Source: Viridothelium virens
Taxonomy: Eukaryota; Ascomycota; Dothideomycetes; Trypetheliales; Trypetheliaceae
NCBI GenBank assembly: GCA_010094025.1
Contig: ML991853.1
Location: 1-64,000, forward strand
Direction of reading: 5' to 3'
Length of the DNA stretch: 64,000 nucleotides
Positions 1-64,000 of the stretch are shown here, one piece after another. The position numbers and the translations under genes were made by a program. Within the stretch, counting starts at the first letter, position 1. Each line of letters opens with the position of its first letter. The notes under the pieces were generated by a model. The model saw nothing but the letters and a program-made list of their open reading frames with translations. It searched no databases and was not told the origin of the DNA.

Positions 1-130
1 CCTGATCTGTGGTTTATCACCACTAATCAGTCACGTGACCTTTACTCGTTACGACCTGTCTGTGGAACGCTTGCAGCAAGTACAAAGGAGATGGCGTTCA
101 GCCTAGACGCGGCTGGGTCGTAACAATTAC

Positions 131-2265
131 TTATTCCTAGAATTGCCAAGACCTTAATAATAAGTTGTGAAAATTATAAAAATTTTAATAATTAAGGAGG
201 AAAAGTCCACCACTAATATAATAATATTATATAATCTTTACTATTTTTAAGGGATATTGGAGTTTCTCTAATATATGTTTTAAACTTATCTTAACTTTAT
301 AAATAAACATGCTAATAAGTATACTATTAACATGCTTTATAAAAGCTTAAGAGTTATTCTAAATCCTTTATATAAGATTAGATGATAGTTTAGGCTGCTC
401 CTAAAGCTAAAGTTGGAATATTCTCTTAAAAACTCTCCCAAAGCTTTTATACACGCCAAATTCTTTATTCTCTGTCCTTAGTAAGTTATAAAGTATCTGA
501 ATCTCTTAATAGGCCTATATAATACTCTAAATTAAAGATTTAAGCTGCTAAATAATATAAAGAATTATTTAGCTTTTTATAATACTTTTTATATTTCTTT
601 TGTGTATAATCCAATTATTTAATTATTGCTTTATCTTTTGTATACTTAACTGCTTTTAAGGTATTATTAATAATATTTCTAAGAATCTTAATTATAAAGA
701 GTACTTATTTAAAAGTTATTTAATCTCCTTAAAGCTATTATATTCCTTCTTTAAAATTTAATAAAAAATCCTGTATTATACAAAGCTAATTCTATTTATT
801 TATTGTAAAAACATCCTCTTTATAAAAATCCTTTTTATATTATTTAAGATATTATTAAACTCCTATCTTAACTTATTCTTTAAGAGCTATACTTAGCATT
901 ATAAACTAGCTATTTTATTATGTATGATTATTAAAAGGAATTATTTTTTTAGTATGGTTAATAAATTAAGTTGTATAATTTGCTGAATTTTAAATATAAA
1001 TAATAAGATTGTGAAGCTTTTTTATTAGACCTATTTTTGTACAAATATTTTTTGCTTTTTCTTAAGACTTTTTTTGCTTTATTTTATCTTTTAATAAAGC
1101 TTTTGTAACTTATATAATTGATTTATTATTCTTATTATCTTCCTTATTTTTATTTTAATTTTAATCTTTATAACTTTCTTCTTTATTATATAATTTTATA
1201 AGATTTTTATCCTTCTTTAAAAAAAACATAAAAGCTTGCATAATTAGGTTAATAATATGTTCTTAATAACAAATTTATTAATATATTAAATTTTATGTAA
1301 TATAATAATAAAGCCCTAATTATTAGCTAATTATATAATAAAAAATATTATTTATTTTAGCATTATTTTTAATTATAACTTTAATCTTTATTATAATTCC
1401 ATACTTATTAAGAATAATATAAAGAATCTCTTATTAATTAGAATTACTTTAATTATTTACTATATAAAGAGCAATTAAAGGATTTTAATATTTATTATAA
1501 ATATTAATAAAGCTGGCATAAATTCTAAGTACTAAAGTATAATTAAGAGATGTTTAAATATCTAAAGCAATATAGATCTTTATTTTAGCTAATTAAAGAG
1601 CCTTTTATACAATATTTTGGGCCTCAAAAAAGTTTGCATAAATCTATTTATTAATTGTTAAATAACTTTTAGGAAAAAGAGGCAGTACTTTTTAATTAAC
1701 AGCCTTTATTAAAGCATAAAATTCTAGCTATTTAACACATAAAAATAGCAGCTATTATATAATAATAAGATCTAAGAGTGCTTACTTAATAGTATTATTA
1801 TGCATAATACTTTTTAGAATCTTATTCTTAAGCCCTTAAATTTCCCCTTTATAAAGCAGTTTATTATATAATGCTTAAAGTAAAGCATTAGCTTCTTTTT
1901 GTATAATTATTAAAGCCTTTAAATAAGGTGTCCAGTTAATATTATGTGTCTTTAAATAAAGTTGCAATTTATTTATTAAAGTAAAGTATCCTTTTTTTAT
2001 CTTTAATTGGATAATAATTGCAGTAATAAGGTCTTTTTATATAAGATTTTTCTTTTAATATTAATTTTTGAGCATAATTATCTATAAAAAGAGAGGATTA
2101 ATACACAGAAGCTGTACTACTTATACGTTAAGTAAAAAGTAAAGCAAAAAAGGTATTAGATTAAATACTTACTTAATCAAAGGATACCTCAAGATTTTTA
2201 GCCATAATTTTTAAGTGTCATACAATAAAAGAATTAATTTATCTATAATTTTTCTCAATTTATCT
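131..2265. repeat. AT-rich, RIP-like degraded block
   Basis: About 2.1 kb made almost wholly of A and T, full of TA dinucleotides and A/T runs, with no reading frame of note on either strand. Bases 1-130 and everything after about 2270 return to ordinary composition, so both edges are sharp. In Pezizomycotina this is what repeats look like after repeat-induced point mutation (C to T, mainly at CpA). I infer a heavily decayed repeat, probably a transposable-element fossil, but no family can be read from it. No terminal repeats were recognised. Confidence 0.75.
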
Positions 2266-2277
2266 TGAGGTGGGCTG

Positions 2278-2346
2278 CTATCGGACGATAGCCCCAATAA
2301 TAGCGCTATCGTCCGATAGCGTTATCGGCCGATAGCTATCGGACAG
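2278..2346. repeat. Cluster of 14-bp CTATCG..CGATAG palindromes
   Basis: Four related units follow one another at 2278-2291 (CTATCGGACGATAG), 2306-2319 (CTATCGTCCGATAG), 2322-2335 (TTATCGGCCGATAG) and 2336-2346 (CTATCGGACAG, partial). The first two are exact reverse complements of each other and the third is almost self-complementary. The cluster sits on the boundary between the AT-rich block and normal DNA, about 130 bp upstream of the RLP24 start codon. It could be an element end, a hairpin or a protein-binding array; nothing here decides which. Confidence 0.7.
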
Positions 2347-2476
2347 TATCCTATCAGAGGCAAGTCTGCACCAAGGAAAATCATTGACGCACGGGCCACG
2401 ACCACCATCGTGAAGGACTGCTGCACAAGACCACTTTGCGCATTGAAATCGTGCCCGGACTGTTGACCCTGTCACG

Positions 2477-3487
2477 ATGAGGTCAGAAATCTTCACATTC
2501 TTTGACAATACTCGAACAGAACTGTAGCTTACAATTATAGGATTGAGAACTGCTGGTTCTGCAGCCGCCCTATTTACCCAAGCAAAGGTAGCTAAACCTT
2601 GCCTCCAGCGCGCAATCTTTTCCTCGTGGTGTCCGCTGACGTCTCGATCCTATGATTTGCAGGTATCACTTTTGTTAGAAACGATGCTCGGGCTTTCCAC
2701 TTCTGCCGCAGTACGTCTTCAGTATCTTTCACGCTCAGAAGGAGCTCTGCTTCAACAATGCTTCCGCTCGTCAATTTTCTACTTCCCACGACATCTCATT
2801 ATCAACGTGGATATGTATTTCTCTCGCGCCATCTCTCGAAACCCACAAGGCGATCTCATGCATGTGAGCGCAGATCAAGCTGGTGGTTCTGGAAGAGAGC
2901 CCAAAAACCGCACAATGCACTTTTCCTAATGACTTACCCTCACTCTGGCTTCTTGTACGGCCTATCAATTCTGACTTCCAATTCCAGGCAAGTGTCATCG
3001 ATCGTACAAGATGCGAAGAAACCCCCGAAAGCTTGGATGGACCAAAGCTTTCAGAAGAGCGCATGGCAAAGAGATGACCGTCGACTCTACCCTCGCCTTC
3101 GCCGCCCGCCGCAACATCCCCGTACGCTATGACCGAGAGCTGGTCAAGGAGACTCTACGGGCAATGGAGCGGGTCGAAGAGATCCGGGCCAAGAGGGAGC
3201 GCAAGTTTTACATGGAGAGGATGAAGGGGAAGAAGAGGAGGGAGTTGGAGATGGATCGGAAGTTAGTCGCGGAGAATCAGCATTTATTGCCGGTAGGGGA
3301 GAGAGCAGAGGTATCGTTGGAGGAGACGAAAACGGCGATGCCAGTGAAAGAGCAGAGGTTGGTTGGGGAGGAGGAAGAGTGGTCAGGGCTGGAGGAGGAA
3401 GTGGACGTGCCGGAGCTGGATCTGAAACAGAGGCAGAAGATGAGGATAAAGGTTGGCGGAGGAATCGAGAAGATGGACGTGGATTAA
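2477..3487 (+). CDS. RLP24: Ribosome biogenesis protein RLP24 (L24e-like)
   Basis: Pre-60S assembly factor of the nucleolus that holds the place later taken by ribosomal protein L24 and recruits the AAA ATPase Drg1 (family knowledge). Four exons: 2477-2481, 2541-2587, 2663-2710 and 2988-3487, giving 199 aa, the usual family length. The N-terminus has the L24e zinc-binding pattern, with CWFC at residues 6-9, FCR and KCH, followed by [14 protein letters not shown] and then [20 protein letters not shown] and MTVDSTL, all typical of RLP24 rather than L24 itself. The tail is charged (K/R/E-rich, then acidic). The first exon is only 5 nt (ATGAG), with the second codon split across the intron. The third intron (277 nt) is longer than the others. 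It runs convergently towards the DUF3074 gene. Confidence 0.93.
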
Positions 3488-3862
3488 TTGGGGTCACCCT
3501 GGTATATTGCTTACGTCGGTACGGCTTGCAGTTCAAGCTGGCTGTTTTCGGCGTTTGGAGAAGAGTTCACCACAAGCCGCGTTCCTGCTTAATATCTCGA
3601 ACTCCAGCTTTCAAGAGTGTTCTTCGGCGTTTGTGCATAAAGACGTATAGAGCGCGAAATATGTATGAACGGGCCAACGTCGAAACGAATGGCTTTTCTG
3701 ACGCCCAGAACCATCAGTTCCATCATGTGTACAGACATATTGTACACATACATGCAAATCATTTTATGCACCATCATCGTCATGCACCCAGGATTCCGCA
3801 AATCAACCACCCATTGTACCATAAAACCGAACCCCGATCCAAGGCCATCATCACTCCAATTT
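3488..3862. other. Intergenic, convergent 3' ends
   Basis: Holds the 3' flanks of RLP24 (+) and the DUF3074 gene (-). Longer frames overlapping it read as shadows of the neighbours, and I see no separate gene or RNA. Confidence 0.6.
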
Positions 3863-6112
3863 CTACGCCTGCCCACCCACTAACTCCTCCCCCTTCTCAT
3901 CCTTCCCTCCACTCCCCTCTCCACTCCTCTTACTCCTCTCACTCCCCTTCGGACTTTCCCTCCTACTTCCTCTTCCCTCCTTCCCCAAATCACTCCTCAC
4001 ACTAGCTAAAATCGCACCCCCTCCCTCCATCTTCCCCAACCTTACCACCAAAGCCGTATTCTCCTTCTGCAACTCCCCGACCTGACTCCTCAACACCTCA
4101 TTCTCCCTCTCCAAATACCCCACGCGCTCGCGAAACCCCTCCCTCTCCTGCTTCACCCTCTGCCACGCATCCTTCTCATCCACCTTCTTCCTGCGCTCCT
4201 CCCGCTTCCTCGCCTCCTTCTCCCGCTTCTCCTCCAGCTTCCGCATCTCCTTCTGATGCCGCTCCTCATACTTGCGCACCTCGCGGTCGTGGCGCTCGCG
4301 CGCCTTCGCCGCCTCCGCCTCCGTCTTCTCGCTGTCGCGCGCCCGCCGCGCGTCCTCCTTCGCGTGCTGCCGCGACAGCTTCTCGTCCAGCGCGCGCCGC
4401 TTGTCTTCGAGCTTCGTCAGCTCGCGGTCGTGCTGGAAGGTTGCGGCGCGGTTGGGGCCGCCGGGCCGCGCGGCGCTGGAGAGCGGTGTCTCGGTCGAGG
4501 CGCTGGAGTCGAAGGAGAGGGCTGATGAGGTCGACAGTTTCTTGCGGTGTTGCTGGTGGGCTTCGTCGTCGTCGTCGTCGGCGGCGGCGGCGTAGGGTGG
4601 AGGACGTTCCTGGGCGGTGTGGAAGGGCTCGGCGTCCGCGAAGGATTGGAGGGAGGAGGTGCTGGTGCTGGATGAGCTGGAGCTGGAGGAGCGACGCTGG
4701 GCGTGGGGTGTGGAAGGGGTGGGATTGGCGACCTCGCCTTGGACGAATTGCGGAGCATAGGAGCGGACGACGTCGGAGATCTGGGACATCAGGCCTTGGT
4801 CTTGGCCAGAAGCATGGTGGTGGCCGTCCGCTTCGGTTCGCTCGTCGTATTGGCCTGTCATGGTTGTGCTACCACGACGAGAAGAGCTTTCGAGACCAGA
4901 AAGGTGACCGTTCACTTCGACTTGTTCTTCTTCTAGAGCTTCAGTTTCTTCATCTTCAGCATTAGATTTAGAGGTAGCTCCAGATATTTCATGTTCAGCG
5001 GTTCCTGCGTTGGCGGTGAAATCTTGACTGCAGGCCCAGTTGAGGAATTTTGAGGCATCGGAAATGATACTTGATGGTGTACCGCGTTCGACCATGAAGC
5101 GAGGAATGCCACCACCGGGATCACTACGAGTTACCATAATCCACTGAACTGGGTTCAATTCTGCTTTCTCATTTTCATCATCCAGGTCTAGTCGCTCGCC
5201 CTTTGCTTCTGGACCCCTTGATTCAGCAAAGCCTATCGTATGTCCCCGATCTCGACTTCTTGTAGGACTACTTGCTCTGTTCAGAAGATCTGTAGTCGAC
5301 GCAGCCTTGGATGGCACCAGTGGTATTTCTCTTATCAATTCTATTGATTCATATTGACCTCGTACATAGCCCTCCCGCTCCGGAGCATCCGGATGTTGGC
5401 AAGGTTTCGAGACGACCATGAAATGCCTGGGTATTGATTTCGGGGACTTTGGAGAGTCGATGTGTGGCGCTGAAGCCTCGCTGAGGCAGTTCTCAGACGT
5501 CATCAGGAGAGTAATGAATTCTCTGGGTGCCACAGGTCCGGGGAATTGTGCGGACAGTTGGAAAACCTCTAGTACGCCCAAGCCTTCAACTTCCTTCTTG
5601 TCCAATCTTTGATCCACACCTATACCTCTGACGCATCCAGCACCGGGACCACCCTCTACCGCCATGCTTTCTAGAAACTCCCTTTTCATTGCCGTCCGCC
5701 ATTTATCAAACCCCAAACCTTCGTGGACGCTACTCCGAGCAAACCATGCCCCATGCCTATCATGCCCTGCCATTTTATATAGGGATATGCCTAAGGGGTT
5801 CTCTTTTGGATTGACCTTCATTGGCTTGCCCCATCCCTTTTGTAGCTCAACATGTGACGGCTGTGGCGGAGGCGGTCGTGCAGAAGACACAGTCATCGTG
5901 GCGGCATTATGTGCGCTGTTGACTTGCGAAGTGGAAGGCTTAGAGTGAAGGAAGTCATCTCCGCCGGGAGGTGGTGGGACAGAGTTGGCAATGGTCTCTG
6001 CTTGAGTGAAAGCATTGGACATGAAGCTATTGAGGTCGGATAGAGGAATATCGTCAAAGTTTATCGGTCCCAGAGCGGATAGCGCGCCTTGAAGTTGAGA
6101 CATGCTGAACAA
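3863..6112 (-). CDS. DUF3074 (START-like) domain protein with C-terminal coiled coil
   Basis: A single uninterrupted frame of 749 aa. Residues of about 90-380 match the fungal DUF3074 layout, which has a START-like lipid-binding fold: KGWGKPMKVNPKENPLGI, WFARSSVHEGLGFDKW, the VAPREFITLL strand, HFMVVSKPCQHPDAPEREGY, then NPVQWIMVTRSDPGGGIPR and FMVERGTPSSI. A Ser-rich, low-complexity middle with an Asp run (a GTC/GTG trinucleotide tract at about 4567-4580) leads into a long Lys/Glu/Arg-rich coiled coil at about 560-700. Function is not established for the family; lipid or membrane association is an inference from the fold. Start chosen at the first Met (MFSMSQLQGALSALGP). Codon use is rich in C/G-ending codons in the coiled-coil part. 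Confidence 0.85.
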   Translation of the reverse strand: MFSMSQLQGALSALGPINFDDIPLSDLNSFMSNAFTQAETIANSVPPPPGGDDFLHSKPSTSQVNSAHNAATMTVSSARPPPPQPSHVELQKGWGKPMKVNPKENPLGISLYKMAGHDRHGAWFARSSVHEGLGFDKWRTAMKREFLESMAVEGGPGAGCVRGIGVDQRLDKKEVEGLGVLEVFQLSAQFPGPVAPREFITLLMTSENCLSEASAPHIDSPKSPKSIPRHFMVVSKPCQHPDAPEREGYVRGQYESIELIREIPLVPSKAASTTDLLNRASSPTRSRDRGHTIGFAESRGPEAKGERLDLDDENEKAELNPVQWIMVTRSDPGGGIPRFMVERGTPSSIISDASKFLNWACSQDFTANAGTAEHEISGATSKSNAEDEETEALEEEQVEVNGHLSGLESSSRRGSTTMTGQYDERTEADGHHHASGQDQGLMSQISDVVRSYAPQFVQGEVANPTPSTPHAQRRSSSSSSSSTSTSSLQSFADAEPFHTAQERPPPYAAAADDDDDEAHQQHRKKLSTSSALSFDSSASTETPLSSAARPGGPNRAATFQHDRELTKLEDKRRALDEKLSRQHAKEDARRARDSEKTEAEAAKARERHDREVRKYEERHQKEMRKLEEKREKEARKREERRKKVDEKDAWQRVKQEREGFRERVGYLERENEVLRSQVGELQKENTALVVRLGKMEGGGAILASVRSDLGKEGRGSRRESPKGSERSKRSGEGSGGKDEKGEELVGGQA

Positions 6113-7013
6113 CGCATACCAAAGCTTCAGCCGCAGAATACAGAAAGCCCAGAGATTAGTTTGACTCCCAAGTGAATCCGACTTTGCCGGAGATCGGTCC
6201 TATTCCTTGAATTTGGTGGAGATTCAGTAGGCACGGTCCGGCTTAGATCCATAGCAAAGTACGATGATAGGGCATCAAAATCCAGGGAGTGCTTGAGATG
6301 TTGGAAGCACGATGGTTAAGAAAAGTGGAATTACATCATTGCTCTGTTGAGTGCATTTCTTGTTTCAAGGCATTGTGAATTATGGGTATGTGCACGCAAG
6401 TGCCAGTGCCACTATCGGTGGTCGCACCAAAGTCGTGCCGATCTGCCGAAGATGGCTTAATAATCGCCTAATCCTGCAAACCAACCCAAATTAGAAGTGA
6501 CCACGCGAGCAGCCCCCATTGATTAGCAGCCGGGATGTTATCGACGCCCCAGGTACCTGTTATCTGCACCACGGTCTAGATCTACGAGGGCTTGGCCAGA
6601 TCGTTCCACCTGCGTTGAAGCTTGACCCCTCTCTCTACACCACCATAACAGAGACCTGCTTCACAGGTACCTCTGAAAGCAGATGTGGAAACATTCGATC
6701 CTGAGTTAGAGTGTTTGTTGGTGTATTAATATCAGCTGAGATCAGGCTGTGAAAACGCTCGGAACGGGAAAGCTCGCACGAGTAATTCCTGCATTAATGC
6801 TCTCGATATGTATCACAGTAATCATCAGCCCCGCGGACTCGCACGGCATGGTACGATAGATCTGGCGTAAAAGGTCTGGATCCTTTGAGGCAGCTCTTAG
6901 GGCGGAAACAGCAAACAGCCAGCTACAACCCTAATTACCTGTCAGAAAGTGCCAAAGTGAAAAAGGAATGGATTCCCCAGAGATTGCTCCAAAGCTAAAT
7001 CACAAAGCAGTAC
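6113..7013. promoter_or_regulatory. Divergent intergenic region
   Basis: About 900 bp between the starts of the DUF3074 gene (-) and the F-box-like gene (+), so it must contain both promoters. No reading frame looks genuine and no defined regulatory motif was recognised. Confidence 0.5.
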
Positions 7014-7506
7014 ATGATGCCTCGTTCCAAGATCTCCTACCAAACTAAAGTATTGCAAACGCCTTCGTTCGCACCCTCGCTCGAGGACGTTCGAACGGTT
7101 CGCTATCTTCTAGCTTCCAAAACAACACCATCCGGCTTTCATCTCCCTAATGAGTTGATACTTCATATCCTCGACTACGCTCGATATCATCCAATTGCCA
7201 GATCGGAACGGACGGAAACATTGGAACTAGTACCTGAGCCACAATACTCTCACACTCAACTGTATCTGGCTGCAGAGCCACTGCCGATACCAAAGGAGGG
7301 AGAAAAGCTGAAGATTCTCGATGTCCGATTCATAGTCGAGAGTCGAGGGCCCGATTTTTATGGTGTTCATCAATTAGGTAAGACCACTGATCTCCTTGGA
7401 TTTACCGCAGCTCTGCTTTTCATTCTCACGAGTTTCCATTGGGGGGTTCTGCTCCACACAAATATCCATACAAGCACGGTCAAAGATATTGTAGGATTTA
7501 ACACGG

Positions 7507-7539
<33 letters not shown>

Positions 7540-8269
7540 CCCCTGAATTTTTGATTTCATCGGTGATTGTCGTTGAATGACATGGCGGCGAATTCGGTCT
7601 TGCCGTTTGGCCTAGCAGCCAGAGAAATATTTGTGTCGTCCACTGAAACTTTGATTGTCGGGGTATCGCTTGTGTGATCCATAGATTCGAATGGTGGCTT
7701 TTAAGCATGTTAGACAAATAGTCATCTAGTACCCTCAAGACGATATTGAAGACTCTCGTGCACATCATCATGCTCTCGCTAACTCAATATTTCTCTCTTG
7801 TATAGTCACCCATAACCCGTCATTTTTCGAAGTCTCTATCATTCGTCCTGTCGGTTCCATCATTGATGCGCCCATTCATCAAGAGTCATGGGACCCACGC
7901 TCGAACCCCGAGTTCGGCAGCTCCCAACCGAAAGGCATCTTCTTTAATCGCCATAAAACCCACGGGCTGGTCGAGCGCGTCTCCATGCCGGAGCGCTGTG
8001 AAGGCCCATTGACCCAAGTACAGTATGAGGGCAGTCACTCTTGGTTCCTCCTTGCGAACAGGGTAGCGTACAATGACTGGGCGAGACATGAAGTCATTTG
8101 GAGAGCTAAAGGGGAATGGGAGGGAAACGGCGCCGTAGGAAGTGGAGATGGCTTTGTAGAGAAATTAAGGCCAGGCGATAGGATTGGGCTGTGGATACGG
8201 GCTTCCAAATTTATCTGGGTGAATAAGATTAGGAACGCGAGAGTAGAAGTGAGGTATACGGTTCTCTAA
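7014..8269 (+). CDS. Conserved fungal protein of unknown function, F-box-like N-terminus
   Basis: Two exons, 7014-7377 and 7806-8269 (275 aa). The splice joins ...FYGVHQL to VTHNPSFFEVSIIRPVG in phase. Near residue 42 there is FHLPNELILHILDYAR, which resembles the LPxEIxxxIL start of an F-box. The C-terminal half has WDPRSNPEFGSSQ, SHSWFLLANRVAYNDW and RPGDRIGLWIRASKFIWVN, a tail I recognise from fungal hypothetical proteins but cannot assign a function. The 428-nt intron is unusually long for this window and contains a pure T30 tract at 7510-7539. Two ATGs stand in tandem at the start; either would serve. Confidence 0.75.
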
Positions 8270-8757
8270 GACAGGACTGAAGGAATGCATTACGGTTTAT
8301 TACGATCCATTCTTCACGGTCGAATGTCTAAGCGATATCCTGTTGTACATTTAGCTAGAACGATTATTGTTCTGCAAAAGAGATCACCTGCGCTCAAACA
8401 TCCCAATTTCAATTTTTCATGTTCAATCACTGAGACTAGCCTGGCCGACGTAACAGGCGCTGATGAAAATGGGGTCTGAAAAGTCCAGTACTCGAACAGG
8501 AGAATCCTCCATTGATGCAAGCCTGCCAACAGAGTATGGCCCAATGTACGTAAAGGAGCAGTGAAAAAAAACGTCGAATGAAAAACGCGGCACGTATTAT
8601 GGATGGAAACAAGAAATGACAGCATCAGTGCTGTCGATACTCATAATTTTCTGCAAAGTGAGCACAAACTTAATGTTAGATTATCCGTTTCGCCAGGTAG
8701 ATTTGACTCATTTGAGTTCCCTGATACACTTGTTAGTATCGCATCTGAGTTGCCGAG

Positions 8758-9032
8758 ATGGACCCCAATGGATCAACAAGGACAGCTCTACCTGAGTTAC
8801 GAAATTGTGATGTTGCCATGCAGGAATGCCTCGAGGTTTGTGAAGTAAGCCTACCTGGAGTATGCTCTACTATAGCCACCCCATTTCCAAGGAATGTATT
8901 TGCATCACAGCAGGTTTGTTCGGCCGCTCATGATATATTCAATTGAAAATCTTCCTTCAGGTGATCTTCTCTGGTCGACAGGCTACTGTCAGAGGCCTCC
9001 ACAGATTGAGGGTTTGCAATTGGAGGACATAA
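8758..9032 (+). pseudogene. Possible remnant of a fungal N-terminal 'NACHT/ankyrin-type' leader domain
   Basis: A short model (8758-8913 and 8961-9032, 75 aa, phase kept) reads LPELRNCDVAMQECLEVCE, then FPRNVFASQQ joined to VIFSGRQATVRGL. This faintly resembles the helical leader domain in many fungal hypothetical and NLR-like proteins (LxxCxxALQxCLxVCE...NVF...VVVST), but much shorter and without a following domain. It may be a degenerate remnant or a chance frame. The rest of 8270-9235 shows no gene. Confidence 0.25.
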
Positions 9033-9235
9033 GGTACGGAAAAGAGGGAGAGGGAGGTTTTGCTCGGCCGGAGATCGGCGCCACCGCGTCCGAAGTAACC
9101 GTCATACAACGTCGCGACGGATACAACTTGACTTTTCATCCTTCCAACCTATTCATTTTTCTTGTTGCGGGGCGCCTGGAGATTTTGTAGTTCCTAGCCT
9201 TCTGAAGCTACTCGCGGCATCGAGTTTTCTGAACC

Positions 9236-12027
9236 ATGTCTACCTTCCTACGACGGCCATCTTCCATCACGCAGATCACGAAGGCCGGTATTGAAGTTGC
9301 CACAAAATCAACCAAATATTCGAGGAGGCCCTTAACACTTTCTCCACTTTCATACACTTCACAGCGAATTCGAGGCTATGCGACGGTTCAGCCCGAAGAT
9401 CCAAAGGATCCGAAAGACAAGGACAAGGAGAAGAAGCAGGATGGGGACCCTTCCAAGGTAGCAAAGGAAAATGATAAGACACCCGGCAAACCTGCTCCTG
9501 GATTTGAAGGTCTCTACAATAACAAAAGCCCGGTTTCGCCTCCACCGAAGCCAGAACATCCAGATGGTGGACAGTCGCACACGGCAAACCTCTCCACAGA
9601 GGAGCTTAAGGCTCTTGACGATCTCATGAATACTTTAAGACGAGGGATGCCTGAACAGCAAGTTGAGCTATTAGAACGAGCATTTGCAGATATCAAGAAG
9701 CAAGGTATACCTACTGAAATGAGAGAAATCATGAATAAGCTCCAGGCTGGTGAAAGTCTGGATCTTATCACCGCTGCTAAGCTTGTCCGGATGACTACTA
9801 AGATGGCTCGGGATGCCGCTGAAAGAGACGCTGCGGAAGCTTTCAAGGAGCCTGCACAAAAGAGTGGCGCTCATGACCCTGGGCCCCAGGGGCAAAGCAA
9901 AAAGAAGAGTAGCAAAGGAAAGCAAGACCAAGGCTTTCGCAACTTCGAATTCAAGCTTGACAATGGGACCTTCCTTGTATCTGCCTTCGTCACATACCTC
10001 CTCTATCGAATGGTAGTCCCAGGAGAGAATTCCCGAGAGATTACATGGCAGGAATTTCGCCAAACCTTCCTCGATAAAGGCCTAGTCGAAAAACTCATTG
10101 TCATCAACGGCTCGCGTGTCCGAGTCTACCTCAATCAGACCGCCACCTCTGCCGCCTACCCAGAATCACCCGCCGCACAACCCAGTTTTTACTACTACTT
10201 CAGCATTGGCTCTGTAGAAGCTTTTGAGCGAAGACTTGATGAGGCACAAAACGAATTGGGAATACCAAGCTCCGAACGGATACCGATCGCGTACCATGAA
10301 GAAGGTTCGTGGTTGAATGCTCTCCTCTCGCTGGGTCCCACGCTTTTGCTTGTTGGGTCAACATTCTGGCTATTCCGACGTGCCTCTGGTGGAGCTGGTG
10401 GACAGAGTGGTTCTGGGGGTATTTTTGGCATGATGCGCAGCAAAGCGAAGAAATTCAACCACGAGACAGATGTCAAGGTCAAATTCGCCGACGTAGCCGG
10501 TATGGATGAAGCAAAGCAAGAGATCATGGAATTCGTGAGCTTCCTCAAAGAGCCAGGGATGTATCAAAAGCTTGGCGCAAAGATTCCTCGAGGTGCTATT
10601 CTGTCGGGTCCACCCGGTACCGGTAAGACGTTGCTGGCCAAAGCGACAGCAGGAGAGTCGGCTGTGCCATTCTTCAGTGTCAGCGGGTCAGAGTTTGTGG
10701 AAATGTTTGTGGGAGTAGGTGCTTCACGAGTACGTGATCTATTTGCAACCGCTAGGAAAAACACGCCGTGTATCATCTTCGTTGATGAAATTGATGCGAT
10801 CGGTAAATCAAGAGCAAAGCAAAGTTTCGGTGGTGGAAATGACGAGAGAGAAGCCACACTGAATCAAATTCTTACTGAAATGGACGGCTTCAACACGTCA
10901 GAGCAAGTTGTCGTCCTTGCAGGCACGAACCGACCGGATGTACTAGACAAGGCTCTGATGCGACCTGGACGATTTGACCGGCATATAGCCATTGACCGAC
11001 CAACCATGGACGGCCGAAAACAAATCTTTGGGGTGCACCTTAAGAAGATCGTCACTGGCGAAGATATTGAATATCTCAAGGGCCGTCTCGCATCTCTCAC
11101 CCCAGGTTTCTCAGGCGCAGACATTGCTAATTGTGTCAATGAAGCCGCACTTATAGGTGAGTTTCTCTACTATCCCTGTCTCTCCTGATATTTGCGGGGA
11201 CTGACTCAACTTCGCAAGCCGCACGCAACAATGCCGACTCCGTTACCATGACCCATTTCGAAACCGCCATTGAGCGTGTCATTGGTGGCCTCGAGAAGAA
11301 ATCCCTCGTCCTCTCACCGGAAGAAAAACGCACCGTTGCATATCACGAAGCCGGCCATGCCATTTGTGGCTGGTTCTTCAAATACGCCGATCCTCTTCTG
11401 AAAGTCAGCATTATCCCACGTGGCCAAGGCGCTCTAGGCTACGCCCAATATCTTCCCTCGGGTGACACCTACCTCATGAACGTTCACCAGCTCATGGACC
11501 GCATGGCTATGACACTCGCCGGACGCGTCAGTGAAGAATTGCACTTCGACACAGTAACAAGTGGTGCTAGTGATGACTTCAACAAGGTGACGCGGATGGC
11601 AACGGCAATGGTCACAAAATGGGGCATGTCGAACAAGATTGGCTACCTATATTTCGATGATGAATCGCAGCAGCAACTACATAAACCCTTCTCAGAGGAG
11701 ACTGCAAAGAATATCGATGCCGAGGTCAGACGTATTGTTGATGAGGCGTACAAGCAATGCAAGGACCTGTTGGTGGAAAAGAAGAAGGAGATCGGAATCG
11801 TCGCTGAAGAGCTTCTGAAAAAGGAAATGCTCACGCGGGATGATCTGATTCGCTTGTTAGGTGCTCGCCCGTTCGAAGATAAGGGTGAATTCGCAAAATA
11901 CTTTGGAAGTAGGGGCGATAGGGAGGGTCCCGGGTCGGGAGTAGCCCCAACGCCGGAATCAACGTCTCCTCCAGGGGCATCTGAGCCACCAGCTCCTGCA
12001 CCGACCGTGTTTAGAGATCATAGATGA
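9236..12027 (+). CDS. YTA12: Mitochondrial m-AAA protease subunit (Yta12/Afg3 type)
   Basis: ATP-dependent zinc metalloprotease of the mitochondrial inner membrane. It degrades misfolded inner-membrane proteins and processes selected precursors (family knowledge). Exons 9236-11156 and 11219-12027, 909 aa; the intron splits the Ala codon in ...NEAALIAARNNAD. An Arg/Ser-rich presequence and a charged Lys/Pro region precede TM1 at about 243-260 ([16 protein letters not shown]), the FtsH extracellular domain, TM2 at about 360-382, the AAA module with Walker A GPPGTGKT (458-465) and Walker B IIFVDEID, the second-region-of-homology RPGRFDRHI, and the protease HEAGH (683-687). EFVSFLKEP and AILSGPPG are closer to Yta12 than to Afg3 as I remember them, so the paralogue call is weaker than the family call. 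Confidence 0.95.
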
Positions 12028-12737
12028 GATCGCGTAAATATGCGTGTATATAGCATTCAATGGCGTTGGCGGGTACCCTGGGTGGGGGTTTAGCATTAGC
12101 TGTGTGTGAAATGTACTCTATTCCGCTCAAAGATAGCAAAATTCGTAGACTTGTTTTCCGTGATGTGCTTTAGCATACGGCAATCGGTTCGAATCTTTCC
12201 GCTGAGATATTTGGCTCATTTCAAGACACATATTGGGTTCAACGAATAGTTCAGTGATGTTGATAAAAACCCACCTCTTTGATCTGAGTTCCGAGACGCC
12301 GAAGAAATGTAAATTCATGGTTGGGAGAAGTCCGCCTCGATAATTTTCCACTGTAGGATTCAGTCTAACAAGTCAGTACTTACTTACTCATCGTTCAAGT
12401 TGATATTTCTAGAAACTCCAATTCATTCATGAAACGGTCTTAGATACAAGTGAGGTGAGGGGGGCTCTGATGCGAAACCTCCAAATGACGGACGTCAGGA
12501 AACTACAATACACAATAGAAAGGAAATTGATCAAGACCACGCCTTCCTGACCGGCTGCCGAAATCAACAGTCGAACGTAGACCCTAGTTAGCCCATATAT
12601 CATGGCAGTATGTATTTGCCAAGAGCGATAGAAGCTTAGATATATACTCCAGTCCCATGACTCCATAGCTTTTCCAACCGTCTATTGCCCGGATCAAGGA
12701 CATATCTCATGCTGGCGAACGCAGATCGCCTCCTTAT
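12028..12737. other. Intergenic, convergent 3' ends
   Basis: Lies between the m-AAA protease gene (+) and the transcription factor gene (-). Only short, non-conserved frames are present. Confidence 0.5.
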
Positions 12738-15700
12738 CTATCCAGTCCCATTTCCCTGGGGTGATCCCTCAAAGCCCGGCATTCCCATATTGTTCCCATA
12801 CCCAGTCATATCCGCCCAGTCCCATTCGAGCGTCATCGGCATCTGCCAGAGATCCTGCGGCACAAACGGCTGCTGGAAGCTTTCCCCAAGTCCCAGATCA
12901 TTCAACATCTGCGGCGACGAGCCATTCAGCCCGCCCAAATCCGGCGGCATCAAGCCCGAGCTCGTGGCCGGCGGGCTCTGAAACTCCGGAAACGCGGGGG
13001 GATGATCCATCTGGGCGGCGCCGTTGGGCGGCGAAAACGTAAACGGATGCTGCGACGACGCGCCTGCCCCACCAGCAGGAGCAGCATCATCCTGGCGTCC
13101 GAAGCCCGGGGTGAACGGCACCGAGCCGGGCGTCGACACCTGACTCGGGGTATGGCGATGCTGGGGCCGCGGGGTGTGGCCGCTGTGAGCCTGCTGGCTG
13201 CCCTCGCGGATACGCTCAGCGCTGCCCTGGACGAACTGCTCGACGTCGCGCTCGCGCTCCTGCTGCTCGCGGAACTCCTCGCGTTCGCGTTCGCGCATGC
13301 GCTGCACCTCGCGGCTGCGCTTGCGGCGCGCCCCGTGCTCGCGGTCGCCGCGGTCGAGCACGACTTTGGCGATGCGCTCGAACTCCGAGCAGACGGAGAG
13401 CATGCGCCGCACTGATGCGTTCTCGTGCTGTGCGTCTTCTGTGCAGAGCATGCTGAGGAAGGAGACGACGAGGTTCATGAGGCGTAGGTCGGAGCGGGCG
13501 CGCGGTTCTTGTGGGTTTTGGAGGATGTTGGCGAAGAGGGTGACGAGTGCGGAGACGGGGTAGTAGAGGATTAGCCTGGAGAGGGTGATGGTTAGTATGG
13601 AGGGAGAAGATTAGGGACGAGTTGGATGAGGAGAAGGTGACGTACCAGACACAGTCGTAGTCGCCTTGAGGAATGTACTTGATGAGGTGGATAGATGCGC
13701 GTGCGGCGGAAACGCACAGGGCGGCAGAGGAGAAGACACGAGGATTCAGAGGGCGGGCATTGAGGCCTTTGATGGCATAGTTGGACAGTCGGCTTGTCCA
13801 GTAGCCGTGATGGACGGACATGCGGTGGATAGTGGTGAGACAGTTGTAGTAGGCGAAATGGAGAACGACAACGTGGAGAATGAGCGGGGTGTGTGATGCT
13901 TTGATTTCGTGCTCGGGGCGGAAGTCGAGGGGGATGCCGTCTTTCCATTCCTCAAGCTCACGATCAAGCTCACCGATAGTGTTGAGGAGTTCGCCATCAG
14001 ATTGCTTAGATGCTTTGACGGAGTAGAGTTGCTTATACACTTTGCTTTCGATGACAGCAAACGTGCACATCAGTCGGAAGAGGTTGACCTTGCCTTTGCC
14101 GTCAGCCAATGGAATGTTCCCGATGTTGTCATCTGGGTCTTCGGAAGGTAGATCCACGTTCATGTCATCGTCGTCTTGGATGGGTGGTCGCCCGGATCGT
14201 AGGCAGATACTGATATCATATCTTAGTGGAGCACTCAAAGACAATCTGGAAGTGACTTACTCTCTATCTAGCATGTACGCAATCCAGAATACTCGCTTGC
14301 GCTGCTCAATCTCTACAGGATTGAGATTGAAGCCAGATCCTCGCTTGTGCAGACCGATGCTATGTGAAAGTCGAATAGCAGCTGCGACGAGGAAAAATGA
14401 AGGTTGAGGGTTAGGCGTTCCTTGCAAGAATAGAGCCTAGAGATGCGTTTTAGCTCGAGCACATCGATCTGTAGGCTTAGTCTTACCATGCCGAGGAGCG
14501 CTTGAACACTTAACAAATCTGTATTCCGGATTGTAAGCTCCGTTTGTACTGCCAATGCATTCTTCAAGTACCCCCACGCTTTCTGGTCTTCTTGTTGCGG
14601 AACCAAATTGCTCATGACGCGGAGGCGATGTGCAATGGCTAACGCAACATTCAGGCTTGCCCACCAGCCGGAACCTTCATACGGATCGCGAGAATAATGT
14701 TTCTCAACTAAATGCATAAAAGTCGGCTCGTGGAACAAGGGAAACATGCAATTGAAGTTTTCAAAATAGTCCTTTAGGAGCGATAGAGCTTCATTTTTCG
14801 AGGGCAACGGCTGGAATATACGGCGGTTGAAGATATCCTTGAAAATTTCTGGTTTCCAATGGATCCATTTATTGTCATCAACAGCGGCCGAGGATATCAT
14901 GTCTTGGAATGATGAGTCTCCTGTCTTTTCATTGACCCATTGGATCCCTTTTGGGGAGAAGATGGAAAAGCCGGAAGACGAGCCTTTGCAAAGGAGTAAG
15001 CACTCAAATCACTCAATAGGAAAGCTGGATGTCTCCTACCAATGTACCGGGTCTCGCCACAATTGTTTGTGACCAAAGAGCACATCATATCAGAAAGGGC
15101 CTCGACCTCCTCTTCACTCTTATTTTCCTTGCCCATATCTGGCGAGGTCGTGATACTGGCGGGACTTGCAAGAGCAGGCTGTTGTGGTGTCGTGTGCTCA
15201 GATTGAGAAGGTGGCTGTGGTGGTGGCTCCGGGCGCGATGTCGAATTTGACCGCTCGGAGTCTGAATTTCTATTGGGAGTGCCAGCTTTGCTAGCCGTCT
15301 TATCCTGAAGTCGCCTCTCCAGTGTGCCCAGATCTGTACCACTGCCATCCTCTTCGGACAGTAGCCCCGACAATCTGAGGAGCGACTCCATGCGACCGAG
15401 ACGGTTTTCGAGCCCTTCGATGTACTTGGCTCTACAATGACGTTAGTGGTGACCTTGATCAAGCCTTGAAGTTGTACCGACCCCTTAGGAGGATTCCGCT
15501 TTTTCTCAACATGTGTAAAGACGCATTCCGTCTTGTAGTTCTGACAGTGTCCACATGGCTGTTTCCCGTCGCACTTAATTTTCTTCTTGCGGCACATATC
15601 GCAAGCCTGGATGCTTTTGTCAGCAGTTTCCCACGCACTCTGTACAACCGGATGCCTACTCTTGCAATCCGCCGTCTCTTTGCATCACCTTGGCCTCCGA

Positions 15701-15875
15701 TATCGTCTCCATTTCCGAATAATTGCTCATCCGAGAACATACCGGCCTGCAACGATGCACTAAGGGGAGAACCCTCGGCGTTAAACCCTCCGAATATTTG
15801 TGGCGGAGGATTCATGATTGGAGGCGCGGTGTTATAATTGATGCCGTTAGATTGATCGATTGACAATGAATCCAT
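12738..15875 (-). CDS. Zn2Cys6 transcription factor with fungal-specific MHR domain
   Basis: Seven exons on the minus strand: 15660-15875, 15482-15606, 15040-15431, 14487-14983, 14261-14436, 13646-14209 and 12738-13575. They give 935 aa with every phase matching. The DNA-binding knuckle has Cys at 74, 77, 84, 90, 93 and 100 (C-x2-C-x6-C-x5-C-x2-C-x6-C). It is followed by [19 protein letters not shown], the linker and start of a dimerisation coil. The middle-homology region includes [25 protein letters not shown] and [15 protein letters not shown]. The C-terminal ~270 residues hold an Arg/Glu coiled coil and a Pro/Gln/Gly-rich, probably activating, tail. The target genes cannot be read from the sequence. 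Intron 2 uses GTCGGT, a weak donor, but only that choice keeps the conserved frame. Confidence 0.9.
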
Positions 15876-16622
15876 CGTGAGGTGGGAATAGTTGTCGGGG
15901 AAGAGTCGAGGGGTAATACGAGGCCGATTGACTCAGTCTGGGAGCTACCAGGACGGGCGAAGCTGCTGACGAATCGATGTTGCCTGCAGGTACGGAGAAG
16001 CTCGATCAGGCTAGCGAGCAGGCATGGTTGAGGAGATATGTAGAGTTCGCGATTGCGAGGGAGTTCGAGGAGTCGTGGATGGCACCGACGATGTTTGAAG
16101 AGAGCGAGTTCATGGGGTAGATATGTCAATCTGGGAGTGCATCATGATTGCTTTAGAGTGATTTAGAGTTGCCTCAGCGGGACCGACCTGCGGCGTTAAC
16201 GTCGGCCAATGGCGAGGTACACAGTCCGGCATGGCCACCAATCGCCTGCATTCCTTCGAGATTCAGTGGCAGTGCTAACGAGACTCTGCGTCTGGTGGAG
16301 CAGGCCGTTTCATCTCTGCGCGACGAACCCAACTGAGTCAGCTGGCTGGCCGTGCTGGCTGGCGAAGCAGCCCACCCCACCAAGCTTCTCCCAGGCATCG
16401 TGAATAGTGATACCCTCACCAGCATTCTCGGATGGACGAGATCCGCAGCTCAGCACCCTTCTCTTGGCCCCAAACCCCCAGACGCCTCTCAATCGCCTAG
16501 TGCCACCCATTTAAGCTTAATAGAAGGTTGAGATTCCTTTCCAGTCCCCTGGATCCCCCCCGGATCGTTGCGAACCGTACTTTTGGACTATTGCGACTAT
16601 TGCGACTACTGGTAAACGAATT
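15876..16622. promoter_or_regulatory. Divergent intergenic region (TF / hydrolase)
   Basis: About 750 bp between two divergent starts. Small frames here on both strands are not conserved-looking. No specific operator was recognised. Confidence 0.5.
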
Positions 16623-18090
16623 ATGTACGCTCCCAATTTGTCATCGATTGCATCATCTTTCATCGCACTGAACTCTCGAACCTCAGGCCCCAACCCCTGA
16701 CCGCAGCTGAAATTATAGAACATCCAGAATACAAGCACGTCAACTGGGATCTCAAGCCAACTAAGAAGGGCAAGCTTGCCGTAGCGAATGGCCGAGGCGG
16801 GCCGTTCAATGTTGCGTATGAGATACATGGTCATGGGTCCAGACGTCTAGTAGTAAGCAAGAAAAAGTTCCATTATTTAACCTGCTGTGAGAAATGTATC
16901 ATGACTACACACCCTTCTTTCGTGTCAAAGAATGCAGCCATGTGTTGGTATAATTTGTTTTTCTTCAAGCATTGAGTTTGTTTTCTGGGAGCGGGGCGGA
17001 GCAGATCGGAGAAGTCTTTCTCCGTTTCAAGCAACGCTTAATTGCTCGCTCTAAGGTACAACATGCATGCATGTCTCTTTGTACAGCCTCATGACCATTC
17101 CTTTTCCTAAGCATTCTCTCGAAACATTGTGCCGGAAAACAAAATGCCCGCGACTCTAATAGCAACATCGGCTATCAAAAAATACTCGATCCAAGAGCAC
17201 TGAAGTTCGCGGCAAACAGTAAATACTAATCGCTATTATGACGATAGTGGATAATGGGCCTGGGGGGTCTGATCACTACCTGGCAACGCCAAACCAAAGA
17301 CTTCGCCCATGCCCCTCCCTCTCAGCATACTTGTCTCCTTCTCGAAAACCGCGGCATAGGCCAATCCGACAAGCCACTCTTACGCTACACGACCTCTGAA
17401 ATGGCCAAAGACCTCCTCGAGCTGCTCGACCACCTTAGCTGGACCGACGAGCGTTCCCTCCACGTCATCGGCATCAGCATGGGTGGCATGATCGCCCAAG
17501 AGCTTGCCTGCCTCATCCCCTCTCGCCTCGCCTCCCTGCAGCTCATCTCCACCGCCGCTCGCCTCGTCAACACAATCGGTTACTGGGAGAACCTGCGCAA
17601 CCGCATCAACCTCTTCATCCCACGCTCGCTGGACGCACAGATCGCGTCGGCGAAGAGGAACCTGTATCCGGAGACCTGGCTCAACCGACCGGACGAGGAG
17701 CCTGAACCCGTGGTGCAACCCTTTCCGACAAATGGAGATCGGTTCGCAGCGGGCGAGATTCGAAAGCGTACTAGCCCGGGGGTGATGACGCGGACGGGAT
17801 TCATAGCACAGGCGATTGCGGCCGGTTGGCATCACAAGTCACCTGCTCAACTGAGGAAGATAGGGGATGAGGTCGGGAGGGAGAGGATCATGGTGCTGCA
17901 TGGGACGGAAGATCGTATGATTACCTTTCCCCATGGAGAGGTGCTGTTAAGAGATTTGGGAGGTGAGGGACAGGGGGTAACGAAAGCATTTTACCAGGGT
18001 AAGGGGCATCATTTGCCGGCAGAAGAAAGGTGGGAATTCGATCGAAGGGTACAAGAAATGGTAGAAAAGACGGAGAAACTTGGATCGTAG
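16623..18090 (+). CDS. Alpha/beta hydrolase-fold protein
   Basis: The catalytic part is in the last exon: oxyanion-side GLGGLITTW, the nucleophile elbow GISMGG (Ser), a late Asp in HGTEDRM and the His in GKGHH, a complete triad. The 5' part comes from an upstream exon encoding AAEIIEHPEYKHVNWDLKP and GGPFNVAYEIHGHGSRRLV, which joins to WIMGLGG as in this fungal family. Proposed exons are 16623-16624, 16687-16852 and 17248-18090 (336 aa). The first holds only AT, so the ATG would be completed by the G of exon 2 (AT|G CCC CAA CCC). Reading straight on from 16623 hits a stop, and the exon-2 frame has no other ATG. The intron at 16853-17247 (395 nt) is long. Substrate unknown; a cytosolic esterase or lipase-like role is plausible. 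Confidence 0.8.
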
Positions 18091-18366
18091 ACCTTCGAGA
18101 TGTCTTGAGGTGAATGCCCGTCATGCGCCGTCGAGGTATAGCCGAACCCGTACTGCCAAAGCTAGACGGCAGTCGGAAAAGTTTTCAAATGTACAACAGA
18201 ATCTTCGACAGGCTATTGTAGAAGTTTTGGGACAGAGTACAAGCAATCCCGCATAGAGTAGAGTTTCCCAGTATCCTTGTTTTGAATGCCAAAAAACCGC
18301 CCATCTTTTAAACACCGCGCTATGCCAGTCCCAAATCAATGTATATGCACTGCTCTTGACAAGCCA
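18091..18366. other. Short convergent intergenic spacer
   Basis: A 276-bp space between the stop codons of the hydrolase (+) and Pam18 (-) genes. Nothing else is visible. Confidence 0.5.
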
Positions 18367-18840
18367 CTATTTCTCCAGGAACTCCTTTGCCTCGTTCACT
18401 TTACTCGCCAAGTATGGACTGCCGCCTCGATCGGGATGATTCAAGAGCATCAGCTGCCTGTGCTTCTTTCGCAACAATTCTTTCGAAATCCCTCGTTCAC
18501 TATACATATAGCAAGTCAGCTCCAGTGCCACCCGTCATCCGACATCTCCAAATTCTAGACTCTTTTCCAACAATTTCTTGTGTACTGGAGAGAGGGGAAA
18601 TGGCTTACGGCACTTCTAATATCATTGCCGCCTCTCTTCGATTCATCTTTGACTCAAATCCACCTTTGTAATATGCCCTACCCAGGGCGCCTGCAGCACC
18701 ACGTGAGCGGCGGAGGGCGACAAGACCGGCACGCCCCTGTGAAATCATGGTTAGTGGAGAGTTTTCCAAACGCAGGGCGAGGGACGCACAAAGAATGCCG
18801 CTGCAGCCACTCCAACACCTATAAGGATCGCAGAGGACAT
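18367..18840 (-). CDS. PAM18: TIM23 import-motor J-protein Pam18/Tim14
   Basis: Stimulates mitochondrial Hsp70 at the matrix side of the TIM23 translocase during protein import (family knowledge). Three exons: 18790-18840, 18609-18736 and 18367-18499, 103 aa. Exon 1 encodes the single membrane segment [17 protein letters not shown]. Then come [38 protein letters not shown] and the J-domain with [20 protein letters not shown], including the HPD tripeptide. The gene ends with NEAKEFLEK. All junctions keep phase, and the length matches fungal Pam18 proteins without a long N-terminal extension. It lies tail-to-tail with the hydrolase gene. Confidence 0.95.
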
Positions 18841-19062
18841 CAGAGCAGTTATCCTTTATGTGGGACGGGCGAGGTTTTGGATGAAGTCGGATGACGGAGA
18901 CCGCTGGCAACCGCTGGCGAGGGGAGGCAAAAGTTCAAATTCGTAGATCAGAGCCGAGGTTTGCCCGAGTAATATCCCGATTCAGAGCACACCCTTTGGC
19001 TGGCTGATTATTTCTACTCTTCCATCATATGGGCTGAGATTCAAATGCCGGCGGAGGGGGAC

Positions 19063-19069
19063 AAAAAAA
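19063..19069 (-). terminator. Pol III T7 terminator of the tRNA-Leu gene
   Basis: Seven T residues on the minus strand lie 9 bases past the tRNA 3' end, the expected position for RNA polymerase III termination. This supports the gene being transcribed. Confidence 0.75.
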
Positions 19070-19077
19070 TATTTCGC

Positions 19078-19227
19078 TGCTACGAGCAAGGTTCGAACTT
19101 GCGCGGATCTCTCCAGCAGAGATATAGTCGAAAAATACTTAAATCTGCCGCCTTAACCTATCAATCTATTAGTCTAATATATCAAATGAACATGCAAGAG
19201 GTCATCTCACCACTCGGCCATCGTAGC
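19078..19227 (-). tRNA. tRNA-Leu(UAA), interrupted twice (D-loop and anticodon loop)
   Basis: Read on the minus strand, every tRNA part is intact. Acceptor GCTACGA (19221-19227) pairs perfectly with TCGTAGC (19079-19085), with discriminator A at 19078. The D stem is GCC/GGC. Anticodon stem GCAGA/TCTGC encloses TT-TAA-G. The long variable arm TGGAGAGATCCGC carries a GGA/TCC stem, and the T arm is GCAAG-TTCGAAC-CTTGC. Anticodon TAA occupies 19139-19141. A 16-nt intron (19122-19137) sits after position 37, the standard place. A further 53 nt (19158-19210) interrupts the D loop between the invariant G18 and G19. Removing both leaves 81 nt, normal for tRNA-Leu before CCA addition. The A box (TGGCCGAGTGG) survives because the insertion begins with G, and the B box is AGTTCGAACCT. 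There is no mismatch in any stem, which argues against a dead copy. Confidence 0.9.
19158..19210 (-). other. 53-nt spliceosomal-intron-like insertion in tRNA D loop
   Basis: On the minus strand it begins GTGAGA, contains GACTAATA, a good fungal branch-point match, 8-15 nt before its end, and closes with GATAG. These are the donor, branch and acceptor signals, and the length (53 nt) equals many protein-gene introns in this window. It is AT-rich in its second half like them. Host sequence on either side is GAGTG and GTTAA, which join to a standard D loop. That it is removed by the spliceosome is inference. Confidence 0.6.
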
Positions 19228-20516
19228 AAACCTGGAAGGGTTGGATTTTACCAATTACATTAATATAGAGTTACATAATCATCTCTGATCTCTCTTTTCA
19301 TCTGAGGACTGCTTGTCTCATTTAACAGAACACCGTTCGAGCATAGCAGTCTTTAGACATACATTCCTTGCGGTCTTTCAATGAGGATGACAACGTGTCA
19401 TGGTTTGACCACCTGCAGGCGCGCAGGTTTCGGTTGGTACTCGGCGGCTGCGCTGCACTATCTAATCTACGGCGGAGCCTCGGCAGACGTCGGAGATAGG
19501 TTCATCTCGGCTGAAGAGTATTAGACAGGTAGATAGTCAAGTAAGAACCTAGAGAGATTCATGACTATAAGTGCACGTGAGTAGAGTTAATAATACTCAT
19601 TTGCTGATATATAAAAATGATGGTAGTCCCTCTCCAAGTACCTAGAAATTTCTGGATAGGTCGAGATAAATGTATCCGTAAGCTTAGGCCAATTCGCACT
19701 ACTTTAGTGAACGGGTGTAATAACTTTCGTGTTCATGGTACTTTCAGCACTCTCTGGACACCACTATCCGTTGTATTAGTTGACGACTGCCAGAATCAAC
19801 GCTCCTCCTATCACACACTCGCTAATAGACCGATCGTCACGACTACTATACTGAGGTGTGATTGCCTCGGATCTGTCCAATCTTCATTTTCCTATGGAGC
19901 TATCTGTAGAACTCCGTGGGGGCATGCGAGCCCATAATTGCGCAAGGAATCTTGATGAGATATCGTGGCTAGCAACGGTCGTTTGAATGCAATCTACAGT
20001 CCAATTACTGCTGGAACCACGACAAACTAGTTTATAGCTTGTAACGCTAGATTCTCTCATAAGAGTGTATCATTTTTCGATACACCTATCTTCTCCGCTC
20101 CATCAGTCGCAAACTGACCTGATATTTATTGTGCATCACCTCCTATGTTTTCTTAAATCTCCTAGTGTCTCGGATATTGCCAATTTTGAAATATGAATGA
20201 TAGGCTATAATGAAAATGCTGTAAGTGATAATATTCCGATTCAACTACTTCCATTTTGGATTGGAAGTGTAAGAAGATTCCTGATCGGAAGATGATGCTA
20301 GACAAGCCTATTAAGTTGAGACGCATTCCCTACACTTTTTCTAGGCAATTGAGATAATGCGAAAGCATGATCGGCTTCCCTCGAGATGAATGAAATTACA
20401 TTAGGATGTGTAAGGATCGTGCGCATAATCCGCTCTGATACGCCAGTCTTCCTGCCCAACCACCCCCAGGATATCATGCTCCGGAATACCTAACCGAGGA
20501 TTTAGTATTATTAAAA
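19228..20516. other. Gene-free stretch
   Basis: About 1.3 kb with only scattered short frames and no recognisable domain, RNA gene or repeat. It forms the upstream flank of the tRNA and the 3' flank of the GPI-protein gene. Confidence 0.5.
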
Positions 20517-22405
20517 CTACCACAACCACATGCCCAGCATGCTTCCTAGGAGCACAAGCAATGAGTTCACAACAGTCACACGAGCAGCATCGAGATTTGC
20601 CGGCGCCGCGGCTCCCGTATATGGCAAAATCGTCGCAGTCGCGTTCCTGAGTCCTGTCGCGGTGGCGTTTGGCGAGCCGATGGTAAAATTCCCCGGAGCA
20701 AAAACCGACACCGCGACAGCAACGCTCGATGGAGTGAACGCAAATGTTGCCGTGGAACCGTTGTATAGCAGACTCGGCGAGACAGAGAGCAGGGGTGCAG
20801 CTGAGGTAACAACGGAGGCCGCCGTGAGGGCAGCAGCACTAGCGGGCAGAGTAATAGAAGAGGAAATGGTAGTTGAGGCACTGATGGGTATTGTGCTTGA
20901 TCCTCCAGGAGCTGGTACGACGGACAGTGCACTCTCTGTCGACGTTGAGCTGAGCACCACAACCGAAGATGACGGCGAAGTGACCGGCGGGCCTGGTCTT
21001 GAAATGGTACTGAATACCACGGGAATTGGACCACCAACAAGTAGCGTCTGACTGCTCGTCTGTGTTGAAATTATAGAAGAAATCGAGCTTGATGTCGACG
21101 AAGGTGTAGATGCAGCTGACGTAGTTCCAGATACAGAAGTGCTTGAGCTGATACTTGAGGGCGACGTTGGAGTGGTAAGAGCCAGTGAGGAATTCCCAGG
21201 ACCCACTGCTGTTGTAACTTCGCTCTCGCGTGGGACTACTGCGGTAGATAAGGTTGAGTCGACAGCAGTAGTTGTCGCCGTGAAAACGATTGCTGTGCCC
21301 GAATTGGTCGCGCCCTGCTGCGGCACCTGACGATTGTGCAGAGGAACAGCCCGCGGACGAAGGAGATTACAATTTGGCGCGATTGGGCAAACATTGTCCG
21401 ACAGAGCTGCTACCTGCGGGAAGAATTGTGCCAAGTAAGTTTGTCCCTCCCCAATCCTGACATTGGGCTGGTAAACAGGTGTCCAAAAGTTGCCATAAGG
21501 ATCTTCGTCCAAACCAAGATAACCATTGTCAGATACAACAGGCTGCACTGACGTGACAGTAGCCGCATTCGGTAACGTCTCCACATCGAAGCCATTATGT
21601 ACCAAACAAGTAGGAGTGCCCTGGACGGATGTTGGCACCGTACCGGACCATGATATCGTATCTGGGAAGATTGACACTACTGTCCCAAAGGTTCTAGTGT
21701 CGGTCAGTTATGTGAACCCAAGCGCATTTTCACAGATGGGGAGAGAATACTAACGCTGTTACGGTCGTCACACTACCGCCATTCGTCTGCACATAGGTGG
21801 CGGTCTTCGAGGTTTGCTGAGGGCCATTTGGAGCGGTCATAACGGTATAACCACCGACATAGGTAGCTTCCACTCCATTAGCTGTAGTCGTGGTGAAGTC
21901 TGCTACATCGGTATTGTATTGGATGACCGTCCGCGTGGCATCAAGTTCCTTGTTATAAATCTCGATCACAGTAGCTGCTGTGATTCTGGTCGCAAAAGAT
22001 ACTTGACTCCAAGAGATTTGTTGTTGCGTCAATTGCTGACATGGCTGCAGGCAATTAGCTTGGCACGCCGGTGCCCGAATTGGATGTTTTGCTCCTATTC
22101 CCGAGGCTAGGACCTGAGCTAAAGAATCATGTCAGCAAGACGTGCCTGACTGGGACAAATTATTTTCAAGTAACCCCAAATCAATCTTGAAATATAGAAG
22201 AGTATTATTATGTGAGCTAGAATAGAAGAATTGCGGCCTTCACCGGTGTTTGCCGGCGAAATGGAGAATTTATTATGTGTTACACTGCAGCGCGTGGACC
22301 GAGAAAGCAGGGTAGAGTAAAGGTACCTCAAGTAAACTTACTTTGCTGCGCGACAAAGCCACCGACAGCAGTGGCGAAGGCGCATAGAAGTGTCGATGTC
22401 CGCAT
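20517..22405 (-). CDS. Secreted GPI-anchored Ser/Thr-rich cell-surface protein
   Basis: Exons 22342-22405, 21755-22118 and 20517-21693; 534 aa. Exon 1 encodes a signal peptide (MRTSTLLCAFATAVGGFVAQ). A Cys-containing stretch follows (CQANCLQPC). The middle is rich in Thr and Val and reads ATYVGGYTV. From about residue 280 on, Ser/Thr/Pro/Ala repeats suit heavy O-glycosylation. The C-terminus is a classical GPI signal: small residues (PANLDAARVTV) followed by a hydrophobic tail VVNSLLVLLGSMLGMWLW to the stop. It is expected at the plasma membrane or cell wall. No enzymatic domain was recognised. Intron 1 (223 nt) directly follows the signal peptide. The gene is divergent from the pepsin-like membrane protein gene next door. 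Confidence 0.85.
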
Positions 22406-23456
22406 TTTCACGGCAGTCTAGGAGGCCAGAGTCAGCTCGAGGGAATGAGTGGAATGGCGTTGCACTTCGTCAATGTGCGACGTCCACTGGGACAGGAGCA
22501 ACAAGGCAGCAGGACTGAGGTCCGACATGGTGGTTCCTACGGACGCAAGCTTTCTTATACCTCCCAGAGATTCGATAGTCAAGCCTGTCGGTGCACATTG
22601 CACGTCAATACGCTTCTTGGAAAGAAGCCCGTGGGAACTGATAGCAGCCTCATGGAGAGACCGGCAGCCTGGCTACGTCAGGGTTCTCGTCGGGGACTGG
22701 AAGCCTGCGGATCGTTCCCAATTGGCACAGGTACAAGTGCTACGAATGATTGCTGACCTTCCTTCTCTTTGTTCGCTGAGGTCACTATACCCCAAAGGCT
22801 TCTGTCGATCGGAATCGGGGCAAGCCGTGGAGGGTTTGATCAAGGGCGCAGGATTCGTAGCCAGTATGATGAGATTTTAGTAGCGATTGGTGGTCGTCCT
22901 GGAGGTGACATTGGTTGGGAGCGGCGGGGAGGTCTGATGGGGGGATGGTGTAGCTGTGCCTCGGTGACGAGGTGGCCCAATGGGAGAGGGATGGCGCAGT
23001 CAGCGGCACCGAGTAGCTGCAGAGTAGTAGCAGCCGCTGAGGGCCACCGGCAGAATGCCAATACTACATTCCATCCTCACCCTCAGCGACCCCCAACCAC
23101 AAGCCATCCCATCCCACTGGTGCATCCTGATCCGGCGGTCCTCTGCATGGCCACTCTAGACTCTTCCACGATGCCGGCCTGCAGTCAGCAAGCGGGGTTC
23201 GGTCGGCCACGAGGGTGCACGCTGTGGCCTGATCGTCGATAGCACGAGTTCTGTCGTGCATCAAGAGCTGCTGCCAGCTATCGGGCGAATCTACTCAGCC
23301 TTAGCTACAAGAGCTGGAGCTAAGAAGTATTATGTTCCTGAGCCGTATCGTAAGAGCCTGCCCATCCATTTCAGCTGAGCGCCATGTCGATCAAATATTT
23401 CCTTCACTCAATGAACGACTGAAGATCCATTTTCTGTTCACGGCCATGCTGCCAAG
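22406..23456. promoter_or_regulatory. Divergent intergenic region between two surface-protein genes
   Basis: About 1.05 kb that must serve as promoter for both flanking secretory-pathway genes. Several overlapping frames of 65-157 aa exist on both strands, but they look like chance frames in GC-balanced DNA and carry no known motif. Confidence 0.45.
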
Positions 23457-25843
23457 ATGAAGTTTCTCTCATGCTTTGATTCATTGGTTCTGGTCGCGAT
23501 CGTTTTCTTATCGATAATCGGCGCTGCTTCAAGCCAGGCTGGGGCTCCGCTCAGCGTCCCTCCCACCCAAGACTGGTAAGAGACCGTGCACTCAACAAGC
23601 TGCGCAACTCTAATACTCCTCGAAGGGATGGAATCGATGGACCTTGGTCCACATTCTGGGCACAGGTTGGAACACCACCGCAGGTGGTCAGGCTTCTTCC
23701 AGGAACTTCTGCAGATGCTCTCTGGGTACCACTTCCCGAAGGATGCACTTCTCAAGATCCTCCAGACTGTCTCCAAAGCCGGACGGTTTTCAATCCAAAT
23801 GAGTCTTCGACGTGGCATCAGATAGGTATCTATCATCTCGGACTGAGCCAGGAAAGCTTTTTGGGTTATGATCCAGACACGGATAATGCTAAAGATGCAA
23901 ACGAAACCTTTACCCTTGGCCTGCCCGGCTCTGGGCTACCAACAGTAAACAACTCCATCGTCGAAGGAATCGCAACAAAGGATTTTTATATGGGGTTGAT
24001 TGGACTGAATCCTCAAGCTATCAATCTCTCCAGCATTGCTGATCCACAGCCAAGCCTTCTTCAATCCTTGAGAGATTCCGGCAGCATCCCGAGTCTTTCC
24101 TGGGCATATACAGCTGGGTCTGTAAACCTTGGCAGTGCAGCATATGGAAGCTTGACTCTGGGTGGCTATGACACCAGCCGCTTCCTCGTCAACAATCTCT
24201 CGTTTCCTTTCGTGGCGGATTCATCGAGGGATCTTGTGATTGGAGTTCAATCTATCAAAACGGACGCGCCAAATAATAGTTCGCTGCTAACTGAAGGGAT
24301 CAGTGCATTCATTGACTCGCTCGTGCCGGAGTTCTGGCTGCCCCTGGAGGTCTGCACTGCATTTGAACAGGCCTTCGGATTGACATGGAACGAAACTGAG
24401 TCGCGCTATTTATTGAATGATAGTGCTCACAATGCGCTCGTGGATTTGAACCCGAACGTCACCTTCACATTAGGAGCAGAATCCTCCGGTGGCGATAACG
24501 TCAATATTGTATTCCCGTACACGTCATTTGACTTGACGGCAACTCCTCCGCTCGTGAATAAGAGTTCTTCTTACTTTCCGTTGAAGAGAGCGCAAAACTC
24601 AACACAATATACACTAGGGCGGGCCTTTTTCCAGAACGCCTATGTGATTACCGACTACGAACGATCTAACTTCTCTGTTCATCAAGCTCTCGTTCCATCA
24701 AGTACAAATAAGCAAAACCTTGTGCCCATACTCTCCCCCAACCCTACCGAGCAGCCAAGTCAACCGAGCTTGACGAGTCAAACGAACAAGTCGAATTCAT
24801 CGGGCGTGAGTGGCGGGGCTATTGCAGGCATTGTCATTGGCGTCCTAGCAGTCCTGATAGCTGCTGTTGGAGCGATATTATTCTACCGTCGACAGAAAAA
24901 AAGAAGACGGTCCGAAGCGCAGCCAAAAGAAGAACCATATATTTATCCGAAGGCAGAGCTCGACGGAACCGGAGCAGTAACAAAACAGCCAGACACACCG
25001 CCGCGGGACCAGAAACATGGATTCTATGCACCAGTCACTCCAGAGCTTGATCATGAGACGCCAGGGATGGTGGAGCTTGCTGGTGCAGCTGATTTCTCCA
25101 GTGGGATGGGCTCTCCAGCAGCAGAACTTGAGAGTGATCCAAACTCTCCATATAATGATCCAACGACAACTCAGACTCGCGACATGAGCAGTCAGCAGTT
25201 CGAAAGGCCATCCGAGTATTTCCCCACCCATGCATCGACGTTCGGAAGCCACGAAATGGATGGCTCGGATCTTGGGTTACAAGAGGCGGCTACGGTAGTG
25301 ACAGCACAGCAAAGCAATGATACCGATAGCTTGCGAGACAGACGAATGGATCCCAAAGCAGGAATGTCTCCGGAAATCCGAAACGATCTTGAATCTCTGC
25401 GGGATAAGCAAGTTAGTCCGGACCCTACAAGGACATCACAAATGACAGAATTTGGATCAATAGCGGGCCAGCACCTTGGTTCTGAAGGCGGAGCGACTTC
25501 ACATAGACTACATGACTTGGAATCGCTTCGAAACCGGCAAGTCAGTCCTGGCGTGGCCACTCCTTCCGAGCCAGGAAGCGATCCCGACGATTCACGAGGA
25601 AGACGAACTAGCCCGGGTCTACTCTATTCTCCGGATGCTTCAAGCTTTTACTTCGGTCCATCATCCCAACACCGAGGAGTCAGTCCTTATATCGGCAGTA
25701 CGACAGATACAGGAACCGGTCCGCTAAGCCCTTTACACTTGAGACAGGGTAGTGGTGACGGTACTGTAACTCCAACCACAGGAAGCGAGTCCCCAGGACT
25801 ATCGCGAGACGGTCATGCTACTCAATCTAATCCAGAAACTTGA
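23457..25843 (+). CDS. Membrane-anchored pepsin-fold protein lacking the N-lobe catalytic Asp
   Basis: Exons 23457-23575 and 23626-25843; 778 aa. A signal peptide occupies about residues 1-28. The ectodomain follows an aspartyl-protease layout: FWAQVGTPPQVVRLLPGTSA is where the first DTGS should lie, then the flap region, GLIGLNPQ, YGSLTLGGYD, the second site ISAFIDSLVPEFWLP, and TLGRAFFQNAYVITDYER at the C-terminal end. Thus the first catalytic Asp is absent while an Asp remains in the second motif, so proteolysis is unlikely. There are many N-glycosylation sites. A transmembrane helix spans about 434-460 (GAIAGIVIGVLAVLIAAVGA), followed by RRQKKRRR and a ~310-residue cytoplasmic tail that repeats DLESLR..QVSP-like units. 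The shape suggests a sensor or cell-wall receptor (inference). Confidence 0.85.
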
Positions 25844-26579
25844 AGGTTTGATACCTGGAACCATCAATTAGATTACTTGTGCGAGAAGGCTTCGGAGAAC
25901 CATTCTTTGCTTTCATTTGTTCAGTGGAAAGACTTCCGGTTCGCGTATGTTTGCGTGTGTTTGCGCAGTTCTAACAAGTAAGAGATAGGGAAAATTCTCG
26001 AATAGGGATTTCGGGCGGGACGGTCCTTCGCAGTGTGCTGGAGGTCGGCGATTGCGCTAAAAATGATACCAATCCTTTTCGGCCTGAGAGGCTAATCAAA
26101 TTTTCTCTGAATGTTGTTTGTCAGCGTTTTACATGTGTCCAGTACTTGAGTTTGCTAGCATACCTCTACCGGGTACGGAAAGGTGCATTGGAGCGACGAG
26201 TCCATCTTTAGGGAAATGCATAGATTTTGGTGGGAGGTTCGAAGAGGAGCAAACAAATTATCTTCCAATATTTGACGTTCGCCACTCTCTTAATCATCCT
26301 ATAATCTTGTAAGATCTGACTAACGTGATCCTTTGCTGACTTTGGGGTCATGTCTGTGTTACTCAGGCAACTGCATGCTTAGCAAGAACCATTGAATTAA
26401 TGCCGGCAGAGTGGCGGCCAAGCTGTATCTCAAGAGAACGGGAAAGGGAACACACGGCTCGAACACAAAGAAGCAAGCCATATCCAAATCCTAGCGCTCC
26501 CTAACAATGTATGGTTCGAAGTGTCGGCTGTGAACGGGGGGTTATCCTGAAGTTTGTCTTGGTTACTAGCGGAGCGATG
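25844..26579. other. Gene-free stretch
   Basis: 3' flank of the pepsin-fold gene. Only short frames are present and none is recognisable. Confidence 0.45.
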
Positions 26580-26850
26580 CTAAGTGACTATGAGCATTGA
26601 TCGGAATGGCCCTATTAAAAGCTCTTCCGTATTTGTCACATCATACCTCCTGAGACCATAGTCTTCGAGCTTACGAGCTTTGTCGATTGATGAAATATCG
26701 GCGCCCTCGAACTGCCAGTAGCGAACGTGGCCATTGGATTTTGGTCGAAATGCCTCAAGAGATGACTTAGGAACCTAGCGACACCATTTGCATTAGAATT
26801 GCGCTAATTCCTCGAGATGCATAGATGAGACCTCTGTTTACCTCCAACAT
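26580..26850 (-). CDS. Possible small gene of unknown function
   Basis: A two-exon model (26842-26850 and 26580-26774, 67 aa). MLE joins VPKSSLEAFRPKSNG in phase over a 67-nt GTAAAC...CTAG intron, then reads HVRYWQFEGADISSIDKARK and LEDYGLRRYDVTNTEELLIG. The residue pattern looks like real coding sequence, amphipathic and without low complexity, but I do not recognise a family. It may be a fragment of a decayed longer gene, because another open stretch on the same strand upstream (about 27180-26985, ending EPFIEFFQQYVSGDGQ) also looks protein-like. Confidence 0.35.
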
Positions 26851-28800
26851 TGACGAGTATCGTCGCCTATATCTAGGTAGCGATGTCCATCTTTGAAATG
26901 ATACATAATACATAGAACGAGCATCACACAAGATCACTTAATGAAATTAAAGGACAACTCGTCAAAGTTTTGGTCTTGACTTCACCTGAGGCTTGACTGA
27001 CCATCCCCGGAAACGTACTGCTGAAAGAATTCAATGAATGGCTCAGAAAGATAACACAACAAATGAGATTTCCCATGCAACAAGCTTTGGACACTTGGAA
27101 TTGTACCACGACTTTGGTTGCAAACATCCGCTCCAGCTATATGGTGCAGAATACCGCCCGAAACCCCTATTAAAGCTAAGTGTTATCTATTCCTTCAACG
27201 TTAGGAAGTATATTGTCCTCCATTCCCTCCTTCAGACTCACAACTGGCCCGAGCTTGGGCTTTCGGGCGAAGGCTTAGAGGGTACCCAGTGCCTACCCCT
27301 TTGATCCACTAGATCCCTGATAACAAGAAAGCAAGCGATACCCACAACGTCTATCTCACGAATTTCGAAACAACATCAAACGCAAATGTACACAGATTCA
27401 TAGTACAGAAGGCATTATTGTGGAAGCAATTGAAAATAATTATGGGAGTCGTGAATATATGACATTCTCACTACAGATGACGAATAAGACCTTTAGGGAG
27501 AGAGAGCAATTGTTGGACGCGATTTGAGAGTGTATAATTCACTAAGATGAGCGCAATTCCGAATGGCCAGACTTGCTCATTCGATTCCTAGGTTGGAAAG
27601 AGACCCATTGGTGTGGAGATTGAGAAAGTGGACAGCTGCAAGTATGCTCTCTAGGTCATACTCTAGCTACGGGTTGATATACTTCACTCCCTCTCAAAGT
27701 ACTGATCGAGCGAGCCAAGAAACTTACTTGTTGTCAAAACGAAATCGTGTAGTCACCACTTAGGTTTCTCACTGGACCAGTATTGAATGGGGGGCTAGGG
27801 TCTCCTTCAGGATTCAAAGTTTCTAGTGACGGCCTATAATGTTCTATCTTTATCAAGGATTCATTCGCATCAACACATTAATCTTGAAGCCCCTTACGGG
27901 ACTGCGAAGCCCCTCTTAGCTTTGCTGCGCATCGCCCTCAGCTTGCTGATTGGAATTACAATTCTCCGCGCCATAGCAGACTGCAGTAAGAAGCAGATAT
28001 TGCGATTTTTGAAAGCTTCGGAATTCCATCATCTTGTTGGGTGCTGAGCAGCTCTGTAATGATGCTGCTTTAGATCGAGTTCTAGTAGTCCAACATAATG
28101 CCACAGTCCTTGCAAACAGATTGTACTTCTCGACCATGGTTAGAAGCAAAGTCACAGTTAGTCCCGCCGAGCTCTTCTTTGTCGTTAAAGGGTCTATAGA
28201 GACTGTCAGCATCTAATACATGTAGAATGAACGAGGAGCGTCAGTGAATCTCGCGAGAGCTGGCTCCATTCGCTGGCGGTGAAACGGCACTAGCCTTTTG
28301 CAGATTATAGGTATCTGATCCGGATGGAGACCCGCAGGCTACCTCTGGACAACACGAGAGCCTGTTTTAGCTGCCAGAGATAGAAATGGAGAGGAGTAGC
28401 CACAGGCTAATCATCTGTGGAAACATAAAAGGCGAAACGGCAGAGACACCGAGACTGGTCTTCAAGTTGGATTTGTGGGACTGGCAAAGCAGAAGTCTGC
28501 ATCCCTACAGAAAAGAAATGTGGAGGGACAGCAGCTCTAGAAATTGATTTTGACGATTGCTCCAATCTAACGTGAACAACATTCCTGATGGTAAAGTGAA
28601 GAATAATTAGAGGTGGAGGACATCATCTTTCAATACACAAGTCGACAGCTCAGCTCGTACACGACTCACCAAGTCGATGAACGAGAAGGAGGCTGCCCAA
28701 ATGAGGATGAATACCAAACTCTTCTGCAGTGCCCGCAAATGAACCATCGCACCCATAACGTATTCAGTGTGATGAGGCATTTACGTGTTCCCTCGTTCAT
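26851..28800. other. Gene-poor stretch
   Basis: About 1.9 kb without a gene I can support. Short frames at 27038-27304, 27563-27763 and 27916-28212 lack any known domain, and no tRNA or repeat was found. Confidence 0.45.
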
Positions 28801-30608
28801 TTACTTCAAGAACCCCGCCTCCTTCATCTTGTTTATCTGCTTCTCTCCTCTCGTCGCTATTTGCTCCAGTAATCTTGCTGGGGCATCGATCTTATCCATC
28901 ACAACCTCTACCATCTTCACTCCTTCCTGCTCCTCGAAGCCGGTATCGCCCAGCACCTTCTCTAGCTCCTCTTTCGTACTCACCCGCCGAAAACTCTTCT
29001 CCGCCTGATCGTCTGGCATCCCAAATAGTTGTAACGTATATCTGAAATTGTACGGACTGATGTCGTTATAGCTCTGGTGAGCCCCATGAATCGCCCGCTC
29101 GATAGTGTAGCCCGCATTGTTGATCACCATGATCGTCACTCTCAACCGCCTTGTGATCATGGTGCCCACCTCTGCCATTGTCAGCTGGAAGCTGCCGTCT
29201 CCTGTGATAAGCAACGTCCTTCCCGTCGACTGCCCCGTCTCATGTGCCAATTCCTGCAACGCGGCAGCGCAGCCTAAAGCGGCGGGCGTCGCCCATCCAA
29301 TGCTGCCGTAATAGTTTTGAGTCTGGAAAGAGAATTTAGAAGGGAAGGGGTAGTCAGTGAAGCCGAAGGCGGCGGTACCAGTGTCGGCGAAGAGGAAGTC
29401 GCCGGACCGAAACCATGCGGACAGACGGCTCCAGATCCAAGCTTGAGTTATGTGAGTGGCGGCATTATCGTCAGTGTGGATGCCGTTTGCGAGAGTGTGA
29501 TCTGAGGATGGTGCAGAGATGGTGATGCTAGAGAGAGAAGAAAGAAGGCGTTTGAGGAACGGCTTCATCCAGATGTTGGGAAATGTTCTACCTTTGACCT
29601 GGTGTTTAAGATTAGTGAGGGTCTGAAGGAACAATAGTGGAGAGAACTTACGATTACAGACTGGGGATTTACTTCGATGCTATTCTCTTTCGATAGCTTT
29701 CTTGAGAAGCCCCCTGTATTGGTATCAGAGGGTAAGCTGCCGATCACAAGCACGAGATCACTATGCTCCATGACGTTCTTGGTGCCGGCTGCACCAACAA
29801 CTCCATTGTATACGCCGATCCAATTCGGAAGCGTCTCATCATAGATGCTCTTTCCCATAACGGACGAAGATACGGGAACATTGAGTTTCTGCAGTACAGC
29901 TTGTGCATCAGCTTTAGCATTGTGTCGGTGAGCGAGAACATCTATGAAAGCAGTTGGGCTTTTAGCTTCTTGCAAGGCCTCGATGGTAGCGTCGATAGCT
30001 TCTGCTTCTGCATGTGAATCCGAAGGCATTGACAAGTCAATTTTGGTATCCAACAGACTGGCCGCAACTTGCTCATGGACCATGTCGAGAGGTATGAAGA
30101 TATAAACCGGAAACGACTGCACAAAGCATTCACGGATGACTCGATCAATCTCCCAAGTCGCCTTCTCCAGATCCGTGATCTCCGCCAGCTCGACCGCTGC
30201 GCAACGTGTAGGCTCTGACATCTTAGCATAGACGCGATGATCAGGATCGAATCCAATAGAATGGTGGATCATCATATTGCGTTTCTGCATCGGCCTAGTT
30301 GTTTGCCCGACAACATGTATCAGTTTGACTTGCTCGGCATGAGCGCCAGCAACCCCATTGATCGCACTAAGCTCGCCAACCCCATGAGTTGTGACAAGGC
30401 ACCCTGGAATGCCCTTGGCTCTGCTGTATCCATCCGCAGCATAAGCAGAATTTAGCTCATTGGCATTGCCCATCCATTGGAGGCCAGGAACGTCGTAAAT
30501 GTAGTCGAGAAGCTCGAGTTGGAAGTCTCCCGGCAAGCCCATGATACTACTAATGCCGACTTCGCGAATTCGCTTCCACAGATAGAAGCCAAGAGAAATA
30601 GTGGCCAT
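28801..30608 (-). CDS. Pyruvate decarboxylase family (ThDP-dependent) enzyme
   Basis: Exons 29652-30608 and 28801-29598; 584 aa, slightly longer than typical fungal PDC. The reaction of the family is non-oxidative decarboxylation of 2-oxo acids to aldehydes with ThDP and Mg, in the cytosol. N-terminal MGLPGDFQLELLDYIY and NANELNSAYAADGYSRAKG contain the ThDP-activating Glu. THGVGELSAINGVAGAHAE follows, and IHHSIG is the catalytic His pair. The C-terminal ThDP motif runs GDGSFQLTMAEVGTM...NNAGYT, followed by IERAIHG with the second catalytic Glu. All key residues are present. Whether pyruvate, indolepyruvate or phenylpyruvate is the substrate cannot be told from this. It is co-oriented with the ring-cleavage dioxygenase gene about 610 bp upstream. 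Confidence 0.93.
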
Positions 30609-31217
30609 TGTGAACGAATGCTGGAATTAAATTCTGAGATGTAGCAAAACAGAAAAATAATTAGACTCCAGGCCGAATGCGAGAATGCAAAGAGATATGG
30701 AGCATCAGTCAAACAGGGATGGAGCCAGTAGAACCCGTTCTACTACTCTGCACAACGAACAGGTTCAACCGGCATGAGAGACCTGAAATTCGAATACAGT
30801 TCCCACTCCCAAAACTACGGCGCAGCAGAGTATTATATACCTCCACTCATTAGTAAGTAAGCATAAAGTCAGTCAAGCCGGGTCATCGATAGGCGAGCTA
30901 GGCGCAGGATCGGCTACCATCGGCTTTCCAGATCAACCTTCGGATCTCACCCTTCAAGCGCCGCGTACCGTAGTTTGCAGATAAGAGATCACGGGGGAGT
31001 TGATATCCAGGATTTCGTTTGGTAAGATGGGTATGTGTTGACCAAAGTTGACAGGGAAGCAAGAGGCATTCTACAGTAGTGGGGCAACAAGCACCGGAAG
31101 GAGTACATCATTAGCCAGCTCTACTGAGGGGTAAGGCGATAGAGCAAACAGCTGAAAATTGTTACGCAGTGAAAGACAAGGCTTATAACCCATTCGCAAA
31201 AGGAGCTTATTCGCGGC
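30609..31217. promoter_or_regulatory. Intergenic, promoter of the decarboxylase gene
   Basis: About 600 bp between the dioxygenase stop and the PDC-family start. It contains no credible gene. Confidence 0.45.
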
Positions 31218-32361
31218 CTACGGAGCCGAATCTCCTGCGGTGCTAGTCGCTGTGGCTGCTTCAACACCATTCCTCTTGCTTCCCTCATAGCTCGCCAGCT
31301 TAAAATCGTACGAGAGCTCAAATTGGGCTTTCGGATTACCCTCTAGCGGCGCAAAGTCGACAACCAAGGAGTCTTTCACCGCGAAGACTGCATCGTCGGT
31401 AAGATGAGGGTCTCTTCGATCAAAAATTTGCGTAACAATTGGCTTGTATCCCGGCGCCGTCACCTGCAATCCAATGGTCAGCAATGAAAAGCTTGCATCA
31501 TTTTCGCATATGAGCGGCTTCTTACGATGAAATGGATATGCGCCGGTCTCATTGGATGGCGATCTAAGAGTTTTAGTAACTTCCCTCCCGCCCCGTCGTG
31601 GGGAATTGGGTAGCTTGTCGGTCTCAAGCACACGAATTGATATTTCCCATCCTTCCCTGTAGTAAACCTGCCTCTCAGGTTGTAATCTGGCTGATCCGGA
31701 TCCTGCTGCTCATACAGTCCATTCGGTGCCGTGTGCCACACGTCCAACTCCGCGCCCTCAACCGGAATACCCGTAGTATGGTCCAACACGGTCCCATGCA
31801 TAAGTGTGAAATCTCCATCGTCAATACCAAACACGATTGTCTCTCCCATGTTCCTCTTCGGGGCATGCTTACGCCAGAATGGGCCCAGGACGGCTGACGC
31901 GGTTGCGCCGTCTTTCGCATCGGTCGCAAGCTTGTAGGTGATTTCGTCAACGAGAGATTCTACACCTAAGATATCGAAGAAGAGCTGGCCTTCATTTCGC
32001 CGGTCATCAGACATTCTTCCGGCTTCGTTCAACTAAGATTCAGAAAAGTTTAGTTCGTGTTTTTCATACCAGCCAACTGTAATTTGGAAATGTGCGAACA
32101 TACTAGATCCACGGCTGCCATGAATTCTTCGGTTGTAATCTCGTTCTCTCGACAGAAGTCGTGCATATGCTTGATTAAGCTCGGCATGACCTGCTTCAAC
32201 CGTGGCGATGCTCCTGGACCTGTTGCATTGATGACGGCCTGCGTGAAATTGGGATTGAATCTGTGATCCTCCTTTGTCTGAGCAACCCCATTTGCGGCTC
32301 CATTGGTGATGGTCTGGAAGTCTGGGCCTTCCGCAGGATCTTGAAGCTTGAGAGACTCCAT
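31218..32361 (-). CDS. Intradiol ring-cleavage dioxygenase (catechol/hydroxyquinol 1,2-dioxygenase)
   Basis: A non-heme Fe(III) enzyme that opens catechol-type rings between the hydroxyls, feeding the 3-oxoadipate route. Exons 32104-32361, 31526-32032 and 31218-31463; 336 aa. The N-terminal helical dimerisation domain includes NFTQAVINATGPGASPRLKQ and LIKHMHDFCRENEITTEEF, then LNEAGRMSDDRRNEGQLFFD. The catalytic domain has LGPFWRKHAP, GTVLDHTTGIPVEGAELDVW, GLYEQQDPDQPDYNLRGRF (Tyr ligand), TSYPIPHDG (Tyr ligand) and RPAHIHF (two His ligands). The domain order and N-terminus fit hydroxyquinol 1,2-dioxygenases of fungi best, but catechol cannot be excluded. There is no signal peptide, so it should be cytosolic. 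Confidence 0.92.
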
Positions 32362-34799
32362 GGGATGTGCTTTGGGCCTGTGAACGTTGCCAGCAGTTTG
32401 TACAGCTGTTGGGCTTTCGACAACGGGATGTTATAGTCGTCTTGTAGTTGCACGGCCGTCACACCGTGAAACGTCTATTATTCATGGCTATCTCAGCAAG
32501 AGCTAAGCATCACCGATGATCTATGTTCAGCGCGTTGGCCGCGATCGCCCACATTAGCAGGCCTGATTATTGCGGGGGTTGTCTGCCATTGGTAATGGCC
32601 TGCCACCGGTGAGCAGACTTGACGCTCGGAAAGGTTCCGTATGCTTAACAAAGTGCAAGTCAAATAGAGAAATGGAGCTGCGAGTCTGCCATGCGGTCGG
32701 GCTCGAAGAGACCTCAGCCACCTTAGCCATTCACGCCATTTTACCACTGACACGGCAATCCTAGTCCTAGAGGCCACAGACGCTCATCGACGGCTCCACA
32801 CATAAACTAAATCACTGCGACGGGACTTCAAAGCACGTCTAATTATTAATGCATTGAGAAACGGTCTTTGCTCTCACTTTGTATGAACTAGCTTCCGGAC
32901 TGTAGCCTCTAGCTGGAGATTTCCTGCGACGTGACCAGCACGAGTCGCAAGGATTACCTAAGATAGGTAAGCAGCCTCGGCGATGGAGCTTGTGGCTTCG
33001 CTCGGATGCGTCGCAGTAAGGACAGCCCCGAATCTACTCCACAAAAGTTGACTTCAGGCTGCCTATGGACATAGGCCAAACAGTAGAACTTCAAAATGTT
33101 AATTGTGGAAAACAAAAACAATCATCGCATTTGAAGCGTAAATATGATAGCTATGCAGAGGAGGCCCATTTATCGATGCTAAAAGCTGTAGAGTTTAGTC
33201 TGCATTGTAACAGCCGTATATGTTTATGCTCTCTATCTAGCTCATGGGTTTTCGCATCATCGGAAGACCATAGGAAGACCATCGGAAGACCATCAGCTGA
33301 TCAGGTATGCAACTACTCTCCTAAATTGTGCAATGCCGTTTTTGGCACAATAGGTCATTTGCCAGTAAGAAACGAAATTTACGAGATGAAGAAATGAGAG
33401 TATAACGGATCAGTCTCAACAGGGAGGACCAGGGTCTACAGGCAAATGGAGTAGAACTGGACTCTTCGGAATTTTCTTCCGTGTCCACTAATACAGAGCT
33501 GATCCTTGGGATAAGGGAAGATCTCTCCAATTGGTGCGACGGGTCTCTGGGATCGAATATGATGATGTGGATTCGGTGGGGACATCCGTAAGCGAGATCA
33601 GTTCAGCGCTGCGTGTAAGTTTCCGAAGAACCCTATTGATGCACTTACAGATCTTCTTGGGAATCGATGATAGCGACTGAGTAACCTTAGACATCTCTGC
33701 GCAACTGGATGATAAGATGGGCGTCACTGCCCGCGAGCTGTGTTAGTAAAGCACGGTGCTACTGTCTGTGCACCCTGACTGAACGTGGCGATGTTTGAGT
33801 AGAACCCTGACATAGCCAAGCATAGCTCATTTTATAGATGCTAACATCGGACGATAACAGGTGGAGTTTGTGAAGGGTGCAGATCATCTTGTGTGAGTCA
33901 CACAAGCCCAGCAGGGACCCTTGATGAGCAGATTTATCCCTCGTTCCGCAATCACATAAGCAGACCAGACAAAGAGACTCTGATAGTACTTCGAGGCACC
34001 CACTCCATTCTATCCCACCAACCTTCTGGCGAGCGTACTCAATGAAATGAGAGTAGAACCAAGAGCAACGAAAGAATTAATGGGAGAGTGAAGACATTGA
34101 CATGTTCACCAACTTAAACTCATCATCAATGTGAGCTCATAAGATAGTCGTCATCACTCTTGCAACAAAGCGGTGAAAACCCATGAGCGCATAAGCATTC
34201 GATTCAAAAGGGACAAAGTAGTATGAAGACCAAAGTTTAAGGAGAAATCCGAACCAGAACTTGATACTGTTGCGCAAAAGCAGAAGCGATGAATAGAAAA
34301 GGCAAGCAAGAAATGACCAGAAACCCCTCTACTGGTAGAAGAGGTCAGTGGTACCTCACGCTTCGCTGACTATGCTCGCACGCATGTTTGACGATTGGAG
34401 GACGTATCTCGATGGTGCGGTGATAGCGATTTTCTTTGGTATTCCTCGATAGCTCATTGATGCCAGTGACATCGCTGAACTTGCTATCGCGAATGTTATG
34501 CAATAGACGACAACTAATGTATTCGACCCTTGAGAAATCCTCGGTAATTGGAAGGCTAATGGTGTGCTTGCCTTGAAAATCATCGTTCCGATCAGCGTCA
34601 GTGTGTGGAGAGTAGTCCCAAATGACTGGGCTGGCATAGAATAAAAATAAGATGCTTTCGTGACTCCGTGAGATAACAATGGTGCTCTTCCCGACATTTA
34701 CCCGAGTTAAGAGCTTGGGAGAAGTACAGAGCACGTCTACTCCAGGTTAATCCTTCAATTCCCCATTCTCTTCCCTGTCGACTTCGAACCCGAAGCAAG
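32362..34799. other. Gene-poor stretch
   Basis: About 2.4 kb with no gene I can support. Frames at 33488-33727 (-) and 34345-34734 (-) carry no known domain and no splice model extends them. It contains the promoters of the dioxygenase gene (-) and the complex I subunit gene (+). Confidence 0.45.
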
Positions 34800-35315
34800 A
34801 TGGCTTCAGGATACGGACTCAATGGCGGTACGCATTCCTTAAGCCTTCAATCCTACTTCGTGCAGCTCATAGCATTCCAACACCTCGCAGCCGCCAATAC
34901 AAGGTCAATAAACTCACTGCTTGCTAGGCCCCTCCCGATGCTTCCCGTTCTGGCAAGAAGTTCTCGCTTGCTACGTCGTCAACACCACCACTGAGGATGA
35001 CTCCGGCAAGAAGAAATGCGCTCCCGTTCTAGAAGACTACTACGAATGCTTGCATCACAAGAAAGAGGTAGCGAATGCCGATGCACTTTTCTGAATGACA
35101 GAACAGGAGGAATGCTAATTTTCTCTGATGGGTCATAGGCTGCGCGGGTACGCGCTCTGCAAGCAGCGTACCAGAAAGCCGAAGCCAAGAATCCCCGCGA
35201 TGATGCACCTTCCGCCGCACAGATACGGACACTAGGACTATTAGAGGAGTCGATGGAGGACAAGAATTTGAAGCCGGCGAGGTTCCTGCCGTACAAAAAG
35301 CCGAGCATTACATGA
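34800..35315 (+). CDS. NDUFS5: Complex I 15-kDa-type accessory subunit (NDUFS5-like)
   Basis: Accessory subunit of NADH:ubiquinone oxidoreductase on the intermembrane-space side of the mitochondrial inner membrane. Exons 34800-34827, 34928-35067 and 35139-35315; 114 aa. MASGYGLNGG joins PSRCFPFWQEVLACYVVNT across intron 1. KKKCAPVLEDYYECLHHKKE follows and pairs with the earlier Cys residues in the twin Cx9C arrangement of this subunit (C-x9-10-C twice). The rest is a charged helix ending in LKPARFLPYKKPSIT. A stop-free but non-homologous frame runs through intron 1, so the splice rather than the longest frame must be used. Confidence 0.88.
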
Positions 35316-35503
35316 AGAGAGATGACAAAGCCTGGGCGTTTGGGAGACGGTATTGAGCATTTCATCTGAGCGGCTGGTCTGAGCTAGAAACTCGAAAAAA
35401 AGCCGAGCATGTATATATACAGCACAAGCATCACTGTTCGATGACCTATTCGCCGTCCACTACTAAAGCTCCATGATGTCGGTCCACGTCCACACCAGCT
35501 TCT

Positions 35504-36888
35504 TCAGATCCTCTCCACCCCCTCGATACCCACCCCATCCCTCTCCACCACAAAGGCTCCCCACCTTCCTTCCCGCCCCTCCTCCCTATCCAACAGCACC
35601 TCCAGCACCCTCACGAACGCTATCCCCTCCCTGGCCCCTCCACCCCCGGCCCTAACCCCTCCTTCCGCGCCATTACCTCCGTAATACATCCTCGCATCCC
35701 TCTCACTCCTCGGCAGCTTACTCACCAACACATGCACATCGACCGCCGCCGCCAACGCAGCCCCCAGCAGCGGCACCGACTGATTCGAAGCGAAGATCGA
35801 GGGCAGCGACTGCATCTCCATCGTTCGTCCTACCTCGCGCCCACCGCCAGCCGCCCTGTTCGAGGTCGCGGTGCCGGTGGCAGAAGTGCCAGGAGCGGGG
35901 AACGCAGAGGCGGAAGGGGAGGCGCTGTTGAGGAGAAGGACGCACGCGTTGTGGGTGCGGGCGAGGTGGCGGAGAGAGCGGATAAACGTGGTCAGGATGT
36001 CGTGGCCGCCGGCGTAGTGGGCGCGGATGAGCGGCTGGATTATGCTTGTGAGGTTGTCGATGAGGAGGAGGGCGGCCGGTCGAGGGGCGTCCTTGCCTTC
36101 GCCGCGGGCTCGGTCGTGAGCTTGGGTATGCGGCTGGGGCGTGGTGGGGCGATGTGCTCCTGCAGGCGAATCTGTGGAGAGGTCCTCGTCCTCGTCTTCG
36201 CTGTCGGGGATTTCGGTGATATTTTGTTGTTTTGGCCTTGCCTTCGGTGGTGACGTTGGACTTGCCCTGGGGTCTTGTGTCTGTGTCAATTTCTCGCTGA
36301 ATTCGCGGACCGCATCCCTCAAGCCGGTGAAGTCGAAGACCGGCGTGATGCTAATTTTATCAAGTAGGTGAGCTGGTTCGTTATCGTGAGTTTCGCCATC
36401 TGGTGGAGATGGCGCTTTCTTTTCGCTGATAGCTGCCCTCGGATTCTGTATTACGCTAGAATGGCGATTCCGAAGCCTGAGTCGAATGACATCGTTGAGT
36501 CTTAGAACATCAAATGAGCCAGTAGTATCGATGATTGTCGCTAGATTGTTGGCAGATGAGAGTAGATGACTGGCGAGGACATGGTATGCGATCTACATAG
36601 AAGACCAGAGGGCTCAGAAGTTTGGAGAACAATTGTTTCGACATATCGAGCAGCACTGGCAAAGATCTCTGGGCAAGATTAATCAATGCGACTTACAAGA
36701 GTTTTTCCAGTCCCAGTATCCCCGCTCAAACAAGTTACACCCCCGTCCCCATAACTGAAGCCACCCACGAGTGCGTCGTCCAAAGCGATACAGTTTGTGC
36801 ATACCTTTCGTTTCTTAACGGAATGACCGAAGCTCCCGCTAGGATTGTCGAGGATGGCGGATGCTAGATGCGGACGAGCTGCTGTCAT
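35504..36888 (-). CDS. Rad51/RecA-family recombination paralogue
   Basis: ATPase related to the Rad51 paralogues that assist homologous recombination (family knowledge). Exons 36697-36888 and 35504-36592; 426 aa if translation starts at MTAARPHLASAIL. Motifs are VCTNCIALDDALVGGFSYGDG, Walker A GDTGTGKT, then over the splice IAYHVLASHLLSSANNLATI with IIDTTGSFD, and a Walker B-like AALLLIDNL. The segment between is expanded by a Pro/Glu/Asp/Ser-rich insert (about residues 120-245), with acidic EDEDED and SPPKARPKQQ parts, and the C-terminal part contains a Gly/Ala-rich loop. Which paralogue class (Rad51D/Rlp1-like or other) I cannot settle. The start is uncertain: the frame is open further upstream. 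Confidence 0.8.
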
Positions 36889-37510
36889 TATTGACCTTGT
36901 CCAATTGCACGAAGAGCCGCCCAGAAGTTTCACGGTGGACAGCGCGCTTGAGGATAAGCTTAGACACCTTAGTTTCCTAATGGGATATGCCGTGTGTGAG
37001 ACGGAAATCGGGTCGAAGTACCAAATCACAACATGTCGTGAAATAGCGCTATCAGAAGAAATGCCCACCTGAAACGCTTCTAAGTCCGCATGACCACGTG
37101 TATGAACGTAGATATCTACGAAGAGCATAAAGAAATTTCGTCCACTAACGAGGCCGTTTGATTGTCTCTGCATATCTAACTCTTGATACAAATGAGATAT
37201 CTGCTATTTTGAGCATGCCATCTTGCTAGGTATCGTCCCAGGTGACCTATGTACGAAGTGTCCTAGGCAAGGTAAGAGGGAATCGTAAAAGAAAGACTCG
37301 AGAAAGCAAATAAGAGTAAAAATCATCATCGACGCCTCATCACCCAAGCACTATCGCGTACTCCAGAATTCTTCCCGCTTGCATCCATGCAAGGATCAAT
37401 TTAGTTGCAATCCAGTCATAGTCATCGCTAGCTCTGAGAGCATAGAAAGTTCTCTTCTCCAGACGCCCAAGTCAAGCCCCTAACTCCATCCCGGCCTTCG
37501 CTAGCGTTGT
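36889..37510. other. Intergenic between the Rad51 paralogue and Pal1 genes
   Basis: 5' flank of the Rad51 paralogue and 3' flank of the Pal1 gene, both on the minus strand. A frame upstream of the chosen Met continues to 37191 but looks non-coding. Confidence 0.45.
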
Positions 37511-39609
37511 TCAACCGCGAATTTCAGGCCTTGGTCGTCTTCCGCCCCTCAAACTCTTAACGCGGCTAAGAAACCCACTTCCGCCTGCTGGGGGGGCCCT
37601 GGAAGAACCCTCGCCCACGCTATCAGCCGTGATACTCCTCTGCAAGGGCCTCGTTGGGCTGCTTGGAGCTCTGCTCCTTCCCATGTCACTTAGCAGTCCT
37701 TTCTTCGCCTCCGAGTCTGCTCTTGATCTGCCCGTTTCCTTCTCCTGCTCCGCAATCTTGATCGTCGTTCCCTTCTTCTCGTATGCGCCATCGTAGTCAT
37801 CAAAGAACGGGTTGCGCTCATGCAATCTCGTTGTTCCTCCAGCACTCAATGGACCGTGTGGACTCGTCTCTGGGCTCATGCTCCCACGCTCATATCGCGC
37901 TTCAGGAGAGATAACGCGTCCCTCTCCATAGCGGGGGCGAGGCTGGCTGATGCCGCGGATGCGTTGAGCGAGAGATTTCTTACGGGTAATGCCTCCGCCA
38001 GAGAGGCCCACGGGTACGGAACCGTGGTCCTCGGATTCGCGACGCTGCATAGCAGAGCGCGAAGCGGGCGCGCCTTCTAAGAAAGTGCTGGTACCGAGAC
38101 CGACGCTTTCTTCACCGTGAACAGGTTCGACGCGTTCGGACGGGTTGAAGCTGATCTGGCGGTCGCTCATCTCAGGTCGACGGGGCGCCCAGCGGTTCTC
38201 GGTTTCGGGTGCGTCGTGATAGTCAGTAAAGGCTTCCACGCCACGGCCGTGGAATTGGTCAAGGTTGACATTTTTGTTGACCGGACCGGCGCCTCCAAGG
38301 GCGTTATTGGCACTGCCGACCGGGAAAGCTTGCATGGGTGCCGCTCGATCCTTCCTACGGTTGCGGTGAGGGTTACAGGCGTCAAATGGCCCATCATGGT
38401 GGAATACTAGAGATTTTATCAATTAATCTTGTCGCACGACCTAAGCAAGTACTTCGACTTACACCCAGGGCCATAAATCCCAGTCACATCCAACTTATCA
38501 ATGACATCAAGGCCTTTTGGTTTTCTCGGTCGCCCCGGGCGACCTTCTTTGCGGCGTCTTTCTTCACGTTCTTTATGTCTCCTCTCACGCGCCGCGCGCT
38601 CTTCTTCTGTCATCTTTGGCCTGTCCATCACAGATGATTCGGAGTTGCGCCGTGGCCGTCTTGCTCTTTCCATTCGTTTCTCAGGGCTTGGCCGCCTCTT
38701 GTTTTCGGGGCTAGCAAAGATATTCAGTTCTTCTTTAGGCTTCCCGTCGCGACGGCGTTGATCCTCCTCGTCCGATCGTGTAGGTCGATGAGAGGTCGTG
38801 GGTAGGGTGTCGGCACGTTGGCTTGGCGCTCTGGGTTGCGAGGTGTTGCCTGGGAGTGTTACAAATAAATCTCGATTTTAAGATTTTCACGTGCGCCTTA
38901 CCATTGGCTGCAGGCTTGTCGGTCAAACTCAACTCGTTCTGTGTTTTTGGATAGTTAGAAAACATGGCGGTAAACTGTCGGAATCTGGAGGTGACTGCGG
39001 CCATGGTGCGGTCGGTCGTTAGGAGCGGTGAAAGGTGTGTCAGGAGAGATCAAGAAGTGATAAGGGGCATCCTGAGATGGCCAGCTTAAACTTGCAGCAT
39101 GCTAGTGACACCCGCCCATCTCGAACCTTGTACCTGTGGAACATCTGCAAGGGGGGATAAACGTACGAAGAGGTCTACAGTATTGCCATTGTAGGCTGGC
39201 TTACTGATACCGGACGACAGGTTTTGTGCAGCGGCCATTGCCGTTGGAGACTGCGTCCGCCGATATTGAGTAGCAACAGGGCGATTATCGTCTCCAAACG
39301 GGTTGTCCAAAAAGGGGTTGTTAGATCGAGGTCGGTTTTGGCTGTTCGCGCTCGAAGGGGAGGGCGATGCGGCTCCCGGTGAAGTAGCCCTTCGAAAAGG
39401 ATTATTTGATTTCAAGTCGATGGTCAAGCCAGGAGAAGGGCGACGTTCTGTATTGCGTGGAAAACGCAAAGTTTAGCTCTTCGTGCTGGTGAAAACAGGG
39501 TTGATGAAACGGCGATCGCCAGGAGACCAGGCGGTAGCACCTGGATCGCTGGACGCGCCGACCAGTGAGATGGTAACGTACCTGGCAATTGCACTGATTG
39601 CAGCGCCAT
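37511..39609 (-). CDS. PAL1: Pal1 cell-morphology protein
   Basis: Cortical, membrane-associated protein that marks growth sites and endocytic patches in fungi (family knowledge). Five exons: 39582-39609, 39167-39447, 38902-38938, 38463-38849 and 37511-38406; 542 aa, all phases consistent. The conserved core spans exons 4 and 5: GRPRKPKGLDVIDKLDVTG, YGPG and LFHHDGPFDACNPHRNRR, then APMQAFP (about residues 225-275). The N-terminal part carries SNNPF, RSNNPFLDNPFGDD and ERNPFFDDY, NPF-type motifs that bind EH domains of endocytic adaptors. The remainder is disordered and basic, ending in LSRVKSLRGGRRPRPEI. The 37-nt third exon encodes NELSLTDKPAAN. Confidence 0.92.
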
Positions 39610-40604
39610 GATCTGCACCACTCTATCCGCACAATGTTAGACGTGTCCAGTGATTTTGTGTCGTGGATGATTGCTGGGAAATCGCTGGTCAGGTTAACCT
39701 GGATGGCGGCGGTGGAGTGTTGGCGAGGGGCAACAAAGGCTTCGAGGGTCCTTCTTAGCCGAGCGGCAGCAAGACGGCACCGCGGCCCCAGGAATGCGAG
39801 CGAGGCACTGAGCAAGGCCTAGCAGATGCAAGGTCGAGGATGACTTGGCGAATTCGTCTTCAGTGCATGCCCGTACGAGCGAAAGGGAGAGAGGGAAGCG
39901 GAGGAAAGAGAAATAAATTTCCAGGTGGAGGGGACTTCCAATGCCATTAATGATCCCAGCAAAATGATTTGTACATTCAAGGTTGTCTTTGGCTAAGCGA
40001 AGCCTCGTGCCAGTCCCCTGGCTCGGTGGCTCTTCCCTTCACAAGATCGTCGCCGTGTTTCCTCGGGAGTTCTATGTGGAGGAAGGGCGTCGTCGATCGC
40101 AGCGCCAGATCAAGTTTCCAGCCTACTTTTTTCCACCTTTCCAGCCCACTTGCGTGGTCAGACAGCCGGTTTATATCGACGATCGGCCTGGCTAAAACGC
40201 AGATTTTGTTTGCATCCCATGGAGTAGCCGCTTCATCCGCGGTCCATCTCTTACGTTACGACTCAGTTTTGTTCCGAGAAGATTACGTTCGGGTGCACTT
40301 TATGCGAGTGTTGTATAAGGCAGCGTAAACCCCTGGATGCGCACCCCACATTGGGCCAGCGCGCAGCCCAGAAGCACGTTAGCGCTCGTCTTTACCGATT
40401 TCTCGGCTGACGGGTTCCTGGATTCCAGAATCGTTTCATCTATCCACAAGCCTCTGGGCGCCCCTGAATGCACTAGAGTACGGAGAGATCGCCCCGTCAT
40501 CTTTAGGAAGTTAGGAGATACCTAGCCTTCGCTACGTGGGGGAACTTCTGGAGCTTCCCCCCAGCCAGCCACCATACCGCAGAGGCTGCCGAGAATAGGT
40601 GATC
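39610..40604. promoter_or_regulatory. Divergent intergenic region (PAL1 / MED31)
   Basis: About 1 kb between two divergent starts. Frames within it are short and not conserved-looking, and no regulatory motif was recognised. Confidence 0.45.
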
Positions 40605-41052
40605 ATGACCGACGTCGCGGAACTTCAATACGGAGGCTTCAGCCGCTTTGAGCTCGAATTAGAGGTGCGGCATATTTGGAAGCATATGCCAAGTTGATAA
40701 TGAGACGCTAACTTTCACTGTGCAGTTTGTCCAAGCTCTCTCCAATCCATGGTATCTAAATTACTTGGCATCTCAAAAATACCTCGACGATCCAGCATTC
40801 GTGGCCTATCTCGACTATCTTCAATATTTCACCAAGCCTCAGTATCTCAAATACCTTTCGTATGTCCCTTATTGATCATCATGGTCTATGGAAATTTCTA
40901 TCTAACGTTGACAATGTAGTTTTCCCGGCCCCACTCTGCGAGCTCTGGAGCTATTACAACAAGAGCGATTTCGCAAAGACATTCTTATGCCAGATACTGT
41001 TGCTCGTATGATTGAAGAGGGCGTCAAAGCGAGCGTTGGCGAGCGTACTTAA
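40605..41052 (+). CDS. MED31: Mediator subunit MED31 (Soh1)
   Basis: Middle-module subunit of the RNA polymerase II Mediator complex. Exons 40605-40664, 40726-40859 and 40920-41052; 108 aa. The protein is nearly all conserved domain: GFSRFELELEFVQALSNPWY, LNYLASQKYLDDPAFVAYLD, YFTKPQYLKYLSFP and LRALELLQQERFRKDIL. Introns are 61 and 60 nt. No frame long enough to catch the eye exists without splicing. It lies tail-to-tail with RPC11, 229 bp between the stop codons. Confidence 0.96.
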
Positions 41053-41281
41053 CTTGTAATTAGATTGATTATTGAGAGATACCCGGAGAGATTGTACTCT
41101 TGCTTGGCTTTAGCCTTTACTAAATGGCATGTCTATTTCAATGAAATGTTCAGCTCGACTTTCCATGCCTTCTCTTGGTGCTACTCGAGTGTATATGGAG
41201 ACGGCGCAATAAATTTGGGTATCCTTGGCGTTCTGTTTTTCACCGAATCGCCCTGCAATGCAAAAACAGTAAAGGTGCCAG

Positions 41282-41737
41282 TCAATCTCCCCTCCAGTGC
41301 CGCCGACAATTTGTGCACTGTGCTGCTGTGTCACTCAAATTCGAATCATCCCAGGATGCTGTCAAATACCTTGTAGAATATAGTCGATGGCTCATCTGCG
41401 CTTCGAATCTGTATGGTCATGAAGTATGCCTCAGTCCCGTCGCATGCCTCGTGCGGACACTGTATCGCCGTTTTATCCACATTATCCCACGCCTTTGCGC
41501 CTCCCATGATATCTTCAATTTCCTTCTTCTTCATCGTGCGCCGTTCATACCAGTGGTACTCAATGGGCACCTCGTAGGAACACGTCCGACATTCGAAGCG
41601 ACTCTTCCCTTGTCTCGCGGAGTCAAGATCATCGTCCGGGAACTTGCCAATGGTGAGAAGATTAGAGCATTCGGGGCAGACTAAATCTTCGATCAATTCT
41701 GGTACTTCTGATGCTCAAACAACTCACAGAGAAGCAT
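41282..41737 (-). CDS. RPC11: RNA polymerase III subunit RPC11 (C11)
   Basis: Small zinc-ribbon subunit of Pol III that drives RNA cleavage, termination and reinitiation (family knowledge; TFIIS-like). Exons 41728-41737, 41370-41680 and 41282-41317; 118 aa. The N-terminal ribbon starts MLLFCPECSNLL and closes with CRTCSYEVPIEY. The C-terminal ribbon has CPHEACDGTEAYFMTIQIRS, then ADEP with the catalytic acidic hairpin (D, E), FYK and, from the last exon, CTNCRRHW. The first exon has just 10 nt (ATGCTTCTCT) and the last 36 nt, so both zinc ribbons depend on splicing. The final intron is 52 nt. Confidence 0.93.
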
Positions 41738-42176
41738 TTTTAGATCAAAAGTGGCTTGTCCCTCGTCAGAGGTCAACGATTAGCGACGATTTTCTTCGTA
41801 TGCAGTCGCCCCGCGACGTTTTTAACGCGCAGACGCAGGGGCCTAGCGGCAGAATTCAGGGTCCGCATGGTTAAGGGTCTGCGCTGCGTCACCCATGTGC
41901 GGTGGGCATCAGTGGGCACGAGCAATGCTCCATGGAATAAGCCTCTTACAACAAACATCAGCCTACCAAGCCGTGCAAGCCTACTATCACCCCTTACGCT
42001 TTCTCCACTGAGATTGAAAGCCTTCCCTCTACTTCTGTAGCAATCCTTCAACTGGTTTTGTCTCAGCACTCAGGCTCATTGGCTTAGAGCTATCGTCTGA
42101 TTCCAACAACTGAATGAAAGGGGACACGCATGCGAAGCTGCCTTGAGGTATACACATCAACCAATCTGCGGCCTGG
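41738..42176. promoter_or_regulatory. Divergent intergenic region (RPC11 / ankyrin gene)
   Basis: About 440 bp between divergent starts. No gene is visible and no motif was recognised. Confidence 0.45.
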
Positions 42177-42888
42177 ATGGCAGACGAGGTAAAATAGCGC
42201 CCTGCGACTCCGATCACCCTGCTGGGATCAAATCAAGCTAATATTTCATCTTTGCGGATTCTTAGGGTGCTAGCCCTCGGGAGCTTGTCCTTGAGGCCGC
42301 CCGCCGCAACAATACCGATCTCCTCCAAGAAATCTTCACCGAAATCCACAAATCATACTCTAGTACGGCGGAGGACCGCATAGCTGAATTGCTCAACACA
42401 GCTGTGGATGGCATTGGAAGTAATGTGCTGCACGTAGCGGCTATAAATGGAAGCTGTAAGTCGGGTTTGCAAGACTCTATCGTGGGATACAATGGCACGC
42501 AGAAAAGCCTGGCTGACGAGTACGTCGGCAACTTACAGATGAAGTCCTCGACGCTCTCCTTGACCAAGCCGGCGTCGAGACTGATCCGCTTGACCGCCTC
42601 GAGCGCGATACTCCACTCCACTCTGCCGTCCGCTACGTCAATAGTCTCTCCGCAGCTGACTGGCCGCACGGTCACCCAATTGTCGAGATCCTGATTGATG
42701 CAGGATGCGATCCGCGATCACGAAACAAGGCTAAGCTGAGGCCATTTGACCTTGTGGATCCTAGGAATTCGGAATTGAGGGGTTTGCTACAGAAAGCAGA
42801 GTTTCAAATGATGGCGGGCGGAGATGTAGTGAATGAGGATGAGGAGGAGGAGGAGGGAGGGGCGGGAAGTGCGAGTGATGAGGGTTGA
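42177..42888 (+). CDS. Ankyrin-repeat protein
   Basis: Exons 42177-42188, 42266-42455 and 42539-42888; 183 aa. MADE joins GASPRELVLEAARRNNTDLL, where the ankyrin helices begin. Then come GSNVLHVAAINGSYEVLDAL, ERDTPLHSAVRYVNS and PIVEILIDAGCDPRSRNKAK, followed by PFDLVDP, three recognisable repeats. The C-terminus is an acidic run of Glu and Gly (EDEEEEEGG). Such small ankyrin proteins are conserved across ascomycetes (similar in shape to yeast YGL242C); the role is a generic protein-protein adaptor. The first exon is 12 nt. Confidence 0.85.
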
Positions 42889-43213
42889 ATTTGGGGTCGC
42901 CATAGTTCTTTGATTGGCTCATTGTGCTGCAAAAGCGTGGGCAGGTATAGACTTGATGATCTGGATATATCAAATGTGCTTGAGCTCTATTACAGAGTAT
43001 TCGGGCGAGAACTGGACTGATCTGCTCAGCGGACGTGATGTGAGACTCTATCTAGTATGGCTACGCGAATTGCTTCGCGTGGATGAGATGAAACCATTTC
43101 ATGGACTGTGATAACATGTGGCCGTAATATCCAGCGTACTGCAAGTTTATGATGACAAAGCACTTAAGTTTACCCTTAGAAGATACCTAGGCAGCGGGCT
43201 AGGGCTTGTCTCA

Positions 43214-43244
<31 letters not shown>

Positions 43245-44232
43245 GAGGGATAGTGTTCGGTCAGAACTCGTAATTTGCTTTCGTCGACAAGTCGAGATCT
43301 GTGGGCGCACACGCGGACTGGGCAGGCACCGGAGCTGCCTCTAGCCTAAGAAGGTGGGTGGCGTCGCTCGGTCGGGAGAGACGTTTGAGGATGGCGATGC
43401 AATCAAATCTCAGCAAGTTCGGACGCTCTTGTGAGTTGTCAGACACGGAGCAGGGTTTGAGTAGCTGGACGCAGGGCTCGAGGTCGCATTGGTTGGAAAA
43501 TGCAGTCGACCCTAGAGATAACGATCTGGCGGGAATGAGGACGTTGAAGACAGAAACCACATCACACATCACCAGGTTGAGGGTGAGAGTCGGGAGGGTC
43601 TACCTAGAGACAGAGATGCCCGTCCAAGGCTTCCAACAGCTGGCTCGCGGCCCCCGTTTGCCTGCTCGTGCTTGTCTGTGGCCAGATAAGGCAATATCAC
43701 AGCTCGCAGAGTGAGAGGTAGCAGGGCGGAAGGGCCTAAATTGGAAACTTTGCACGGACGGGGCGCATCCCGGCCTTCCCTTTGGGTCCCTACCTAATCA
43801 GTAGTAATCACTGCTATCACCCACATCACCCTAGGTATGGCTGGCATGGGTGGTATGGTCCCGCGCCCGCCGCCTGGCGAACTAGTCCACTAGCGCTGCC
43901 AGGGCTGATCATCAAACCGCACCACCGTGCTCTGCGACTCGAGTCCATTGCAAACTCCCATCGTGATTCTTCTGCCTCCTCGTTCTGAACTTCTGAGCTT
44001 CTGCACTTCTGAACCCTGCCGCTCCTCCTCTGTTCGAGCTGTCCATTACTGTCGGATCTTGCTCGCTCTACCAACTTCTTCTCTTCTTCCCCTCCCAGCC
44101 ACCGACTTTGGCAAGTGTCCAAACCGCTGAGCACTTCCCCTCCACCCACTCCACCCATGGAGGCTTGAGAGAACAATACCGACGCAGCCTCAACCTGACT
44201 CACCACTTCGCCCTAGCGGGCTGGAACTAGAA
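42889..44232. other. Intergenic with 5' flank of MED15
   Basis: About 1.3 kb. Apart from the AAAG microsatellite, a pyrimidine-rich stretch just before the MED15 start (about 43960-44200) looks like promoter or 5' leader. A frame at 43301-43714 has no family resemblance. Confidence 0.45.
43213..43244 (+). repeat. (AAAG)8 microsatellite
   Basis: Eight perfect AAAG units in the spacer between the ankyrin and MED15 genes. Confidence 0.95.
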
Positions 44233-47200
44233 ATGAATGCGAGCGGCATGGCAAATCTGCCAAACGGCGCACAAGTTCGCAATGAAATCCAGAACCACCT
44301 TCTTCGACAGCAAGCTGCTCCTCCACCAGGTTGGCAACAGACCACCGCCGTCACAGAGCGCGCCAACTCCGTCTTCACAATGTAAGTTGACCCCATCGGC
44401 CGTCAGCAGCGACCTTGTATCTGCTTTCCTTCCATCGTGCAACCTGTTTGTACAAAGAAAGTAAGCTTGCCGACCATGACTAACCGAGCCTCTCTCCGTA
44501 GTTACTCCCAGTTAATCCTACTACTGCCCAACGAAGCCGGAAAGTGCCTCAATATTGCTTTCACCTTCGAGAGCGAAGCCTTCCGAACCAGCTCATCCAA
44601 GGTGAGTCGATACAGCGGTTGCCTGAGTTAGGAGCGACGGGATCTCTGACCATCACGCAGGAACAATATTTGCATGCTCTTGCTCAGAAGCAGGAACAGA
44701 TTGCCCAGCAAAGGCAGAACAAGGCCGAGAAGAATGGCATGGCATTGGGGAACATGGCACAAATGGGCATGATGCCTCCTAATCAAATGCAAAATCCAAT
44801 GGCTGGACAAGTACCTGCCCAGGGCGCCCAAGGCTTCAACCCTCAGCTACAGCGACCAATGCAAGCGACTCCGCTTCCACAGAATCCTCAAAATCCCTAC
44901 GCCCAGAGCCTACAGACCGCCGGCATGTCATCAACCCCCCAATCCAACGCCCAGAACCTATCACATCAGCAACACCATCCCAATCCCGGCAATTTCACTC
45001 CTCAAGAGATACAACGAATCCAGCAGTTCGCCACAACCAAGATGCAACAAATGTCACAAATGTCACAAGAGCAGCGAAGTGCATTCATGGCTAATCTCAC
45101 GAACCACCAAAGACAAGACGTTCAAAGGTCAGGCGCCAATGCTCTTATGAACTACTGGCGCCAGGCGGGCATGAAGCAGCTTCTGCAACTTAAGGCGAGC
45201 CAGCAACAGAACAACAGCAATCCTGCACCAGCGCAGAATATGATGGCTGGCATGGGTCCGATGCGAGGCTCACAGGCTGGATTTGGGCGCCCACAACAAC
45301 AAATGCCCATAAGCCAGGGAACATCGAACAATTTCCAAGATGGTCAAGACGTCAATGTTGCGCAAATCCTTGGTCAGCAAGCAGATGCCCAGAAATCTCA
45401 GGATGCTGGTCAGCTCGTAGTTCCTGCCAGTAACAACCCGGCTGGTGCTCCACAGATGACCGCTCAACAGTCTGTGGGTGGGCAAAACTCGATGCAGACT
45501 CAAATGTTCAACAATCAACCTTTCGCCAACCAGCAGAGTGCAATGCGTGCACAGCAACATTTGACCCAGACTCAGCAACTTCAAGCAGCTCAAGCAGCTC
45601 AGGCGAGAACTATGTCTCTACAGGGACAAATCGGTGGGCTGAACGGCTCCCAACCACCACAGCAAAGCCCAGCAATGCCGAATCTCAATCGACCCATGGT
45701 ACCACCCGGTAGCAACACTCCACAACCACGGGCACAGCAGGGTGCTCCATCAGGCATGCAATCGAGTCCCGTACCAATGGAAAATCGAATGTCTCAGCAA
45801 GGCCAAATGGGCTTTCCGAACCAGAACGGACCGAATGGCATGCAACTCTCTCGTGCCAATCTGATCCCATCAAACATCCAACCACATGTGCGACAACGGC
45901 TCATGATGTTGCCGGAGGCCCAGTTCCAAAGCACTCTACGGACGATGACACAACCGACACCGCAGCAAATGGCAGCAAGGAACAATGGTAGCCAAGGACC
46001 TAACCAGCCTCAATTCCATATGCAACCCGGCCGACCTCAGATGCAGCAAAATCCTCTCCAACCCAATCAACAAGGACCAAACATTGGTGCACAACCGCAG
46101 CATGTCGCACCGGGGCAACATCCACAGCAGCCACAACCCAACAGAGCGCTGTCGAACATCCAGCAAGCATTCCTACACAACCCTGCTAAAATTGCGGAGT
46201 GGGACCAAAGGCCGTTTCCGCCGGCACTCAGGGCCAAGATCCCCAAATTACCTGAGCACTGCCAGACTTGGGGTCAGGTCAAACACTTCGCGAACGCGTC
46301 GCCCCATACGTCGTTCATGAACAAAAGCCTACTCCAAGCCCAAAGCCAGCAATTTGAGTCGTTTTGCGTGGCAGTCCAACGACAACGTCAGGCATCGGGC
46401 ATCAGTAGTGAAGGCCAAATGGGCAACATGGTAAATCCAAATGCCATGTCGATGCCTGCCAATGGACCTGCTCCACCTGCTCCAATGGTCGCACCAGGGC
46501 AGCAGCAAGTTCCACCACAAGCGAAAATGGCGATGCAGCCACAATTTCCGGCAAACGTCCCTCCAAATGTCCCCACAGTCACTGCACAGGAGATAGCGAA
46601 CGTGCGCCAAAACAACGGTCAGAAAGTGGCAAACCTGACTGATGACCAGTTGCGGCAAATCATTTGGGCTGGCAAGGTGCGGACGTTGCAGAACAAGCAA
46701 GGCCAGGGCGTGGCTCAAGGAACAGGAAATGCAATGCATTCTCAACCTGGCCTTGCTCCAAATGCGCTCCAACAGCCTCGAGCACAGGCTCAACTCTCTG
46801 CAGCACAGGCGCAGCAGGTACCCAGGCCACAAGTCAAGCCCCAGACTGCACCGAAGGTCCCACAGCAAGCTGGTCCGGCCCAAATGCAGCAGAACCAGAG
46901 AGGTCAGAAGCGGCCATCCAGCAATGACGATGTCGTGGAGGTGCCGCCCCCTAAAGCTGTCAAGACAAATGAGGCTCCCAACATGCAGCAGTCGAAGTCT
47001 CAGCAGGGTAGTCAGGCGCAACAGATTGATCAACACCGTCCGCAGGCAATGGCAAAGGCGCCTGCAAACGCAGGCAAGCAACAGAACCAGAGCACGAGTG
47101 CTTCTACTAGCACAAACGGACAGCCCGCCGCCCCGGCTAATTCGAACTTCGAAGAGAAGCGGAAATCGCGAGTCGCCTTACTTATGCAGGAGATTCGAGA

Positions 47201-49211
47201 GTCCATCACCAAGAACAGCACTGCCAGGAACTTGCGACAAGATCAACTTGATCAGCTGGACGCGATGTTGCAACAAAACAAGTCAATCATTGACCAATCC
47301 ATTAGGAACGCTTACTACTACTGTGTTAAGACTGGTGACGAGGTTCTTAGTCGACAGGTTTTCCAACCGGTGAGTAACTCAAGTCTGTATCTGTTCTGTA
47401 CCTCACTAATTATTTGACAGGTTATCCTTGCCAAGGTACTTCCTGAGAGTATTAGGACTGGTAGACCTCTCGCGTCACCTGCGGAGTTCGGCGCCGCCTT
47501 AACTGCAATAAATCAGTCCGTCAAGATCATGCATGAAAAATTGAGCGAGATCACCCAACAGGAGAAAGCGGGCAAACCACTAGCTGCTGTCCAGGGTGGT
47601 GCATCAGAGCCACAAACACAGCTCAATGCGGCCAATTTGAAGCAACACCAGAAAGAAACAACTATGATGAGACAAGCGTCGCTTCACAAACGCAGTAACT
47701 CCAAGACCCCGTCTGCGCCTACTTCTACACAACCTCCCTTCCAATTTGGTGCTGGTGCTTCCTCACCACAGGGTGTTCCCGCTTATGGACCATCCAACGA
47801 GCTTACTTCAGACAAGCTCAAAATACCACCGATTAGGAAGCGTAAGGCGCAGGCAGGTAGCGCTGCCTCAACACCTGGTCAGCCGACTCCAGGCTCCATG
47901 ACTTCACCACAAGTCACCAAGTCACCAGAGGTTAAGCGTGCTCCGGCTCCTGAGCCTGCGAAACCTGCGCCCCCGAAGAACGTATTCAAATGCCAAGAGA
48001 ACGACTGTGACTACAAGGATCGCGGCTTTTCCACTCAACAAGAGTTGGAAAAGCACAAGACAGACATGCACCCTGTCATCGATGATCCCTTGGCCTTTGC
48101 CCTCAGTGCGGTCGCTGAGTGGGATGGTTGCAATCTGGATGGCACTCTCCAACAATCTAAGGCGGCGCCGCCAGCACCTAAGAAAAATTCAGGCAAGGAT
48201 GCTAGCATCGACAAATTGAAGCCCACTAGTGTCACTTCCGCGAAAGCCGCCACCGCAACGCCCATGGCGCGCTCCGCTACTCAGCCCACCGCACAGGCTT
48301 CTCCAGCCAAGACACCGCTGAACCAGGCTAGTCTCAAGGCACAAACCCCAAGCTCCACTGCCTCGTTCGCACCGAAGACCATGTACACGCAATCGGGTGC
48401 GCCCGTCCGCGTTGGCAAGAAGGCGCAGGAGGCCATGGCTGATGCGCAACGCGAATCCGACGCTCTCAACGAACGCATACACACGATGACACCGGCCGAG
48501 ATCGACGAGGCTTCGAGCCGCATCGCGCGCGAGCTGCCTGAGGAGGATGAGGAAGACGAGGAGGAACAGGCCACGAAGGATGAAGATCTCATGTACAAGC
48601 TCGACCTGTTCAATCGTCAGTGGGACGCAGAGCAAGCGGCGGCGAAAGAAGAGGCCGGCAAGAAGACGAAGAAGACGAAGGCCAGCGAGGAAGCTACTGC
48701 TACTGCTACTGCTGCCGCTGCCGCTGCCGCTGCTTCTGGACCGTCTCCACCAGAGAAGACGCCGGAGCTGTCAAGTCCAAGCGCGAGAGATGACAGTCCG
48801 CGGAGCCAGAGGCTGGATGGGGTGACGCCTCCAGATCCCAGCAAAGACGAAGCACTGCAGCTCCAAGGCGCGCTGAAGAGGAAACTGGGGGCCGAGGACG
48901 ATGTCTTTTACCGCCGCCCATCTAAGGATGATGACGAGGCCGAGATCGAACGCATCTTCAAGCGTCCGCGCTACGACCCATGTGCTATTGATTACGAGAA
49001 CCCGGAGATGCCTGAGAACATGTTCCCGCCGGGCACGGAGGCTGACGACTTCTACGACCCTTATGGCCTCAAAGTTCGAGTGGACCGAGAAGACGAGATG
49101 ATTTTGGACCAGGAGGATGACTATGGACGATACTTGTTTGATGAGGGGATTTTTGCGAGTATCGACGATCCGGCTTGGGAGACTCTTGCGAAGTTGGAGG
49201 CGACATTGTGA
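44233..49211 (+). CDS. MED15: Mediator subunit MED15 (Gal11)
   Basis: Tail-module Mediator subunit that receives signals from transcription activators through its KIX domain. Exons 44233-44381, 44502-44601, 44661-47369 and 47421-49211; 1582 aa. The KIX-like region is assembled from the first three exons: NGAQVRNEIQNHLLRQQ, WQQTTAVTERANSVFTI, YSQLILLLPNEAGKCLN and ESEAFRTSSSKEQYLHALAQ. A very long Gln/Asn/Pro-rich stretch follows (to about residue 850) with short motifs such as FTPQEIQRIQQFATTKM and ALSNIQQAFLHNPAK. A helical segment (KSRVALLMQEIRESITKN) leads to exon 4, then acidic runs, an Ala run and a conserved C-terminus (KRPRYDPCAIDYENPEMPEN, LFDEGIFASIDDPAW). Confidence 0.93.
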
Positions 49212-51502
49212 GAGGTATTGGTGGAAGGGATGTTTCGGAGGCTTTGGCGGGTTTTTTGTTCTTTTTTTGTGAGGCGTTCGGGTCATGGATAATTGGGTGG
49301 TAGGAACATGGGCACAGCTCCCAGGTATGAAACTAAATTCTTGTTGTTGGTCGAGCTACACGTGCATTGCAGGTGTTAAGGCGTTTTGTTATGGGAGGGG
49401 AAATGGGCACTGCATTGTCGGTGCGGGGGCGTCGTTGCATCAGGAACGACTCCATTGGGATATGTGCTTTTTTTTTCCTGTCAATTGTCTGTTTTCTCTT
49501 TCCCTTTCTTTCATAAATAGTAGCATTGCAAGCATGGAGTTGGAAGGGGCCATGCACTCACGAGGATACCCTAGATAGTTTTAGCCATAGATGGCCTGTA
49601 TTCTATGTTTTCATGAGCTCGCTGTTCTAAATTTCAATCCAGACGTAATACATCGCTTGATAGGTGTTAATAACTGCGCCATAGTCTAACGAGGTTGTCC
49701 CCGGCAGATCATGGCCGATGACGGAGCACTGCAACTTCAAATGCACTTGCAGTAAAACCATACTATTTTGCCGTGGCCGGCTCGGACCGGTTCGGACCGG
49801 AACTTATTTAAACCTCTGCTCTAGGAACGTTCATGTTACTACAAGTCACAAAGTGAACTTATCAAGCACGGACCGATCAGAGACTCGATGAAACTCTCTC
49901 TATATGTCCTTCAAAAAGGGATCAGACCCAAAAGCCGTCTTGTCTACAGCCATGCCAGCTTCTCATTGCTGCTGGCGTTTCCTACCTAGTCCCCCCCTCT
50001 ACCCAGACTTGGATTCTTAGCTAAGCCGAACATACGACGAATGGTAATATGATATTCCAGATTTCCATCTACTTTCGTTTCACTATGTTTCTTGTCTCTG
50101 CAGACCCCGTTCTCATCAGACGTGAGTGGCTTATCGTCTTTACGGCTTGCAAACATCGTCCTAGATCTTTGTAGCAGTAGCTTGAGCTGGGAGAAATCTA
50201 TATTGCCAGCCATATACGTGCTCATACTAGCTTTTCTACTGCCCAGCAAATACGAGATCGAGTTATCTGTTGACTGGTGAATCCAATTCTTGTTTTGAGA
50301 CAATACCTTTGAAGCTGCTGAGTATACATCCACGTGTAGTAGCTCTCTCTGTCGAATATGGCTATAGTCTAGTTGTGATTATGCAAGGCAGTCTTATGAG
50401 TTTTAAGGCTATCATTTATGCCGGTCGAAAGCTAGACGTCCAAAAACGGCCAGGCCAATGTCTGGAAGCCCACTGCTATACGGTCTTTCGCCTCCATCGT
50501 TCAGAACGTGCTTGCGGAATTGCCTGTCGAACACTCTGGCTGAGCTTATGTCACCGAAGAATCTGCGGAGCAAGATCAAAGCTAGAACTTGATCCGGTCG
50601 AGGGAGAGAAACTTCCGCCCTGCTATACCTAGGGAAGGTTGGACGCCGAACTAGAAGCTAGACTTTCCTTCTAGCGGTACCGTCCAATAAATACTAACTT
50701 GGGTTCTTTCCGTTGCCAGAAAAAGAAGCACGACGAGGCCTTGACTCGAGAATCCTTAAGTTAGGGAACATCAGAGCTCGTATCACGAACGGAACTCGGT
50801 GATTACCTTTTATAAAGAGTCTCAGAATCAATGGTCTGCTCACCTGGTTCGCTATAAAGAAGCGTCAAGATCTCTCCATCACGACACAAAACTGTTCCAG
50901 CTTAGACCTGATGATGCCAACTATGGCTGATTTGAAACATGGTGGGGTATCTCTGTTCTTTCCTGCAATTTCAATGGCTTGAATTTAACTATTGTGATTC
51001 CAAATGATGTCACGAGCATGGTCGGGGTAACGAGCACTGAGTGAGGAGTGTTTAATATGTTTCAAAGACATCATCAGTCGTGATCGCCATGCATATAGCC
51101 AAACACGCCATAACCTCATATCATCGGCTGGCCAGCGGTTGCTGTAGTGCCGAAAGATGATCACTCTAGCCGGTTTCAACAGAGTGATTGTGCCAAAGTA
51201 TGTGATGATGGATAACCACGCGTGACGGGCCATGGGGCTGTACCTTCAGCATCCAAAAAAAAGTTTATAAAAGCACCGTTCGTCAGCCCTTTCTTTCTCC
51301 TCTTCACAGTTGTGGTGGAGGATATCTGCTGTGCATTTCAGGCCTTGCTCTCCACAAAGCTCAACGCTTCTCATCATCCTCCAACGTCAACTGTTTTATT
51401 CTCAACGTCATCAAGTAGTACAGCTACGTCCCTGCATCACTTTGACAAGCGAAAGTCCGGATCGGACTGCTCAATTTGTATCTGATATTAGACGGTTTCG
51501 AC
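49212..51502. other. Gene-free stretch
   Basis: About 2.3 kb without a supported gene. It contains a short GC-rich direct repeat (TCGGACCGGT / TCGGACCGGA near 49784-49803). The only longer frames are 63-120 aa with no recognisable content. The last part is the promoter of the first kinase-like gene. Confidence 0.45.
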
Positions 51503-54113
51503 ATGGCCGGCGTCCTTTCTAAGCTGAAGAGACGGTACGCGGCCACTACCTCAAAGCAAAACTCAAATTCCAAGCCGACATATCCCATATCGAACCCCTT
51601 CTCTGGGGAGGATTCGATTGTCCCTGAGGCTAGGTCGTCTCCAGGACGAGTTTCAGATGATACTGCCCTCACTGTCCCATCCTCCAAGAGCCCTAATACT
51701 TTGGACGACCAGCCAGCCTATACCGACGAGCAACGCCGTTCGATCAGGCTCCCTTCAGAAAGCCGCGACCCATGTGCTGCCCAAGCTGGAGCAGCGGCGG
51801 CGATGACTGGTGTTACTGCTACATATCATGGCCAGCGGAGCCTACATAGTCAACCATCTAAGGCTGCAAAAGGTTCTGTGCCAATTGAGCATTCGGGCGA
51901 CGAAACTCTAAAGACAAGGAAGGGTCGGCTTACTGTACGGAAATTTCGCAAAAATTGTGGCAAGGCTACTAGAAATGTCGGAAAAGCCATTTCGAGCCTC
52001 TTCCCAGAATTACACTCTACAAGCACCCAGGGGTATCTTTCTCGCGGGACACAAACAGTTTCTACTGAACCAGAGCCCCCCACTGTCGGCACCAGAATAG
52101 AGTCCAAGAAACAAGAGTCATCCATTCACGATGAGACTATCAACATGCCACAGGACGGTGCATCTGCGTCTGGAAATATGCAAAGCAGCAAGCCAAAGAA
52201 TGGCACATCAGATACAGATCAGGACAATGAAGCCCTGAATACTACAGAAGATAATTGCTTTGTGCCCAAAACCCCTGCAAACGATCCACCGGTGCAGGCC
52301 AAACTGCACACGAACAATGACAACATCAAGAAATTAAAGAATATCGTGATTGGGATGTTGAAGGAACATAATTCAAACAAGAGTGCAATCAACACGCCTT
52401 CGGAGGCGAATTTGGGTGATGAAGGCATTGACGCTTTGAAAGAGGGATCAGAAGATAGAGCTACCATTCCGTCGAAGGACGCCAATTTGGCATCCAACAT
52501 TGAAATTCCAGCAGACGATCGGCCAATACAAGCCAAACGAGAGACGGTCCCAGAAGAGGGGATCGTCGAAGACGAAATCCTCAAGACTTCGACTGCTTTC
52601 ACAGCAGACGAGAGATTCAATGCACAAAAGGAGGGCTTCAGGAACGATGCACTTAGCGCACAGCATGGTTTTCTTCTCTTCCAAGCTAAGGCGCACCATG
52701 CATCAACGCGCAACACTTCTGTGGACGGCTCTAAAAGCAGCAGTGTAGAGGATCGCACTGTCATGGTGTCAGAAGAACACCCACAATATGGGACCGCCGA
52801 CACCTCAAACGAGATTGAGACGGAGAGATTCGCCAATGAGACAAAAGGTGTCAAAATTGCAATCGAGGATTTAGAGCGACTGGCTCTCCAGGCCCGTGTC
52901 CAGTTCGACGACAATTTTCTGGAAAACAATGATCTGCACGTAAAGTATATTAGGACTTCTGGCGGCAACAACAATCGTGTGCACTTCATGGAATATGGTG
53001 ATGGAGTCAGAGTTTGCATTCGTGTGCCAGACTGCGGAGAGCCTGGAAAGTGGTTTGCCAACGACGCGAGGTCCCTGTCTTCGTCGGTAATGACAATGGG
53101 ATATGTTTCCAGGAACATGCCAAACATTCCCATTCCGAAGATTCTCGATTTCGACGTTACTTTAGACAACGTCACCAACGCGCCTTACACCATCAAGACA
53201 TACATGGAGGGTCACAATGTAGAGGAGCTCTGGTTTAACAGATCTCTTCCCGTTCCTCGAGAAACTCGCCGACAGAATATCCTCGGGTCTCTCGCCACAG
53301 CTATGGCCCAACTTCGAACCCACTCATTCTCTTGGATGGGTACTCTGGACTTTTCGCAGGGATTAGATAGTCCTATCTCCGGCCCGATATTTGACAGGGG
53401 CTTCGGCGAACATCGCAGTGAAAATTTCGATGCAAGCGATGGTACGTACACTCGTAAGTGGACCGAAAGCTTGCAGGCCGGGATGAAGGAGCGTATCGAG
53501 GCCTGGTCCGAGGCCAATGCAGAGTATGCCTACAGGATTGGTAATGAGGCAGGGGCCATACGGTGCATAGGGAGTTGCATGCTCTACCAGATTCTAGTCG
53601 AGCAGCTTCCCGCACTTCATCGCGCATCCAGACATTGATTTCCAGAATCTCCTTGCGGATGAAGAGGGTAACATCACGGGAATCCTGGACTGGGATCGCG
53701 TCGACACGGTTCCAGCATTTCTTGGATGGGCATGCCAGCCACATTGGCTCGGCGAGGATTGGAGTGGCGAGTACGTGTGGCCTGACATCTTCGACAGCCA
53801 TACAATGAGCCCGAGCCAGCTCAACAGCTACCGCGCCTCATACGCGGAGTACATGTGGCAGGCTGCAGATGGCGATGAGGACGTCCAATACACAAGGGCG
53901 TCCTCTATGATGTACGCCATCTATACCCAGTTCGGAGGACGTTATCATTATGACGTCTTCTTCGAGATCCTGGACCAGATCGTTCCACGGCTGGGGCGAG
54001 TTGCCTACCTTGAACGTGTCGCCCGTTATGGATTCGCGCCTGGCGAGGAAAGCTTCCTCAGAGAAGCTATTTCCCAGTTATACAAAGGGTCGTTAGGATT
54101 ATTGAGGGCCTGA
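51503..54113 (+). pseudogene. Kinase-like (APH-fold) gene 1, frame-broken near the C-terminus
   Basis: One exon from MAGVLSKLKRRYAATTS on. The first ~450 residues are disordered, rich in Ser, Asp and Lys. The kinase-like domain follows: NNRVHFMEYGDGVRVCIRVP (N-lobe strand pair), NAPYTIKTYMEGHNVEELWF (hinge) and RRQNILGSLATAMAQLRTHS. At about 53610-53630 the reading frame changes by +1. The original frame stops at 53638, but the next frame continues the domain directly with HPDIDFQNLLADEEGNITGI (catalytic D..N and loop) and LDWD (metal Asp), and stays open to 54113. No GT-AG intron explains it. A real frameshift, pseudogene or assembly error are all possible. The closest relative in the window is the gene immediately downstream. 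Confidence 0.75.
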
Positions 54114-54760
54114 ATATAATAGGTGGATCTGGGATTGTGGGCCTCATGGCGAGGTTTATTAAATAGTTATTCGAATGCTGGGTGGGAGGAGTGCGTGAAT
54201 TCTGATGATGTACCATCGGAGCTGACCCTCTAATAAGACGACGGACTTTACTTTCAGTCGGAAAGTAATATGAAACGACCAATCTTTGAGGACTTTCCCC
54301 TTTTTGTTATAAAATCAAAGCAGGTGGCACCTTAATAGCGTTTAACTCGATAGGAAATGGTAAAAATTCTTTTTAAGAAGGTTTTGTGTGACGTATTTCG
54401 CTTGAGGAAGTACACTTTGGTGCACATTAAACTCTTGATGATGCAGAACCGCGAGGTCAGAGCGGCTCGGGATGACCCTCACCAGCCAGTTTCCATTCTG
54501 AATTGCGTGATATGCCGATTTAAGAACACACTGGATGTACCTCCGGACATAGCTATGACTTTGAGAGAATCGAGTGATGTAACGTCCAGAATAGTGAGCT
54601 AAATGCTCTCCTTTGTGTTATTTCTCACACCAAGAGGCGGTGATATGCAGTTCGTCTCGGTATCACCGGTTCTAGGCATTGACTCTGTAGGAATATAAAC
54701 TCCTCGATCCATCGCCTCTGGGGAGGTCCTCTCGCAATCATTCACAGCCCACCATTGGTC
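54114..54760. promoter_or_regulatory. Spacer between the kinase-like paralogues
   Basis: About 650 bp holding the promoter of the second paralogue. Only one short non-conserved frame is present. Confidence 0.45.
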
Positions 54761-56988
54761 ATGGCACGTCTACAGAAACGGCCGCCAGGGTCAAAGCAGC
54801 AGACTCGCAAAGAACTTGAGATTATCTGGAAGAAGGGCGTACAACAACTCCATAAGCTCAAGGCTGCCGTTCGCTCTCAAGGCAACACTCGAGAGCAAGC
54901 CCAGGAACAAGATCTCGAACAGCAAAGATTCTCGGCTGCCAGAAAGTTGATCCCTAACATACCATTCAGAAAGAGCAACATCATCAAAGGGGTCAAGGCT
55001 AAATTCCATCGCGGCTTCAATAAAAATAATGAGGAATCGCCTGCCGCGGTAGGGAATGGTGAGCAAAATATGCTCGCGCTGAGCACGAAATCTAACGTCC
55101 TTGACCTATTGCGATGCTGATTGCCCTCTTTTCAGATTTATTCCCAAGCGCGAATACCATCATAGAAGAACCTGATGACCCTTCTCCAAGAGCGCAAGAA
55201 GGGTGTGGACCCCAAGCACACCACGAAGCTCCTGAAACGTGCGAAGTTCATGAAATCCACGAAGCTCAGAAGACCAACGAAGCTCAAAAGACCAACGAAG
55301 AGCATAATATCCACGAGATACATAAGGATTCCAAGCTCTGCGGAATCAACCAGGACCATGAAGTCCATCAAGTCCATGAAATACCTGAAACTCCTGGAGC
55401 AGTCTCGGAGGCAGTGCTAGATTCCTCTGACACGAAAGAAATAGTTGGGAATTCTGCGACGGCTCAAGTTATGAAACAAAAAAATGCATCTGATCCATAT
55501 AGTGGGACGTTGCAGCTTCCTGAGAAGAGAAGATGTAGCTCTGAGTCAAACTCGTCGCCGAAATTAGAAGGACAATCGAACCTTTCTACGGGGTCGAGCG
55601 CAACGACTCCGCCTGATGCCGGCGAACGGTCTGAGCTTAATACAGAGTCGGAAGTCAAAGACATTATAGAGCAGATTCATGGACCGTTGAAGAAGATTCC
55701 AGAAGAAAGAATCATTGCTTTGGCGCTCTCTTTGCGCCCTTCGAAAGATGATCATCCTCCAGAGGGTATCCATGCACACCTTGTCCTCACAATCTGTGGA
55801 ACGAATAACCGCATATACGTCATCGAGTATAGTGATGGATCCAAAGTCTGTCTACGAGTTCCAGCATCAGGCCTCCAAGTCGATAAATGGTCTGCGGATG
55901 AGGCCGACCATCTCCAGTCGACCGCGCTTTGCATGAAATACATCTCCGAAAACACGAACCTACCAATGCCGAGATTGATTGCATATGACACGACCAAATC
56001 AAACTCGATCCAGGCTCCGTACACTTTGATGACTAATATCGATGGGCGGTCGTTGGATTGTTTGTGGTGGGAGAAGGAAGGCCTCATTCCACTGGAAGAG
56101 CGTCGGGAAAACATTCTTAAGAGCTTAGCCAAATTCATGGCCGAGCTGAGACATCTTTCGTTCCGGCAAGGAGGAAACTTATATTCGAACGATATTACCT
56201 CCAGGCCAACTGTATACCCCGATTATTTGCGGTACCTAGATCATAGGGGGAAGAGATTCGCGAAGAACGCGAATCCAAAGGCTTTACCTGGCCACGCTTC
56301 TTTCCAGGTAATGATTCGCCGGAGGCTTCGAAACTGGTCCATTGGGATGAGGACCTGGTGCACCAAGGAAGGAGACGTCGAGAAGCTCAATTACTACAAC
56401 GGTGTAAGCAAATTCTACGAGCTTCTCATCAGCCATCTGCCGCAAATAAACGCATCCTCCAGCGCAGCAGCTCCAATGTCAGAACACTTCTTTGTCTCAC
56501 CTCCAGACAATGATCTCCAGAATATTCTTGCGGACGAGCACGGAAATATCACCGGTTTTATTGACTGGGACAGCATTGAGAGTCTCCCTGCGTACCTGAG
56601 CTGGGCTGGCCAGCCTATATTTCTACGGGCCGACTGGATGGAAGATTACGATTAGCCCGTCGCTTCGGGACAGTCCAATTCGCCAACCGAGCTTGCACAC
56701 TATCGCAAACAATACGCGCAGTACCTCGCGGAGGCGTGTGGAGACACTGATGGTGGTGTTACTGGCTTCACCGAAAAGGCCGCGATGCTCCAGGCTCTGT
56801 GGGATAGTTTTGGCAGAAGCCATCACGAGGAGACTGCGCGTAAGTTTCTGGAGATTTTGCTTCCACGCGTTGATATGCGCGGCCACATGATACGCTTGGG
56901 CATGGTTTGGTTAGATGGAGAGGAGGAATGGATGCACAGGGAGGTAGAGGCACTCTTCGCTCCCACGATTATGAGCACAGTCGGCTAG
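54761..56988 (+). pseudogene. Kinase-like (APH-fold) gene 2, with one in-frame stop near the C-terminus
   Basis: Exons 54761-55058 and 55136-56988. The intron is 77 nt (GTGAGC...TTTTCAG) and the phase is kept. The N-terminus is basic (MARLQKRPPGSKQQTRKELE). A His/Glu/Thr/Asn-rich repeat of HEIHEAQKTNEAQKTNEEHN type follows at about residues 125-160. Kinase-like domain: NNRIYVIEYSDGSKVCLRVP, PYTLMTNIDGRSLDCLWW and ERRENILKSLAKFMAELRHL, then PDNDLQNILADEHGNITGFI and DWD. A TAG at 56653-56655 interrupts the frame where paralogue 1 has Trp; the same frame then stays open for 110 codons with clear similarity (LAHYRKQYAQYLAEACGD), ending at 56988. The His of the HxD loop is missing (SPPD). TGG to TAG is a C-to-T change at CpA on the other strand. 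Confidence 0.75.
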
Positions 56989-57324
56989 AATGGTTGGGCC
57001 GAGGTTTGATGATATGATGCTTAAGCATGTATAATAGCGTGGCAGTCGTCATTTTGGACTTCGGAGATTCTCCTCCTTTGGGCTGTCCTTGTTCTGTGAG
57101 ACTGCCAGTAGATTGTTTCATCTAGGAAACGGAATACCACTGCACCGAGTGGTATTCCCTTCCCTAGCTGCAGAACGATATGTAGACCAATTGAGCTTCG
57201 GGATTGATTATGCAACGAATCTGTCTGTGGTGCTGCTCTCCTGCTACCTGCATTACTGACGCTGAGCACTAATGATGACGGTCGCAAGAGCAAGACTTGC
57301 AAGTCTCAGTAGTTCACGCTGTCG
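56989..57324. other. Convergent intergenic spacer
   Basis: A 336-bp space between the kinase-like gene 2 end (+) and the ASKHA-like gene end (-). Nothing recognisable. Confidence 0.45.
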
Positions 57325-58524
57325 TTAAAGTTCTCCGTGACGAGGTCCAATTGCAGGCCAAGTCGTAGGCTTCGGTCGTCTGTCTATTCCAGCAAACTCA
57401 TCTGCCTTCTTTCTTATCTCCTCACATTCTGGCGGCTCGTTGCAATCGGTTTGCTGACTTTCAAGCGCGTCCTTCGCAGCTAGCGCGGCGCCGAGAGCTA
57501 GAATATGTTTCTTTGGAAGATGAGGATGGTCGTCCGAAAAAGAGCTAGCGTGTGAGCCCTGAATTGCATCAACGAATATGGGATCATTGGCATTGGCACC
57601 AGCAAGCATCAGCATGTTAGGTCTTTGTGAGGCGATGAATTGGTCGATCCACTCGGCCATCTCCTTAGACGTGAGATCCTTCCTCACTGAAAACGCGATT
57701 GGGTCTGAGAATACGCTTATTAGCGGTGTCTTGGCTACTGATGCTGTGGCCACGCCATCATTGTATTCAAGGACCGATATGCGGCCAGGACCTGTACAAT
57801 CGAAGGCTTCGTAGCTAATACGACACAACTCGTAGCCAGCTGCAGTATATGCACAAGAGGGCGTACTTTCCATTCTAACTAATCTGCGAAATGTTTTTTG
57901 TACAGCATCGAGAATGTGGCAGGCTTCCTCGGTGGCTGCGAGCCAGGAAGGTAGAACAATACCGACTGCTTTTTGAGCAAGTATCTCAGAGGTCATATCT
58001 TTGAAAGGTGGCAGAGCGAGGACGTGATTTTGTATTAACTGTGCCGTCGGATGCAAGGGAGTCGACTCCTCTGGCAGTGGCGCAATGGATGGCTGCCAGA
58101 GAAATTCATTCGTCCAGCGGATGCAGCTGACAAGGAAGCTTGGAAATGACGCATCGAACGGGGAAGGCTCACGGGGCGGACGAGGTCGATAGCACTTTGG
58201 CACAGCCTTCTGTATTTCCTGACCACTCGCCTGGTTGACTTTGGACTTCATCAAATTCTGATACTCCGTTGACGCGGCTAGGGTTCCAGTAGCTATCATG
58301 GAGCCATTATGGAAAGCAGCAGCTGAGGACCTAGCATCAAATTAGCGCAAACCTCGAATTGCAAAACCAGAAGCTCACAGTCTATTCAATGATATCTCAA
58401 TGCTGTAGGTCTCGCTCAAAAGATCATTTAGCTGAATGCATTCCCGACAATCGCAGGTCCCTGCGCTCGGCGCAAGAAGACAACAAACCCACAATAAGGC
58501 GATAGTGAAGATTTTAGATCGCAT
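57325..58524 (-). CDS. Secreted ASKHA-like (actin/Hsp70-fold) fungal protein of unknown function
   Basis: Exons 58379-58524 and 57325-58330; 383 aa. Exon 1 encodes a signal peptide (MRSKIFTIALLWVCCLLAPS) and a Cys pair (CDCREC). The remainder resembles fungal proteins with a degenerate sugar-kinase/Hsp70 fold: VGIVLPSWLAATEEACHILD, CAYTAAGYELCRIS, the second-lobe start GRISVLEYNDGVATAS (phosphate-loop-like), then PNMLMLAGANANDPIFVDAI and KKHILALGAALAAKDALE. The phosphate-binding residues are not convincingly conserved, so activity is uncertain. It faces the kinase-like pair tail-to-tail; a functional link is only a possibility. Confidence 0.65.
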
Positions 58525-59653
58525 GGCAAGTGAGCTGTTCGAAATCTACTCAGGCTTGCAAGGATGCTTCACTGTATTACTGAGCCTGAGGAAGTTGGGA
58601 ATTCCGGGGGGTAGTCGAACCGATGTGAAAGAGATAGATCTTGATGAAAAGACAATTTATTTACTCTATTTAGGGACCATTGAACAAGTGCGAGTGCTTG
58701 CGTAAGTAGCGTATCAGTCTGAGAGAGAGAGCCGAGTCAGCGCTGTTCTCTTTTCAGCTGGTAAATACGTATCGTAACTCAAATGCGCGACAGTAAAAGC
58801 TAGCCTATATTTGATTCTTCCATCCAGAGAAATCTTCCAAGCAATTGGCTCCGATAGCTGAGAGAACCTTTAATGACTCATGTAATATCAGAAGGCGGTA
58901 GTTATAAAGCTCGAGAATATCAATACGCAGTCACTTAGGCCAAGCGGGGGACTGTGCCTCTTGTGCCACATGGGTAGTAAGAAGAGCCAGATTATTTGGT
59001 CAATCCGCTGCTTATGACGTCAGAGAACAAGATGAACCAAGTGTGCTTTATTAATAACAGCAGCGGGCTGGCAACGACCATCCACGCAAGTGGTACTTGA
59101 TCAATGTTTTAGAGGACGCCGCATTCATCGCAGAACAAGGTTCGCTCTCTTAACAGAGAACAACACGGCCGAGCGACAGAGTAAGGCAAAAGGTGAAGCC
59201 GATCTATGCCTTGTTATAGGAGTCAACTGGTCGCCACGATCGTATTCCCGTGGGGATTTCACTATTCCGGAGATAATTGTTGATCGAATCTTTAGGAAAG
59301 AGTCATTCGTACACCAGGAGCCAGATTTTGTGCGGTAAGTCAAGGAAGCCAAGGGCCATATTAGCCTGAAGAGTTTGACTGATTGAAGAGGGAGCTGCTA
59401 AACAACTTCCTTCGGCTTGCGTAAGTTGTGGGTTGAATATCGCTGGAAGAGACTGGTTCTATCGACGATGTTCCAGGTCCCAAGATTGGGCGATATATGG
59501 GAATGCAGGCGCGGTGGCTAAATACACCAGTGGCCTGGCAATGTAATTCTGCTCTCACAGCCAGCTCCACGTCGCTCTCAGACTCAAATTTGCACATCGT
59601 ATGATACATGTTGCACGTCAGAAAAACCATGGGTATCGAAGCTATTGACAAAT
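58525..59653. other. Gene-free stretch
   Basis: About 1.1 kb: promoter of the ASKHA-like gene plus the 3' flank of the transporter gene. No supported gene. Confidence 0.45.
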
Positions 59654-61108
59654 CTAAGTGTGTTCAGGGGGCGCCTCTGGTAGCAAAGCGTCTGTCGTTG
59701 GTGTTTTTGCTTTCGTCCAATATTTCTGTAAAGGAGGACGAATCAGATCATTGAAGAGGAAAGTACCATAGACGAGGATAGCGAAACCAAGGAGTTGAAG
59801 CCATTTGAAGGACTCCCAGCCAAGGCCTAAGCTTACGATCCAAATGAAGAGCGTCCGGCAGGTATCGATTACAGAACGAGCCGTTGCGGAAATATTACGG
59901 GTAATCGCAAGACCGAAGGCATTAAAGCCGCTAGCGAGGTCAGTCATCAGTCCGGAGCAAGTCTTCCAAAAGACAAATAAAATAGGGAACAGGACTTACC
60001 CAATGCTGATCATGATGAGCACGCTCGTGACAGCAATAGTACGATTTTCAGCGACCTCTCTTAGTCCTTCGCTCGCATCGAAATATCCATAGCGCCCCTG
60101 AGGAGTACTTCCCACGGCGAGATGCAGTATGATCATTAGGATGACTGTGACAAGGAAGCCAAACAACCCTTCCCATCCCACGACTTTCAAGGGCTGCAGC
60201 GCATATCGTTCCATAATACTTTCTTCAACGACGAATTGCGTTGCTGTGAAAATTTGTCCGCCAGCGATCAACAATATCCCGATGATCGTATTTGCTACCG
60301 CAGAATCCGTGGCGATCTCCCCAGCCCTCTTCACCATACTTGACATTGCATGCTTGAGTTCAATGCTCTTGTCCATCATCACCATCATGTTTTCATTGGT
60401 GCCTTTTCCGTCCAAGTCCGGGACCTTTCCGTCGCCTTCGACAATGCCTGCTAGACCGACAACAGCGACGCCAAGTACAACGATGATCAGAGCGAACCAT
60501 TTGTACCAGCCCAGCCTCCTCTTCAAAAATACCACGGAAAAGAGGCCGACGAACAGAACAAGTGCGCCACGAGTCATTTGGTATATGGATGCAGCAACGA
60601 AGAGAAGACCGACATTCATACAGGTCGTGCCGGCAATGTCGCAGGAAGCAGGCAGCGCAAGTAAAATTGTTCGCCAGCCAGTCAGTGGCAGCCTTCCCTC
60701 ATCGTCAATTTGCTTCATTCCCGCACCGTTCTCGCCTTCCAAGCCATATCTCTCTTCCACTTCAGCGGCCTGATTGTTGTCATTGACCTCCGACTCAGCA
60801 TCCGGTGTATCGACTGCCGTGCTCGCATCGCTGATCGGCGCATATGATGCCGTCTCACCCTTGGTCGGATAAAATCGATTGAAGAGGAATATGCCGCCCA
60901 CGACGAGCCAGCATCCCATCTCGCCAACAAACATCTGTGCGGTCTGGATGACAGGTTGCTCGAATCGGTGCCGTTTCGATGGATCAGGGTTCGAGCAGTC
61001 GCGTACACACTGCAGGTCTTGGTATTTGGTAAGCAATGTATTGCAGACACCCGTCAAGAGCATCATTGCAACGAGGAAAGGGATGAGTGCTTGGACTGCG
61101 ATAGCCAT
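59654..61108 (-). CDS. DMT-superfamily transporter (SLC35F6/nucleotide-sugar-transporter-like)
   Basis: Polytopic membrane protein of the drug/metabolite transporter superfamily, exons 60000-61108 and 59654-59930, 461 aa. About ten hydrophobic helices are visible, starting with MAIAVQALIPFLVAMMLLTG. Family-like motifs are NTLLTKYQDL, FEQPVIQTAQMFVGEMGCWL, PASCDIAGTTCMNVGLLFVA, SIYQMTRGALVLFVGLFSVV and FLKRRLGWYKWFALIIVVLG in the first half. The second half has GGQIFTATQFVVEESIMERY, FNAFGLAITRNISATARSVI and DTCRTLFIWIVSLGLGWE. This matches the SLC35F6-type layout, usually in endomembranes; the substrate is unknown. The loops carry acidic inserts. The upstream extension of the frame (to 61249) looks like leader, so the Met at 61108 was chosen. 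Confidence 0.88.
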
Positions 61109-63242
61109 GGTCGATGCTGTAACGAGGGTAGCCCCGACAGATTCAAAGTGTAAAAGAAGATTTGGTGACCGAGTTGACCTCTCAAAGCCTTTTACCCATT
61201 CATGGTACGGAGTACAGAATAAATAGTTCGAGGCAGGTCGAGCTTGCAAGCACGCGAGAGGGTCACGATGGAGATGCAGATGATGAGGTGAAAGGCAGTG
61301 CTCTTAGACAGGCCCTACCTTATCGTGGTTAGGATCCGGGGATAAGCCTATCAAACAGCGTCCGCCGTTGATTGGCTAGATTCTCTCGATCTCATCCCCA
61401 TCCACGCCGAGAGATCACAAAGGAGGACAATCATCCCACGATGACTTTTTTGTTTATTTGTTTCTTATGATACTCGTTTAAGTATTTCGGCGTTGGACGC
61501 TTAGTATTAGTGAAATGTATCAAAGGCTTTCAGCGACTGACACCTTGGAAGGTTTGAACTCGATAACATTATGTTACAACCAACAGGCTAGATTGCGACT
61601 CGTTCAACTTCGAGTATTCAGCTGTATAGATTCCCTTGCTGCATTATGCAGTTTTCCATGTATTTCATAAGCTCTCTCAACCAGGTCAACGTCGGCACCG
61701 ATCCTGGGGCTTCAGCTGTGGTATATTGATACCATTTCACTGGCTTTCAGCACCTTCATAAGCGAAGGCTGCGCGCCTGTTCTTCGGTGCTTCTTGTGAA
61801 ACATCTGAGATAAAATGTTTCTAATTCGAATCCAATATTGTTGGACAGGCTGGAACCCTTTATCATGCAGATCTTCAAGACGATCACCGGTAATCTCCTA
61901 GCCACGTTCAGCCCAAAAGCTTTTGCAAAATACGCAACGGAGGTCTACCCATCTGTAGGACAGAGAGATAACGAAGTCAAAATCAGTTCACGCCGTTTAA
62001 CTTACACGAAAGCGCAAGCCGGATATCATAGAGCACAACCCAATAGTAGGAGCTCTCCCCGATTGAAAATGCTGTAAAACTAACGAATCCTAGAAAATTG
62101 GGCACCAAATATCAAAGATCAATCAGGCATGTTAAATAAAGAACAATGTGCCTCACAACCAAGTTCCCCTTTGATCAGAAGCTCCTCCGGATGATGCGTT
62201 GGGCTCCCTACAAACGAAGATATCCTTAGATGGCGTCACTGTCTTCGAGGAATTGACGGAGGACGAAGCTACAAACTAAACCGCCTCCTCAGAAGAGGCC
62301 AAAAAACTGATCGACTAATATGTAGGACAGACGCTCAATTCATGGGTTTTCATGCTGATGGATTCCTTAGCATTACTATTTTGCAGGCTTCGGGGCCAGT
62401 AGTCCATCCGATCCTGTGACCGATTCCCAAAAGAAAGTCATCTTTGGAGATGTCGATTTGTTGACAGTTCCTAGCCCGCGAGGCCAGAGCAATACCGACA
62501 CAGCTTCGAAAATGTAGTTCTCTGAAAACCTTGGTAGCTCACGCAAACACCTGGATTTGGTAAGAGCATCTCCTCCTTCTGCATGGGTGTCCTCATATAA
62601 AAGAGTGTCCTTTGCTCTGATTCGAAAGGACCTTACCCTACATTCAAGGACGTTCATCACGTGTTTATACCGTCCCTTGCTTCGAGACACAAAGGATTCC
62701 CTTGGCCCACACCTGTTGTTACTGTGTGTTCATGTTTTGTGTGTGTTGATTGTGAGACATCGCAAAAAATGGTCTCAAGCCAATCGTAGCTGCTCACCCG
62801 TCCGACCACCTGTCTACGGCCTTGGTGAGAAATGTAGATTATCTTGTAGAAGAGGGTCATATGCAACAAAGGGAAAGTCACGATTGAAGCAACATGCCAC
62901 TGGATAGTTTAGACGCAGCCTTTTCCCAACGCGCGTAGACAATGCAGGAAAATTCTACGGTGTTATTCGAGCGAACAGGTCATGAGACAGATTAATGCAC
63001 TTGATAAACGGTGATGATGGGGGAACAATGAGGCTCGGAGATAGCTCAAGCTCAGCTTCATAGGCACTAATCACAACAAACAGTTTTCCCACGTCACACG
63101 CTACCAAACGGCTTTTGCACGTAGTTAAAACATCTCCATCCCCACGAAAGCATAGAAAAGTACCTAGAGGTCGCGATTGTGACCGCAAGAAGACTTCTCG
63201 TTCCATTCCCCGAGAAAATCCCGTCATTCTACAAAGCCGAGA
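61109..63242. other. Gene-free stretch
   Basis: About 2.1 kb with no gene, RNA or repeat I can support. Frames at 61838-62077, 62376-62690 and 62557-62907 have no recognisable content. Confidence 0.45.
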
Positions 63243-64000
63243 ATGTCCTTCTCAAAGCCCTTCGAATTCCTCAACCTGCCGCAGGAGATCCGATGCATCA
63301 TATACGATATGATCGAAGACGAAGACGATGGCGAGGACGATGGCGAGGACTACACCCTTTTGGTAGAGACGATTACTTCGGGATATTGGGGGACTCCCAC
63401 ACTCTTCCACTTGGCAAAAACATGCACGCAAATCCGAGCTGAAATCATGCATCAGCTGGTCTATAGACCATGCATCTTTGTCCTGAAGGAGTATCCATAC
63501 TCGGAACATCTGGACCCATCCTCTCCCATCAATCACAGTCCCGTTCGACAATTCCTCAACGAGCTCTGCGAAACCGATAAACGCGAATTCGTTTCATGTC
63601 AAATACGTGTACGCGCTGACCCGTTCGCTGTCGCAAGTGGAGCTGTCGAACAGTTGCTGGACGAGATCCCAAATGCATCATATTTCATCACTGTAGCCTC
63701 GAATTTGGCGACTCGTCCCAGAGATATGAAGATTCTGGACACGGCAATAGAGGCAATTGAGAAGATTTTCCAGCATTATAGCCAGACCGGAGAGTCGATT
63801 CCAAACGAAGAGGAGATTCTAAGTCGGTTGAACGACAAAGTTCTATCTATTAATGACGAGCTCGTGGATATAGAAACCGCGTACGAAGTGACGGAGATGT
63901 CTGCAAGTATTCTGATGATGATCCACAATTGGAGGGCTCGCCTCGGCGGGGATGTTGAATACGGCCTCTGCGAACTTCGTGACCAGGGTTGGGATGTGAC
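63243..64000 (+). CDS. F-box-like protein, 5' part (continues beyond the window)
   Basis: Starts MSFSKPFEFLNLPQEIRCII, and the LNLPQEIRxxIY motif is the usual opening of fungal F-box-like proteins. The frame stays open to the window end (252 codons seen). An acidic duplication, EDEDDGEDDGED, comes from repeated GAC/GAT/GGC codons near 63315-63350. Then LAKTCTQIRAEIMHQLVYRP follows the F-box-like start, as in related fungal proteins where an F-box is followed by a 'RQIRxE' helix. No other domain can be called before the cut. An adaptor role in ubiquitin ligation is possible but unproven. Confidence 0.7.
   Translation, partial: MSFSKPFEFLNLPQEIRCIIYDMIEDEDDGEDDGEDYTLLVETITSGYWGTPTLFHLAKTCTQIRAEIMHQLVYRPCIFVLKEYPYSEHLDPSSPINHSPVRQFLNELCETDKREFVSCQIRVRADPFAVASGAVEQLLDEIPNASYFITVASNLATRPRDMKILDTAIEAIEKIFQHYSQTGESIPNEEEILSRLNDKVLSINDELVDIETAYEVTEMSASILMMIHNWRARLGGDVEYGLCELRDQGWDV

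What the first reader, a model, noticed from the sequence alone, without database searches (positions are those of the whole stretch)
19078..19227. tRNA-Leu(UAA) gene with a spliceosomal-type intron in its D loop
The tRNA body is flawless in all stems, has its anticodon-loop intron and a Pol III terminator, yet 53 nt separate G18 from G19. That insertion starts GTGAGA, has GACTAATA near its end and closes GATAG: a textbook short fungal mRNA intron, in size too. Known nuclear tRNA introns in fungi sit at 37/38 and are cut by the tRNA endonuclease; I know of no fungal nuclear tRNA with a GT-AG intron (my knowledge may be incomplete). Since the insertion begins with G, the A box stays intact. It may show that the spliceosome can process a Pol III transcript, as in U6 genes of some fungi, or an intron-gain event caught in a tRNA gene.
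Basis: partly seen in the sequence, partly recalled or inferred. Interest (0 to 1): 0.85.

Follow-up and report, generated by a model that had tools for sequence, protein, structure and literature searches.

The report
tRNA gene with an mRNA-type intron
A fungal gene for a leucine transfer RNA carries, besides its usual small intron, a second insert that looks like an ordinary messenger-RNA intron; if it is removed in the cell, the machinery that splices messenger RNAs would also be needed to make a transfer RNA.

Summary
On the minus strand, 19227-19078 encodes a structurally intact tRNA-Leu(UAA). A 53-nt insert (19210-19158) interrupts the D loop, and a 16-nt insert sits at 37/38. ARAGORN does not call tRNA-Leu in the unspliced gene. 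With the D-loop insert left out it calls tRNA-Leu(taa) with a 16-nt 37/38 intron. The insert starts GTGAGA, has ACTAAT 10 nt before its end, and closes TAG. By a model of eight introns from this window it scores like a local intron (16.8; leave-one-out range 12.0-19.6); 8 of 200,000 shuffled inserts score as well in any equivalent placement. I found no convincing bulge-helix-bulge for the tRNA endonuclease and no long coding frame across the junction. Best reading: a Pol III gene with a U2-type spliceosomal intron, removed before the anticodon intron is cut. Removal in vivo is inferred, not shown. Host genome, RNA reads and sister species were not available, so a freshly killed copy remains possible. 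Against function: a T5 run in the anticodon intron, an A-to-B-box gap of 111 nt, and no strict endonuclease motif at 37/38. Ten literature searches listed no nuclear tRNA with such an intron.

The parts
19078..19227 (-). tRNA-Leu(UAA) gene, 5' end at 19227, discriminator A at 19078
   Evidence: Five stems complementary; with the D-loop insert left out ARAGORN calls tRNA-Leu(taa)
19158..19210 (-). 53-nt insert in the D loop: GTGAGA ... GACTAATAGATTGATAG, U2-type spliceosomal intron candidate
   Evidence: Composite splice score 16.8 against 12.0-19.6 for eight local introns; 8 of 200,000 shuffles as good
19205..19210 (-). 5' splice site GTGAGA, preceded by exon G
   Evidence: Sequence; score 7.5 in the local model
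19168..19173 (-). Branch site ACTAAT; 10 nt follow it to the end of the insert
   Evidence: Sequence; the 51-nt intron at 47370-47420 has the same ACTAAT with the same spacing
19158..19160 (-). 3' splice site TAG, followed by exon G
   Evidence: Sequence
19122..19137 (-). 16-nt anticodon-loop (37/38) intron TATTTTTCGACTATAT, with a T5 run at 19131-19135
   Evidence: ARAGORN on the predicted product; T run listed
19210..19220 (-). A box TGGCCGAGTGG; its last G is the first base of the insert
19090..19098 (-). B box GTTCGAACC
   Evidence: 111 nt from the A box
19063..19069 (-). T7 run, Pol III terminator
   Evidence: sequence
19260..19267 (-). TATATTAA at -40, with CAA at -16: plausible TFIIIB site and start (interpretation recalled)

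Best explanation
This is a nuclear tRNA-Leu(UAA) gene of a filamentous ascomycete that has gained a U2-type spliceosomal intron in its D loop. Pol III transcribes the gene from an upstream TATA-like element plus intact A and B boxes. The spliceosome recognises GUGAGA, ACUAAU and UAG in the precursor and removes 53 nt in the nucleus. Only then can the D arm fold. The tRNA endonuclease (SEN), which needs the folded body, then removes the 16-nt 37/38 intron. Shown: the anatomy, its intron-likeness against local introns and shuffles, and the lack of a convincing endonuclease motif at the insert. Inferred: transcription, removal by the spliceosome, the order of steps, and that the tRNA is functional.
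For: Stems intact. The predicted product is called tRNA-Leu(taa) with a 37/38 intron, while nothing is found in the unspliced 150-nt gene. The unspliced gene scores 13.8 bits against the Rfam tRNA model, gathering score 29. The insert's splice score lies inside the range of eight local introns, and 8 of 200,000 shuffled inserts match it. Its 53-nt length fits the eight introns of 51-80 nt. It has the tRNA's orientation, and open frames at the junction reach at most 60 nt upstream and 75 nt downstream, so it does not look like an intron of an overlapping coding gene. TATATTAA upstream, A box, B box and T7 are present. TTA codons occur, 37 of 6,084 codons in 12 ORF segments (not all of these are proven genes), so such a tRNA is needed. 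Precedent: S. [quoted passage not shown] PMC10484740, passages).
Against: No RNA data, no second species and no host genome were available. T5 in the anticodon intron could stop Pol III early. The A-to-B gap of 111 nt exceeds the 93 bp reported for S. cerevisiae. The 37/38 intron makes no strict bulge-helix-bulge, which weakens the claim that the gene is live. The insert's GC (0.32) is below that of the eight introns (0.37-0.58). Position weights rest on only eight introns; three have Pfam support across the junction, and decoy motifs joined frames 4, 4, 14 and 4 times against 11 for the true motif, so frame joining alone proves little.
Confidence: 0.62

Rival explanations
1. Dead copy: a mobile or copied intron landed in a redundant tRNA-Leu(UAA) gene, which is no longer made into tRNA; intact copies elsewhere do the work.
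For: T5 run inside the 37/38 intron and no strict bulge-helix-bulge there; A-to-B gap of 111 nt. The host genome could not be searched for other copies.
Against: The stem pairs are all intact and flanking Pol III signals are present; a dead copy would have to be young.
Confidence: 0.2
2. The insert is an ectopic tRNA intron removed by the tRNA endonuclease, as described for D-loop introns in red algae.
For: Extra D-arm introns exist in C. merolae and nucleomorph tRNAs (PMC4090602 and PMC3978253, passages). With cut sites shifted by several bases, two of 90 positions tried give a 4-pair central helix, one of them with 3 outer pairs.
Against: None of the four exact placements forms a bulge-helix-bulge. 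The best shifted motif is equalled by 355 of 2,000 shuffles, and its 4-base helix taken alone scores +2.4 kcal/mol. Yeast endonuclease is said to cut strictly at 37/38 (PMC4033280, passages).
Confidence: 0.05
3. Random insertion that resembles an intron by chance and stays in the precursor (dead gene, or a tRNA with a giant D loop; a GG is kept in the D loop without removal).
For: One equivalent placement puts the insert after G19, where D loops vary in length (placements; the variability is recalled).
Against: 8 of 200,000 shuffles; 92 and 86 of 1,000,000 random inserts.
Confidence: 0.06
4. Assembly or sequencing error.
For: Only one record is available.
Against: The insert has no other copy in the window and its ends fit splice signals.
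Confidence: 0.04

Closest known systems
U6 snRNA gene of Schizosaccharomyces pombe (mRNA-type intron in a Pol III transcript)
   Different: U6 is itself a spliceosomal RNA and its intron is thought to come from reverse splicing near the catalytic nucleotides; here the host is a tRNA with a second intron of another type
Ectopic D-arm introns of Cyanidioschyzon merolae and nucleomorph tRNAs
   Same: Eukaryotic tRNA genes with an extra insert in the D arm or D loop (passages)
   Different: For C. merolae the passages tie these to bulge-helix-bulge motifs (for nucleomorphs the passage seen gives no mechanism); here no convincing motif is found, and GT, branch site and AG are present
Canonical eukaryotic 37/38 tRNA intron
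   Same: The gene also has one, 16 nt
   Different: The D-loop insert lies elsewhere and has other end signals
Introner-like elements of fungi
   Same: Introns that multiply in filamentous ascomycetes (listing and passages)
   Different: No similar copy in the 64-kb window; the host genome could not be searched; the term tRNA does not occur in the main text of that paper

Membership tests
U2-type spliceosomal intron | GT...AG ends with 5' site, branch site and 3' site like the host's introns | tested here: met
   Score 16.8 within 12.0-19.6 of eight local introns
U2-type spliceosomal intron | Length typical of the host | tested here: met
   53 nt; eight local introns 51-80 nt
U2-type spliceosomal intron | Removed by the spliceosome through a lariat | not testable with these tools
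   No RNA data
tRNA-endonuclease intron (bulge-helix-bulge), for the D-loop insert | Bulge-helix-bulge at the ends | tested here: not met
   None at the four placements; best shifted one no better than shuffles, 355 of 2,000
tRNA-endonuclease intron, for the 16-nt insert | Position 37/38 | tested here: met
   ARAGORN on the predicted product
tRNA-endonuclease intron, for the 16-nt insert | Strict bulge-helix-bulge | tested here: inconclusive
   Strict motif absent at lengths 15, 16 and 17; a 3-bp helix between anticodon end and intron is predicted
Nuclear tRNA-Leu(UAA) gene | Intact stems, TAA anticodon, long variable arm, A and B boxes, terminator | tested here: met
Nuclear tRNA-Leu(UAA) gene | Expressed and aminoacylated | not testable with these tools
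   No RNA data
Introner-like element | Many near-identical copies in the genome | tested here: inconclusive
   No second copy in 64 kb; genome not held

The most novel reading that the evidence does not exclude
The fungus' only, or main, tRNA-Leu(UAA) is made by two unrelated splicing machines acting in order: the spliceosome takes a true U2 intron out of a Pol III tRNA precursor, restoring the D arm, and only then can the tRNA endonuclease cut at 37/38. Translation of UUA codons would then depend directly on the spliceosome.
Probability: 0.4. Interest if true: 0.92.

Novelty: new variant of a known kind. Interest (0 to 1): 0.74.

Why it matters
tRNA splicing and mRNA splicing are treated as separate systems. 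A spliceosomal intron in a tRNA gene would show that the spliceosome can work on a tiny, strongly folded Pol III transcript. It would tie decoding of one codon to spliceosome activity, and would show intron gain in a gene where it can be dated and tested. Such genes escape ordinary searches: here ARAGORN in the tool's default mode and Rfam at gathering score report nothing, and ARAGORN with intron options names the wrong amino acid. tRNAscan-SE was not available. Others may therefore be hidden as 'missing' tRNAs.

Tried and rejected
Other copies: the host genome is not held. DNA patterns for Leu D arms with a GT...CTRAY insert gave 0 hits in viral contigs in both scans. The one scan of bacterial and archaeal genomes gave 5 hits, all in records titled as bacterial, and I rejected them as chance. 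In L004 the pattern spans two ordinary tRNA-Cys genes; ARAGORN finds no tRNA at the match in the other four.

Intron of an overlapping coding gene: rejected, open frames at the junction are at most 60 nt upstream and 75 nt downstream. A non-coding Pol II transcript was not tested.

Introner copy: beyond itself, the insert's only window match at E up to 1 is 12 nt long.

Folding of the precursor: no more stable than shuffles (z -0.67; insert region z +0.74 and anticodon arm z -1.08).

Local intron set: the scan gave 11 candidates. I kept 8 and dropped 3 by eye: 5572-5640 is antisense to the DUF3074 ORF, 43711-43804 has no support, 46602-46649 lies inside a longer open frame. An earlier scan with other branch limits listed 13 rows. 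Four decoy motif sets gave 4, 4, 14 and 4 joins, one of them more than the true motif. Pfam matches extend across 3 of the 8 (two in the dioxygenase, one in the m-AAA protease). A 54-aa dioxygenase piece sent matched nothing. One structure-database search, run in the hope of a hint on the host, only confirmed the dioxygenase.

Full report
What is there. The minus strand of 19227-19078 reads as a tRNA gene. Acceptor 7/7, D 3/3, anticodon 5/5, variable 3/3 and T 5/5 pairs are complementary. The anticodon is TAA, the discriminator is A and the variable arm is long, as expected of leucine tRNA (identity features recalled). Two inserts interrupt it: 53 nt in the D loop (19210-19158) and 16 nt after position 37 (19137-19122). 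In the tool's default mode ARAGORN finds no tRNA in the window, and Rfam finds none at gathering score. Below threshold Rfam gives 13.8 bits against a gathering score of 29. With three sets of intron options ARAGORN misreads the locus as tRNA-Glu (two) or tRNA-Asn (one). With the D-loop insert left out in silico, ARAGORN calls tRNA-Leu(taa), intron 16 nt at 37-38. A scan for a T arm (TTCRA loop, 5-bp stem) with a 7-bp acceptor partner found this gene only.

Is the D-loop insert an intron? It begins GTGAGA, has ACTAAT followed by 10 nt, and ends TAG; exon G flanks both sides. Because GGT occurs at both ends, it can be placed in four equivalent ways and one gives GT...AG. Counting all placements, a loose intron test passes in 92 and 86 of 1,000,000 random inserts by two base compositions; 8 of 127,894 window 53-mers pass, the insert among them. 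From genes of the window I took eight introns (3 of 11 candidates dropped, see Tried and rejected) and scored 5' site, branch site and 3' site. Left out one at a time they score 12.0-19.6; the insert scores 16.8. Of 200,000 shuffled inserts 8 reach this in any placement, and 5 of 127,894 window 53-mers do, the insert being one. Length fits (53 nt; the eight are 51-80). Its GC of 0.32 lies below the eight introns (0.37-0.58), a mild discord. Three of the eight introns have independent support because Pfam matches grow across the junction: Dioxygenase_C 104.8 to 147.7 bits, Dioxygenase_N 37.0 to 62.1 bits, AAA lid 33.2 to 53.4 bits. The other five rest on joined frames, and decoys show that frame joining is not specific (4, 4, 14 and 4 joins against 11).

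Not an overlapping coding gene, not a clear endonuclease intron. Open frames at the joined ends reach at most 60 and 75 nt. None of the four placements makes a bulge-helix-bulge. If cut sites may shift by several bases, 2 of 90 positions give four central pairs and one of these also three outer pairs. This best motif is equalled in 355 of 2,000 shuffles, and its helix alone scores +2.4 kcal/mol. Reviews state that yeast endonuclease cuts strictly at 37/38 (PMC4033280, passages) and that Sen54 probably touches the D arm and acceptor stem (PMC3978253, passages). From this I infer the order: spliceosome first, endonuclease second.

Is the gene live? For: intact stems; A box TGGCCGAGTGG kept because the insert starts with G, B box GTTCGAACC, TATATTAA at -40, CAA at -16 and a T7 run; and TTA codons in use, 37 of 6,084 codons in 12 ORF segments. 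Against: a T5 run in the 37/38 intron; an A-to-B gap of 111 nt (58 without the insert, but the DNA keeps it), above the 93 bp given for S. cerevisiae (PMC11724288, passages; the box ends there may be drawn a base or so differently); and a 37/38 intron without a strict bulge-helix-bulge, although a short anticodon-intron helix is predicted. The host genome is not held and reads and relatives were not available, so the dead-copy rival keeps 0.2.

Host. The window has fungal families (Fungal_trans, Pal1, DUF3074), short CTRAY introns and an AT-rich block 181-2290 with TpA/ApT 1.22 and CpG observed/expected 0.19, against 0.61-0.65 and 0.87-0.93 after 2290, as repeat-induced point mutation leaves in filamentous ascomycetes (recalled). 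The species was not identified.

What is known. Spliceosomal removal of an mRNA-type intron from a Pol III transcript is established for S. pombe U6 (PMC8917221 and PMC10484740, passages). D-arm or D-loop introns in tRNA are described in red algae and nucleomorphs (PMC4090602 and PMC3978253, passages). In the passages I saw, tRNAscan-SE 2.0 treats noncanonical introns for archaea (PMC8450103, 12 of 29 places shown). Ten searches of open-access full text listed no title or abstract start reporting a GT-AG intron in a nuclear tRNA gene. Several lists were capped (20 of 60 papers, 25 of 14,044, 25 of 43, 20 of 87), one search returned none, I opened passages of eight papers only, and most subscription papers are not in the library. 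So 'unreported' is a weak claim.

Verdict. A real and well-formed anomaly; the best reading is a spliceosomal intron in a tRNA gene. The combination of known parts (spliceosomal intron, Pol III host, tRNA) is new as far as these searches go, hence 'new variant of a known kind'. Read mapping is the missing proof.

Noticed in passing
181-2290: AT-rich block (GC 0.20, CpG observed/expected 0.19, TpA/ApT 1.22) of the kind left by repeat-induced point mutation in filamentous ascomycetes (interpretation recalled).
   Followed up: partly
2277-2351: Four near-copies of a 17-nt unit GCTATCGGACGATAGCC at the edge of the AT-rich block; 2277-2292 and 2305-2320 are perfect inverted repeats of each other. 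Perhaps a transposon end or a binding-site cluster.
   Followed up: no
19131-19135 (minus strand): TTTTT run inside the 37/38 intron, a possible premature Pol III terminator.
   Followed up: partly
44386-49211: Long glutamine-rich protein from three exons joined by two short introns; by recall it resembles Mediator Med15, but Pfam gave no match to its two main ORFs.
   Followed up: no
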